Source: Rivularia sp. MS3
GTDB lineage: Bacteria; Cyanobacteriota; Cyanobacteriia; Cyanobacteriales; Nostocaceae
Reading direction: 5' to 3'
DNA: 43,495 nucleotides
Assembly: GCA_019192545.1 (NCBI GenBank)
Contig: JAHCMI010000077.1
Location: 1-43,495 of the forward strand
The notes beneath the pieces are model-generated. The model saw nothing but the letters and a program-made list of their open reading frames with translations. It had not been told where the DNA came from and made no database searches. Of the stretch, positions 1-43,495 are shown in pieces; the first letter of the stretch is position 1, and each line of letters starts with the position of its first letter. The translations under genes and the position numbers were made by a program.

Positions 1-116
1 GAGAGGGGGGAGAAAGAGTGAGGGAGGGAGTGAGAGAAGAATAAATTATTTCTTACTCACTACTTACTACTTCATGCCCAATGTACAATGCCCCATGCCC
101 GATTCCCAATTACCAA
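1..116. repeat. Purine-rich and low-complexity intergenic DNA at window edge
   Basis: The first 40 bases are almost all G and A. They are followed by short near-repeats of the type ATGCCC and CAATTACCAATTACCAAT, a kind of low-complexity spacer that recurs at 9420-9460. No gene is visible. It lies just downstream of the stop codon of the minus-strand HopA1 gene. Confidence 0.5.
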
Positions 117-1205
117 TTACCAATCATAAATATCTTCAGAATTTGAATTTAGGTAAGGGCATTCTAAATCAACTGACTTGCAAGCAAAGTGCTGACAAAT
201 AATATTTAATTTTTCTGGGGGTGACTCAATCCCCTTTTCCCAAGCTTCTAGTAAAGCGTTGGAAATTATTTGACAGCGATTGACACCAAAACTCTGTTTG
301 TTGAGGGGCTTTTCTATGGGTTGCTCGGCTAAACTTAACCCTGGCGCTAAATATTTGCTAAATAATGGTACTTCTGGCTGAAAATTGCTTTGATTGTTTA
401 TGTAAATTTCTTTTAATAACTGTTGCACTATCCCATAGTGTTGCTTTGGAAAATTAAGTATTCCCGAATCATAGCGATCGCAACCTAAAGGATGATGGGG
501 AACTTGAAAGGTGAAGGGGATTTGCACATTGTTTAATTTGTCTGTAAGACAGTGCATTAAAGCAATAGCACCTTGTGGATTTACGTTAAAAAATATGCTG
601 ATAACATCTAAATCGCTCCAAACATTTTGTAAATCATCTTGCTGTTGTTTCGCTGAATTACTCACTGCTAAATAAAAGCCATTATTTAAACGATTTTTAG
701 GCAGTCGGATAGCAATTAAGTCATCAACTTTACTCGATAAGGCGGCTGATTCTAAATCATTTTCTTCAACATGCAGCGTTAAACCACCTTTAGTTACAGC
801 CAAACTTCCATCAGGCTCTTGTCGTAACACCCTCCAACCAGAATCTAAATAACCCGTACCTTGATTGTTTTCGTGGAGTCGATTGTAAAATCTGGTATCT
901 CTTTCAAATACACAATTATTTTCTAAATCTTGATGTAATAACAGGTTGGGATTGCTAATATTTGCTGCTAATACACTTTGTAAAGAGTTGTTATAATAAA
1001 TACCGTAAATAAAATTACGCAGTAGCAAATTGAGATATTTATCTTGCAGTGCGGTGGAACTTTTTTCCAGCGTTTCTGCCATTAAAGGCGGTAAAGAAAA
1101 AGGTTGATAATCTGGATGAATGATAGAAAAGTTAGGTTCTATTTGAATTTTATGAGCAATTTCTAAGAAAGTATTAGATAGAGAATTTTTATAAGAAGTT
1201 ATCAT
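117..1205 (-). CDS. HopA1-family (PF17914-like) lyase, copy 1
   Basis: This 362-residue protein resembles the HopA1 effector family that bacteria use as a phospho-Ser/Thr lyase in class V lanthipeptide and thioamitide pathways. There it eliminates phosphate from a precursor phosphorylated by a partner kinase. Visible blocks shared with the second copy at 24488-25603 are HPDYQP near residue 30, RNFIYGIYYN near 64, a GTGYLDSGW block near 115, GFYLAVSN in the middle, and FGVNRCQ and YLNSNSEDIY near the C terminus. It follows an APH-type kinase gene on the same strand with a 136-bp gap, the same order as the second pair. No precursor gene is visible beside it. The family call rests on pattern recognition, not on a search. 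Its activity on a peptide is inferred. Confidence 0.75.
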   Translation of the reverse strand: MITSYKNSLSNTFLEIAHKIQIEPNFSIIHPDYQPFSLPPLMAETLEKSSTALQDKYLNLLLRNFIYGIYYNNSLQSVLAANISNPNLLLHQDLENNCVFERDTRFYNRLHENNQGTGYLDSGWRVLRQEPDGSLAVTKGGLTLHVEENDLESAALSSKVDDLIAIRLPKNRLNNGFYLAVSNSAKQQQDDLQNVWSDLDVISIFFNVNPQGAIALMHCLTDKLNNVQIPFTFQVPHHPLGCDRYDSGILNFPKQHYGIVQQLLKEIYINNQSNFQPEVPLFSKYLAPGLSLAEQPIEKPLNKQSFGVNRCQIISNALLEAWEKGIESPPEKLNIICQHFACKSVDLECPYLNSNSEDIYDW

Positions 1206-1341
1206 GGCTGGTTTATGTAGATTTACGAATCAAGAGTTTATTAAAATCAATGCAGCCCTGTTGAGAAAAGAAAAGTTAACAGCAACCAGGTAAAACTGGT
1301 TACTGTTAACTGCTATCTGTCAATTGCTAAATATTTGCTGG

Positions 1342-2583
1342 CTAACACCCGCGCAAACGAGTTTTTTCGTAGAACAGAGGAATTAAATTATTCTCTCTTT
1401 GTGCAACAGAAGCCTTAGCAGATTTTACAAATGGTTTCAGAATTTGTAATTCTGATTTACCAAAAATGTCTACCACGTATTCTGGCGTTCTAGTTAAGAT
1501 ATTTCTAGCAAAACTTAAAGCAATTAAGCTTGTTTGATGCAAATTTTGCTGGCTGTTAATCTTATCCTGGATTTGATTAATTAATGCTAAACCGGCATAC
1601 TTGATAATCGACTGGATAAAATCTTTACGGTAATCCAAAATCATTGGAAAAGCTTTGAGATAAGACTCAATTAAAGCCAACATTGAAGGTTGAAGAATCT
1701 CCAGCCCAATAGCCGCTAATTCCAAAGATTCCTCTAACTCTAAAGTTGAATCTACAACTAAACTTTCTAACCAAATTTTTAAATAACCGGCTAGTAAAGT
1801 TCCTAAATCGTAGGCGGGATCTCCCCAACCGCAAGCTTCCCAATCAATCATCTTCACATCTACATTATCCAGATGCTGCCAACGAGAATGTACTAAAACG
1901 TTCTCTAGTTTTAAATCGTTATGGGTTAAACAGCAAGGATTCCATGCGCTTGCTAAATCGGCAATTGCAGACTCTAAAAAGTCATACTTTTGATAGTTAC
2001 AGTAGAACGAAAGCCCGCTACTGCTAACTTTACCGAAAATAGAAGGTTCGAGAAAATCGATCCCCTGTGCCGGATTAAAATACTGATAGCGAATCTGCCC
2101 CGCTGGAGCAGTAGCCATAAAATCACGGTACTTTTGACGTTTAAAAGTCGCACGATGCAATGATGCTAAAGTATTGCCGATGGAGTTTGCGAGTTCTGGC
2201 GGAAAATATAGGTTATGCCTGTAATAGCTTGCCAATCCTTGGTATTCCCAAAGATAGTTACGCACGAGGATCGAATTCTCCTCATCGTAATGTACTACTA
2301 GCGGAGATAACGCTTTTATGTTGCCGAGAACTGGAAATGATTCAAGCAATTGGTGAAACAGCCATTCATTATAGAACTCACGGGGAATACCGTTAAATTC
2401 TTGGGCTAGTTCTTGTTTAACCAAAAGCTTGCGATCGCCATTCTTAGTAACCAGTATGCTTAAATTCTTACGGCTACTACTGTGTGGCAAATCTGCATCG
2501 GCGGTTGCGCCATCTTCTGAGCTACTCAGCCCTGCTTCTTGCAGATACTGGATAACGTTTTGAGAAGACAGTGAAAGTTTCAT
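1342..2583 (-). CDS. APH-type phosphotransferase, copy 1
   Basis: This 413-residue protein belongs to the aminoglycoside/choline phosphotransferase kinase superfamily. It shows a Lys in LLVKQE (K56), the catalytic loop THNDLKLENVL (H221, D223, N228) and the metal-binding IDWE (D247), followed by the family pattern GWGDPAYDLG. In class V lanthipeptide and thioamitide clusters such a kinase phosphorylates Ser/Thr of the precursor before a HopA1-type lyase acts, and a HopA1 gene follows here on the same strand. The protein is clearly paralogous to the kinase at 25705-26844 but is 34 residues longer, with a Ser-rich stretch near residues 19-38. Antibiotic phosphorylation is a less likely alternative given the neighbour. 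Confidence 0.8.
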   Translation of the reverse strand: MKLSLSSQNVIQYLQEAGLSSSEDGATADADLPHSSSRKNLSILVTKNGDRKLLVKQELAQEFNGIPREFYNEWLFHQLLESFPVLGNIKALSPLVVHYDEENSILVRNYLWEYQGLASYYRHNLYFPPELANSIGNTLASLHRATFKRQKYRDFMATAPAGQIRYQYFNPAQGIDFLEPSIFGKVSSSGLSFYCNYQKYDFLESAIADLASAWNPCCLTHNDLKLENVLVHSRWQHLDNVDVKMIDWEACGWGDPAYDLGTLLAGYLKIWLESLVVDSTLELEESLELAAIGLEILQPSMLALIESYLKAFPMILDYRKDFIQSIIKYAGLALINQIQDKINSQQNLHQTSLIALSFARNILTRTPEYVVDIFGKSELQILKPFVKSAKASVAQRENNLIPLFYEKTRLRGC

Positions 2584-3435
2584 TATATTTGTTACTTCCT
2601 TAGATTCCTTTAAAATCAGCTTGTTTTGGTTGTGGCTTAAATAATGGCAGCATTCCCCAGCGAAGCCCCTTTTTTAGGGAATCTTAAAAAATGATGACTA
2701 CGCTTTAGTAATATCGTATTTCGATGACAAATACATGCCAAAATGCCATTAATTTCTTTACTGTCGCTTCAAATTTCACAATGTTTAAACAGTGAAATCT
2801 TTAATTTTTATTCAAATTTTTACTTACGCGAATATAGAAATTTGTGCTTTAACCTTTTAATGCCTGTTCGTTTCCCAAGATTACGTTTTTGAACAGCCGT
2901 GCCATTAACAAACATTAATATAATTATCTAATACAACAGCTAACACTCACACAGTACAATAACTTTTACATGCTTTCCGGAAGAATACAATTATTTTTCT
3001 TTAATCGTAGCCTAATAATTATCTTTGCAAACTATTAAAAATCCTCTATACCCAAAATTCTACGTAAAACCATCAGCTTTCTGCGAACATCCATATCAAA
3101 ATAGCTGCACATTATTCTCCTGCTTGCAACATTTCTACATAATATTCGCAAAATTAGATACTATAAATTTAAAGTTTTTTTGATTATAGAAATAATTCTT
3201 AATAAGAAAATTGAAAATTCATGAGAACTCTTTGAATGCAATCTTCTTCTATAATACAAAAGATTTATCAACCAATTCAATACTTGTAATAATTTGCAAT
3301 TAGGACTTACGCAAAATAATGCAACTACGTCACTAAGGGCGACAGCCCCTACCGCTAATTTTCTGTCCCATTAAAAATGACGGATTAGGGCACAGAGCGG
3401 CAGAGGGGGAAGAAAATTTTTGAAATTAAATCCAA
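2584..3435. other. 852-bp intergenic region without a recognisable gene
   Basis: AT-rich spacer upstream of the minus-strand kinase. I see no open frame resembling the 38-residue RiPP leader found at 22-24 kb. The right-hand part (about 3300-3385) begins with a lone TAGGACTTACGCAA, the terminal sequence of the 125-bp MITE found elsewhere in the window, but the matching other end is absent. It then carries TCTGTCCCATTAAAAATGAC, whose reverse complement recurs at 32940-32962. Confidence 0.6.
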
Positions 3436-3762
3436 CTAACAAAGACGAAAATTCGGCTGCCATTGATACTGATTGAGGTTAATCTTTCCTGCCGAGTTGA
3501 ATTCAATTCCTTCTTCTTCGAGCAAATGCTTCTGTAGATAGTCTCCTCCTTCACGCACGGTTGAATAAGAGATTTCACCTTTAGCATTAATGACTCGATG
3601 CCAGGGAATATCATTGCAAGTTGTGTCTATTTGAAACATTGCGTATCCCACCAAGCGGGCTTTACCATGAATTCCGGCTAAATCGGCAATTTGTCCGTAG
3701 GTTGCAACTTTACCAGGAGGAATCTGCCGAACAGTTTTGTAAATCAGATCGTATGTAGACAT
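3436..3762 (-). CDS. MGMT-like DNA-binding protein (alkyltransferase-like, ATL)
   Basis: This 108-residue protein matches the DNA-binding C-terminal domain of O6-alkylguanine-DNA alkyltransferase. Where MGMT has the reactive Cys in PCHRV, it has Trp: IPWHRVIN. That substitution defines the ATL class, which binds alkylated guanine without removing the alkyl group and flags it for nucleotide excision repair. The helix-turn-helix region with PPGKVATYGQIADLAG is visible at residues 15-30. The length agrees with stand-alone ATL proteins. It lies 64 bp upstream of the TMEM14 gene on the same strand, so they may share a transcript, although no functional link is evident. Confidence 0.88.
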   Translation of the reverse strand: MSTYDLIYKTVRQIPPGKVATYGQIADLAGIHGKARLVGYAMFQIDTTCNDIPWHRVINAKGEISYSTVREGGDYLQKHLLEEEGIEFNSAGKINLNQYQWQPNFRLC

Positions 3763-3826
3763 TTGTAGACATTTTGAAATTACAACTAATACCTATAGTT
3801 AGAGACATATTGTCATTATTAATCTT

Positions 3827-4144
3827 CTAAGCGGACGCAAGTAATTGAGACAGCATCAAAATTAATGCCACCACGCCTAAAATAACCATCAATCCTGCTG
3901 GCATAAATTTGCGTGTTTTAGCAAGTCTGACGGCAAAAACAATTACTAAAACACCAGTGACGATGACAGCTAAAGTCGAACCCCAGGCTTGCCCCTGTAG
4001 TTGCAAGTAGGCAGCAATCAGCAATAGCAAACCACTACTTGTTCCACTTATCAACGAGACTTTGCTACCTGCGGTTTTATAACCAATGATGCCGCCGATA
4101 ATTGATAAAATGCCATATAGGCTGGCAGCTATAATGCTCTGCAT
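3827..4144 (-). CDS. TMEM14-family small membrane protein
   Basis: This 105-residue, very hydrophobic protein has about four membrane helices. It shows the Gly-rich N-terminal block YGILSIIGGIIGYKTAGSK followed by SLISGTSSGLLLLIA, both characteristic of the TMEM14/FAX1 family. Eukaryotic plastid members take part in fatty acid export; the role of bacterial members is not well known. ATG at 4144 is the only plausible start. It is diverged from the plus-strand DUF815 gene by 97 bp, so the two promoters must lie back to back. Confidence 0.82.
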   Translation of the reverse strand: MQSIIAASLYGILSIIGGIIGYKTAGSKVSLISGTSSGLLLLIAAYLQLQGQAWGSTLAVIVTGVLVIVFAVRLAKTRKFMPAGLMVILGVVALILMLSQLLASA

Positions 4145-4241
4145 TGTTAAAACCTGATTCGATTTCCAGCTATTGTTCTGTGCGTAGACGGAAAATGAAA
4201 ATATTTAATTTTCCGTTTATCTACATAATCCCTGCAAATAA

Positions 4242-5558
4242 ATGAATAATCAAGCGATTGCCAAGGTTCAATTTCTTCAACGTCAAGCAGCTTCTCTGTT
4301 ACTTTACCAGTCAGTTTTTGAAGGGGAAGTGGGCAAAGCTTTTCTTAATTTATTGCAGGCTATACGCTACCCTAACGCTGAAGCACGAGATTGTCTTCAA
4401 GCTTACGGTAATTTTTTCCAAATTCTCGCCGATAAGAATCAAAATTGGGAAGAATATTTGATTTCGCAAATCTTGATTTCTGAAAACGCTTTTAGCAAGC
4501 AATCTCAATTAGAAAAATTACCTCCAGCTTTAATTGCAGCTGCAAAACACGATTTACAAGCATTGCAGAGTTTCCATGAATGCAGCGTTGCTAGTCTCGG
4601 TGAATGGGTGCAGACTGTCGCCCATCTTCCTATATTACCGGTGGTATGGTATACAGAACAGAAAATCCAGCCTAATTATCAATCAAAGCTGATAGAAAAA
4701 TTACGAACTTTGGAAGATTGGACTAACGCTGTAGAAGATTTAACAGCATTTTATCGGCAACACGGTACGGGTATATTTGCTGAATATAAAGCTTTTCGCT
4801 GGCAGCAGCAAGAATTTATCGGTATAACCTATCCTGATGAAGTGAAGTTGGATGAGTTGGTCGCTTATGAATCTCCCAAACAAACCTTGATTCAAAATAC
4901 AGAATTTTTATTATCGGGACAACTCGCATTGCACGTTTTACTTTACGGTAGTCGCGGTAGCGGTAAATCTTCTTTAGTCAAAGCTTTATTAAATGAATAT
5001 GCCGAACGCAATTTACGCTTGATAGAAGTTGCAAAATCTGAGTTGAAACATCTACCACAAATTGTAGAACGCTTAAGAAACAAGCCACAAAAATTTATCA
5101 TATTTGTTGATGACCTTTCCTTTGAGGAAGATGACGATGCTTTCAAAGCGCTTAAAGTCGTTTTAGAAGGAAGCTTGACAGCCAGACCGAAAAACGTTGT
5201 CGTTTATGCAACTTCCAATCGCCGCCACTTGATTCGGGAGTTTTTTGCAGACAGACCCCAACCCAAAGAAGCCGACGAAGTCAACGCTTGGGATACCGTT
5301 CAAGAAAAACTTTCATTCAGCGATCGCTTTGGCTTAACTCTAACTTTTGAACCCGCTTCTCAAAAAGCTTATTTACAAATAGTTCAACATTTGGTTAAAT
5401 TATCTAATATCGAATTTAGTACTGATGAACTAAATAGTCAAGCATTGCAATGGGCAACTCGTCATAATGGACGTTCCGGAAGAACTGCACGACAATTTGT
5501 AGATTTTTTGAAGGCACAGAAGATGATTTCTCGAAACGAAGTAGAAAAAGATAAATAA
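4242..5558 (+). CDS. DUF815-type AAA+ ATPase
   Basis: This 438-residue protein has an all-alpha N-terminal half of about 200 residues and then an ATPase domain. The P-loop GSRGSGKS is at residues 236-243. The Walker B region is FVDDLSFEEDDDAFKALK, with VVVYATSNRRHLI (sensor 1) after it. The ATNRRHLI ending and the EEDD-rich Walker B are typical of DUF815 proteins, which are AAA+ ATPases of unknown function widespread in bacteria. The next gene on the strand starts 163 bp later, so it may or may not be in one transcription unit with the two genes that follow. No partner enzyme is obvious. Confidence 0.82.
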   Translation: MNNQAIAKVQFLQRQAASLLLYQSVFEGEVGKAFLNLLQAIRYPNAEARDCLQAYGNFFQILADKNQNWEEYLISQILISENAFSKQSQLEKLPPALIAAAKHDLQALQSFHECSVASLGEWVQTVAHLPILPVVWYTEQKIQPNYQSKLIEKLRTLEDWTNAVEDLTAFYRQHGTGIFAEYKAFRWQQQEFIGITYPDEVKLDELVAYESPKQTLIQNTEFLLSGQLALHVLLYGSRGSGKSSLVKALLNEYAERNLRLIEVAKSELKHLPQIVERLRNKPQKFIIFVDDLSFEEDDDAFKALKVVLEGSLTARPKNVVVYATSNRRHLIREFFADRPQPKEADEVNAWDTVQEKLSFSDRFGLTLTFEPASQKAYLQIVQHLVKLSNIEFSTDELNSQALQWATRHNGRSGRTARQFVDFLKAQKMISRNEVEKDK

Positions 5559-5721
5559 ATAAGGTAAATAAATATAAATATTATTTTTACGTAGATATAT
5601 TGACTTATTAATTATTTTTTTATACTCATATTGAAGTGATGGGGAAAAACTAGTCTATCGGGGTGCCAGGGTCAGATATGTGAGCTTTCATACATCGGCA
5701 ACATATTTTGATAAATGAACT

Positions 5722-7035
5722 ATGCTAAAAACAAGCAACATGCAAGACTCTATGGTCAGCAATCGATTTATTATAGGTATAGTTGCCTTCGGGGTGAGTT
5801 TCGGTTTAACTTTGGTCTTTACCTGGTGGAATTTTAATACTGCCCTTGCTACGGGGATCGTAACTATACTTGCTACATATACAGCAACATTTATTGTAGA
5901 TAAGAAGGCAGAAAGAAAACGTAGAAATTATGAATTACAGGTTGTAGATTCTTACTACAAACGAATCCAAGAATTAGAAAGCGTACAGCACGGCATCACT
6001 TTAGAAGTTAATCAGTTAGAAACCACGCGCCGCGCTTTGCATCAAGAGTCAAGTCAACTGCAACATCAAGTAGGCGATCGCCGCAATCAAAGAGATTCAC
6101 TCAATCGAGAATTAAGTACGTTTGCGCTTCAGAAAAGACACTTAGAATCAGAAGTTATTAATTTACGGGATGAACTGAAAACTTTAGAAAAATCCAAACA
6201 AGAAACGGAAAATTCTTTAGCTAACATTACGGCAGAAAAGCGGCGCTTAGAGTTAAATTGTAATGTATCGAAATCAGAGATAACTCAGTTACATGCAAAA
6301 ATTGGCGAACTTCTTCAACAGCGCGAAGAATTAGACAGTAATTTAATTTTATTAGATAGACTAAAGCCCCAGTTAGAAGAGAGATTGTACGAGTTGCGAG
6401 TACAGGTTGAAGAATTAGAAAGCGAGCAGAAAAAGCAACAAGAGCTATTTAGTAGTAGAGATAAAAAAATTGATCGATTAAAAGCAGATATAAAGCTATT
6501 AAAAAATCAGAAAGCAGAAGAGAAAAAGCAGTTAGAACAGTTGCAGGGGCAAACTTCATTGCTTCAGGAAGAAAGAGATGTATTGCAAAACCAAGTTTTG
6601 GAATTGTTGCAACAATTAGAAGGCTTGAACCCCGAGGTACCCATAGCTCAAGTAGAAACAGATGAAGAAACAGAAGAATTTCCCTTCGCTGATTTGATAG
6701 AAAGTATTTCGATTGAACCAGCACAAACAGCAGAAACAAAATTAGATGAACTACCGCAAGAATGGCAAGATTTGCAGCAAAGTTTGTTAGAGCATGAAAT
6801 AAAGGTGTTGAAAGCGATATTAGAGCAGGTAAAAGTCAACCCTACAATCAAAAAAATTGCCGAAGAAAATATCTCAATGCCAAATCTGCTGATTGATTCG
6901 ATTAACGAGCGCGCACAAGATGCCATTGGTGAATTAATTATTGCAACGAGTGATGATATTCCCGAAGTCTACGAAGAGTATAAAGAAAATATTCAAAAAA
7001 TTATTACCATGTCTGAAGCTGTGGAAAGTAAATAG
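5722..7035 (+). CDS. Membrane-anchored coiled-coil protein with TerB_C-like C terminus
   Basis: This 437-residue protein begins with two close hydrophobic segments (about residues 17-60). A basic stretch, KKAERKRR, follows, and then a coiled coil from about residue 70 to 300 rich in Leu, Gln, Glu and Lys. The last 95 residues form a separate globular domain (EWQDLQQSLLEHEIKVLKAIL to the end). It resembles the C-terminal domain found with TerB proteins (TerB_C), in which a helix-rich unit contains an INE..xDxIGE motif. Proteins of this kind often sit beside DUF2791/BrxD-like ATPases, and such an ATPase is the next gene here. The coiled coil suggests a tether from the membrane to cytoplasmic partners. 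The domain name is a recollection and needs a profile search. Confidence 0.6.
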   Translation: MLKTSNMQDSMVSNRFIIGIVAFGVSFGLTLVFTWWNFNTALATGIVTILATYTATFIVDKKAERKRRNYELQVVDSYYKRIQELESVQHGITLEVNQLETTRRALHQESSQLQHQVGDRRNQRDSLNRELSTFALQKRHLESEVINLRDELKTLEKSKQETENSLANITAEKRRLELNCNVSKSEITQLHAKIGELLQQREELDSNLILLDRLKPQLEERLYELRVQVEELESEQKKQQELFSSRDKKIDRLKADIKLLKNQKAEEKKQLEQLQGQTSLLQEERDVLQNQVLELLQQLEGLNPEVPIAQVETDEETEEFPFADLIESISIEPAQTAETKLDELPQEWQDLQQSLLEHEIKVLKAILEQVKVNPTIKKIAEENISMPNLLIDSINERAQDAIGELIIATSDDIPEVYEEYKENIQKIITMSEAVESK

Positions 7036-7297
7036 TATTTTTATGTTTGAGTAAATTTAAGCAGCAAAGCCTCTAAAAACGAAAAATTAAAAAAGATGTG
7101 AATTGTATTAGACTTTAGCCGGTTTGAATTATCGAACAAAATTTCATGTAACCTATATGCAACCTAAAATTGAATAGAGCAGCAAAATATTTGCATAATT
7201 AAAGTATTTTTTTACCATCATGGTGCGTTGCGCTGTGGGACAACACACCCTACTATAGAATTTCGTTTGAGAATCAAACCGGAAAATTTAAAATCGA
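7036..7297. repeat. Intergenic repeat of the GGTGCGTT...ACACACCCTAC type
   Basis: The 262-bp gap before the DUF2791 gene contains, at 7220-7255, ATGGTGCGTTGCGCTGTGGG followed by ACAACACACCCTACTA. The same unit, in the opposite orientation, occurs at 29951-29984 and 40635-40667. This is a common dispersed repeat in cyanobacterial spacers. Confidence 0.6.
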
Positions 7298-8626
7298 ATG
7301 ACAAAGCCTAAAATCTCTAAAAAAGTATCTACAGCTTTGATAAACTCCTTGGGTGCGGGGGTAGTACCCAGAATCGGGTTAGAAAATGTCGCAGTAGGTA
7401 GAGACAAAGAACTAAAAAGTCTTGTGCAGAGTATTGAAGATATTGCACAAGGAGTAGCAGCATTTCGGTTTGTAATTGGAAATTACGGTTCCGGTAAAAG
7501 TTTTATGCTGCAACTTGTTCGCAATCGAGCGATGGAGTTGGGTTTTGTTGTTACCGATGCGGATTTATCTTTGGAAAGAAGATTAGCCGGAAGCAATAAT
7601 CAAGGTTTGGCTACTTATCGAGAATTGATGAGTCGTCTTGCGACAAAAACACGTCCTGATGGTGGTGCTTTTGTTTCGATTTTGGAAGGATGGATTAATA
7701 AGATTCAGCAAGAAGTAGTTCAAAACAGCGGTATGAAACCCAATGATGAGGGTTTTGACGATGCAGTAGAAGCGAAAATTAGAGAAGTAGTTCAGCAGAT
7801 AGAAGATTTAGTCCACGGTTTTGATTTTGGCAGCGTCATTGTTGCTTATTGGAAGGGTTATCGTTCCGATGATGATGATTTGAAAAATGCTGCATTGCAG
7901 TGGCTGCGGGGAGAATTTAATAAGAAAAGTGAAGCAAAAACGGCTTTGGGAGTAAGAGTAATCATTGACGATGAAAGTTGGTATGATTACCTCAAGTTAT
8001 TAGCAAAATTCGTTGCTGAAATCGGTTATAAAGGGCTGATTGTGTTTTTAGATGAAGCGGTGCATTTATACCAGATATCTCCTACAGCAAGTCGAGAGAA
8101 GAACTATAGCAGGTTGCTGGCAATTTTTAACGATGTAATGCAGTGCAAAGCTGAATATTTAGGAGTAATTATCGGCGGAACACTCAAGTTTTTAGAAGAT
8201 CCAAATAGAGGGTTATTTTCCGATTCCGCTTGGAGAAGACGTACTAAAGAAAGTCGTTTTGTTGCAAAAGCAGGAGTACGGGAAATTAACGGGCCTGTAA
8301 TTAAACTAAATCCTTTAAGTGAATCAGAAATTCTCAACTTGTTAGAGAAATTAGCCGATATACATGCGTTTAACTATAATTATCAAAAAGTTTTAGCTCA
8401 GAATGATTTAAAAGAGTTTGTGCAAGAGATTGTTAACCGTTTGGGGGCTGAAGCTTTATTAACTCCCGGCGAAATTGTTCGCGATTTTATCAGCGTCTTA
8501 AATATTTTGCATCAAAACCCGCAAATTACTTTGAATCAAATCATTCATGATTCAGATTTTAAACCTACTAAAATAGGCGCTAGTGCAGAAGTTGATGAAG
8601 AAGATGTTGCGGAATTTAGTATATAA
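7298..8626 (+). CDS. DUF2791/BrxD-like P-loop ATPase
   Basis: This 442-residue ATPase carries a P-loop GNYGSGKS at residues 61-68 and a Walker B LIVFLDEAVHLY with D252 and E253. A GGTLKFLEDPNRGLFSD-type segment follows, and then a helical C-terminal region. The N-terminal block (SLGAGVVPRIGLENVAVGRDKEL) and the general layout fit PF10923 (DUF2791), which includes the BREX ATPase BrxD and ATPases of Ter-type stress and defence loci. Its neighbour upstream ends in a TerB_C-like domain, as expected for that second group. The SF2 helicase usual in those loci is not found in the window, so either the locus is incomplete or the pair acts alone. Confidence 0.72.
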   Translation: MTKPKISKKVSTALINSLGAGVVPRIGLENVAVGRDKELKSLVQSIEDIAQGVAAFRFVIGNYGSGKSFMLQLVRNRAMELGFVVTDADLSLERRLAGSNNQGLATYRELMSRLATKTRPDGGAFVSILEGWINKIQQEVVQNSGMKPNDEGFDDAVEAKIREVVQQIEDLVHGFDFGSVIVAYWKGYRSDDDDLKNAALQWLRGEFNKKSEAKTALGVRVIIDDESWYDYLKLLAKFVAEIGYKGLIVFLDEAVHLYQISPTASREKNYSRLLAIFNDVMQCKAEYLGVIIGGTLKFLEDPNRGLFSDSAWRRRTKESRFVAKAGVREINGPVIKLNPLSESEILNLLEKLADIHAFNYNYQKVLAQNDLKEFVQEIVNRLGAEALLTPGEIVRDFISVLNILHQNPQITLNQIIHDSDFKPTKIGASAEVDEEDVAEFSI

Positions 8627-9491
8627 GAAATTGAGATTAATTATGTAGGCTTAATTAAATATAAGATGAGACCTCACCAAGTAATTTTTTTAGGTTTTTT
8701 AGCGCAGTGTGTCCGGTAGGACATAGCCCCCGGATTTATCCGTGGATTATAACAACTTGTTAGCGAAGCGTGTCCAGAACAGACATAGCCCTTAAATTAC
8801 ATAGGGCATTAATTACGAATCACGAATTATACTCACCCTGCTTCCGGCTTCTCTCTCCTTATTAAGGAGAGGTCTTGAAGGTGAGATTTTATGTTTGATT
8901 TACTGTTTTTTGTCAATAGTTAAATAAGAGTAAATGCAGTTAAATTGTATAAGCAGATAGCTAATTTAAATTAAGTAAAGTACACATTGAATTTTACCCC
9001 TTTCTCTCTCCAAGATATCGGAGAGGGGTGTCCTTAGAACGGGGTGGGGTCGTTATTTGTATTCTGCTTAAACGAAAACTGCTATATATTTTCTGCAACA
9101 AAAATAGACAGTCAATATGTTCGCTATAGACTTTATTATAATTTATAGCGAAATAGGATTTTATTGTATTAATAAGCAAATTTATATTAAATTATTCCAA
9201 TAAATAATTATAAAAATTCTATCGTTGGTAAATTAAATATTGCCAAGCAATTATTTTGATTGATTGACTTATTACCAATCTAAACTTAGTTAAAAAACTT
9301 TCGACAAATAAGTCAGTCCAATGCAAGCAATGTGGGTGTAAACTTTGACTTGGGAAAAGTCGAAAGTGAAAGGTTAAAGGTTAGAGGTTAAAGGTTAGTG
9401 GTTAAATACTTTCACAACCTATGCCCCATGTCCTATACCCTATGCTCCATGCCTAATGACCATAATATGTATTTTATAAATTGTAATCTCT
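8627..9491. repeat. 865-bp intergenic region with several repeat families
   Basis: No supported gene. At 8700-8731 and 8760-8792 two copies of a TAGCG(A/C)AG..GTGTCC...GACATAGCCC repeat stand in tandem, and a reversed relative lies at 17934-17963. At 8835-8893 and 8996-9052 are CTCTCC...GGAGAG hairpins with TGTCC tails, as at 19600-19650. At 9365-9408 a degenerate heptamer array of the form AAGGTTA/GAGGTTA precedes the bicA-like gene. The region between 9060 and 9350 is plain AT-rich DNA. Confidence 0.6.
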
Positions 9492-11183
9492 ATGCAACTT
9501 GTTCACGGCTTACATTTTAGGAACCTGCGCGGAGATTTGTTTGGTGGTTTGACTGCTGCAATTGTTGCTTTACCGTTAGCTCTGGCATTTGGGGTTTCAG
9601 TTTCACCCGAAAATGGTGCAATTATGGGGCTGTACGGCGCGGTTTTTATTGGCTTTTTTGCGGCATTGTTTGGTGGAACTCCCTCGCAAATTTCTGGCCC
9701 TACCGGTCCGATGACAGTGGTAATGGCAACAGTATTTGGTAGCTTCGTTAGCCAAAACCCAGGAACAGAAGGTATGGCGATCGCCTTTACTGTGGTGATG
9801 ATGGGGGGAGCATTTCAAATCCTTTTCGGATTGCTGCGGTTGGGAAAATACATAACTTTAATACCTTACACTGTAATTTCCGGCTTTATGTCGGGGATTG
9901 GATTTATTATTTTATTTCTGCAAATCGGACCGTTTTTCGGACATCAAGGTTCAGCCAATGTCATAGAATCGCTACAAAAATTTTCTGAATTTGCAAGTAA
10001 TCCCAATCCTATAGCTATGGGGTTGGCTGTTTTAACGTTGGTTATAGTATTTGGTTCCCCCCCAAAACTCAACCGAATTATTCCTTCACCTTTATTAGCG
10101 TTGGTAGTTTGTACGCTGATTTCTGTTTTTATATTTCCCGATAGCGGCATTCCAGTAATCGGAAAAATTCCTACCGGTTTACCTCAACCGCAATTACCGC
10201 GATTAAATTTTAATCAAATGCGAATGATGGTAGAGTATGGTTTGATACTAGGAACTTTAGGCTCTATCGATTCGCTACTAACTTCCTTAGTTGCAGACAA
10301 TATTACTCGTACAACTCATGATTCCGATAAAGAATTAATCGGACAAGGAATAGGAAACTTACTTGCGGGTTTATTCGGGGGATTACCAGGAGCGGGTGCA
10401 ACCATGCGAACCGTTGTTAACGTCCGTGCTGGAGGCAAAACTCCTATATCGGGAATGGTTCATGCTTTATTTTTATTGATTATTGTTCTAGGTGGCGGAA
10501 ATTTTTTACTAATAAAAATAGAAGATATACCGAATGCAGTATTAGCAGGTATTTTAATTAAAGTTGGTATAGATATTATTGATTGGAGTTTTATTAAACG
10601 CGCCCATAAAATATCAATGCGGGCAACTGGATTGATGTACGTAGTTTTATTTTTAACGGTATTTGTAGATTTAATTACCGCTGTAGCTGTGGGGGTATTT
10701 TTTGCTAATATATTTGCTCTCAAACGTTTAACTGATTTACAAGCAAAAGAAGTCAAAGCAATAAGAAATCCTCATGATGATGCCGAGCAATTGGATTTAA
10801 GTTTGGCAGAAGAACAAATTTTAAATAAAGCAGATGGTCGTATTTTATTCATTCATCTCGGTGGTCCGATGAGTTTCGGCGCTGCCAAAGCAATTTCGCA
10901 GCAAATGTCGATTGTAGAGGATTACGATGTGTTAATTTTGGAATTCAACGAAGTACCTTATTTAGGAGTAACGGCAACTTTAGCTATAGAAAATATGGTT
11001 AAAGAAGCTTATGAAAGAAGAAGAAATGTGTATTTTGTCGGAGCTAGCGGTATAGTAAAAGACAGATTGCAATGTTTGAAAATTTTGCGACGAGTTCTAG
11101 AACAAAATCCCGTGAATTCGCGTTTGGAAGCTTTAGAAAGGGGAATGGTTCTTGTTAACCAACGCCAGGTTAAATCTAATTAA
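9492..11183 (+). CDS. bicA: BicA-like SulP bicarbonate/anion transporter
   Basis: This 563-residue integral membrane protein of the SulP/SLC26 family follows cyanobacterial BicA closely along its length. It has HFRNLRGDLFGGLTAAIVALP at the start, then GGTPSQISGPTGPMTVV, YTVISGFMSGIG, SIDSLLTSLVADNITRTTHDS, ELIGQGIGNLLAGLFGGLPGAGAT and FKVGVDIIDW-like GIDIIDWSFIKRAHK. About 12-14 hydrophobic segments come first. The cytoplasmic STAS domain begins near residue 435 (ILFIHLGGPMSFGAAKAI). BicA is a Na+-dependent, low-affinity, high-flux bicarbonate importer of the CO2-concentrating mechanism. Other SulP members carry sulfate, so the substrate is inferred from similarity. It stands alone with long flanking spacers and is preceded by a heptamer repeat. 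Confidence 0.82.
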   Translation: MQLVHGLHFRNLRGDLFGGLTAAIVALPLALAFGVSVSPENGAIMGLYGAVFIGFFAALFGGTPSQISGPTGPMTVVMATVFGSFVSQNPGTEGMAIAFTVVMMGGAFQILFGLLRLGKYITLIPYTVISGFMSGIGFIILFLQIGPFFGHQGSANVIESLQKFSEFASNPNPIAMGLAVLTLVIVFGSPPKLNRIIPSPLLALVVCTLISVFIFPDSGIPVIGKIPTGLPQPQLPRLNFNQMRMMVEYGLILGTLGSIDSLLTSLVADNITRTTHDSDKELIGQGIGNLLAGLFGGLPGAGATMRTVVNVRAGGKTPISGMVHALFLLIIVLGGGNFLLIKIEDIPNAVLAGILIKVGIDIIDWSFIKRAHKISMRATGLMYVVLFLTVFVDLITAVAVGVFFANIFALKRLTDLQAKEVKAIRNPHDDAEQLDLSLAEEQILNKADGRILFIHLGGPMSFGAAKAISQQMSIVEDYDVLILEFNEVPYLGVTATLAIENMVKEAYERRRNVYFVGASGIVKDRLQCLKILRRVLEQNPVNSRLEALERGMVLVNQRQVKSN

Positions 11184-11244
11184 TTGGTAGTTTGCTAATA
11201 GGTGAATTAATATAACCAGAGTTGCTTTTTAATTTAACAATGCT

Positions 11245-12109
11245 TCATTGAGGAGAGAATTCCTTTCTACCAAGAGGAATAACACGGGAAAAACTTCTTG
11301 TATTATTTCGTCCCATTAGCGACCATTGTCTATAAGTTCTATCAGACCAAATATTTTTTATGCGAGAGGATATTTCATTTGTTTGAAGTGGGTTTTGATA
11401 GTGGTATGCAATTCCCAATGCGATTATTTCATATGCTGGTAAGTAAAAGCCTCCAACAAATTCATCTCTTTCGGAAATGTATCTCTTAAAGCTATCATCA
11501 CCTAAAGCTTGATTAAGAATATCAAATGTTTGTTTAAAAGCTTTTTCTATATGACTGTAATCAAATTTTTTATTACGAGCCATTTCACGCATTTCATCTG
11601 TTAGATAATTACTAACATCCCCTCTGAATTTTTTAAGGTATTCCTCTTCTTTATCAAACAGAAGGATAAAGCGCAACACTAATTCCATGTCATACTGCTC
11701 TTCATAAAGTCTATCGCTTAAAGCAGTACAACTGATAAATGATTCATAATTAGCAAGCGAACGCATCAATTCATATAAATCTTTATTTAACATTAGAAGA
11801 ATACAATTTCGTACTTCTTGAGGTGTCGCAACCAAACCTCCCGTATTCAGCCGTTGAAATAGTTTAGGACTTACGCAAACGACATATCTTGTTGTAGGGT
11901 GCTGTGACACTTTAACTAATTTTCAACGTAGTAATAATGTTTTTAGTGTCACGCACCACCTGAGTGTTGTGACAATTGCGTAAGTTTTGTAGTTCATACT
12001 TAACCATTTCATCATTCTGATAAAGGCTAATCCACTCACCAATTGACATTGAATATCCATCGGTACGAATTTCTTGCCTTGTTTTGTCAATTTCTTCTTG
12101 TAAGAGCAT
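11245..12109 (-). pseudogene. Broken DUF262 (GmrSD-type) gene: internal deletion plus MITE insertion
   Basis: Two minus-strand fragments belong to one former gene. The first, 12109 down to 11990, encodes the typical DUF262 start with TDGYSMSIGEWISLYQNDE and ends in VKYEL. The second, from about 11863 down to 11245, resumes at LFQRLNTGG and continues through QEVRNCIL and SDRLYEEQYDMELVLRF, the usual DUF262 C-terminal part. In intact proteins KYELFQRLNTGG is continuous, so the MITE at 11865-11989 has split exactly this site. In addition the segment between YQNDE and KYEL, which normally spans over 100 residues and holds the DGQQR-type core, is missing. DUF262 proteins are often nuclease subunits of modification-dependent defence systems. 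This copy should be inactive. The apparent start and stop codons of the two fragments are supplied by the MITE. Confidence 0.85.
11865..11989. mobile_element. 125-bp MITE, copy 1, inside the DUF262 gene
   Basis: Non-coding element bounded by imperfect inverted ends: TAGGACTTACGCAA at the left and, read from the other strand, CAAAACTTACGCAA at the right. It is flanked by the 5-bp direct repeat TAGTT (11860-11864 and 11990-11994). The inner part contains TGTAGGGTGCTGTGACA and GTCACGCACCACC. A second copy of the same length lies at 23508-23632. No transposase gene is in the window, so mobilisation would need an insertion sequence elsewhere with matching ends. Confidence 0.85.
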
Positions 12110-12384
12110 AATTTAAAGTATTCTATAATGCTATCTGTATAGCTAGTTTTTATAAATAGCGATACTCAACTATTCTATCGCTAACCCAAAAAATATAATC
12201 TGGTAATTGCCTTGATGATTCAACTTCAGTTTTAATTAGTTTCTTCGTAGATTTGTAAATTTTTTTGATTATACACGTCTTACAGGTAGATGTATTTAGT
12301 TTTTATTTATACCTCTTGTTTAAATGGGATAGATGTACTTATAGTAAGAAATTTTTTTAATCTTAAATTCGGAAAAGCCCAGTC

Positions 12385-12468
12385 ATGTCAGAATTCACAC
12401 TCTCTATGGACGAGCTAAAATTAAAACAGCGGTTCAAGACTGTGGAATTTCTACGTAAAAAAATATGA
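12385..12468 (+). CDS. 27-residue open frame overlapping the kinase start
   Basis: ATG at 12385 opens a short frame beginning MSEFTLSMDELKLKQRF and ending at TGA 12466-12468. That stop overlaps the kinase start codon in an ATGA arrangement. This geometry is typical of translational coupling, so the frame may be a leader peptide or the remnant of a larger upstream gene. There is only a weak purine-rich stretch in front of it (GGAAAAG). I do not recognise the product, and it may be fortuitous. Confidence 0.3.
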   Translation: MSEFTLSMDELKLKQRFKTVEFLRKKI

Positions 12469-13874
12469 AAAGTGAAATTTTAGGTTCTCGCTACTCAATC
12501 CGAGAGCAACTCGGTAAGAAACCTGGAAGATACACCTATTTAGCATTAGACGAAGCAACTCATGACTCAGTCGTTGTCAAATTGCTGAAGTTTGATAGTG
12601 ATTTTGAATGGGATAGCTTAAAACTTTTTGAACGAGAAGCGGAAATCTTAAGGAATCTATCTCACCCTTTCATTCCTCAATATCTTGATTATTTTGAGGT
12701 GGATTCAGCCCAAACAAAGGGTTTTGCTTTAGTTCAAAGCTATATTGATGCCAAATCTCTGGAAGAACAAGTTAAAACAGGAAGGACTTTTAACGAAGCT
12801 GAGTTAAAAGAAATAGCCGAGAAAATTTTAAATATCTTAATTCACTTACATCAACTCAAACCTGCGATTGTTCACCGAGATATAAAGCCTAGTAACATTT
12901 TATTAACAAACCGTTCCGGGAATAGCGTTGGTGAAGTTTATTTAGTCGATTTTGGTTCGGTACAAAATATTACAGTTGTTGAAAATGCGACTTTAACTGT
13001 TGTCGGAACTTACGGTTACATGTCACCAGAACATTTCGGTGGACGTGCTGTTCCTACTTCTGATTTATATAGTTTGGGAGCAACTTTACTTTATCTTGCA
13101 ACTGGAATTCATCCAGCGGATTTTCCTCAAAAAGATTTACAAATTCAGTTTGAAGATAAAACCCAATTAAGTCAGCATTTTGCTAGCTGGTTAAAAAAAG
13201 TATTAGAACCAAGTCAGGAAAAACGATTTAATTCAGCCGCAGCCGCATTAACAGCTTTACAAAAACCAGAAATAGTTAACCAAAATATTGAAAATAACCT
13301 TGGCATCAAGCCGGTTGATACCAAAATACATTTAAATAAAAGTGCCGATAACATAGAAGTCTTCAAACCATCAAGAGGATGGAGTTTTAGCTGTATTGAA
13401 AAACTAATTACAACTACCTTCTCTACTTTTGTTGGGTTAGTTTCTATTATGTTTTTATGGCATATTCCCCTGGTTGGATGGCTGATTTCAGTGATGCTTG
13501 CTTGGTTAGGAGTTTTAAACTGGATTGATTTTATATTTGAATTATTTGGTACAACTAAATTGGTTATCAACCAAAAGGTCATTTTTTTAAGCTATCAACT
13601 CTTTGGTATAAAATACGAAAAAGTTAGACCATCTGCTCGTAAAAATATAATTAAACTAGAATACACAAACTCCTTTATTAAAAAAGCTACAAACTCAAAC
13701 GGAAAGATTTCATACAAAGAAGTTTCACCCGCAATCATTATTTGGGCTGGAAATAAACAATATAAACTTACCGGAATAACTCAAACAGAAGTCGAATGGT
13801 TGCTCAAAGAACTAAGCGATTCTTTAAAACTACCTTTTCAACGTCGGGTAATACCTATAGTTCAAAATGATTAA
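12465..13874 (+). CDS. Ser/Thr protein kinase with C-terminal membrane domain
   Basis: This 469-residue protein has a Hanks-type kinase domain over residues 1-265. The ATP-binding Lys is K39 (VVVKLLK), the catalytic loop is HRDIKPSN (137-144), DFG is at 162-164, and YMSPEHF stands in place of APE. The Gly-rich loop is replaced by LGKKPGRYTYLA, as is usual for this cyanobacterial subgroup. A linker leads to a hydrophobic region at about 310-365, and then to a soluble tail of about 100 residues with beta character. The kinase should therefore face the cytoplasm at the membrane. Its start codon overlaps the stop of a 27-residue frame. Substrates are unknown. Confidence 0.88.
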   Translation: MKSEILGSRYSIREQLGKKPGRYTYLALDEATHDSVVVKLLKFDSDFEWDSLKLFEREAEILRNLSHPFIPQYLDYFEVDSAQTKGFALVQSYIDAKSLEEQVKTGRTFNEAELKEIAEKILNILIHLHQLKPAIVHRDIKPSNILLTNRSGNSVGEVYLVDFGSVQNITVVENATLTVVGTYGYMSPEHFGGRAVPTSDLYSLGATLLYLATGIHPADFPQKDLQIQFEDKTQLSQHFASWLKKVLEPSQEKRFNSAAAALTALQKPEIVNQNIENNLGIKPVDTKIHLNKSADNIEVFKPSRGWSFSCIEKLITTTFSTFVGLVSIMFLWHIPLVGWLISVMLAWLGVLNWIDFIFELFGTTKLVINQKVIFLSYQLFGIKYEKVRPSARKNIIKLEYTNSFIKKATNSNGKISYKEVSPAIIIWAGNKQYKLTGITQTEVEWLLKELSDSLKLPFQRRVIPIVQND

Positions 13875-13987
13875 GTCTGATTAATTAAGAATTAAGCACA
13901 AAAGCTGATTATTCCTATTGCCGGTTTCAGAAAGAAAAATAATAAGATAATATATGGCATCAAAAGATAAAAACAGGGGCAGATAAG

Positions 13988-14713
13988 ATGCTTGCAGACA
14001 ATGATTCTTTACTAGGTGAAAATAGTTCTGCTGCTGCTAGGGACCCCCTAACTGGTGGCATTAGTTTTAACAATGATATAGACAGCGATCGCAATATTTT
14101 AGAAGTTACCAGCATTGGAGAAGTTACAGTTCCTACGAGTATCACTACAGTTGATTTAGGAATTGAAGTGCAGGGAGAAACAGCCCAAGAAGTTCAGCAA
14201 GAAGTGGCTCAACAAACAACGAATGTTGTAGATGTGCTAGAAAAACTTGAAGTTAAAGAACTCCAAACTACCTCGGTGCGATTATTTCCAGTTTATAGTT
14301 TTGAAAACGATACTCGAACTTTAACTGGGTTTGAAGCCCGCAACAGCCTTTCCTTCGAGTTACCCAACCAAGAAGCAGGAGCCGCTATCGACGCAGCAGT
14401 TGCAGCAGGTGCAAATCAAATACAAAACATCAGCTTTTCAGCTTCAGACGAAGCATTACAGCAGGCACGTTTGCAAGCACTTAAGCAAGCTATAGAACAA
14501 GCTCAAACAGAAGCCGCAACTGTTTTTGACACTTTAAACTTAGTTTCACAAGAGATTGTAGGCATCGAAATTTTATCAGTGGGTGAGTCAAATCCGATTT
14601 CTCAACCCCTTCGATTTGAAGCAAGCGCGGCAAGAGACACGACACCAATAATTGGCAGCCCTCAAACAGTACAAGCAACAGTTGCTTTAGATATTCTTTA
14701 CAGCGAGCAGTAA
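13988..14713 (+). CDS. SIMPL (DUF541) domain protein
   Basis: This 241-residue protein carries a SIMPL/DUF541 domain. It has a start like GEVTVPTSITTVDLGIEVQGETAQEVQQE, a middle VKELQTTSVRLFPVYSFEND and GFEARNSLSFEL, then ARLQALKQAIEQAQ and an end QTVQATVALDILY. SIMPL proteins are usually periplasmic or secreted oligomers of ill-defined function. The expected signal peptide is absent: the first 40 residues are polar. An in-frame stop lies upstream, so no longer start explains it. Either it is cytoplasmic or the signal sequence was lost. It follows the kinase gene by 113 bp on the same strand. Confidence 0.8.
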   Translation: MLADNDSLLGENSSAAARDPLTGGISFNNDIDSDRNILEVTSIGEVTVPTSITTVDLGIEVQGETAQEVQQEVAQQTTNVVDVLEKLEVKELQTTSVRLFPVYSFENDTRTLTGFEARNSLSFELPNQEAGAAIDAAVAAGANQIQNISFSASDEALQQARLQALKQAIEQAQTEAATVFDTLNLVSQEIVGIEILSVGESNPISQPLRFEASAARDTTPIIGSPQTVQATVALDILYSEQ

Positions 14714-15430
14714 GTAAGGAGTAGTACTCGTTTTTATTAAAATTGACGGGTGAAAGCAGGCAGGGGGAGCAGGGGAAGCAGGGGAGCAGGGGAAGAAAAT
14801 ATTTTAATTAAAAATAAACTCATCAGATTTAATGAAATGGAGTAGTAGTAGTCTGTCCCATAAAATACTATGGGTAAAAATCGCTTCTCAACTTCTCTTC
14901 TTTTTCTTTTCTCAGCGTACTCTGCGCTCTCTGCGGTTATATTAATTAACCCTTCAATTTTAATAGGACAAACCAGTAGTCCTTTTCATTAGTTTTGACG
15001 GGTAAAACAAAAAGACTAAAATAATTCTCCCCCACTCTCCCTCTCTCCCCCTCCCCCACTCCTAACCCTAATCCGGCAATTTTAATGAAAACCAGTAGTA
15101 GTACTCCGCCTATAATTCAAGCCCTCAAAACGGCCGGGGACATAAAATTAGTGGTTATTTTCAGTAATTTACACGGTTTGTTTTAGGTTTTTATAAGTTA
15201 ATTTTAAGCCCGTATCTACGCAATCGAATAAAGCGTAGCGGTAGTTTTTTTTTAGCATACTAGATATTAAATAACCAAAATAATTTCAAATTATAATCAA
15301 ATTAAAATCTTGACATTTTTATCTAAAATTCATCTTTGTTAAAATTTATTTATCTACTATCTCGCTTCTGGAATTGACTTTTTATTAATGGTAGCTATTG
15401 ATATAAATTCATCAGCAAACCATAATAAAA
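14714..15430. repeat. 717-bp intergenic region packed with dispersed repeats
   Basis: No gene seen. A GTTTT(T/C)ATTA.....TGACGGGT unit recurs at about 14729-14752 and 14982-15003, and in inverted form near 15073-15095 (CGGCAATTTTAATGAAAACC). Between these lie AGCAGGGG direct repeats (14764-14795), the CAGCGTACTCTGCGCTCTCTG sequence (14914-14936, a relative of 23355-23385), and a C/T-rich stretch at 15025-15065. The part next to the secreted-protein gene (15230-15430) is AT-rich. Confidence 0.55.
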
Positions 15431-16069
15431 ATGAAAATAATACCTATAATTGCTATTATTTCAACCTTATCTATAGCAACTCCAACTACTGCTCAATTAA
15501 TACCCTCTACGCCTGTAAAGCTAAACAGTGCTAGTCTTCCTAACGTGCGTGTAATTAGAAACGAAACCACTATTAGAATTTACAATGGCAAAATAATTAA
15601 AAATATTCGAGCTAAAAGCTTGAAAGTACGAGTTCTGGACTCGAAAACTTGCCAGGGTAAACAAGTTAAACGTCAAACTTTATCAGGGAAAAGATTTTTA
15701 AGTAAAACTATTGAGGTAGATAAAAAAACAGGTAATTTAGCAGTAGGAGTCGTATTGCAAGATTGCTGGAAACAAAATATAAATGCAGCATTCATTCTTC
15801 AACCCGAAGCAAATTGGAATAATTACATTATTCATCGAGTACCAGTTCCTGGAGAAAGAGAAATTAATGATAGATTTTCTACTTACCCTTTGAGAAATAT
15901 TAAAGGTTTGGGATTTGTAGATGGTAATTTAATTATAAAATATGCAAACTCCGACCATTCAGAAGCAATGCTTGTATATACTTCTTCAAATAAACCGATT
16001 GGGAAATATGCTGGTTGTGTTGTAACAAAGCCAAGCAAAGATAATAATATTTGTCCGTATTTTAACTAA
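15431..16069 (+). CDS. Secreted protein of unknown function
   Basis: I do not recognise a family in this 212-residue protein. The first 22 residues form a clear signal peptide (MKIIPIIAIISTLSIATPTTAQ), with cleavage likely after TTA or TAQ, so the protein should be periplasmic or exported. The mature part is basic and beta-rich, and contains five Cys in pairs suited to disulfides (DSKTCQGK, VLQDCWKQ, YAGCVV, NNICPYF). It stands between repeat-rich spacers, transcribed alone. Confidence 0.65.
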   Translation: MKIIPIIAIISTLSIATPTTAQLIPSTPVKLNSASLPNVRVIRNETTIRIYNGKIIKNIRAKSLKVRVLDSKTCQGKQVKRQTLSGKRFLSKTIEVDKKTGNLAVGVVLQDCWKQNINAAFILQPEANWNNYIIHRVPVPGEREINDRFSTYPLRNIKGLGFVDGNLIIKYANSDHSEAMLVYTSSNKPIGKYAGCVVTKPSKDNNICPYFN

Positions 16070-16430
16070 ATTTTAACTAAAAGTTATCTTCTAATTTCAT
16101 GGGTGATTATTTTGAGAATATCGCATTGAATATTTCAATTATTATTTTGTGTAATGCGGATTTAATCGGCTCTCCTTTTTTATCAAAACCTTTGGGTGTA
16201 AAACCCCATCGTCTATACGTTGCTAGTAATTGGTTGGGGTAAAAACCCCATTCAATTACCTCTCCCTCACTCCCTCACTCTCTCTCTCACTCCCTCTTTA
16301 TCTACCCCCTCTTCCCTCTCTCCCCTCCATCGCTACATCTTTGTATTCTCCCAATAATACAAAACCCCACAATGCCCCAGAAGTTGTAAAATAATAAATA
16401 TATTTATTAAGAAAAATTAACTAACTATCA
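16070..16430. repeat. Intergenic region with GGGGT hairpin and CT-rich tract
   Basis: A small hairpin-like repeat GGTGTAAAACCCCAT/GGTTGGGGTAAAAACCCCATT lies at 16196-16251. It is followed by a C/T-rich tract at 16260-16330 (CTCCCTCACT type). No gene is apparent. The 50 bases before crtD are AT-rich and could hold its promoter. Confidence 0.5.
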
Positions 16431-17936
16431 ATGTCAAATGGGAAGGGGAAATCCCGTATAGTTGTTGTTGGCGCTGGAATTGGCGGACTTACCGCAGGTG
16501 CTTTACTAGCAAACAAAGGTTATGAAGTATTAATTTTAGACCAAGCCCTTATACCGGGAGGCTGTGCTTCTACGTTTAAACGCAAGGGTTTTACTTTTGA
16601 TGTTGGTGCGACTCAGGTAGCAGGTTTGGAACCGGGAGGAATTCACCATCGGATTTTTTCTGAATTAAATATTAATTTACCCGAAGCAACACCCTGCGAC
16701 CCTGCTTGCGCGGTATACTTACCGGGGGAAACTACTCCTATAAATGTTTGGCGAAATCCGCAGAAATGGCATGAAGAACGTTTGCGACAGTTTCCCGGTA
16801 GCGAACCTTTCTGGAATTTACTATCAACTTTATTCAAAGCAAGCTGGAGATTTCAAGGACGAGACCCCGTATTACCACCGCGTAATTGGTGGGATTTACT
16901 ACAGTTAACTACGGCAGTACGTCCGGATACTTTAGTTACAGTTCCCTATACTTTATCTACTGTCGGAGACGCTTTACGCTTCACCGGACAAGGTGATAAT
17001 CATCGTTTGCGAACTTTTTTAGATTTGCAATTAAAGTTATATTCCCAAGTTAATGCAGAAGAAACAGCCTTACTTTATGCTGCAACTGCATTAAGCGTAT
17101 CTCAGGAACCGCAAGGATTATACCATCTTCAAGGAAGTATGCAGGTATTGAGCGATCGCCTTGTAGAATCTTTGGAAAGGGATGGCGGTAAGTTGTTGAT
17201 GCGTCATACAGTAGAACATGTCAAAGTCGAGAACAATCAAGTTAGTGCGGTAGTTATTCGCAACCAAAAAACCGGAGAAGTTTGGACTGAAGCGACAAAT
17301 CATGTGGTTGCAAATGTCACGGTTCAAAATTTGATGCAACTGCTGGGTGAAAAAGCTCCTAAAGGATATAAAAAACGAGTTGACAACTTACCTCCTTCAT
17401 CCGGTGCTTTTATCATTTATTTAGGCGTTGACGAAAGCGCAATTCCTTCCGGATGTCCGCCACATTTACAGTTCCTCTACGATCCTAACGGCCCAATTGG
17501 CGAAAATAATTCTCTATTTGTTTCTGTAAGTCGTGCTGGCGATGGGCGCGCCCCTGCCGGAAAAGGGACAATAATTGCTTCTTCTTTTGTAGATGCAGAC
17601 AAATGGTGGGATTCAGATGATTATGATGCTTTAAAAAATAAGTTTACCCAAGAAGCCATATCTCGTTTAGGAAAATTTTTCTACTTGAAACCAGAAACTA
17701 TTATTCATCAAGAAGCTGCCACACCTCGTACTTTTTACAATTTCACAGCTAGAGACAAAGGAATTGTCGGTGGTATCGGACAAAGAGTTCCAAATTTCGG
17801 TCCTTTCGGATTTGCTAATCGTACTCCAATAAATAATTTGTGGCTGGTAGGCGATTCAACTCATCCCGGTGAAGGTACTGCGGGAGTCAGTTATTCAGCT
17901 TTGACAGTGGTAAGACAGATTACAGTTAGCACTTAG
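16431..17936 (+). CDS. crtD: Carotenoid C-3',4' desaturase-type oxidoreductase (CrtD)
   Basis: This 501-residue flavoprotein belongs to the phytoene desaturase/CrtI family. The dinucleotide-binding motif VVVGAGIGGLTAGALLA is at residues 10-27 with the acidic end of the second strand in LILDQ, then PGGCASTFKRKGFTFDVGAT. The C-terminal family motif GLWLVGDSTHPGEGTAG is present as NLWLVGDSTHPGEGTAGVSYSAL, the FAD pyrophosphate end of the domain. Length and wording fit cyanobacterial CrtD, which introduces the 3',4' double bond of myxol glycosides. CrtO/CruD-type relatives are possible alternatives. It is monocistronic, and its stop codon lies at the edge of a dispersed repeat. Confidence 0.8.
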   Translation: MSNGKGKSRIVVVGAGIGGLTAGALLANKGYEVLILDQALIPGGCASTFKRKGFTFDVGATQVAGLEPGGIHHRIFSELNINLPEATPCDPACAVYLPGETTPINVWRNPQKWHEERLRQFPGSEPFWNLLSTLFKASWRFQGRDPVLPPRNWWDLLQLTTAVRPDTLVTVPYTLSTVGDALRFTGQGDNHRLRTFLDLQLKLYSQVNAEETALLYAATALSVSQEPQGLYHLQGSMQVLSDRLVESLERDGGKLLMRHTVEHVKVENNQVSAVVIRNQKTGEVWTEATNHVVANVTVQNLMQLLGEKAPKGYKKRVDNLPPSSGAFIIYLGVDESAIPSGCPPHLQFLYDPNGPIGENNSLFVSVSRAGDGRAPAGKGTIIASSFVDADKWWDSDDYDALKNKFTQEAISRLGKFFYLKPETIIHQEAATPRTFYNFTARDKGIVGGIGQRVPNFGPFGFANRTPINNLWLVGDSTHPGEGTAGVSYSALTVVRQITVST

Positions 17937-17963
17937 CGCGCTATGTCCTATCGGACACGCTCC
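17934..17963. repeat. TAGCG...TGTCC/GGACA dispersed repeat
   Basis: TAGCGCGCTATGTCC followed by TATCGGACACGCTCCG is a reversed relative of the tandem copies at 8700-8792. The first three bases are also the crtD stop codon. Confidence 0.6.
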
Positions 17964-18063
17964 GAAAAAAGCGTGTTCACTGTAGGGTGCGGTTAACGGG
18001 GCATCCTGCCCGTTTCCCATGTACCGGCTTTAGATGAAATATGCTGTATACATAAAAATTTAA

Positions 18064-18084
18064 AGACGTAGCAGTGCTACGTCT
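18064..18084. terminator. Perfect hairpin AGACGTAGC / GCTACGTCT
   Basis: Nine-base perfect inverted arms separated by AGT. It lies between crtD (+) and the 53-residue gene (-) and could end transcription of either, though no long T-run follows. The same AGACGTAGC palindrome is a frequent cyanobacterial repeat, so a mere repeat is equally likely. Confidence 0.45.
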
Positions 18085-18142
18085 CTACATTAGCTGTGGT
18101 GATTTTTTAGGAGATAGCGTCTTCAATATCTTCAATATAAGA

Positions 18143-18304
18143 TTATCGCTGCTTTGGAGAACTACGACGCATTTCGCGCTTTTCCTGCTCTAAAAGACGG
18201 CGATCGCGCCATTCCATTAGAGTAAGATAAATTACACCACCCGTAACAGCTACGAGTAATACTAAGGCTGATATTGCCAAAATGTTGAGAAAAGGACCTT
18301 CCAT
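18143..18304 (-). CDS. Small single-span membrane protein (53 aa), downstream of petN
   Basis: The protein starts MEGPFLNILAISALVLL, has one membrane helix (about residues 6-30, ending GGVIYLTL), and then the charged segment EWRDRRLLEQEKREMRR. This layout, one N-terminal span and a basic stromal or cytoplasmic tail, is that of small thylakoid subunits. NdhP of the NDH-1 complex is one candidate, but I am not certain of this. It lies only 8 bp after the petN stop on the same strand, so the two are almost surely co-transcribed. The start ATG is the one whose length gives the conserved-looking span at the N terminus. Confidence 0.75.
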   Translation of the reverse strand: MEGPFLNILAISALVLLVAVTGGVIYLTLMEWRDRRLLEQEKREMRRSSPKQR

Positions 18305-18312
18305 ATCGGATT

Positions 18313-18402
18313 CTATAGTCCGTTACGACCCCAAACTACCATTGCAATTGACCAAGTAAAAACTACTAGTAGCGTCACCCAGCCTAAAGTCAAGATTGCC
18401 AT
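18313..18402 (-). CDS. petN: Cytochrome b6f complex subunit 8 (PetN)
   Basis: A 29-residue protein, [12 protein letters not shown]...VVWGRNGL, that matches PetN along its whole length. It is one of the small single-helix subunits of the cytochrome b6f complex in the thylakoid membrane and is needed for complex stability. The gene is easily missed because it is only 90 bp. A 53-residue membrane protein follows it 8 bp later on the same strand. It is transcribed away from the plus-strand gene at 18518, so the promoter must lie in the 18403-18517 gap. Confidence 0.95.
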
Positions 18403-18517
18403 AATACTACTTCTAAACTTCCTGTTTTAACAACTCTATAAATATCATACAATCATCAGTTACTAGTTGAAATGGGTATTGGTATATGGAATTAAGCATG
18501 GATTACGGGGCATTGTG

Positions 18518-18988
18518 ATGAAAGGAACTTTTAATCCGGACTTAATGGCCGAACGTATAGAATCTCTCAAAGCCGGGATTATATCTGCTTTATCGTTTTC
18601 TGTGGTATTTATTCTGGCTTCTATTTTCAATCAATTTTTATTAAAAGAGTATTTTATAGAACTATATAGCAGCAGTATAATTACGTTTAATTGGCACTGG
18701 TTGATAAGTGCTGGTATTGCTGGTTTCTCTGGTTTTCTATTCGGCGCTACCTATCGGTATATCATCCGCGAAGATAAAAACCCCCATTTGAAAGAAGGAA
18801 GCGTATTGGCTTTTGGTTTGGCACGGGGTTTAGCTGAAATTGATATCGGACTAAATTTTTCGGACTCAGTTTTTCCCTTAACTGTGCTTGCCTCAGAAAG
18901 TATTACAGGATTTGCAATCGCAGCCTTTACTTTAGATTGGGCTATTAAGTTTGGTTGGGTTAAGCCTTTTGTGGGTACTAGAGAGTAG
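18518..18988 (+). CDS. Conserved-looking membrane protein, unknown function
   Basis: From ATG 18518 the product is 156 residues (MKGTFNPDLMAERIESLKAG). A TTG at 18467 would add 17 residues, but these look unlike a natural N terminus, so I prefer the ATG. Hydrophobic segments are visible near residues 20-40, 58-80 and 125-145 (positions from the ATG). A Gly-rich stretch resembles AGIAGFSGFLFGATYRYII, and a later one reads VLAFGLARGLAEIDIG. I know of no assigned function for this type. It ends 25 bp before the exonuclease gene on the same strand. Confidence 0.7.
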   Translation: MKGTFNPDLMAERIESLKAGIISALSFSVVFILASIFNQFLLKEYFIELYSSSIITFNWHWLISAGIAGFSGFLFGATYRYIIREDKNPHLKEGSVLAFGLARGLAEIDIGLNFSDSVFPLTVLASESITGFAIAAFTLDWAIKFGWVKPFVGTRE

Positions 18989-19013
18989 CAAGTAGATAAC
19001 TGGTAACTAAAAA

Positions 19014-19559
19014 ATGCCCAGCTATTTTTTGATAGTAGATGTAGAAGCTACTTGCTGCAATAATGGCAGTATTCCCAAGGAGGAAATGGAAATTATTGAA
19101 ATTGGTGCGGTAATGTTGAATCGTTCCACTTGGGAAATAGATTCGCACTATCAGCAGTTTATTAAGCCTGTAAGACACCCGAAGCTAACAAATTTTTGCC
19201 AGCAATTAACTAGCATTACTCAAAAAAATCTCGAATCAGCACCAATTTTCCCGCAAGTAATTCCCCAATTTAAAGAATGGATTGAATCCTATCCTAAAAA
19301 TATCTTTTGTTCCTGGGGTAATTACGATAAAAATCAATTTATTTTAGATTGCAATTTCCATAATTTAGCTTATCCCTTCGGAACCGAACATCGAAATATA
19401 AAAAAGGAATTTTCATTGTATTATAGCAACAACAAAAAAAGGTTTGGGGTAATACAAGCTTTGCAACATTTAGGTTTAGAATTTCAAGGTACCCACCATC
19501 GTGGTATTGACGACGCTCGGAATATTGCTGCGATTTTTAAACATATGAATCAAGATTAG
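19014..19559 (+). CDS. DEDDh 3'-5' exonuclease (ERI1/KapD type)
   Basis: This 181-residue protein shows the complete DEDDh pattern. LIVDVEATCC near the N terminus provides Asp and Glu. The middle has CSWGNYDKNQF with the second Asp. The end has THHRGIDDARNIAAI with the His and Asp of the DEDDh active site. The closest architecture is the ERI1/KapD-like subgroup, which trims RNA or DNA 3' ends. No fused domain is present. It follows the membrane protein gene by 25 bp and is probably cotranscribed with it. It converges on the minus-strand RiPP locus. Confidence 0.88.
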   Translation: MPSYFLIVDVEATCCNNGSIPKEEMEIIEIGAVMLNRSTWEIDSHYQQFIKPVRHPKLTNFCQQLTSITQKNLESAPIFPQVIPQFKEWIESYPKNIFCSWGNYDKNQFILDCNFHNLAYPFGTEHRNIKKEFSLYYSNNKKRFGVIQALQHLGLEFQGTHHRGIDDARNIAAIFKHMNQD

Positions 19560-19599
19560 GTTAAAGGTTAAAGGTAGAATAGAATCATAAACAACTATT

Positions 19600-19650
19600 T
19601 CCCCTCTCCTTATGAATGAGAGGGGTGTCCAAAGGGCAAGGTGAGGTACA
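19600..19650. repeat. CCCCTCTC...GAGAGGGG repeat between convergent genes
   Basis: CCCCTCTC at 19601-19608 pairs with GAGAGGGG at 19618-19625, followed by TGTCCAAAGGGCAAGGTGAG. The same kind of unit lies at 8996-9052. No T-run follows on either strand, so terminator function is doubtful. Confidence 0.5.
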
Positions 19651-19710
19651 AAATGTATTACATTAATCCCGAAAGATTCTATACACTTTCTAATTAAGAT
19701 TCAACTACAT

Positions 19711-20712
19711 TCATTTATATACAAAACAACGAGGAACCACATTATTTTGATTCCCGTAATAATCAACTATCTCGTAACTTCGTAAAACAATTAATTCCAT
19801 CAAGTTTGCCATATTTTTCTTAACTATCAACTGCTCTGATGGAGATATATAAGATATTTCAGCTAGTAATACTCCCGTAATATCTTCATGCCCTCCATCT
19901 TCATTAATCCCGGCATGAAGCAAAATAGGCTGATAAAAATCTCTGGGTAACTCTAAAGCTTCAGATTGTTTTTTAAAAAACTCGTGAAATAATGGCTCAT
20001 CCTGCTCAAATAGCATCAATGCAGCTTTGAAACTCAAAGGGTGCTGTTTCGCAAACATCGCTAAGGATGAACAAATTGCAAAAGTGCTTGGTAAGGGCTG
20101 CATCTTTTGAATTTGCTCGTCTGTAATTCCTACGCTCTTTAAAGATTTATCAATTAAACGGTCGTGATGCAACTCTGAAGCAAAAAATTCTTGCAGCAGC
20201 TTATCAACGCGATTCGATTCATAATTTGCTAAAGCAGGAGCTAAAAGTTTAGGGCACAAATGAGTCACATGATAAGACTCTAACGCATAGCCCATTAGCT
20301 GATTTTTAGTAATTGTGCCATCAGCCATTTTGCCAAAGAACGGAGAAGATGTAAATTGGAGTTTTAAACGTTCTAAAAATCGCCATAATTCCCGATAAAA
20401 TTGACTTCCGCTCATACCAGCAGCAGCAACTTTATTTTGAGTTTCAATTAACAAACCACGTTTATCAAAATTGGCAAGTAGCTCGGGTATTTCTTCTTGA
20501 ATCTCCGGGCAAGCTTCGCTTAACTGCTCTAATGAAAAACCACCTACTTGTAAAAGTCTTAATAGTTGAGCTATTTCTTGATAATATTCCGATGGTGTAG
20601 AAATTGAAAAAGCTTGAGTTGCATCGCGAATGATAATTTCCTCATCTTTAAATTCAAACAAAACCTGATTTTTAAACAGCGGTTGCCCAAATTCGATTTT
20701 AGTTAGCATCAT
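19711..20712 (-). CDS. RRE-like domain fused to haem-oxygenase-like di-iron oxidase (HDO), ligands intact
   Basis: 333 residues in two parts. Residues 1-90 look like a PqqD-type RiPP recognition element: strand-rich start, then YYQEIAQLLRLLQVGGFSLEQL and ELLANFDKRGLLIE, the usual winged-helix ending. Residues 100-333 are all-helical and match the TenA/PqqC-like iron-containing redox fold (PF14518 type). Candidate metal ligands are E145xxH148, E180xxH183 and D272xxH275, as in haem-oxygenase-like diiron enzymes. The gene starts 30 bp after the stop of its paralog and lies last in a same-strand run with precursor peptides, a HopA1-type lyase and a kinase. I infer that it oxidises a leader-bound precursor; the chemistry cannot be read from sequence. 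Confidence 0.75.
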   Translation of the reverse strand: MMLTKIEFGQPLFKNQVLFEFKDEEIIIRDATQAFSISTPSEYYQEIAQLLRLLQVGGFSLEQLSEACPEIQEEIPELLANFDKRGLLIETQNKVAAAGMSGSQFYRELWRFLERLKLQFTSSPFFGKMADGTITKNQLMGYALESYHVTHLCPKLLAPALANYESNRVDKLLQEFFASELHHDRLIDKSLKSVGITDEQIQKMQPLPSTFAICSSLAMFAKQHPLSFKAALMLFEQDEPLFHEFFKKQSEALELPRDFYQPILLHAGINEDGGHEDITGVLLAEISYISPSEQLIVKKNMANLMELIVLRSYEIVDYYGNQNNVVPRCFVYK

Positions 20713-20742
20713 TTACTTTATTCCTATGATTTTTTATGGGTT

Positions 20743-21783
20743 TTAAATATCTGAGACTCTACGCAATAAGCTATGATTCGATGAATAATAATCAAAAATA
20801 GCGTTGTTATAAGTGGTATAAGTTTCTATAAAAAGATAAATTTGCCGTTGCCATCGTTGCTTTGTTGGTTCGTCAATATGAGATATTTGCTGAAATATTT
20901 GATGACTAATATTCTCAAGCTTACTCTTTTGAAAATAATTGATTAAATTTTGAATAGACTTAATAAAGCTATAGTTTACTTTCAAAGTTTCGCAAGCCCG
21001 AAGATAATCGCTAAAATTGTTCAAATTTTGATTTGCTAAAAATCCTAAAATACTAAAATAAAACAGCGAATCAAAACTTGCCCAATATGCCAAACTATTA
21101 AACATTGCCATTGTTTGTGGCAGTGGTATTGTATCCATCAAATCTTCATTATCAATACCAATCGAATTAAGTGCATCGACTAAAAACTCATCTTGGCCAT
21201 ATTCCTGGCAGTAAAGCTGATTGATTAATTGTCTAATTTCAGTAGAACTTTGAAAACTCAGTGTAGAAGCATCTATATAGGCTTGATGAGCCAATAAATG
21301 ATAAGTTTCTATAGCAAAACCGTAAATAAGGTTGATTGATAAATTAGATATATCGGGTATGATGAATGTCAATTTATTTTGATATGACTTATTTTGAAGT
21401 AAGTCGTAACTTAAATTCTCTAGTTCTAATAAAACATCTAAACCTGAATTAATTTTAATCTCATCAGCATCATCAAGCAGCTTTTTATCATCTAAGTAGC
21501 ACAGCAAAGTATTGATAGATTCCGGATTTTTCGGAGAGAAAGTTGTCTGTAACTTTGTCAGACTATTCGTTCCATCCATCATCATCAAAACTTTTTGCAA
21601 TGCTTTTTCTGTTTGAGCATTAACTTGAAAAGCAAAATCTCGTCCTTCTTGAGAAAAAATAATTTGATTTTGATATAAATTTACAGATGCAGTTAGTTTC
21701 GGATATTGGGGTAAAGGTAATTTATGCTGCTTACCTTCAAATTCTGATAGTTTTTTATCTGTTGTTGAAATCTTATTTAGCAT
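20743..21783 (-). CDS. RRE-like/HDO paralog with degraded metal site
   Basis: 346 residues with the same two-part plan as the next gene. The N-terminal part (about 25-110) has the PqqD-like order of short strands, then QTEKALQKVLMMMDGTNSLTKL and LLCYLDDKKLLDDA. The helical part keeps the first HDO motif, E159xxH162 in ETYHLLAHQ. At the second, where its partner has ELHHD, it has EYGQD with Gln197 in place of His. The DxxH of the last motif is not recognisable. It is therefore probably not an active diiron enzyme and may act as a leader-binding or structural partner. It lies 256 bp downstream of the last precursor gene and 30 bp before the active-looking paralog. Confidence 0.7.
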   Translation of the reverse strand: MLNKISTTDKKLSEFEGKQHKLPLPQYPKLTASVNLYQNQIIFSQEGRDFAFQVNAQTEKALQKVLMMMDGTNSLTKLQTTFSPKNPESINTLLCYLDDKKLLDDADEIKINSGLDVLLELENLSYDLLQNKSYQNKLTFIIPDISNLSINLIYGFAIETYHLLAHQAYIDASTLSFQSSTEIRQLINQLYCQEYGQDEFLVDALNSIGIDNEDLMDTIPLPQTMAMFNSLAYWASFDSLFYFSILGFLANQNLNNFSDYLRACETLKVNYSFIKSIQNLINYFQKSKLENISHQIFQQISHIDEPTKQRWQRQIYLFIETYTTYNNAIFDYYSSNHSLLRRVSDI

Positions 21784-22039
21784 TATAAAACTCCGAAAAT
21801 AATTATTTAAATATTTCGTATTGTATAAAGGCGGTTAATTTACTAGCAACCTTCACTTCAAGATTAAATTTTAATAAAGTGAAGGTTGTAGCTCGCTGTA
21901 ATTAAAAGAAACTACAGAGTAATAGAAAGAGTTCTCCTGGGAATCGTTTATTCTCTGAAAAATTGTTATTGGAGATTTTAATATCCCCTAACACCCCCTT
22001 AAATAAGAGGAGTTATTTGCAAATTTTAATCAGAAAAAC

Positions 22040-22324
22040 CTACAGAATTACCGGGGTATATGGGTAAGGAAAATGAGGAAATTTGATCGGCTTTTTAGGA
22101 TGAACTGGCTCTTTTGGGTGAATGGGTTCTTTTGGAATATAAACTGTTCTATATGGTTTGTCGGGATAATAAACAGTAGTTGCTATACTTTCAGGTGCAA
22201 CTCTAGTCAAACCACCAACTACCTGCTCGATTTCATTATCTTGCAATTCATTCAGAAAAGTTTCTGAATCGTTAAATAATTCTGCACCGTCTAAATTGAC
22301 ATCGTTGATTTGAATTTTAGCCAT
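22040..22324 (-). CDS. RiPP precursor-like peptide 1 (Pro-rich core, ends PVIL)
   Basis: 94 residues. Residues 1-38 form a leader (MAKIQINDVNLDGAELF, then NDSETFLNELQDNEIEQVVGG) with a Gly-Gly end typical of double-glycine leaders. The 56-residue core has 13 Pro in regular spacing: repeated PKEPIH, PKEPVH and PKKPIKFP, then PYPYTPVIL. It has six Ser/Thr, including ATTVYYP and YRTVYIP, and no Cys, so lanthionine rings cannot form within it. AGGAGA stands nine bases before the ATG (minus strand, 22334-22339). Its leader is almost identical to those at 22558-22836 and 23698-24027. The peptide product is unknown. Confidence 0.85.
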   Translation of the reverse strand: MAKIQINDVNLDGAELFNDSETFLNELQDNEIEQVVGGLTRVAPESIATTVYYPDKPYRTVYIPKEPIHPKEPVHPKKPIKFPHFPYPYTPVIL

Positions 22325-22557
22325 TTCTAAATGTCTCCTGGGATTTTTCGATTGATATCAAAATCGCGATTGTAGCTTTTGTTAAACCTTTCCTTTATTT
22401 TGCTTTCAGGTAATTCAAAACTTTGCACTGCAAGCTTGTAGGTGCTTTGAAACTTTTCCTAACGTTGTAATTTAGGACAGGTTTCAATGCAACTAACATA
22501 GTTAAGCAATGAATCTTGTAAAAGTACTTTTAGAGAAAGGTTGCAGTTAAAAGACAA
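22325..22557 (-). promoter_or_regulatory. Spacer between precursors 1 and 2, with duplicated ribosome-binding region
   Basis: The 50 bases before precursor 1 (CCTGGGATTTTT then AGCTTTTGT on the plus strand) closely resemble those before precursor 2 (22848-22896). The similarity covers the ribosome-binding site and beyond it, suggesting duplication of gene plus leader region. No second gene is seen here. Confidence 0.5.
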
Positions 22558-22836
22558 CTACAGTATCACCGGCTCATAAGGTATTCTGATGACTTCGGGA
22601 TGCTTAGGTGGTTTTGGATGAGTTGGCTGTGGAAGATGAATCGGTTTAATCGGATAAATTCGCTTGGGAAAATGAAATTTTTTGTTTTTGTAAAATTCGT
22701 AATCGTCTATAGAAATTGTTTTACCACCGATTACCTGCTCCATTTCACAATTTTCTAATTCATTAAGAAATGTTTCTGAATCGTTAAACAGTTCGGTGTC
22801 GTCTAATCTGACATCGTTGATTTGAATTTTAGCCAT
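22558..22836 (-). CDS. RiPP precursor-like peptide 2 (Pro/His-rich core, ends PVIL)
   Basis: Starting at ATG 22836 the product is 92 residues. A GTG nine bases further upstream would add MFK, but the ATG matches the starts of the two sister genes and is placed better relative to CAGGAAAC. The 38-residue leader differs from that of peptide 1 at only a few places and ends EQVIGG. The 54-residue core has 11 Pro, three Ser/Thr and no Cys. It carries PIKPIHLPQP, PTHPKPPKHPE and the shared end PYEPVIL. Leader conservation with a diverging core is the hallmark of RiPP precursor families. The core is rich in Lys and His. Confidence 0.85.
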   Translation of the reverse strand: MAKIQINDVRLDDTELFNDSETFLNELENCEMEQVIGGKTISIDDYEFYKNKKFHFPKRIYPIKPIHLPQPTHPKPPKHPEVIRIPYEPVIL

Positions 22837-23082
22837 TTTGAACACGTTTCCTGGGATTTTTTGTTTCTGTAGAAAAATAGCAATTACAAAGCTTTTTGTG
22901 TAAATCGGCTTTAAACAGTCATTGCGTTGAAAATATGCCTAAAAACATGCTCTTGAGTTATATTATTTTGGCACATCATGGCAGAATCAAAGCTCTACCA
23001 TCAATTGCAGTGACAGCAATAAACCTGTATATGCAATAATTGCAAAAATTTCTTATCTTAAACTTCTTATATTTTTTGTTTT

Positions 23083-23110
23083 AAATCAAGCAGGTATTAG
23101 AAATTGTAAT
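23083..23110 (-). promoter_or_regulatory. 28-bp element upstream of precursor 2, copy A
   Basis: On the plus strand it begins AAATCAAGCAGGTATTAG and ends AAATTGTAAT. A copy with one difference is at 24317-24344. It lies 247 bp upstream of the precursor 2 start codon. This arrangement before two sister genes suggests a shared promoter or regulator site, but no operator can be named. Confidence 0.5.
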
Positions 23111-23507
23111 GATTTTTTTATCTTTAAGATGGCTAGCTATGAATGGTACGAATGCATGTAAACTTAGCACGCTGCCTTTCAAAGCTATAAACTCTAAAAA
23201 AAATAGCTTATTAGATAAATAAATGCATTCTTACAGAACTTATCTCAAACAGGTTAATCACCGACTGTGTACCTAGTATTTAGTAATTAACTACATAAGC
23301 GATCGGGAATAATACCAATTTTGCTTTTAAACAGATTAATCCTCTAAACTCTCTTCCTCTGTGTTCTTTGCGCCCTTTGCAGTGATACAAATAAAGCCAT
23401 TAACTTTAATGCAGCAGACTGCTAAATTTACCAGTTAACTATTAACTATGTCGATAGATATAATAAGTTTCCCAGCGAACGCGATATTATCCCTTCTGTA
23501 TTAATAT

Positions 23508-23632
23508 TAGGACTTACACAACCGGCAGATTTTTCTGTAGGGTGCTGTGACACTTTAACCAATATTGAACGTAGTAACAATGTTTTTATTGTCACGCACC
23601 AACCGGGTATTATGACAATTGCGTAAGTTATG
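23508..23632. mobile_element. 125-bp MITE, copy 2
   Basis: Ends TAGGACTTACACAA and (from the other strand) CATAACTTACGCAA. It is flanked by the 5-bp duplication AATAT (23503-23507 and 23633-23637). Length and inner sequence match copy 1 at 11865-11989: TGTAGGGTGCTGTGACACTTTAA and GTCACGCACCA. It lies between the precursor genes. Confidence 0.85.
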
Positions 23633-23697
23633 AATATTAGTAACAACCTTCACCTCATGTATAAATTATGAGATGAAGGTTTTGATTTTAAATTAGC

Positions 23698-24027
23698 TTA
23701 GAGGATTACCGGACAAGGATAGAAGATAATAGGTTTAGTTCCGCAAACCGGCGGCTTCGGAGGATAATAACAAATTGGATAAACCGGTTTTATCTCGCGA
23801 ACAGGTTTCGGAGGATAAATGCAAATTGGTTCTTCAATAATGTAAACAGTTGTTATAGCCTTATCCTCAAAATCGGCTTGCATTAATTCTTTATTAAAAG
23901 ATTCTTTACTTAAACCACCAATTATTTCATCTGTTTCACTATCTTTTAATTCGCTCAAAAAAGTTTCTGAGTCATTAAATAGTTCGCTACCATCAAGCTT
24001 TATATCATTAATTTGGAATTTAGACAT
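23698..24027 (-). CDS. RiPP precursor-like peptide 3 (Pro/Cys-rich core, ends PVIL)
   Basis: 109 residues. The 38-residue leader (MSKFQINDIKLDGSELF, then NDSETFLSEL...DEIIGG) is a clear relative of the other two. The 71-residue core begins LSKESFNKEL, shares ITTVYI with peptide 1, and then runs through EEPICIYPPKP, KPVYPICYYPPKPPVC and IFYPCPVIL. It has 13 Pro, four Cys and five Ser/Thr. Cys occupies P-I-C and P-V-C positions where peptides 1 and 2 have P-I-H and P-V-H. It is the only one of the three that could form thioether rings if Ser/Thr are dehydrated. GAGGAG stands eight or nine bases before the ATG. It is the first precursor after the HopA1 gene, with a 460-bp gap. Confidence 0.85.
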   Translation of the reverse strand: MSKFQINDIKLDGSELFNDSETFLSELKDSETDEIIGGLSKESFNKELMQADFEDKAITTVYIIEEPICIYPPKPVREIKPVYPICYYPPKPPVCGTKPIIFYPCPVIL

Positions 24028-24487
24028 TTTGAAACTCCTCTTGTTTTACATTCCAAGAAAAATAATTATTACTAACATTTATGTCACTTTTTCTAAATTA
24101 TCATTAGCTGATTTTCCACTACGCAACTATAGCGAAGTGAAACTATGACAAAACATATTTAAACCGCAGCCTTAATGTTGCCAAAAAGCCGATTTTTCTA
24201 ATTTATGACATACCAGTATTATTCATGCAAAGCCATAAACAGCAATGAATAGAGAAAGTTGCATTTGGTGTAATTAGATTATTTCCTAAATAGAAATATC
24301 CTATATTTCTTAGTAAAAATCAAGCAGGTATTAGGAATTGTAATATTAATTGTAATATCCCGTAAATTCAATTTTCAAAGTATATATTTTATCTCTAAAA
24401 TCTTATTGATTTAATTACATAACTTCAATTTATCTTTATAAAAAAATGTGCTATCTTAAGAAAAGTGCTTAAAAAATGGATAAATAT
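24028..24487 (-). promoter_or_regulatory. Spacer between HopA1 copy 2 and precursor 3
   Basis: No gene seen. The 28-base shared element (24317-24344) is followed on the plus strand by TATTAATTGTAATATCC, so TTGTAATAT occurs twice in close succession. The spacer is long enough for an independent promoter for precursor 3. Confidence 0.45.
24317..24344 (-). promoter_or_regulatory. 28-bp element upstream of precursor 3, copy B
   Basis: AAATCAAGCAGGTATTAG followed by GAATTGTAAT, identical to copy A except for one base. It lies 290 bp upstream of the start of precursor 3, again on the side from which the gene is transcribed. Confidence 0.5.
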
Positions 24488-25603
24488 TTAAACAGTCAGT
24501 TGAGTATAGATATCTTCAGAATCGGCATTAAGATAACTGTGCCGTAAATCGATTTCTGCAATAGAAAAGTGATTAAGAATTGACTGAATTCGTTCTGAAG
24601 GTGAATTGTTTCCCCGATACCAAGCTGCCAATAATCCATTAGCAATAACTTGACAGCGATTCATACCAAAGCTTTCAGAAGAGTTAAACTTTTTGTTTGA
24701 TTCCTCTGCTAATGCTAAACCTGGAGCTAAATATTTCGCAAACAGTGGAATCTCTGCTTTAAAATAAGATTTATTTTCTTGATGTACAATTTGTAATACT
24801 TCTGTGAGTGCTTTCCAATCTCTTTTATCAAAATATAAAACACCGCAATCGTAGCGCTCGTATTCTTGAGGATTGTATAAGACTTTAAAATAATTAGGAA
24901 TTGCTAATTCATTCAGGTGCTTTGTCAAACTAGCCATAACTGTAACAGCACCTTGACGAGTGAGATGAAAGTAAACTCGTACTATTACGTGCTGTTGCTT
25001 TGAACTCTGAGGATAATACAATCCCATGTTGCTTACGGCTACGTAAAAACCATTTTGGACTAAATTTTTGGGCATTTTTACCGCAACATAATCTCCTACA
25101 GCGGCAGCTTGATGTTCGGGTTGAAGATGTTTTTTGCGTTGAATATGGAGCCTTAAATCTTTTTTGTTGACAGCTAAACTACCGTCAACTTCTTCTTTAA
25201 GAATATGCCAGCCAGGTTCAAAATAGCCTTTACCAAAGTTACTTTGATGCAATCTTTCGTAGAATTCTAAATCAACGCCCAGAAAAGTCTTGTTTTCAAA
25301 CTTTGGTGATGCATAATCCTCTTCGCTATCCAATTTCAAGGAACTTTGCATAGAACCGTTATAATAAATGCCATAGAGAAAATTTCTTAACCGCAAACCA
25401 AGATACTTTTGCTGTATATTTTCTGGCATTTTTTGAAAATGTATAACTGCATCATCTGAAATTTGATAAGGCTTATAATCTGGATGATGAATAGAAAAAT
25501 TAGAATTAATTTCCAGTTTATCAGCAATATCTTCGAGAACATTTACAAGTCTCCTAGTTGATTCATTAGTAGTTTGATTTAATAGAGAATCAAGAAAATC
25601 CAT
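24488..25603 (-). CDS. HopA1-family lyase, copy 2
   Basis: 371 residues, the clear paralog of the protein at 117-1205. Shared blocks are SIHHPDYKPY, YLGLRLRNFLYGIYYNGSMQ (about residue 67-86), GKGYFEPGWHILKEE, LVQNGFYVAVSN, AKYLAPGLALAEES, FGMNRCQVIANGLL and YLNADSEDIY at the end. HopA1-type proteins eliminate phosphate from phosphorylated Ser/Thr in class V lanthipeptide and thioamitide maturation. The kinase gene lies directly upstream (101-bp gap) and three precursor genes lie downstream on the same strand. That arrangement supports a dehydration role here. Whether all precursors are substrates is inferred. Confidence 0.8.
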   Translation of the reverse strand: MDFLDSLLNQTTNESTRRLVNVLEDIADKLEINSNFSIHHPDYKPYQISDDAVIHFQKMPENIQQKYLGLRLRNFLYGIYYNGSMQSSLKLDSEEDYASPKFENKTFLGVDLEFYERLHQSNFGKGYFEPGWHILKEEVDGSLAVNKKDLRLHIQRKKHLQPEHQAAAVGDYVAVKMPKNLVQNGFYVAVSNMGLYYPQSSKQQHVIVRVYFHLTRQGAVTVMASLTKHLNELAIPNYFKVLYNPQEYERYDCGVLYFDKRDWKALTEVLQIVHQENKSYFKAEIPLFAKYLAPGLALAEESNKKFNSSESFGMNRCQVIANGLLAAWYRGNNSPSERIQSILNHFSIAEIDLRHSYLNADSEDIYTQLTV

Positions 25604-25704
25604 GTAGGGTACCAGTGAATATAGAAAAAGCCAAACCTATTATTTAGCTACAGCAGCATATAATTAGCAATTACCAATCTTCCCAAAGAAAAACGATAGT
25701 TTGC

Positions 25705-26844
25705 TTAAACTAATTCCGAAGCAGTAGTACCAAAAATTGTTGGTAAAGAATGTTGCGGGCGACATATTAAAGACTTAGCAACTTGCAGCATTGCAATTCC
25801 TGTATTGTCAAAGATTTTTTGAAACTGAATTGTGGCATAAATTTGTTGAATCAAAATAAATCCTGCAAATTGTATAGTTCTTTCTAAAAAATCGGGACGA
25901 TACTTTAAAATCGTAGGGAAAAATTTAAAATAAGCTTTTTGCAAAGCTGCCATCGAAGGTTGCAATTTTTCTAACGGTATAACCGCCGTGCGTAAAGATT
26001 CCTCAATAGTCATTGATTGACAAACTACCAAACTATTAAGCCATATATGTAAATAATTGCCGATAAGAGTTCCTAAATCAAAAGCTGGATCTCCCCAGCT
26101 AAAACGCTCCCAATCGATTATTCGCAGCATGTTTTCATCACATTGCTGCCAATCTTGATTTAGAAGGATGTTATTGAATTTTAAATCGTTATGGGTAAAA
26201 CAACTAGGTTGGAAAGCATTCCCTAATTCAGCCATCGCTTTTTCTAAGCTTTCGTATTTCTGATAAAGAGAAAAGAATTTTAATGCCTGTGCGGGTACTT
26301 CACCAAAAATCTCCGGCTCGATTCGTTGCCAAGTCTGAATTAAACTATGCACTTGATGAATCCTTTGATATTCAGTCGTAGTAATTAAAAATTCTTGAAA
26401 GTTGCGGCAATGGTAGCTATCTCTATGGAAAACTGCCACTATTTCGCCTATGCGGGTAGCAATTTCTATGGGAAAATTATTTTGCTGAGTATAAAAATTA
26501 TATAAATCCAAGTAGCTATCTAAATATCGCAAAATAATTATATGGTTTTCTTTATCAAACCATAGCAAATCCGCAATTAAATTATCTAAGTTATTGAGTT
26601 GAGGAAATTGACGGATAGCTTCTTGAATTTGCCATTCCCTGATAAAATCACCATTTACCTTACCTTCTCTATTGCGTATTTCTTGCTTCACTAAAAGCCG
26701 CTTATGATTCTTGAAGGTAATTAAAAGATTAAAGTTTTTAGCTGGTATCTGTTCAATCTTGCTTATATCTTCCTTGGCACAATCTAATACACGAGAATTG
26801 CTTAAATAATCAGATATATTATCAGAGCTTAATATAAATACCAT
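25705..26844 (-). CDS. APH-type phosphotransferase, copy 2 (precursor kinase candidate)
   Basis: 379 residues of the aminoglycoside/choline kinase superfamily. Active-site pieces are LLVKQE (K53), CFTHNDLKFNNILL (H218, D220, N225) and IIDWE (D244), followed by WGDPAFDLG. It is the first gene of the minus-strand run that continues with a HopA1-type lyase, three precursors and two RRE/HDO proteins. The kinase would phosphorylate Ser/Thr of the precursor for elimination by the lyase. It is a paralog of the kinase at 1342-2583. There is a 246-bp gap to the divergent pabC-like gene, so the cluster promoter should lie there. Confidence 0.83.
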   Translation of the reverse strand: MVFILSSDNISDYLSNSRVLDCAKEDISKIEQIPAKNFNLLITFKNHKRLLVKQEIRNREGKVNGDFIREWQIQEAIRQFPQLNNLDNLIADLLWFDKENHIIILRYLDSYLDLYNFYTQQNNFPIEIATRIGEIVAVFHRDSYHCRNFQEFLITTTEYQRIHQVHSLIQTWQRIEPEIFGEVPAQALKFFSLYQKYESLEKAMAELGNAFQPSCFTHNDLKFNNILLNQDWQQCDENMLRIIDWERFSWGDPAFDLGTLIGNYLHIWLNSLVVCQSMTIEESLRTAVIPLEKLQPSMAALQKAYFKFFPTILKYRPDFLERTIQFAGFILIQQIYATIQFQKIFDNTGIAMLQVAKSLICRPQHSLPTIFGTTASELV

Positions 26845-27090
26845 GTAGAAACACCATTAAATTTTAGGGAGACTGTTTGATTAACAAATTGATTAACACA
26901 ATATCTACAAACATGTAACCCTAAGAGGATGGGCGGAAAAGTATAGTTTTTAGCCTAAGTTTCGGACTATCCCCCTTCCCCCCTTTTTAAGGGGGGATCT
27001 AAAAGTTTACGGTTTTATTTATGACACATCCTTACATCCTCTAAATTAATTATCAACTAACAACTAACAACTAACAACTAATTATTTAAT
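26845..27090. repeat. Divergent promoter region with CCCCC hairpin and heptamer repeats
   Basis: Contains CCCCCTTCCCCCC/AAGGGGGGAT (26970-27000), a simple inverted repeat, and a short CAACTAA array (27053-27081, four copies). It separates the RiPP kinase from the plus-strand pabC-like gene and must hold both promoters. Confidence 0.5.
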
Positions 27091-27882
27091 ATGCATTGGT
27101 ACAAAGGCAAATTAATTGAATCCGAAACTATTCAACTACCAATTAACGAACCAGGCTTATTATTCGGTGCAACAATTTTTACTACTTTAAGAGTATATGA
27201 AAATTCCCTTGATAGCCGTTTAACTCATTGGCAAGCTCATCATCAACGGCTTGTCTCTTCCGTAGAAACCTTCGGCTTTCAACAACCATCGTGGCAAAAT
27301 ATCCGCCGTGGTGCAGAATTTCTCATAAATCATTACTCAGTTCTAAGAATTACCCTGTTTCCCGACGGCAGCGAATGGATAATTGGTAGGTTAATACCGA
27401 AAGATTTAGCAGAAAAACAAAAGTATGGTGTAAACGTAACTATTGCTAGCACAGAACAATATCGCAGTTTACCCGCTCATAAAACAGGAAACTATTTAGC
27501 GCCGTGGTTGGTGAAAAGAAATGCTTGGAAAAAAAATATTCAAGAAGCAATTTTAACCGACGCTGCCAGAAATTGGTTAGAAACTACTACCGGTAATCTT
27601 TGGGGATGGCACGATGGCTGTTGGTTTACTCCACCATTAAGTACGGGAATCTTACCCGGAATTATGAGAGAACAACTTATAAATTGGTTGCGAAAACATC
27701 AATACCAAGTTAAAGAACAACCCTTTACACCACAATTAGTTGAAAGATTTACAGCCCTAGCCTACAGCAACTCTGTAGTGGAAATACTACCAATACACCA
27801 AGTCATAGATTCAATGGTAAAGCTACAATATGATCCCAGGCACTATAGTCTTAAGGAATTACAAAGATATTTACTAGCATGA
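27091..27882 (+). CDS. pabC: Class IV aminotransferase, aminodeoxychorismate lyase-like
   Basis: 263 residues with the PLP fold type IV pattern. It starts with NEPGLLFGATIFTTLRVYE. The Lys expected to bind PLP is in LPAHKTGNYL. The phosphate-cup region is ETTTGNLWG, with STGILPGIMRE further on. This resembles 4-amino-4-deoxychorismate lyase (PabC) of folate synthesis more than branched-chain aminotransferases, though a D-amino acid or BCAT-like activity is not excluded. It is divergent from the RiPP kinase and transcribed toward ftsH, which follows after 108 bp. Confidence 0.75.
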   Translation: MHWYKGKLIESETIQLPINEPGLLFGATIFTTLRVYENSLDSRLTHWQAHHQRLVSSVETFGFQQPSWQNIRRGAEFLINHYSVLRITLFPDGSEWIIGRLIPKDLAEKQKYGVNVTIASTEQYRSLPAHKTGNYLAPWLVKRNAWKKNIQEAILTDAARNWLETTTGNLWGWHDGCWFTPPLSTGILPGIMREQLINWLRKHQYQVKEQPFTPQLVERFTALAYSNSVVEILPIHQVIDSMVKLQYDPRHYSLKELQRYLLA

Positions 27883-27974
27883 TGTGTACGCATTCTGGTA
27901 TACGTTAAGATAAGTTAACATAATTCTTAAAAATTCCATCTCGTTTTAGAGACGCGACGCGAAAAGAAAAAAAC

Positions 27975-27980
27975 AGGAGG
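27975..27980 (+). promoter_or_regulatory. Strong ribosome-binding site for ftsH
   Basis: AGGAGG lies ten bases before GTG 27991, an ideal spacing, but only one base before the TTG at 27982. It therefore decides for GTG as the start of ftsH. Confidence 0.8.
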
Positions 27981-27990
27981 ATTGACCTCG

Positions 27991-29838
27991 GTGAATAATA
28001 AAAGATGGAGAAATGCGGGGCTGTACGCGCTGCTTTTTATTGTTGTAATTGCTTTAGGAACGGCATTTTTTGATAATAATCAAGCTCAAAGTCGTGATTC
28101 ATGGCGTTACAGTGAATTCATCCAAGCAGTTCAAAAAGACAAAGTAGAAAAAGTAAGTTTAAGTTCCGATCGCTCTACCGCTTTGGTACAACCGAAGTAT
28201 GACACTAACAAAAAAGTAGTCACCTTGGTAGATGACCCGGATTTAATTAATACTTTAACCAAGCACGATGTCGATATTTCCGTATTGCCTCAAACCGATG
28301 AAGGCTTTTGGTTTAAAGCGTTGAGCAGCTTGTTCTTCCCCGTATTGCTTTTAGTTGGTTTGTTCTTTTTACTACGACGCGCTCAGAGCGGTCCTGGTAG
28401 CCAAGCCATGAACTTTGGTAAGTCAAAAGCCAGAGTGCAAATGGAACCACAAACCCAAGTTACTTTCGGTGATGTTGCTGGTATTGACCAAGCCAAGCTG
28501 GAGTTAAACGAAGTAGTAGATTTTCTCAAAAACGCCGATCGCTTCACTGCTGTTGGTGCAAAAATTCCTAAAGGTGTACTTTTAGTTGGGCCTCCTGGAA
28601 CAGGTAAGACTTTGTTAGCTCGTGCGGTAGCTGGTGAAGCTGGGGTTCCTTTCTTCTCCATCTCCGGTTCTGAGTTCGTAGAAATGTTTGTGGGTGTGGG
28701 TGCTTCCCGCGTTCGCGATTTGTTCGAGCAAGCTAAAGCGAATGCTCCCTGTATCGTATTTATCGATGAAATTGACGCGGTAGGTCGTCAGCGGGGTGCT
28801 GGTTTAGGTGGTGGTAACGACGAAAGAGAACAAACTCTTAACCAGTTGCTGACCGAAATGGATGGTTTTGAAGGTAACACCGGAATCATCATTATTGCTG
28901 CTACAAACCGTCCTGACGTACTCGATGCAGCATTATTACGTCCCGGACGTTTTGACCGTCAAGTAGTTGTTGACCGCCCAGATTACGCTGGTAGAGTTGA
29001 AATTCTTAAAGTTCACGCTCGCGGTAAAACTTTAGGAAAAGACGTAGATTTAGATAGAATTGCTCGTCGTACTCCTGGTTTCACCGGTGCGGATTTATCC
29101 AACTTGCTCAACGAAGCGGCAATTCTAGCAGCACGTCGTAACTTAACAGAAATTTCGATGGACGAAATCAACGATGCCATCGACCGCGTATTAGCTGGTC
29201 CGGAAAAGAAAGACCGGGTAATGAGCGAAAAACGCAAAGAATTAGTAGCATACCACGAAGCCGGTCACGCTTTGGTTGGTGCTTTAATGCCTGACTACGA
29301 TCCAGTACAAAAAATCAGCATTATTCCTCGCGGACGTGCGGGTGGTTTGACCTGGTTTACTCCTAGCGAAGACCGTATGGACAGCGGTTTATACAGCCGT
29401 GCTTATCTGGAAAATCAGATGGCTGTTGCTTTGGGTGGACGTATTGCAGAAGAATTGATTTACGGTGAGGAAGAAGTTACCACAGGTGCTTCTAATGATT
29501 TGCAGCAGGTTGCCAACGTAGCTCGTCAAATGGTAACTCGCTTTGGTATGAGCGATAACCTTGGCCCAGTTGCCCTTGGTCGTCAGCAAGGTAACATGTT
29601 CCTCGGTCGCGATATCATGTCAGAACGCGACTTCTCCGAAGAAACCGCAGCAACCATTGATATGGAAGTTCGCGACTTAGTTGATGTTGCTTACAACCGT
29701 GCCAAGCAAGTATTGCAAGACAACCGTCAAATTCTTGATAAATTAGCAGAAATGTTAATTGATAAAGAAACTGTAGATGCTGAAGAATTGCAAAGTTTGT
29801 TAGCAAGCAATGATGTAAAAACAGCAGCTTTTGCTTAA
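27991..29838 (+). CDS. ftsH: ATP-dependent zinc metalloprotease FtsH (FtsH3 type)
   Basis: 615 residues from GTG 27991, chosen by the AGGAGG. Two membrane segments are visible, about residues 9-27 and 110-128. The AAA+ domain has Walker A GPPGTGKT at 200-207, Walker [16 protein letters not shown], and the pore motif [13 protein letters not shown]. The zinc-protease motif HEAGH is at 422-426. FtsH degrades membrane proteins, including damaged photosystem II D1. The N terminus ([15 protein letters not shown]) resembles the FtsH3 form, which forms heterocomplexes with FtsH1 or FtsH2. A terminator hairpin follows. Confidence 0.93.
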
Positions 29839-29889
29839 GTCAGTTAGGAGTTAAGAGTTATGAGTTAATTCATAGCTTCTAACTAAGAT

Positions 29890-29936
29890 AAAACGGGGTA
29901 GTTCTAGTGTGTTTTAGAATTGCCTCGTTTTTTTTT
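29890..29936 (+). terminator. Intrinsic terminator of ftsH
   Basis: AAAACGGGGTAGTTCTA (29890-29906) pairs, with a few wobbles, with TAGAATTGCCTCGTTTT (29915-29931), followed by a run of T to 29936. The distance to the ftsH stop is 51 bp. Confidence 0.8.
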
Positions 29937-29950
29937 ATGATACAAGTTTG

Positions 29951-29984
29951 TAGGGTGTGTTATCGCGGAGCGTAACGCACCATT
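29951..29984. repeat. TAGGGTGTGTT...AACGCACCA repeat
   Basis: Copy of the dispersed repeat also at 7220-7255 and 40635-40667. It has an imperfect palindromic shape, GGTGTGTT against AACGCACC. Confidence 0.65.
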
Positions 29985-30126
29985 GTTTTTTATGTATTCA
30001 AGCGTATTAACAATTGAATAATTAAAATATCACCCCCAAGGGTACTTTATTTAATCGGGAATTCTAATTGCAGTGATGGAAGTTAAGTCATGCAGTAAAC
30101 TACTTATTGATAGGTTGAATTAACTA

Positions 30127-30639
30127 ATGACTAATGCAATTGATTGTCCTACCTTTAAACCGACTCTAAGAATTGGCAATAGCGGTCAAGATGTGAAAGA
30201 GATGCAAAAGCGTTTGGAAAAAAGATTTGCATCTATATATCCCTCTAATTTTCAAATAGATGTTGATGGTGTCTTTGGCTCGCAAACTGAAAGTGCAGTC
30301 AAATATCTTCAATGTCTAGCTTTTCTAGAGACAACAGGAATTACAGATGCAGCTACTTGGAATTTTATCTGTGATGGAGTGAAAAGCCTACCGATTTTGC
30401 AAGAAAATAGCAAGGGAAATACGGTTAAGTTGTTACAGCAAACTTTGAAGGATTACGACTTTTATCATGGTGAAATAAATGGACATTTTGATGCTAGTAC
30501 GGAAATAGCCGTCAAAGCTTTTCAAGCGGATTATTCTTTAGTTGCTGACGGTATCATTGGTCAGAATAGTTGGGCTACATTAATCCATTTAAATACTCAC
30601 ATCGATGCTTGCTATTGTGGTTATTATCGTGGATGTTAA
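30127..30639 (+). CDS. Protein with two peptidoglycan-binding domains and Cys-rich tail
   Basis: 170 residues with two PG_binding_1 (PF01471) units. The first, about residues 14-77, has LRIGNSGQDVKEMQKRLEKR, then DGVFGSQTESAVKYLQ and GITDAATWN. The second, about 90-155, has GNTVKLLQQTLKDYDFYHGEINGHFDASTEIAVKAFQ. There is no signal peptide, although a peptidoglycan-binding role implies export. The last 13 residues, HIDACYCGYYRGC, carry three Cys. No catalytic domain is seen, so it may be a targeting or anchoring protein. It stands alone. Confidence 0.8.
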   Translation: MTNAIDCPTFKPTLRIGNSGQDVKEMQKRLEKRFASIYPSNFQIDVDGVFGSQTESAVKYLQCLAFLETTGITDAATWNFICDGVKSLPILQENSKGNTVKLLQQTLKDYDFYHGEINGHFDASTEIAVKAFQADYSLVADGIIGQNSWATLIHLNTHIDACYCGYYRGC

Positions 30640-30978
30640 TTACTATAATTTTGACTTTGTGGAATTTTATTAACACCTCAATGTCAATTATAGGGGAGCA
30701 TCCCGGTTTTGCAAAAATACAATATTATAGAATTTAAGTATCTCTTAAAACCCGGTTTGTTAGAAAATCGGGTTGCTAACTTATGATTTTGATATAATTA
30801 CACTAAAAAATTAGGACAATTTGCGAAGTAAACTCTTGCGCGTTAACAGAAAATAGTTACAAATATTTATAATATAAAGCCTAATTTTCGATAAGTTTTT
30901 TAAAATTCTGGAATCAAAACTTTAGTTGTGATGTCTATTAGATGACAGTTAAATAATAGACAAGCATACAAAATTAAA
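30640..30978. repeat. 339-bp spacer with CCCGGTTT repeats
   Basis: TCCCGGTTTTGC (30702-30713), AAAACCCGGTTTGTTAG (30748-30764) and AAATCGGGTTGC (30766-30777) are related to the GAAACCGGGTTTC repeat at 35762-35829. No gene is apparent. A purine-poor AT stretch precedes the lipoprotein gene. Confidence 0.5.
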
Positions 30979-31668
30979 ATGCATAAAAATTATTTCAATC
31001 GCAAATATCAATTGTTTTTTGCGGCGATGTTAGTAACTCTTACAGCTTGTAATTCTCCTACCGCTACAAACAGTAATACCGATACATCATCTTCCAATAA
31101 TACGATTAATAGTTCTGAAAATTCACCAAGCCCAACAGATAACAATACTAATGTTGATGCTTCTCGACTTATATCTACCCAAGGCATTGGTGATGCGCGT
31201 TTGGGAATGACTTACGCAGAACTGAAAAAAACTTTGGATTCCAAAACTACCTATGAGGTAAAATCACCCTTCATGGTCGATTTTGATGCGATCGCCGTGA
31301 ATCAGGATGGCAAAACTTTATACTACATCATATACCCAGCAGTAGAGACTTTCTCGAATTCAAGTAAAATCGAAACTATAACCACCGAAAACCCAGATTT
31401 TGTCACTGATAAAGGAGTAGGAGCAGGAACAAAAATAAAAGATGCTCAAGCTGCCTACGGTAAAGCTACTCTTGGCTACCATACGCAAAATGAGTCTCGG
31501 GAGTATGTGACATTTGCAAACCAGCCATCTGATATTAGTTTTCGTCCTTTAACACCACCTGGAAGGTTTGCAGGTATTTACAAATCACCACTACAAGAGT
31601 ATAACGAAACCGATAAATTTAAACAGGATACTGCTATTAAATCAGTATCAGTATTATCCAGAAATTAA
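30979..31668 (+). CDS. Predicted lipoprotein, unknown function
   Basis: 229 residues with a signal peptide and a lipobox, LTAC (FFAAMLVTLTACNSP). The mature chain is therefore membrane-anchored through a lipidated Cys near residue 24. A Thr/Ser/Asn-rich linker follows to about residue 60. The folded part begins GIGDARLGMTYAELKKTL, a short motif found in several lipoproteins of unknown function. I cannot name a family. A dispersed hairpin repeat lies downstream. Confidence 0.7.
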   Translation: MHKNYFNRKYQLFFAAMLVTLTACNSPTATNSNTDTSSSNNTINSSENSPSPTDNNTNVDASRLISTQGIGDARLGMTYAELKKTLDSKTTYEVKSPFMVDFDAIAVNQDGKTLYYIIYPAVETFSNSSKIETITTENPDFVTDKGVGAGTKIKDAQAAYGKATLGYHTQNESREYVTFANQPSDISFRPLTPPGRFAGIYKSPLQEYNETDKFKQDTAIKSVSVLSRN

Positions 31669-31708
31669 CCATTGCTGTTGTACACTCATGCCATTTTTCT
31701 AAAGATGG

Positions 31709-31781
31709 TAGGTTGGGTTAGACATAAAAAACAAATTTGCTTTGAAACAAAAATCTTTGAATCTTGTCGTAACCCAACATC
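31709..31781. repeat. Hairpin repeat TAGGTTGGGTTAGACA...TGTCGTAACCCAACATC
   Basis: Long-arm inverted repeat (left 31709-31724, right 31765-31781) with an AT-rich loop. A second copy is at 37690-37763. It lies between convergent genes (lipoprotein + and SDR -). Confidence 0.75.
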
Positions 31782-31812
31782 ACTATTGCCAACAACAGCC
31801 CATCGTTAATTT

Positions 31813-32625
31813 TCAAACCTGCTCGAACAAAGCATTCCAATCAACAATAGATGGTCTTTTTCCCTTATTCACAATTTCAAAAGCTTTGTTATAACAATTT
31901 GAGTTATTTAAACATTCGACACAAGCATTTGCAACGTCTATTCTACTAGTGTCTCCCGTGAGTTTATCGCCAGTTCCTATTACTACATCTAGTTTTCCGT
32001 CAGTTTTTGCTCTTAACAAAGTATTTAAATCATAGGAAGTATATGGCCCATCTATTAAACGTCCGGGACGAATTATTGTATAAGTTAAATTAGAATTTTT
32101 AATTGTATTTTCAGCCTGTTGTTTTGCGTCGAGTATACCAAAACTATTTAAAATGCTGTAAGGAAATTCTGTTTTACGTTCCACTCCACAGGAAGATACA
32201 AAAACGAATTGCTTTAAATTTGTTGGTGCCACCTCCACCAAATTACTTACACCTTGAGCATCAACTTTCATCGGACTATTTTTAGCTTTAGCTTTGGCTT
32301 CTTCAGGGTTAAAGAATAAGCCAAAATAATCGAAAAAATTAGGATTATTTTCAAATTGCCATCTTTCGGAAGGAAAAGCAGTAGTACCGCTACAGCAAAT
32401 AATATGAGTTACATTGTTTACTGCTGCTCTTAATGTTTCAATATCGCGGATATCTCCAACAGCAACTTCTACTTTACTATCAAACATATTTTCGGCTTTG
32501 GATGCATTGCGCGTCAAAGCCCGAACCTTCACATTTTTATCGAGCAACTTTGCTACCGTCAATTGTCCAACTCCACCAGTAGCACCGGCAACTAATACTA
32601 AATCTTCTGCAATACCTGAAGTCAT
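31813..32625 (-). CDS. NAD(P)-binding SDR-like protein (atypical, TIC62-like)
   Basis: Starting at ATG 32625 (MTSGIAEDLVLVAGATGGVGQ) gives 270 residues. A longer start at 32667 would add 14 hydrophobic residues, but they precede the conserved dinucleotide-binding motif without need. The GATGGVGQ motif, the strand pattern and VSSCGVERKTEFPYSILNSFG fit the atypical SDR group that includes TIC62-like NAD(P)H-binding proteins. The typical YxxxK is not obvious. In cyanobacteria such proteins act in redox or stability roles for photosynthetic complexes. It stands alone. Confidence 0.72.
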   Translation of the reverse strand: MTSGIAEDLVLVAGATGGVGQLTVAKLLDKNVKVRALTRNASKAENMFDSKVEVAVGDIRDIETLRAAVNNVTHIICCSGTTAFPSERWQFENNPNFFDYFGLFFNPEEAKAKAKNSPMKVDAQGVSNLVEVAPTNLKQFVFVSSCGVERKTEFPYSILNSFGILDAKQQAENTIKNSNLTYTIIRPGRLIDGPYTSYDLNTLLRAKTDGKLDVVIGTGDKLTGDTSRIDVANACVECLNNSNCYNKAFEIVNKGKRPSIVDWNALFEQV

Positions 32626-32667
32626 GATTGTAAGTAAGAAATTGAGTGAGAAATAAATAGCAAGCAA

Positions 32668-33126
32668 GATACATGTTCTAACGGATACGCAATACCTACG
32701 TTACTTAACGCTTGCCGCTAATGCACTACACGAATACCTAATTGATTAACTTTAAAGCACTTTATTTGGATAATGGTGCGTTACGGTTGAGTGTAATACA
32801 TTTTTATCAACCTCACCACGCCACTTGCAGAAGACGCGGCACTACTACTCGTTTTCATAAGTTTTGATGTGTTTATTTTTCTCAAAATTATTTTCTCCCC
32901 CTGCCTCCCCTGCTTCCCTTGCTCCCCTTGCCTGCCCCACCCGTCATTTTTAATGGGACAGACTATTAGTGCCATAACACACCGGAAACAAAATCGAGGT
33001 AATTCTGCGACTTCCAGAGAATTACCTCGATTTTTTAGTATTTTGATTTTGATTTGAATGCGTTCCCAAATTTCTGCGTTTTAATCTCATCAATCATCAA
33101 TACACTCGCAACCCTGAATTTTGACT
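32668..33126. repeat. Intergenic region with repeats and a terminator-like hairpin
   Basis: Contains a copy of the CGTCATTTTTAATGGGACAG repeat (32941-32960, inverse of 3363-3384), CTCCCC-type tracts at 32895-32940, and the stem-loop at 32990-33036. Frames of 60-84 codons here overlap repeats and look fortuitous. Confidence 0.5.
32990..33036 (-). terminator. Stem-loop AAAATCGAGGTAATTCT...AGAATTACCTCGATTTTTT
   Basis: 17-base arms, nearly perfect, with T-run on the plus side and A-run on the other, so it could work in both directions. It lies 91 bp after the stop of the minus-strand 73-residue gene, whose transcript it would end. Confidence 0.7.
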
Positions 33127-33348
33127 TTAAGCTTTTGTAGATGATGGCTTCAGAAATAGCCATGCAACAAAAAATGTCGCTGCTGTAAATAATTGAGTTA
33201 AATCCAATGCCGAAAGATAACCATCTGATAGCGATGCAATACTTCTGTCGGTAATACCGAATAGCCAAGATGATACGCCAAACAACCAAATTCCATTTTT
33301 GAGATTGCCTATAAATGCTTTCGCTTCGGGCGATTTTTGCTTATTCAT
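33127..33348 (-). CDS. Small protein with two membrane segments
   Basis: 73 residues with hydrophobic segments around IWLFGVSSWLFGI and LFTAATFFVAWLFL. An AGGAC lies about five bases before the ATG on the minus strand, and a terminator-like hairpin follows, which supports it as a real gene. I do not recognise the family. Confidence 0.5.
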   Translation of the reverse strand: MNKQKSPEAKAFIGNLKNGIWLFGVSSWLFGITDRSIASLSDGYLSALDLTQLFTAATFFVAWLFLKPSSTKA

Positions 33349-33761
33349 AATGTCCTATTTAGTTCAAGAAAAATAGCAAGCAGTAAGTATGAATGCCCCC
33401 ATACCTCTTAATGGTTCTTAACTTTGTGACTATATGTTAATAAATATTATCTCAACTTGACAGATGGCACTTGATACATTTTTAGAAATGTAGTTGATTA
33501 ATTTTAGGCGAGTCATTCAAATGTTTTTGTGCCATTAATAACCAAATGATTTACAAATATTTATTTTTCTTCAAGAAATTCCATTAAATAGAAGTTAAGA
33601 GTTAGGAACTATGAACGCCAATCACCGAAGAACACCCTGCGGGTGAATAACTGATAACTGTCTCTAGACTTAAGACGTTTATGTCTTACGATACTTCTGA
33701 TTGCATATTAAAAGTAGTTCAATAGAACCAGTTACAATATGTATAAATTTATTAATTAAAA
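33349..33761. other. 413-bp spacer before uvsE
   Basis: AT-rich, without open frames of note. It contains a short GACTTAAGACGTTTATGTCTTACG near-palindrome at 33667-33690. Probably holds the uvsE promoter. Confidence 0.4.
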
Positions 33762-34706
33762 ATGACTGCAATCCAGCTAGAATCAGCATCAGTGCAATCG
33801 AACCATAAAGCGACTTTGCCAGAGCTAGGGCTGGTTTGTATTACTGTTTCTAAAGAAGTACGTTTTCGGACGATGACGCGCACTCGCTACTTACAATTAA
33901 GCGAAAACGAACGTAAAACGGCTCTTAAGTCTATTTATACTGACAATTTAGAAAAGCTGAATTCTGCATTAACTTTTTGTCAAAAGCATTCAATTAAGCT
34001 TTATCGAATGACTTCTAACCTCTTCCCTTTATGTGATATGGAAGACGAGATTGGCAAGAATTTATTAGAAGAGATGAGTACAAATTTAGCTAAAATTGGT
34101 TCAAGGGCGGCGAAATTAGGTATTAGAATCGTACTGCATCCAGACCAATTTGTAGTATTAAGTTCCGAAAAGCGGCAAGTTGTAGAAAACAGCATCCAAA
34201 TTTTAAAAACTCATGCCCATATTTTGGATTTGTTGGGTTTGCCTCGTTCAGCTTGGGCTTTAATGAATATTCACGGTGGAAAATCTGGACGTAGCAAAGA
34301 ATTGGTTGAGGTAATTTCGCAGCTACCAGAAAATATTAGAAGCCGGTTGACTTTGGAGAATGACGAAAATGCTTATAGTACTCTTGAAATATTAGAAGTT
34401 TGTCAAAATGCTGGCATTCCGTTGGTATTTGATGCTCATCATCATATATGTCACGAAAACCTTAGTAGTTATGATGATGAAAGCGTTGTAAAAATGTTTT
34501 ATGCTGCTAGGGAAACTTGGAAAAATCCAGATTGGCAATTAGTTCATATCTCTAACGGAAAAGATGCTTTTAACGATAGAAAACACAGTGACTTAATTAC
34601 TGATATGCCTTCTTGTTACCGCGAAGCACCTTGGATTGAAGTCGAAGCTAAAAGTAAGGAAGAGGCGATCGCTCATTTGCGCGATTGGTGGAAAAATAAA
34701 ATTTAA
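33762..34706 (+). CDS. uvsE: UV damage endonuclease (UvsE/UvdE)
   Basis: 314 residues with the UvdE fold pattern. The N-terminal part has LGLVCITVSKEVRFRTMTRTRYLQLSE. Then follow KLYRMTSNLFPLCD, RIVLHPDQFVVLSS, WALMNIHGGKSGRSKE, RLTLENDENAYS, LVFDAHHHICHE and WIEVEAKSKEEAI at the end. UvsE nicks DNA 5' of cyclobutane dimers and 6-4 photoproducts in a photolyase-independent repair path. The His/Glu metal-binding residues of the TIM barrel are in the HPDQF, ENDE and HHHICHE blocks. It stands alone. Confidence 0.9.
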   Translation: MTAIQLESASVQSNHKATLPELGLVCITVSKEVRFRTMTRTRYLQLSENERKTALKSIYTDNLEKLNSALTFCQKHSIKLYRMTSNLFPLCDMEDEIGKNLLEEMSTNLAKIGSRAAKLGIRIVLHPDQFVVLSSEKRQVVENSIQILKTHAHILDLLGLPRSAWALMNIHGGKSGRSKELVEVISQLPENIRSRLTLENDENAYSTLEILEVCQNAGIPLVFDAHHHICHENLSSYDDESVVKMFYAARETWKNPDWQLVHISNGKDAFNDRKHSDLITDMPSCYREAPWIEVEAKSKEEAIAHLRDWWKNKI

Positions 34707-34779
34707 TGTTGCCATGACTGTAATTAAATTACTATTACTCACGCTACGCTAGACTTATAGCACTTTAATACTTGCTACC

Positions 34780-35655
34780 ATGTCTGTCGCCAAAGAATTA
34801 AAAAGCCCAGATGTTGAAACTCCAGATTCAGCTAATCAAGAATTAGAAACTCAAGAATTAGAGACTCCAGTTAATGTTATATTTCCTCCAGGGGATTTAT
34901 ACAGTGACGAGCCACCTTTGGAAAGCGATTTACATTTACGGCAGATGATTCTGCTGATACAGTGTCTGGAGTTATTTTGGCAAAACCGCAATGATTTTTA
35001 TGTTGCCGGTAATTTGACAATATATTATAGCGAGCGTCAGCTAAAATCAGAAAAGTTTCGCGGGCCAGATTTTTTCGCTGTGTTAGCTACCGAACGCAAA
35101 CCACGTAAAAGCTGGGTAGTTTGGGAAGAAGATGGCAAGTATCCAAATTTGATTGTAGAAATACTTTCGGATTCTACGGCAGCTACAGATAGAGATTTAA
35201 AAAAGAAAATTTATCAAGATACTTTTCGCACTCCTGATTATTTCTGGTTCGATCCCGTAAGCTTAGAATTCAATGGATATCATTTAGTTGATGGTGAATA
35301 TCAAGCATTAGAGCCAAATCCACAAGGTTGGCTGTGGAGTCAACAGTTAGGTTTATTCCTAGGAATACATGAAGAAAAATTACGTTATTTTACTCCCGAA
35401 GGAGAATTAATTTTTAGCCCTGAAGAGTTAGCGCAACAAGAATCTCAAAGAGCCGAGCAAGAAGCTCAAAGAGCCGAGCAAGAAGCCCAACGCGCCGAGC
35501 AAGAAGCCCAAAGAGCCGAGCAAGAAGCCCAACGCGCCGAGCAAGAAGCTCAACGCGCCGAGCAAGAAGCTCAAAGAGCCGAGCAAGAAGCCCAACGTGC
35601 CGAACGTTTAGCGGCAAAGTTGAGAGAATTGAATATAGATTTAGATGATTTATAA
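34780..35655 (+). CDS. Uma2-family (DUF820) protein with heptad-repeat tail
   Basis: 291 residues. Residues 1-215 form a restriction-endonuclease-like Uma2 domain. SYSD-like LYYSERQLKSEKFRGPDFFAVL contains the catalytic Asp, and LIVEILSDSTAATDRDLKKK contains the Glu and following Lys. These are the usual PD-(D/E)xK pieces. After residue 220 the tail repeats EAQRAEQ seven times, a heptad giving a coiled coil, and ends in RLAAKLRELNIDLDDL. Uma2 genes are very numerous in filamentous cyanobacteria; their function is not settled. The 21-bp unit underlying the tail is prone to copy-number change. Confidence 0.85.
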   Translation: MSVAKELKSPDVETPDSANQELETQELETPVNVIFPPGDLYSDEPPLESDLHLRQMILLIQCLELFWQNRNDFYVAGNLTIYYSERQLKSEKFRGPDFFAVLATERKPRKSWVVWEEDGKYPNLIVEILSDSTAATDRDLKKKIYQDTFRTPDYFWFDPVSLEFNGYHLVDGEYQALEPNPQGWLWSQQLGLFLGIHEEKLRYFTPEGELIFSPEELAQQESQRAEQEAQRAEQEAQRAEQEAQRAEQEAQRAEQEAQRAEQEAQRAEQEAQRAERLAAKLRELNIDLDDL

Positions 35656-35761
35656 AATCAAATCATAAAATAAAATTTTATCAATGTGACAGGCAAAATG
35701 CCTATCTTATGATTAAACTTGGTTTAATTTAATATGCTGCACCATTCGTTTGAAAGCCCAA

Positions 35762-35829
35762 AGAAACCGGGTTTCTTTCTAGCTTCGTCAAAACATAGTA
35801 ATGTTTTGACGACAAAAAACCCGGTTTCT
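35762..35829. repeat. Nested palindrome with GAAACCGGGTTT arms
   Basis: Outer arms AGAAACCGGGTTT (35762-35774) and AAACCCGGTTTCT (35817-35829). Inner arms CGTCAAAACAT (35786-35796) and ATGTTTTGACG (35801-35811) enclose AGTA. Both are exact. It lies between convergent genes and may terminate one of them. Confidence 0.75.
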
Positions 35830-35855
35830 GAAACTAATGCAAAATTTAATTTGAA

Positions 35856-36059
35856 TCAAATTTCATCGGGAATTACCCATTTTGGCGGTTCCGATAGTTT
35901 TTTGATTCTGGCGATTTCGGCAATTTCGAGCATTTTATCTAATGAAGTATCTTCAATAAACTTTGATGCTTCTTCGCTATACTCTTTATTTGGACATTTG
36001 TCTCCTAAAACACAACCATTGACACAGGCTTCGGCGCAATTAATTTTTTGTTCTTCCAT
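35856..36059 (-). CDS. Small Cys-containing protein of unknown function
   Basis: 67 residues starting MEEQKINCAEACVNGCVLGDKCPN, with four Cys at C-x3-C-x3-C-x5-C spacing, as in a small metal site. A helical part follows and the end is PPKWVIPDEI. AGGGGAG lies a few bases before the ATG on the minus strand. An overlapping frame on the plus strand (35734-36081) has no such features and is rejected. A possible conserved cyanobacterial protein. Function not known. Confidence 0.7.
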   Translation of the reverse strand: MEEQKINCAEACVNGCVLGDKCPNKEYSEEASKFIEDTSLDKMLEIAEIARIKKLSEPPKWVIPDEI

Positions 36060-36253
36060 ATTGAACTCCCCTCTTAACTAATACTTTTTCAAACAGATAT
36101 TAGCTTCTGGATAAATATTAACGCGCATTCCAATTTTGCATTAAGGAGTAGCGAATAGCTAGTAGCGAGTTGAGAGTTAGGAGTTGAGAGTTAATAATTA
36201 CAAATGTCTCTTTCTCTCATCCCAAAAGAAACACCCAATGCCCAAATTAAGAA

Positions 36254-37648
36254 ATGGCTGAAACCTTTGCTACAACCGGAACTATAGCGGCAATCGCCAC
36301 TGCTGTTGTCCCCCAACAGGGAAGTGTGGGGATTGTGCGGGTTTCTGGAGAGGAAGCCGTAGAAATTGCAGAATATATTTTCCACGCGCCAGGAAAACAA
36401 GTTATAGAATCCCACCGGATTCTCTACGGCTATATTCGTCATCCCCAAACGCAAAAATTAGTGGATGAAGCGCTGTTATTAGTTATGAAAGCACCTCGTT
36501 CGTATACCCGCGAAGATGTTGTAGAATTCCACTGTCACGGCGGAATTATGGCGGTACAGCAGGTATTAAAATTGTGCTTGGAACAAGGTGCCAGATTGGC
36601 TCAACCGGGGGAATTTACCTTAAGAGCCTTTTTAAACGGAAGAATTGATTTATCTCAAGCAGAAAGTATTTCCGATTTAGTTGGAGCAAAATCTCCTCAA
36701 GCTGCTCAAGCTGCACTAGCTGGTTTACAAGGAAAGTTAGCTGATTCTATTCGTCATTTACGGGCTAAATGTTTAGATATCGTCGCAGAAATTGAAGCGA
36801 GGATAGATTTTGAAGAAGATTTACCACCTTTAGATGATAAAGCAATAGTATCCGAATTGAATAAGATAACCGCACAAATTACTGATTTAATAGCAACTGC
36901 CGACAAAGGCGAATTATTACGCACGGGTTTGAAAGTTGCTATTGTAGGTCGTCCAAATGTGGGAAAATCAAGTTTATTAAATGCCTGGAGTCGTAGCGAT
37001 AGAGCGATTGTCACCGATTTACCGGGAACCACTCGCGATGTTGTGGAATCGCAGTTAGTTGTTGGCGGTATACCCGTACAAGTGCTAGATACCGCAGGCA
37101 TTCGCGATACAGAAGATACAGTCGAAAAAATCGGTGTTGAACGTTCCCGCAGTGCCGCACAAGCAGCCGATTTAGTATTATTTACCATCGATGCAACAAC
37201 GGGATGGACAAAGGAAGATGAATTAATTTACGAACAAGTAAAGCATCGTCCTTTAATTTTAGCGATTAATAAAATTGATTTATTAGAAAATAGTCAAAAT
37301 AAATCATCTCAATATCAAATAGAACATATTAAGTCTCAAATATTCACAGCAGCAGCAAAAAATCAAGGAATTGCAGAATTAGAAGCAGCAATTTTAGAAC
37401 AGGTGCAAATGGGAAATATAGCAGCTTCTGATATGGATTTAGCAGTTAATCAACGTCAAGCCGCAGCATTAATCAAAGCAAAAACATCTTTAGAACAAGT
37501 GCAAATTACAATTGAACAAGAACTACCATTTGATTTTTGGACTATAGATTTACGAGGAGCAATTAACGCTTTAGGAGAAATTACCGGAGAGGAAGTAACC
37601 GAATCTGTTTTAGATAGGATTTTTAGTAAATTTTGTATTGGGAAATGA
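36254..37648 (+). CDS. mnmE: tRNA modification GTPase MnmE
   Basis: 464 residues, full length. The N-terminal part has [25 protein letters not shown] and EFHCHGG. The GTPase has [14 protein letters not shown] (G1), DLPGTTRD (G2/G3), [10 protein letters not shown] and NKID. The C terminus is [14 protein letters not shown] with the essential Cys. MnmE works with MnmG on wobble uridines of certain tRNAs (cmnm5U). The start is the ATG before AETFATT. It stands alone with hairpin repeats around it. Confidence 0.97.
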
Positions 37649-37689
37649 ATAGGTAATTGGTAATAGTTAATGGGTAATTGTAATATTCG

Positions 37690-37763
37690 TAGGTTGGGTT
37701 AGACACAAAAACCATTTTTATTTGCAAAGATAATTTATATTAATCGTGTCGTAACCCAACATC
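37690..37763. repeat. Hairpin repeat, second copy of TAGGTTGGGTTAGACA...
   Basis: Left arm 37690-37705, right arm TGTCGTAACCCAACATC at 37747-37763. The arms match those of the repeat at 31709-31781 while the loops differ, as expected for mobile or recombining palindromes. It lies downstream of mnmE. Confidence 0.75.
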
Positions 37764-37864
37764 ATAGTCACGCACCTTTCTACAAACCTTTAACCTTTAA
37801 CCTCAAACCTTACCTTTATTCTGCGCTAGTGTAATAGATAAAGTAGATTTATTGGTAATTTACC

Positions 37865-39193
37865 GTGCTGCACCGCAAATATTCAGGTTTATTTTTTAGT
37901 TTGGCTGTCTTATTATCAACCATTACTGGCTGTGCTAACACTCCGTTTGCGAAAAATCTTGAAAAATCCTTGCAAGCTGATTCTAGACTCGAAGATAATC
38001 CGGTGGTTTTTGGTGCGAAGCAGGTAAATGATAATACCTCATCAACCGCGAAAAACTTACCTGCTGATTTTCCTAAAGAAATTCCTGTATACAGTAACGC
38101 TCAACTACAGTCAGTTACTGCGACTGACGATAATAAAGGTAAAATAGCTCGGTGGAATAGTTCCGTTCCTAGCAATTCCATAGTCAGCTTTTATCGCAAT
38201 CAGTTGAAATCGAATAATTGGGAAATCCTTAAGCAACCATCCGATGGGCAAGGGGAATTTCAAGCACGGCGAAATAATTCAGAAGTTAAAGTCAGCATTG
38301 AACCAAAAACCGTTACCAACCCCCAACCAAATCAACCGCTAACTTCTACTGAAATCGTAATCGAATATTCATCAAACACTAACGTTTCCCAAGCTAACGT
38401 TACTCCAACCCCTGCAAATACAGAAAATCCTGATTTTATCGGTCCCGTACAACCTGCGAATACAGCCGCTCAACCCGAAAATACTCCTCAAACTAATTTT
38501 GAATCGCAGGAATTCGCCGATTTGAACAAAGCACCTCAAGACTTACAGCCAAAAATCCAGGATTTAGCAGCTTTAGGTGTTTTATCTACTCCAACCAATA
38601 CAGCTAAAACTAATAATCCTGCAAATCAATTTCAACCCAACACAAATATTACCCGTCGCGAATATGCTCGCTGGTTAGTTGCTGCAAATAACGCAATGTA
38701 TGCAAACTCACCTTCTAAGCAAATTCGTTTAGCAGGGGAAGCAAACAAAAGTGCTTTTAGCGATGTCAAAAAAACAGATGCCGATTTTGCCGCAATCCAA
38801 GGATTAGCTGAAGCTGGATTAATTCCCAGTGCTTTATCTGGAGATTCGACACAAGTTTTATTTCGCCCAGATGCACCATTAACTAGAGAGCAAATGTTGC
38901 TGTGGAAAATACCTCTGGATACTCGTCAAGGTTTACCTACTGCTTCTTTAGATGCAGTCAAACAAACCTGGGGTTTTCAAGATGCAGCAAAAATTGATCC
39001 CAAAGCTTTAAGAGCATTACTAGCAGATCATCAAAATGGCGAACAATCTAATATCAGGCGTGTATTTGGTTATACAACATTATTTCAACCAAAAAAACCT
39101 GTAACTCGCGCCGAAGCTGCTGCTGCTTTGTGGTATTTCGGTACTGAAGGTGAAGGAATATCGGCAAAGGAAGCTTTGAAATTAAAGCAGTAG
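37865..39193 (+). CDS. SLH-domain lipoprotein
   Basis: 442 residues from GTG 37865. A signal peptide ends with the lipobox ITGC (residues about 20-23), so the protein is lipid-anchored. The region 60-165 has a compact domain (PADFPKEIPVYSNAQLQSV, SFYRNQLKSNNWEI). A Pro/Asn/Gln-rich linker is followed by an S-layer homology region from about 215, with PQDLQPKIQDLAALGVLS, ITRREYARWLVAAN, DVKKTDADFAAIQGLAEAGLI, FRPDAPLTREQML and PKKPVTRAEAAAALW. SLH units bind cell-wall polymers. It likely links the membrane and the peptidoglycan or outer membrane. Confidence 0.85.
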   Translation: MLHRKYSGLFFSLAVLLSTITGCANTPFAKNLEKSLQADSRLEDNPVVFGAKQVNDNTSSTAKNLPADFPKEIPVYSNAQLQSVTATDDNKGKIARWNSSVPSNSIVSFYRNQLKSNNWEILKQPSDGQGEFQARRNNSEVKVSIEPKTVTNPQPNQPLTSTEIVIEYSSNTNVSQANVTPTPANTENPDFIGPVQPANTAAQPENTPQTNFESQEFADLNKAPQDLQPKIQDLAALGVLSTPTNTAKTNNPANQFQPNTNITRREYARWLVAANNAMYANSPSKQIRLAGEANKSAFSDVKKTDADFAAIQGLAEAGLIPSALSGDSTQVLFRPDAPLTREQMLLWKIPLDTRQGLPTASLDAVKQTWGFQDAAKIDPKALRALLADHQNGEQSNIRRVFGYTTLFQPKKPVTRAEAAAALWYFGTEGEGISAKEALKLKQ

Positions 39194-39570
39194 CAAATAA
39201 TTGAAGCAGGAATGACCGCAATTGTCACAACACTCGGGTGGTGCCGTACACTGATTGCCTTATTCTGTCCCTTAACAATTAGTCAGCGTACAAGCACCCT
39301 ACAGCATAAATGTGCCAGTTGCGTAAGTTTTATATGCAACAACAGAATATTTATTGTTAGAAAAGTTTTATCTAAGATGCATGAATAATTAACCATATCT
39401 TCATAAATATTTTATCAATAATCTTATTAGCTAGTAATTTTACTGTGGTGTATATGTTATCAATAACAAAAAGCTGTAAGTCTCTGAAACTAGAATTGAA
39501 AACACTCCACAAATCCTTTACGAACTATTAACTAAGGGAATTTGCGTAATATCTAAAGGAATAAATTAAT
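39194..39570. other. 377-bp spacer with decayed MITE
   Basis: At about 39210-39332 there is a sequence similar to the 125-bp MITE: GCAATTGTCACAACACTCGGG at the left, CACCCTACA in the middle and GTTGCGTAAGTTTTA at the right. The inner part is changed and the left end has become AATGACCGCAATTG. The rest is AT-rich, probably the promoter of the following esterase gene. Confidence 0.6.
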
Positions 39571-40599
39571 ATGAAAAAAGCATTAACAACGGCAGGATTT
39601 GTTCTCTTCTCATTCATGCTGCCTTGTAAAGCACTGGCTAGCAATTTCAGTCAGTTCTACGTATTTGGTGATAGTCTCTCAGATACTGGTAATATTTTTA
39701 CTGCTACAGAAGGTTTTGAAAATCCTGAAACAGCATTTCCTCCCAGCCCGCCTTATTCTCCCGGACGTTTTGCTAATGGAGATATCTGGGTAGATTTTGT
39801 GGGAAATGAAATAGGATTAACTCCAACTACATTCTTGCCAACATCAGTAAATATTCCTGCCGATGGAGTTAACTTCGCGACTGGTGGTTCTGCCTCTGGT
39901 TTAAATAATGCTTTTTTACCAGATTTATCTTTACCGGGAGTTTTAGGGCAAGTCAACTTATTTACCCAAACCTTACAAGCAAATAATCAAAAAGCAGACC
40001 AAAATGCACTTTATACCATCTGGGGAGGTGCTAATGACTACTTATTTGCAGGAGTAACAAACCCCAATCAAACAGTAAGCAATTTATCAAATGCAATTAG
40101 TTCATTAGCTCAAATAGGTGCTAAAAACATTGCAGTATTCAACTTACCTGATTTAGGAAAAACCCCACTTGCGTTGGCAACCAACAATTCTGCTCCACTG
40201 ACTCAACTAAGCCTTGCTCATAATGCAGCATTAGAGCAAACTTTAAATGATTTTGGAGCAAATTCAAATGTAAATATTATTCCAGTTGATATCAATTCTT
40301 TATTTAATCGTGTAGTAGCGAATCCAAAAGAATTCGGTTTTACGCAAAATCCAGCTATCCCTTGTGTAGTAGGAAACTTTAGTAACATTAGTAGCGTATG
40401 CAATAACCCCGATGAATTTATCTTCTTCGATGCAGTACATCCAAGTTCAAAAAGTCACCGTTTAGTAGCAGATGCAACCTTGAACGCAATTAAGCATGAA
40501 ACTGTACCCGAACCTTCTTCAGTTTTTAGCATATTAGCAATTGGTACAGTAGGTACGATAGGAGTGTTAAAGCGTAAGCGCAAGAAAATATCGCGATAA
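39571..40599 (+). CDS. GDSL/SGNH-type esterase with PEP-CTERM anchor
   Basis: 342 residues. A signal peptide (MKKALTTAGFVLFSFMLP, then CKALAS) is followed by YVFGDSLSDTGN with the catalytic Ser35. GGANDY, the block with the oxyanion Asn, and FDAVHPSSKSH with the Asp-His pair complete the SGNH set. The C terminus carries the PEP-CTERM sorting signal, VPEPSSVFSILAI, a membrane helix, and the basic end KRKRKK. The enzyme should therefore be exported and then processed by exosortase. Lipase/esterase with acyl substrates in the extracellular matrix is the likely function. No exosortase gene is in the window. Confidence 0.9.
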   Translation: MKKALTTAGFVLFSFMLPCKALASNFSQFYVFGDSLSDTGNIFTATEGFENPETAFPPSPPYSPGRFANGDIWVDFVGNEIGLTPTTFLPTSVNIPADGVNFATGGSASGLNNAFLPDLSLPGVLGQVNLFTQTLQANNQKADQNALYTIWGGANDYLFAGVTNPNQTVSNLSNAISSLAQIGAKNIAVFNLPDLGKTPLALATNNSAPLTQLSLAHNAALEQTLNDFGANSNVNIIPVDINSLFNRVVANPKEFGFTQNPAIPCVVGNFSNISSVCNNPDEFIFFDAVHPSSKSHRLVADATLNAIKHETVPEPSSVFSILAIGTVGTIGVLKRKRKKISR

Positions 40600-40634
40600 A
40601 TTAAACTAAGAAGTTAACATCTTGATAAAAAATG

Positions 40635-40667
40635 TAGGGTGTGTTGTCGCAGAGCACAACGCACCGC
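40635..40667. repeat. TAGGGTGTGTT...AACGCACCGC repeat
   Basis: Third copy of the dispersed repeat also at 7220-7255 and 29951-29984, in the spacer before the M42 peptidase gene. Confidence 0.6.
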
Positions 40668-40707
40668 TAAATTTAATTAATAAAGAATTAAAAAATATAA
40701 ATTAATA

Positions 40708-41754
40708 ATGCCCGATTACGAGCAATTATTCCAAACAATTGAAGAATTAGTTATGCATCATTCCCCTAGTGGTGCAGAAACTGAAATTAACCAATACTTA
40801 ATGCAGCGATTTCAAACTTTAGGTGTAGAGGTATGGCAAGACAGAGCCGATAATATTATTGCTAAAATTCCTGGAAAAACTTCTGCATATCCAATTGCAA
40901 TTACCGCTCATAAAGATGAAATTGGCGCGATTGTTAAAACCGTTGGCGAAGCAGGTATCGTTGAAGTTCGTAAATTAGGGGGTGCTTTTCCCTGGGTTTA
41001 CGGTGAAGGAGTAATCGATTTGTTAGGTGATAAAGAAACTATTAGCGGTGTTCTGTGTTTTGGTTCTCGCCACGTATCTCATGAATCACCACAAAAAATG
41101 TTTCAACAAGATGTAGCACTCAAATGGGAAGATGCTTGGATTGAAACTAAATGCAGCGCTTTAGAATTAGAAAATGCCGGTATTCGCCCCGGAAGCAGAA
41201 TGGTGATAAGCAAGCACCGCAAGCATCCGATTCGTTTAAAAGACCATATTGCCAGCTACACTTTAGATAATAAAGCTTCAGTAGCTATATTATTAGCTTT
41301 AGCAGAAAAAATAACAAAACCAGCAGTAGATGTGTATTTAGTAGCTTCTGCAAAAGAAGAAGTGGGAGCAATCGGAGCGCTGTATTTTTCTCAAAACCAA
41401 CGATTGGATGCAATGATTGCTTTAGAAATTTGTCCGCTTTCTTCCGAGTATCCCATAGAAGATGGTGAAAGTCCGGTAATACTTTCTCAAGATAGCTACG
41501 GTATTTACGACGAAAATCTTAACATGCAGCTTCGCAACTGCGCCAAACAATTAGATATGCCCCTACAATTAGCAACCTTGAGTCAATTTGGTAGCGACGC
41601 TTCTATTGCCATGAAATTCGGACACGTTGCCCGTGGTGCTTGTTTGAGCTTTCCTACCGAAAACACTCATGGATATGAAATTGCCCATTTAGGCGCGATC
41701 GCCAACTGTATCGATTTATTGAAAGAATTTTGCGAAACAGATTTTGAACAGTAA
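40708..41754 (+). CDS. M42-family metallopeptidase
   Basis: 348 residues. The N-terminal block HHSPSGAETEINQYL, AHKDEIGAIVKTVGEAGIV, LDNKASVAILLALAE and AKEEVGAIGALY are the typical metal-binding and catalytic blocks of M42 (glutamyl or deblocking aminopeptidase, also mis-named cellulase in older annotation). They supply His and Asp for the first metal and the catalytic Glu-Glu. A C-terminal FPTENTHGYEIAHLGAI holds a His of the active site. A cytoplasmic tetrahedral aminopeptidase is expected. No operon partner. Confidence 0.88.
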   Translation: MPDYEQLFQTIEELVMHHSPSGAETEINQYLMQRFQTLGVEVWQDRADNIIAKIPGKTSAYPIAITAHKDEIGAIVKTVGEAGIVEVRKLGGAFPWVYGEGVIDLLGDKETISGVLCFGSRHVSHESPQKMFQQDVALKWEDAWIETKCSALELENAGIRPGSRMVISKHRKHPIRLKDHIASYTLDNKASVAILLALAEKITKPAVDVYLVASAKEEVGAIGALYFSQNQRLDAMIALEICPLSSEYPIEDGESPVILSQDSYGIYDENLNMQLRNCAKQLDMPLQLATLSQFGSDASIAMKFGHVARGACLSFPTENTHGYEIAHLGAIANCIDLLKEFCETDFEQ

Positions 41755-42115
41755 TCCAAGAGGATGAGTTTAAAGCTTAGAGGTTAAAGGTTAATGGCAT
41801 TATGAAATATTAACCACTAAGGATTCAATATTATCTCGTTGTGAAATTAGCAAGAAAACAAAGTTTATACAAATTTGCTAAGCTGTTGCGTATTTAATTT
41901 GTATATAAGAAGCGGGCAAGATGCATGTCCTCACGCACACGCTGCGCTAACGTACTACAATAACTTGCCTTGATTATTATTTATACAATTTGCATTGCAC
42001 ATCAGCTTAACACCTTTAAGCTTTAATCTGATAAAGTAACATTCTATTAACCCTTTGAGCTTTAGAGCCGCAATTTTCTACAATGAGTTCAGAGTAAAAA
42101 AATAAAGTTACCTAT
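41755..42115. repeat. 361-bp spacer with short repeats
   Basis: Contains TTAGAGGTTAAAGGTTAATGG (41778-41798), similar to the array at 9365-9408. CAAGATGCATGTCCTCACGC (41918-41937) is a diverged relative of the sequence near 32662. No gene seen. Confidence 0.45.
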
Positions 42116-42580
42116 ATGTTAAAAAACGTTTCCGAAGTGATGAGTCGCAACCCAATAACGGTAAAGGCTGACACCTCTTTACGAGAAGCTATTAAAATTT
42201 TGGCAGAAAAACGTATTAGCGGTTTACCTGTTGTAGATGATGCAGGTCATTTAATAGGTATTATCTCGGAAACTGATTTAATGTGGCAGCAAGCTGGTGT
42301 TACCCCACCAGCATATTTTATGATTTTTGATAGCGTTATTTATTTAAAAAATCCTATTGAATACGAACGCGAGCTACATAAAGCTTTAGGGCAAACTGTC
42401 GGAGAAGTAATGAGTGAAAAACCTATTACTATTTCACCTGACAAACCTTTAAGAGAAGCTGCCAAAATCATGCGCGATCGTAAAATTCATCGTCTTCCAG
42501 TTGTAGACGATTCCGAGCAAATAGTTGGTATCCTGTCCTTGGGCGACATTATTCGCGATATGGCACAAGTTCAGAGTTAG
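42116..42580 (+). CDS. Two-CBS-domain protein
   Basis: 154 residues made of two CBS domains. The first, about 1-60, has EVMSRNPITVKADTSLREAIKILAEKRISGLPVVDDAGHLIGIISETDL. The second, about 95-150, has EVMSEKPITISPDKPLREAAKIMRDRKIHRLPVVDDSEQIVGILSLGDI. They are joined by an insert of about 25 residues. CBS pairs bind adenine nucleotides and act as regulators; no enzyme domain is fused here. It lies 114 bp before nblB with a heptamer repeat between. Confidence 0.9.
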   Translation: MLKNVSEVMSRNPITVKADTSLREAIKILAEKRISGLPVVDDAGHLIGIISETDLMWQQAGVTPPAYFMIFDSVIYLKNPIEYERELHKALGQTVGEVMSEKPITISPDKPLREAAKIMRDRKIHRLPVVDDSEQIVGILSLGDIIRDMAQVQS

Positions 42581-42602
42581 TTAAAAAATTTACAGTTTGC
42601 GA

Positions 42603-42664
42603 CTAACAACTAACAACTAACAACTAACAACTAACAACTAACAACTAACAACTAACAACTAATA
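42603..42664. repeat. Heptamer tandem repeat (CTAACAA)n
   Basis: About nine copies of CTAACAA in the spacer between the CBS gene and nblB. It is a typical short tandem repeat of filamentous cyanobacteria. A shorter array of the same unit lies at 27053-27081. Confidence 0.9.
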
Positions 42665-42694
42665 CTAATAATTTAAGAAGAGAGAATAATAAAA

Positions 42695-43351
42695 ATGAGC
42701 ATTACCCCCGATACAGTTAAAAAAAAGCTCGAAAGTGAAGATTTAGGCGATCGCTTGCGGGGAGTGAATGAAATTCGGCAATTAGAACCTGGTGTGGGTT
42801 TTGAATTAGTTCAAAGCGCAATTACAGATAAAAACGCTCGGGTGCGATATTCTGCTGTAAGTCAGTTCGATACTCTGGGCACGCAAGATTTAGATAAATC
42901 GTTGAATTTATTACGCGGATTACTTCAAGATCCCGAAGCTGACGTACAAGCAGCAGCAGCAGACTGTTTGGGAGGTTTGAAATTAATCGCCGCTTTTGAT
43001 GATTTGCAACAACTTTACCAATCTACCGAGGAATGGATTGTCAAATTAAGCGTGATTGCAGCTTTAGGTGAGCTAGGGGAACCACGAGGTTTTGATATGC
43101 TCAAACAGGCACTTTCTGAAGATAACGACTTGGTTAAAACGGCTGCAATTAGCTCTATGGGTGAATTAGGAAATACTGAAGCAGTATCAATTTTAGAGTC
43201 TTATGCTTCCAATTCAGATTGGCAAATCCGCTATAGGGTTGCTCAAGCTTTAAACCGATTGGGCACAGAGCAAGCAAAACCTATTTTGGATAATTTGGCA
43301 AATGATCAAGTAGAAGCGGTTGCAGAAGAAGCAAAAAAAAATATTAGTTAG
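42695..43351 (+). CDS. nblB: HEAT-repeat protein, phycobilisome degradation factor NblB type
   Basis: 218 residues of repeated helix pairs of HEAT/PBS-lyase type: LGDRLRGVNEIRQLEPG, DKNARVRYSAVSQFDTLG, DPEADVQAAAADCLGG, WIVKLSVIAALGELGEP, DNDLVKTAAISSMGELGN and DWQIRYRVAQALNRLG. This matches NblB, a protein related to phycobilin lyases that takes part in phycobilisome and chlorophyll-protein turnover. A phycobilin-lyase subunit (CpcE/F) would be the alternative, but no phycobiliprotein genes are close. AGAAGAGAGA lies close upstream of the start. Heptamer arrays lie on both sides. Confidence 0.85.
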   Translation: MSITPDTVKKKLESEDLGDRLRGVNEIRQLEPGVGFELVQSAITDKNARVRYSAVSQFDTLGTQDLDKSLNLLRGLLQDPEADVQAAAADCLGGLKLIAAFDDLQQLYQSTEEWIVKLSVIAALGELGEPRGFDMLKQALSEDNDLVKTAAISSMGELGNTEAVSILESYASNSDWQIRYRVAQALNRLGTEQAKPILDNLANDQVEAVAEEAKKNIS

Positions 43352-43386
43352 TTGATGTTTAATAGTTGATAGTCAAATTTAACAAT

Positions 43387-43495
43387 TAACCACTAACCAC
43401 TAACTACTAACCACTAACCACTAACCACTAACCACTAACTACTAACCACTAACCACTAACCACTAACCACTAACCACTAACCACTAACCACTAAC
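43387..43495. repeat. Heptamer tandem repeat (CCACTAA)n, running off the window
   Basis: About 15 copies of CCACTAA with a few TACTAA variants, continuing to the last base. Its full length is not known. It begins about 40 bases after the nblB stop. Confidence 0.9.

What the first reader, a model, noticed from the sequence alone, without database searches (positions are those of the whole stretch)
19711..26844. A RiPP cluster of unfamiliar make-up: kinase, HopA1 lyase, three Pro-rich precursors and two RRE/di-iron proteins
Seven minus-strand genes in order: APH-type kinase (active-site HND and DWE present), HopA1-type lyase, three small proteins with a common 38-residue Gly-Gly leader, and two proteins that join a PqqD-like domain to a haem-oxygenase-like fold. 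Kinase plus HopA1 is known from class V lanthipeptides and thioamitides. I know of no described family that adds tandem RRE/HDO oxidases and Pro-rich, PVIL-ending cores. The grouping is seen directly; the function of the product is inference.
Basis: partly seen in the sequence, partly recalled or inferred. Interest (0 to 1): 0.88.

Follow-up and report, generated by a model that had tools for sequence, protein, structure and literature searches.

The report
Peptide cluster with paired C-terminus oxidases
A cyanobacterial gene cluster for a modified ribosomal peptide is built around two related iron-oxidase-like proteins that go with peptides sharing one short C-terminal tail, which suggests a little-explored way of oxidising the end of a ribosomal peptide.

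Summary
The seven genes exist as described, but the constant core is not kinase + HopA1. It is the tandem HDO1-HDO2 pair (predicted PqqD-like N-domain plus haem-oxygenase-like domain) with precursors ending [V/A/I]-x-Leu. Of 20 loci with HDO-pair genes, 15 have a small ORF with the strict tail and 17 with the looser one; 6 join kinase + HopA1 directly. The tail occurs with three leader types. Among peptides of the window's leader family, 15 of 22 near an HDO pair carry it, against 1 of 55 elsewhere, itself from an HDO locus. Plasmids of Robbsia and Rhodococcus carry the pair behind ORFs of 27 and 17 residues ending PVHL and AVHL. HDO2 keeps three His and two Glu at the spacing of MboA, whose substrate binds iron through its C-terminal carboxylate; HDO1 has lost most ligands in cyanobacteria, not on the plasmids. 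Proposed: HDO2, partnered by HDO1, oxidises the C-terminal residue; kinase and lyase add optional dehydrations. Class V lanthipeptide membership fails (one kinase, two Cys-free cores). Chemistry, partnership and the role of the N-domain are inferred; structure models are weak.

The parts
25705..26844 (-). APH-type kinase (LanK/LxmK-like), catalytic motifs HND and DWE present
   Evidence: PDB 9dk1_A, named only Kinase, E 2.6e-4
24488..25603 (-). HopA1-type phospho-Ser/Thr lyase (LanY-like); R209, K240, R250 sit at nearly the spacing of CaoY Arg187/Lys219/Arg229
23698..24027 (-). precursor 1: 38-aa GG leader, 71-aa core with 4 Cys, 5 Ser/Thr, 13 Pro, ends CPVIL
22558..22836 (-). precursor 2 (ATG start at 22836): 54-aa core without Cys, 3 Ser/Thr, ends EPVIL
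22040..22324 (-). precursor 3: 56-aa core without Cys, 6 Ser/Thr, ends TPVIL
22043..22054 (-). codons of the C-terminal PVIL of precursor 3; the same tail lies at 22561-22572 and 23701-23712
20743..21783 (-). HDO1: predicted PqqD-like N-domain plus haem-oxygenase-like domain; four of the ligand positions lost
19711..20712 (-). HDO2: predicted PqqD-like N-domain plus haem-oxygenase-like domain; E180, H183, D184, E236, H266, N270, H275 at MboA-like spacing

Best explanation
The locus makes ribosomal peptides whose C-terminal end is oxidised by a paired HDO. Steps: (1) precursors are made with a Gly-Gly leader, a spacer (here Pro-rich) and a free C-terminal V/A/I-x-Leu tail [sequence shown]. (2) HDO1, a decayed HDO, and HDO2, the copy with ligands, work as partners, with the N-terminal PqqD-like domains holding the peptide [inferred]. 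(3) The C-terminal carboxylate binds the iron site of HDO2, and the last residue(s), Leu and perhaps Ile/Val, are oxidised; desaturation is most likely, oxidative decarboxylation next [inferred from MboA, VarO, PolF and UndA]. (4) In this strain a kinase and a HopA1 lyase also dehydrate some core Ser/Thr; this module is optional [families shown, activity inferred]. (5) The leader is cut after GG and the peptide exported by a C39-peptidase transporter encoded elsewhere in the genome [C39 domains shown, link inferred].
For: Tail tracks the HDO pair: 15 of 22 leader-family peptides within 2.6 kb of a pair end [VAI]xL against 1 of 55 elsewhere, and that one is precursor 1 of HDO locus L017. Tailed ORFs occur with other leader types in L058, L061, L062, L063 and with a nitrile-hydratase-like leader in L065. 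Leader-family peptides of seven fetched kinase/HopA1 clusters without HDO have none. ORFs of 27 and 17 residues ending PVHL and AVHL precede HDO1 on Robbsia and Rhodococcus plasmids, with RBS-like sequence in front and a hairpin behind. HDO2: E180, H183, E236, H266, H275 in 20 of 20; offsets 0,3,4,56,86,90,95 against 0,3,4,57,86,90,95 in MboA, whose substrate's C-terminal carboxylate binds Fe1 and whose last residue is desaturated (PMC13185094). Folds match 3dde, CADD, UndA, BesC and others. HDO1 and HDO2 are homologous over 305 columns. C39 matches in 5 of 5 genomes searched.
Against: No product or activity is known. One canonical ligand, Asp176 of MboA, is Asn270 in 19 of 20 HDO2; the metal site may be unusual or mononuclear. 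In L017 four of five precursors end in His, not Leu. Three of 20 loci show no tailed ORF: L064 (HDO2 frame broken near its start), L066 (HDO1 cut short) and L067 (part of HDO2 only). Chance ORFs with such an end also occur in the listing (for instance three inside HDO1 frames ending CAML, and one of 102 residues in L056 without GG). Tistrella shows no tailed ORF near the fused pair. The models are weak (pLDDT 65 and 56). The N-domain has no sequence-level RRE match. No heterodimer was modelled.
Confidence: 0.58

Rival explanations
1. The V/A/I-x-Leu tail is only a recognition handle (a C-terminal follower) for the HDO pair; the oxidised residue lies elsewhere in the core, for instance Tyr, Pro or Thr.
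For: RiPP enzymes often read a conserved segment and modify another (established knowledge). Several cores are rich in Tyr and Pro and carry a TT[V/A]Y stretch (by eye). CADD, one of the closest folds, cleaves its own Tyr (PMC13108848 passages).
Against: Cores differ widely between loci; in the 17- and 27-aa plasmid peptides little but the tail is shared with the cyanobacterial ones. In five substrate-bound HDO structures the substrate itself ligates Fe1 (review); for MboA that ligand is the C-terminal carboxylate.
Confidence: 0.22
2. A cyanobacterial class V-type (kinase + HopA1) dehydrated peptide in which the HDO pair is a minor tailoring step.
For: Kinase and lyase are adjacent and keep the catalytic residues checked in the window, L015, L017, L019, L055 and L064. 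A published survey found cyanobacterial 'type-B' precursors beside LanK/LanY (PMC9486802, section 7 read). The leader family is shared with kinase/HopA1 clusters that lack HDO.
Against: The HDO pair and tail persist without them: the genome of L016 (G005) has only a HopA1 lacking the catalytic Arg/Lys, and G335 has no match. Two of three cores have no Cys, and no second kinase-fold protein lies in the cluster.
Confidence: 0.15
3. The tail is a degron, a PDZ-type ligand or an export signal unrelated to HDO chemistry.
For: Short hydrophobic C-termini serve as such signals in bacteria (established knowledge); the tail is at the extreme C-terminus.
Against: Among peptides with the same leader type in the fetched loci it is confined to HDO loci, and it recurs in other phyla with the HDO pair but without a GG leader.
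Confidence: 0.05

Closest known systems
VarO of thiovarsolin biosynthesis (HO-like protein in a thioamidated RiPP; PMC6511847, passages read)
   Same: haem-oxygenase-like protein in a RiPP cluster; its deletion removes a dehydrogenation; the paper places the double bond in the Arg side chain of the thiovarsolins and leaves the timing open
   Different: one enzyme next to YcaO/TfuA in Actinobacteria, repeating precursor; here a pair with predicted PqqD-like N-domains, no YcaO/TfuA found, free V/A/I-x-Leu tail
MboA of mangotoxin biosynthesis (PMC13185094, passages read)
   Same: ligand spacing practically that of HDO2; acts on the C-terminal residue of a peptide, whose carboxylate binds Fe1
   Different: acts on a ligase-made tripeptide, with a separate redox partner; its first ligand lies 94 residues earlier in the chain, so an N-terminal domain is probably absent (inference); Asp176 where HDO2 has Asn270
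Class V lanthipeptide dehydratase LanK/LanY (cacaoidin; PMC9486802, passages and section 7 read)
   Same: APH-like kinase and HopA1 lyase with matching catalytic residues
   Different: no LanX-like second kinase-fold protein in the cluster, two Cys-free cores, the pair is optional here
PqqCD natural fusion (PDB 5vrd, seen as a Foldseek match only)
   Same: PqqC-type haem-oxygenase-like and PqqD-type domains in one chain, in a pathway that starts from a ribosomal peptide (recalled)
   Different: opposite domain order (recalled); PqqC acts late on a cofactor (recalled); the present proteins come as a tandem pair

Membership tests
Class V lanthipeptide | APH-like kinase LanK | tested here: inconclusive
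   NF038156 LxmK E 2e-27 over 28-369, but 96 bits against a cut-off of 315; catalytic motifs present
Class V lanthipeptide | HopA1-type lyase LanY with catalytic Arg/Lys | tested here: met
   PF17914 191.5 bits; R209/K240/R250 present, spacing 31 and 10 against 32 and 10 for CaoY Arg187/Lys219/Arg229
Class V lanthipeptide | second kinase-fold protein LanX (cyclase) | tested here: not met
   one APH protein between 19711 and 26844; the other kinase of the window (1342-2583) is over 17 kb away beside its own HopA1
Class V lanthipeptide | core with Cys and Ser/Thr for thioethers | tested here: not met
   pre2 and pre3 cores have no Cys; pre1 has four
Haem-oxygenase-like dimetal oxidases (HDO) | haem-oxygenase-like fold | tested here: met
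   Foldseek, HDO2: 3dde, CADD, AetD, FlcD, UndA; HDO1: 3dde, BesC, UndA, CADD; models of low confidence; HDO2 also passes two Pfam cut-offs
Haem-oxygenase-like dimetal oxidases (HDO) | 3 His / 3 carboxylate ligand set | tested here: inconclusive
   HDO2: 3 His and 2 Glu in 20 of 20, third carboxylate is Asn270 in 19 of 20, D184 might replace it; cyanobacterial HDO1: not met; HDO1 of three plasmids: 3 His, 2 Glu and Asn
RRE (PqqD-like) domain | winged-helix domain of three strands and three helices that binds the precursor | tested here: inconclusive
   predicted strands followed by three helices fit; one Foldseek match of 92 columns to ThcOx, place in the chain not shown; no Pfam or convincing PDB sequence match; binding not testable
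Thiovarsolin-type (VarO) RiPP | YcaO and TfuA proteins beside the HO-like enzyme | tested here: not met
   no such family in the cluster or the window proteins scanned (genes right of 27882 were not scanned)
Cyanobacterial 'type-B' class V precursors | published leader alignment | not testable with these tools
   the alignment is in a supplement (Figure S6) that could not be read; section text only

The most novel reading that the evidence does not exclude
A RiPP class of its own, in at least three bacterial phyla, defined by a tandem pair of RRE-fused HDOs that read the free C-terminus of a ribosomal peptide (V/A/I-x-Leu) with its carboxylate as iron ligand and turn the last residue into an unsaturated or decarboxylated end group. 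In its smallest form the precursor is a 17-residue peptide without a GG leader and both HDOs keep ligands; in cyanobacteria one of the two became a partner without metal and the module was plugged into several leader types, with kinase/HopA1 or LanM dehydration added.
Probability: 0.4. Interest if true: 0.85.

Novelty: new variant of a known kind. Interest (0 to 1): 0.72.

Why it matters
HDOs are known to act on amino acids and small peptides, and in RiPPs, in the papers seen here, through VarO. A recurrent genetic link between an HDO pair and a defined C-terminal tail gives a handle to find such clusters by sequence, predicts which residue is oxidised, and offers very short substrates (17 and 27 residues) for biochemistry. 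The change of HDO1 from a copy with ligands (plasmids) to one without (cyanobacteria) is a natural test of what the second copy does. If C-terminal desaturation or decarboxylation is shown, it would be a route to unsaturated peptide ends without AviCys chemistry.

Tried and rejected
Rejected: a plain class V lanthipeptide (one kinase, Cys-free cores, kinase/HopA1 optional); a defence system (no PADLOC match for four proteins); chance neighbours (order recurs in relatives). Led nowhere: sequence evidence for PqqD in PDB (the weak PbtF match to HDO1, E 0.024, was not followed). The one genome-contig scan used two short peptide patterns and returned six loci, all cyanobacterial, so its silence on other phyla means little. 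A phylum-wide sample of 386 genomes gave three carriers, own included, all already known. No Tistrella precursor. A paper search on CADD ligands gave none.

Patterns: one search listed ORFs with a wide end filter, from which I picked by eye those with the tail and, but for L059, a GG leader; one search used [VAIM][IVM]L; one search used the looser [VAI]xL, chosen after seeing VHL and IPL. Counting the tails listed with the strict form gives 15 of 22 and 0 of 55. The Fisher value (7e-10) treats related peptides as independent and is too small. Dropped before the 20-locus count: L068 (single distant HDO) and L069 (61-residue fragment). L020, L021, L023, L024, L025 are the places of L016, L017, L018, L064, L019 again.
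Full report
WHAT IS THERE. The seven genes of 19711-26844 are real and in the stated order. Pfam and NCBIfam name the kinase (APH; class V LxmK-like but below that model's cut-off) and the HopA1 protein (PF17914, E 1e-56); HDO2 passes the TenA/PqqC and PF14518 cut-offs, HDO1 does not. On one side lies an RNase T-type exonuclease, on the other an aminotransferase class IV protein and an FtsH-like protein (named by my reading of the translation). The same flanks surround the cluster in L015, L016 and L017. Named relatives: Calothrix parasitica NIES-267, Richelia sp. UBA3308, Cylindrospermum sp. NIES-4074, Desmonostoc vinosum, Paraprochloron terpiosi and Goleter apudmare.

HOW IT VARIES. HDO2 matches were found in 6 of 60 genomes of the relatives sample, own included, in 15 of 388 genomes of the order sample, own included, one of them a distant single HDO (G356) and one a fragment (G218), and in 3 of 386 of the phylum sample, own included and all already known. 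I read 20 loci with HDO-pair genes: the window, L015-L019, L022 and L055-L067; three of them have broken or incomplete HDO genes (L064, L066, L067). Kinase and HopA1 are directly joined to the pair in 6 of 20 (window, L015, L017, L019, L055, L064). In L057 they lie a few kb upstream with a different precursor between, and L059 begins at a contig end. L055 and L065 have a LanM-type protein nearby (DUF4135 plus LANC_like). L016, in the same syntenic place as the window's cluster, has only HDO1, HDO2 and one precursor. Its genome, G005, has one HopA1 match; that protein (L136) carries Ser and Gln at the two positions of the catalytic Arg and Lys. G335, 99% complete, has no match yet carries L058 with a tailed precursor. 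So kinase and HopA1 are an option, not the core.

THE TAIL. Of the 20 loci, 15 have a small ORF ending [VAIM][IVM]L beside the pair: 14 with a GG motif, and L059, whose ORF is cut by the contig start (picked from the listing). L060 has one ending CAIPL, and L017 one of five ending CPVHL while the other four end in His. L064, L066 and L067 show none. Three leader types occur: MAKIxIxDIK-type in most, an MKIENLENLQEINTEE-type in L058, L060, L061, L062 and L063, and a 168-residue nitrile-hydratase-like one in L065 (NHase_alpha E 1e-16); peptides of the second and third types did not appear among the matches of a profile of the first. As a control that profile, from ten sequences, was searched in 16 HDO-carrying genomes: 75 matches in 11 of 16. 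After fetching the rest, 16 of 82 distinct peptides in all loci held then had the strict tail, one a truncated duplicate, and all 16 lie at HDO loci. A second census with a distance rule gave a [VAI]xL tail in 15 of 22 peptides within 2.6 kb of a pair and in 1 of 55 others; that one is the CPVHL precursor of L017, just beyond the limit. The seven near peptides without tail are the four His-ended ones of L017, two of L019 beside other genes and one of L057. Related peptides were not corrected for. Seven fetched clusters have kinase/HopA1 and peptides of this leader family but no HDO match (L127, L128, L129, L131, L132, L133, L134; the peptides of L127 and L131 were read in the smaller loci L117 and L116), and none of their peptides has the tail.

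OUTSIDE CYANOBACTERIA. A translated search of 72,556 plasmid records with HDO2 gave four. Robbsia andropogonis p4 and Rhodococcus gordoniae pDND3A have HDO1 then HDO2 side by side, Tistrella mobilis pTM3 has both in one 691-residue frame, and Enterobacter chuandaensis has two HDO-type genes, not clearly the pair. In front of HDO1 lie ORFs of 27 residues (Robbsia, ending IPVHL) and 17 residues (Rhodococcus, ending VAVHL, from the ATG that I chose), each behind an RBS-like stretch and before a strong hairpin (z -6.4 and -5.7). They are not in the PLSDB gene table, which is incomplete. No tailed ORF was found in Tistrella; the Enterobacter ORF in front of its larger HDO gene ends in NARL. Neighbours in Robbsia and Rhodococcus are an exporter (EamA or MFS) and a GNAT acetyltransferase, which suggests a small product, but that is inference.

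THE ENZYMES. HDO1 and HDO2 are homologous over 305 columns (hhalign probability 99.4). AlphaFold models from seven sequences each are poor (mean pLDDT 64.7 for HDO1; 56.4 for HDO2), but both show N-terminal strands and three helices followed by a helical domain, and both find haem-oxygenase-like structures first: 3dde, CADD, UndA, BesC, AetD, FlcD, PqqC, TenA between them. HDO2 also found ThcOx over 92 columns, which may be an RRE match; the output does not say where. In 20 HDO2 sequences E145, H148, E180, H183, E236, H266 and H275 do not vary, and N270 is Asn in 19 and Asp in the distant L068. The spacing E180, H183, D184, E236, H266, N270, H275 is that of MboA's Glu86, His89, Asp90, Glu143, His172, Asp176, His181 but for one residue (PMC13185094, passages). 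In 18 cyanobacterial HDO1 the His183 position is Gln in 14 and never His, Glu236 is Leu, Ile or Phe, His266 is Leu in all 18, and His275 is His once. In the three plasmid HDO1 the corresponding Glu, His, Glu (one column on), His, Asn and His are present. So HDO1 seems to have lost its metal site in the cyanobacterial line. This rests on alignments, not structures.

MECHANISM. MboA desaturates the C-terminal residue of a tripeptide, whose C-terminal carboxylate is a ligand of Fe1; the paper likens this to AetD, UndA, HrmI and PolF. The HDO review says that in five substrate-bound structures the substrate supplies ligand(s) to Fe1 (PMC13108848, passages). PolF takes Ile and Val through a desaturated intermediate (PMC12614342, passages). 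VarO is tied to a double bond in an Arg side chain of a RiPP (PMC6511847, passages). With a tail fixed exactly at the free C-terminus that tracks the HDO pair, the simplest reading is that HDO2 binds the peptide by its C-terminal carboxylate and oxidises the last residue. Desaturation (-2.016 Da) or oxidative decarboxylation (-46.005 Da) are the likely outcomes; which one is open. The kinase and HopA1 of the window keep the catalytic residues checked and would dehydrate Ser/Thr: both match a solved pair whose chains are named only Kinase and Lyase (9dk1), and CaoK/CaoY do this in vitro (PMC9486802, passages). Two cores have no Cys, so thioethers are not possible there. C39 peptidase domains occur in 5 of 5 genomes searched, 12 matches in the window's genome, none of them on the window's contig.

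NOVELTY AND LIMITS. Ten paper searches in an open-access library gave no description of HDO pairs with such a tail; most subscription papers are not in it, so this is weak. HDO in a RiPP is known (VarO), and kinase/HopA1 in cyanobacteria is known (type-B precursors). I therefore call it a new variant of a known kind, with a real chance of being a RiPP class of its own. Function, partner assembly, the role of the N-domain and the product are inference.

Noticed in passing
window 117-2583: A second kinase + HopA1 pair lies at the contig edge. Its kinase motifs are present, but its HopA1 has Ser and Gln where the main copy has the catalytic Arg209 and Lys240. Close copies (74-100% identity) are in all eight same-genus genomes, own included, and no leader-family peptide was seen beside it in L135-L138.
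   Followed up: partly
L019:3923-5729, L128:9965-11005; by resemblance also L129, L133: Some cyanobacterial kinase/HopA1 clusters carry an aldo/keto-reductase-like protein, in L019 with a PPIC-type isomerase beside it, perhaps another optional tailoring module.
   Followed up: no
L055:11218-14463 and L065:13381-16338: LanM-type proteins (DUF4135 plus LANC_like) lie near the HDO pair, so the pair may also be combined with class II lanthipeptide enzymes.
   Followed up: no
L017:9056-11479; L117, L118, L119: Peptides of the same leader family end in His (VNH, VGH, VFH, SAH in L017; MEH in Pro-rich peptides of three genomes, one of them next to the kinase/HopA1 pair of L127), which may be a second C-terminal code.
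   Followed up: no
L140:7020-8510 and L142:6807-8405: A third protein of about 500 residues with weak HDO similarity follows the HDO pair on the Robbsia and Tistrella plasmids.
   Followed up: no
L057:13583-15865: A kinase/HopA1 pair near an HDO locus has lost the kinase motifs (QNN, NWD) and the lyase Arg/Lys, so it is probably decayed or changed in function.
   Followed up: no
window 5722-8626: A TerB-C-domain protein next to a BrxC/D-family ATP-binding protein; not part of the finding.
   Followed up: no
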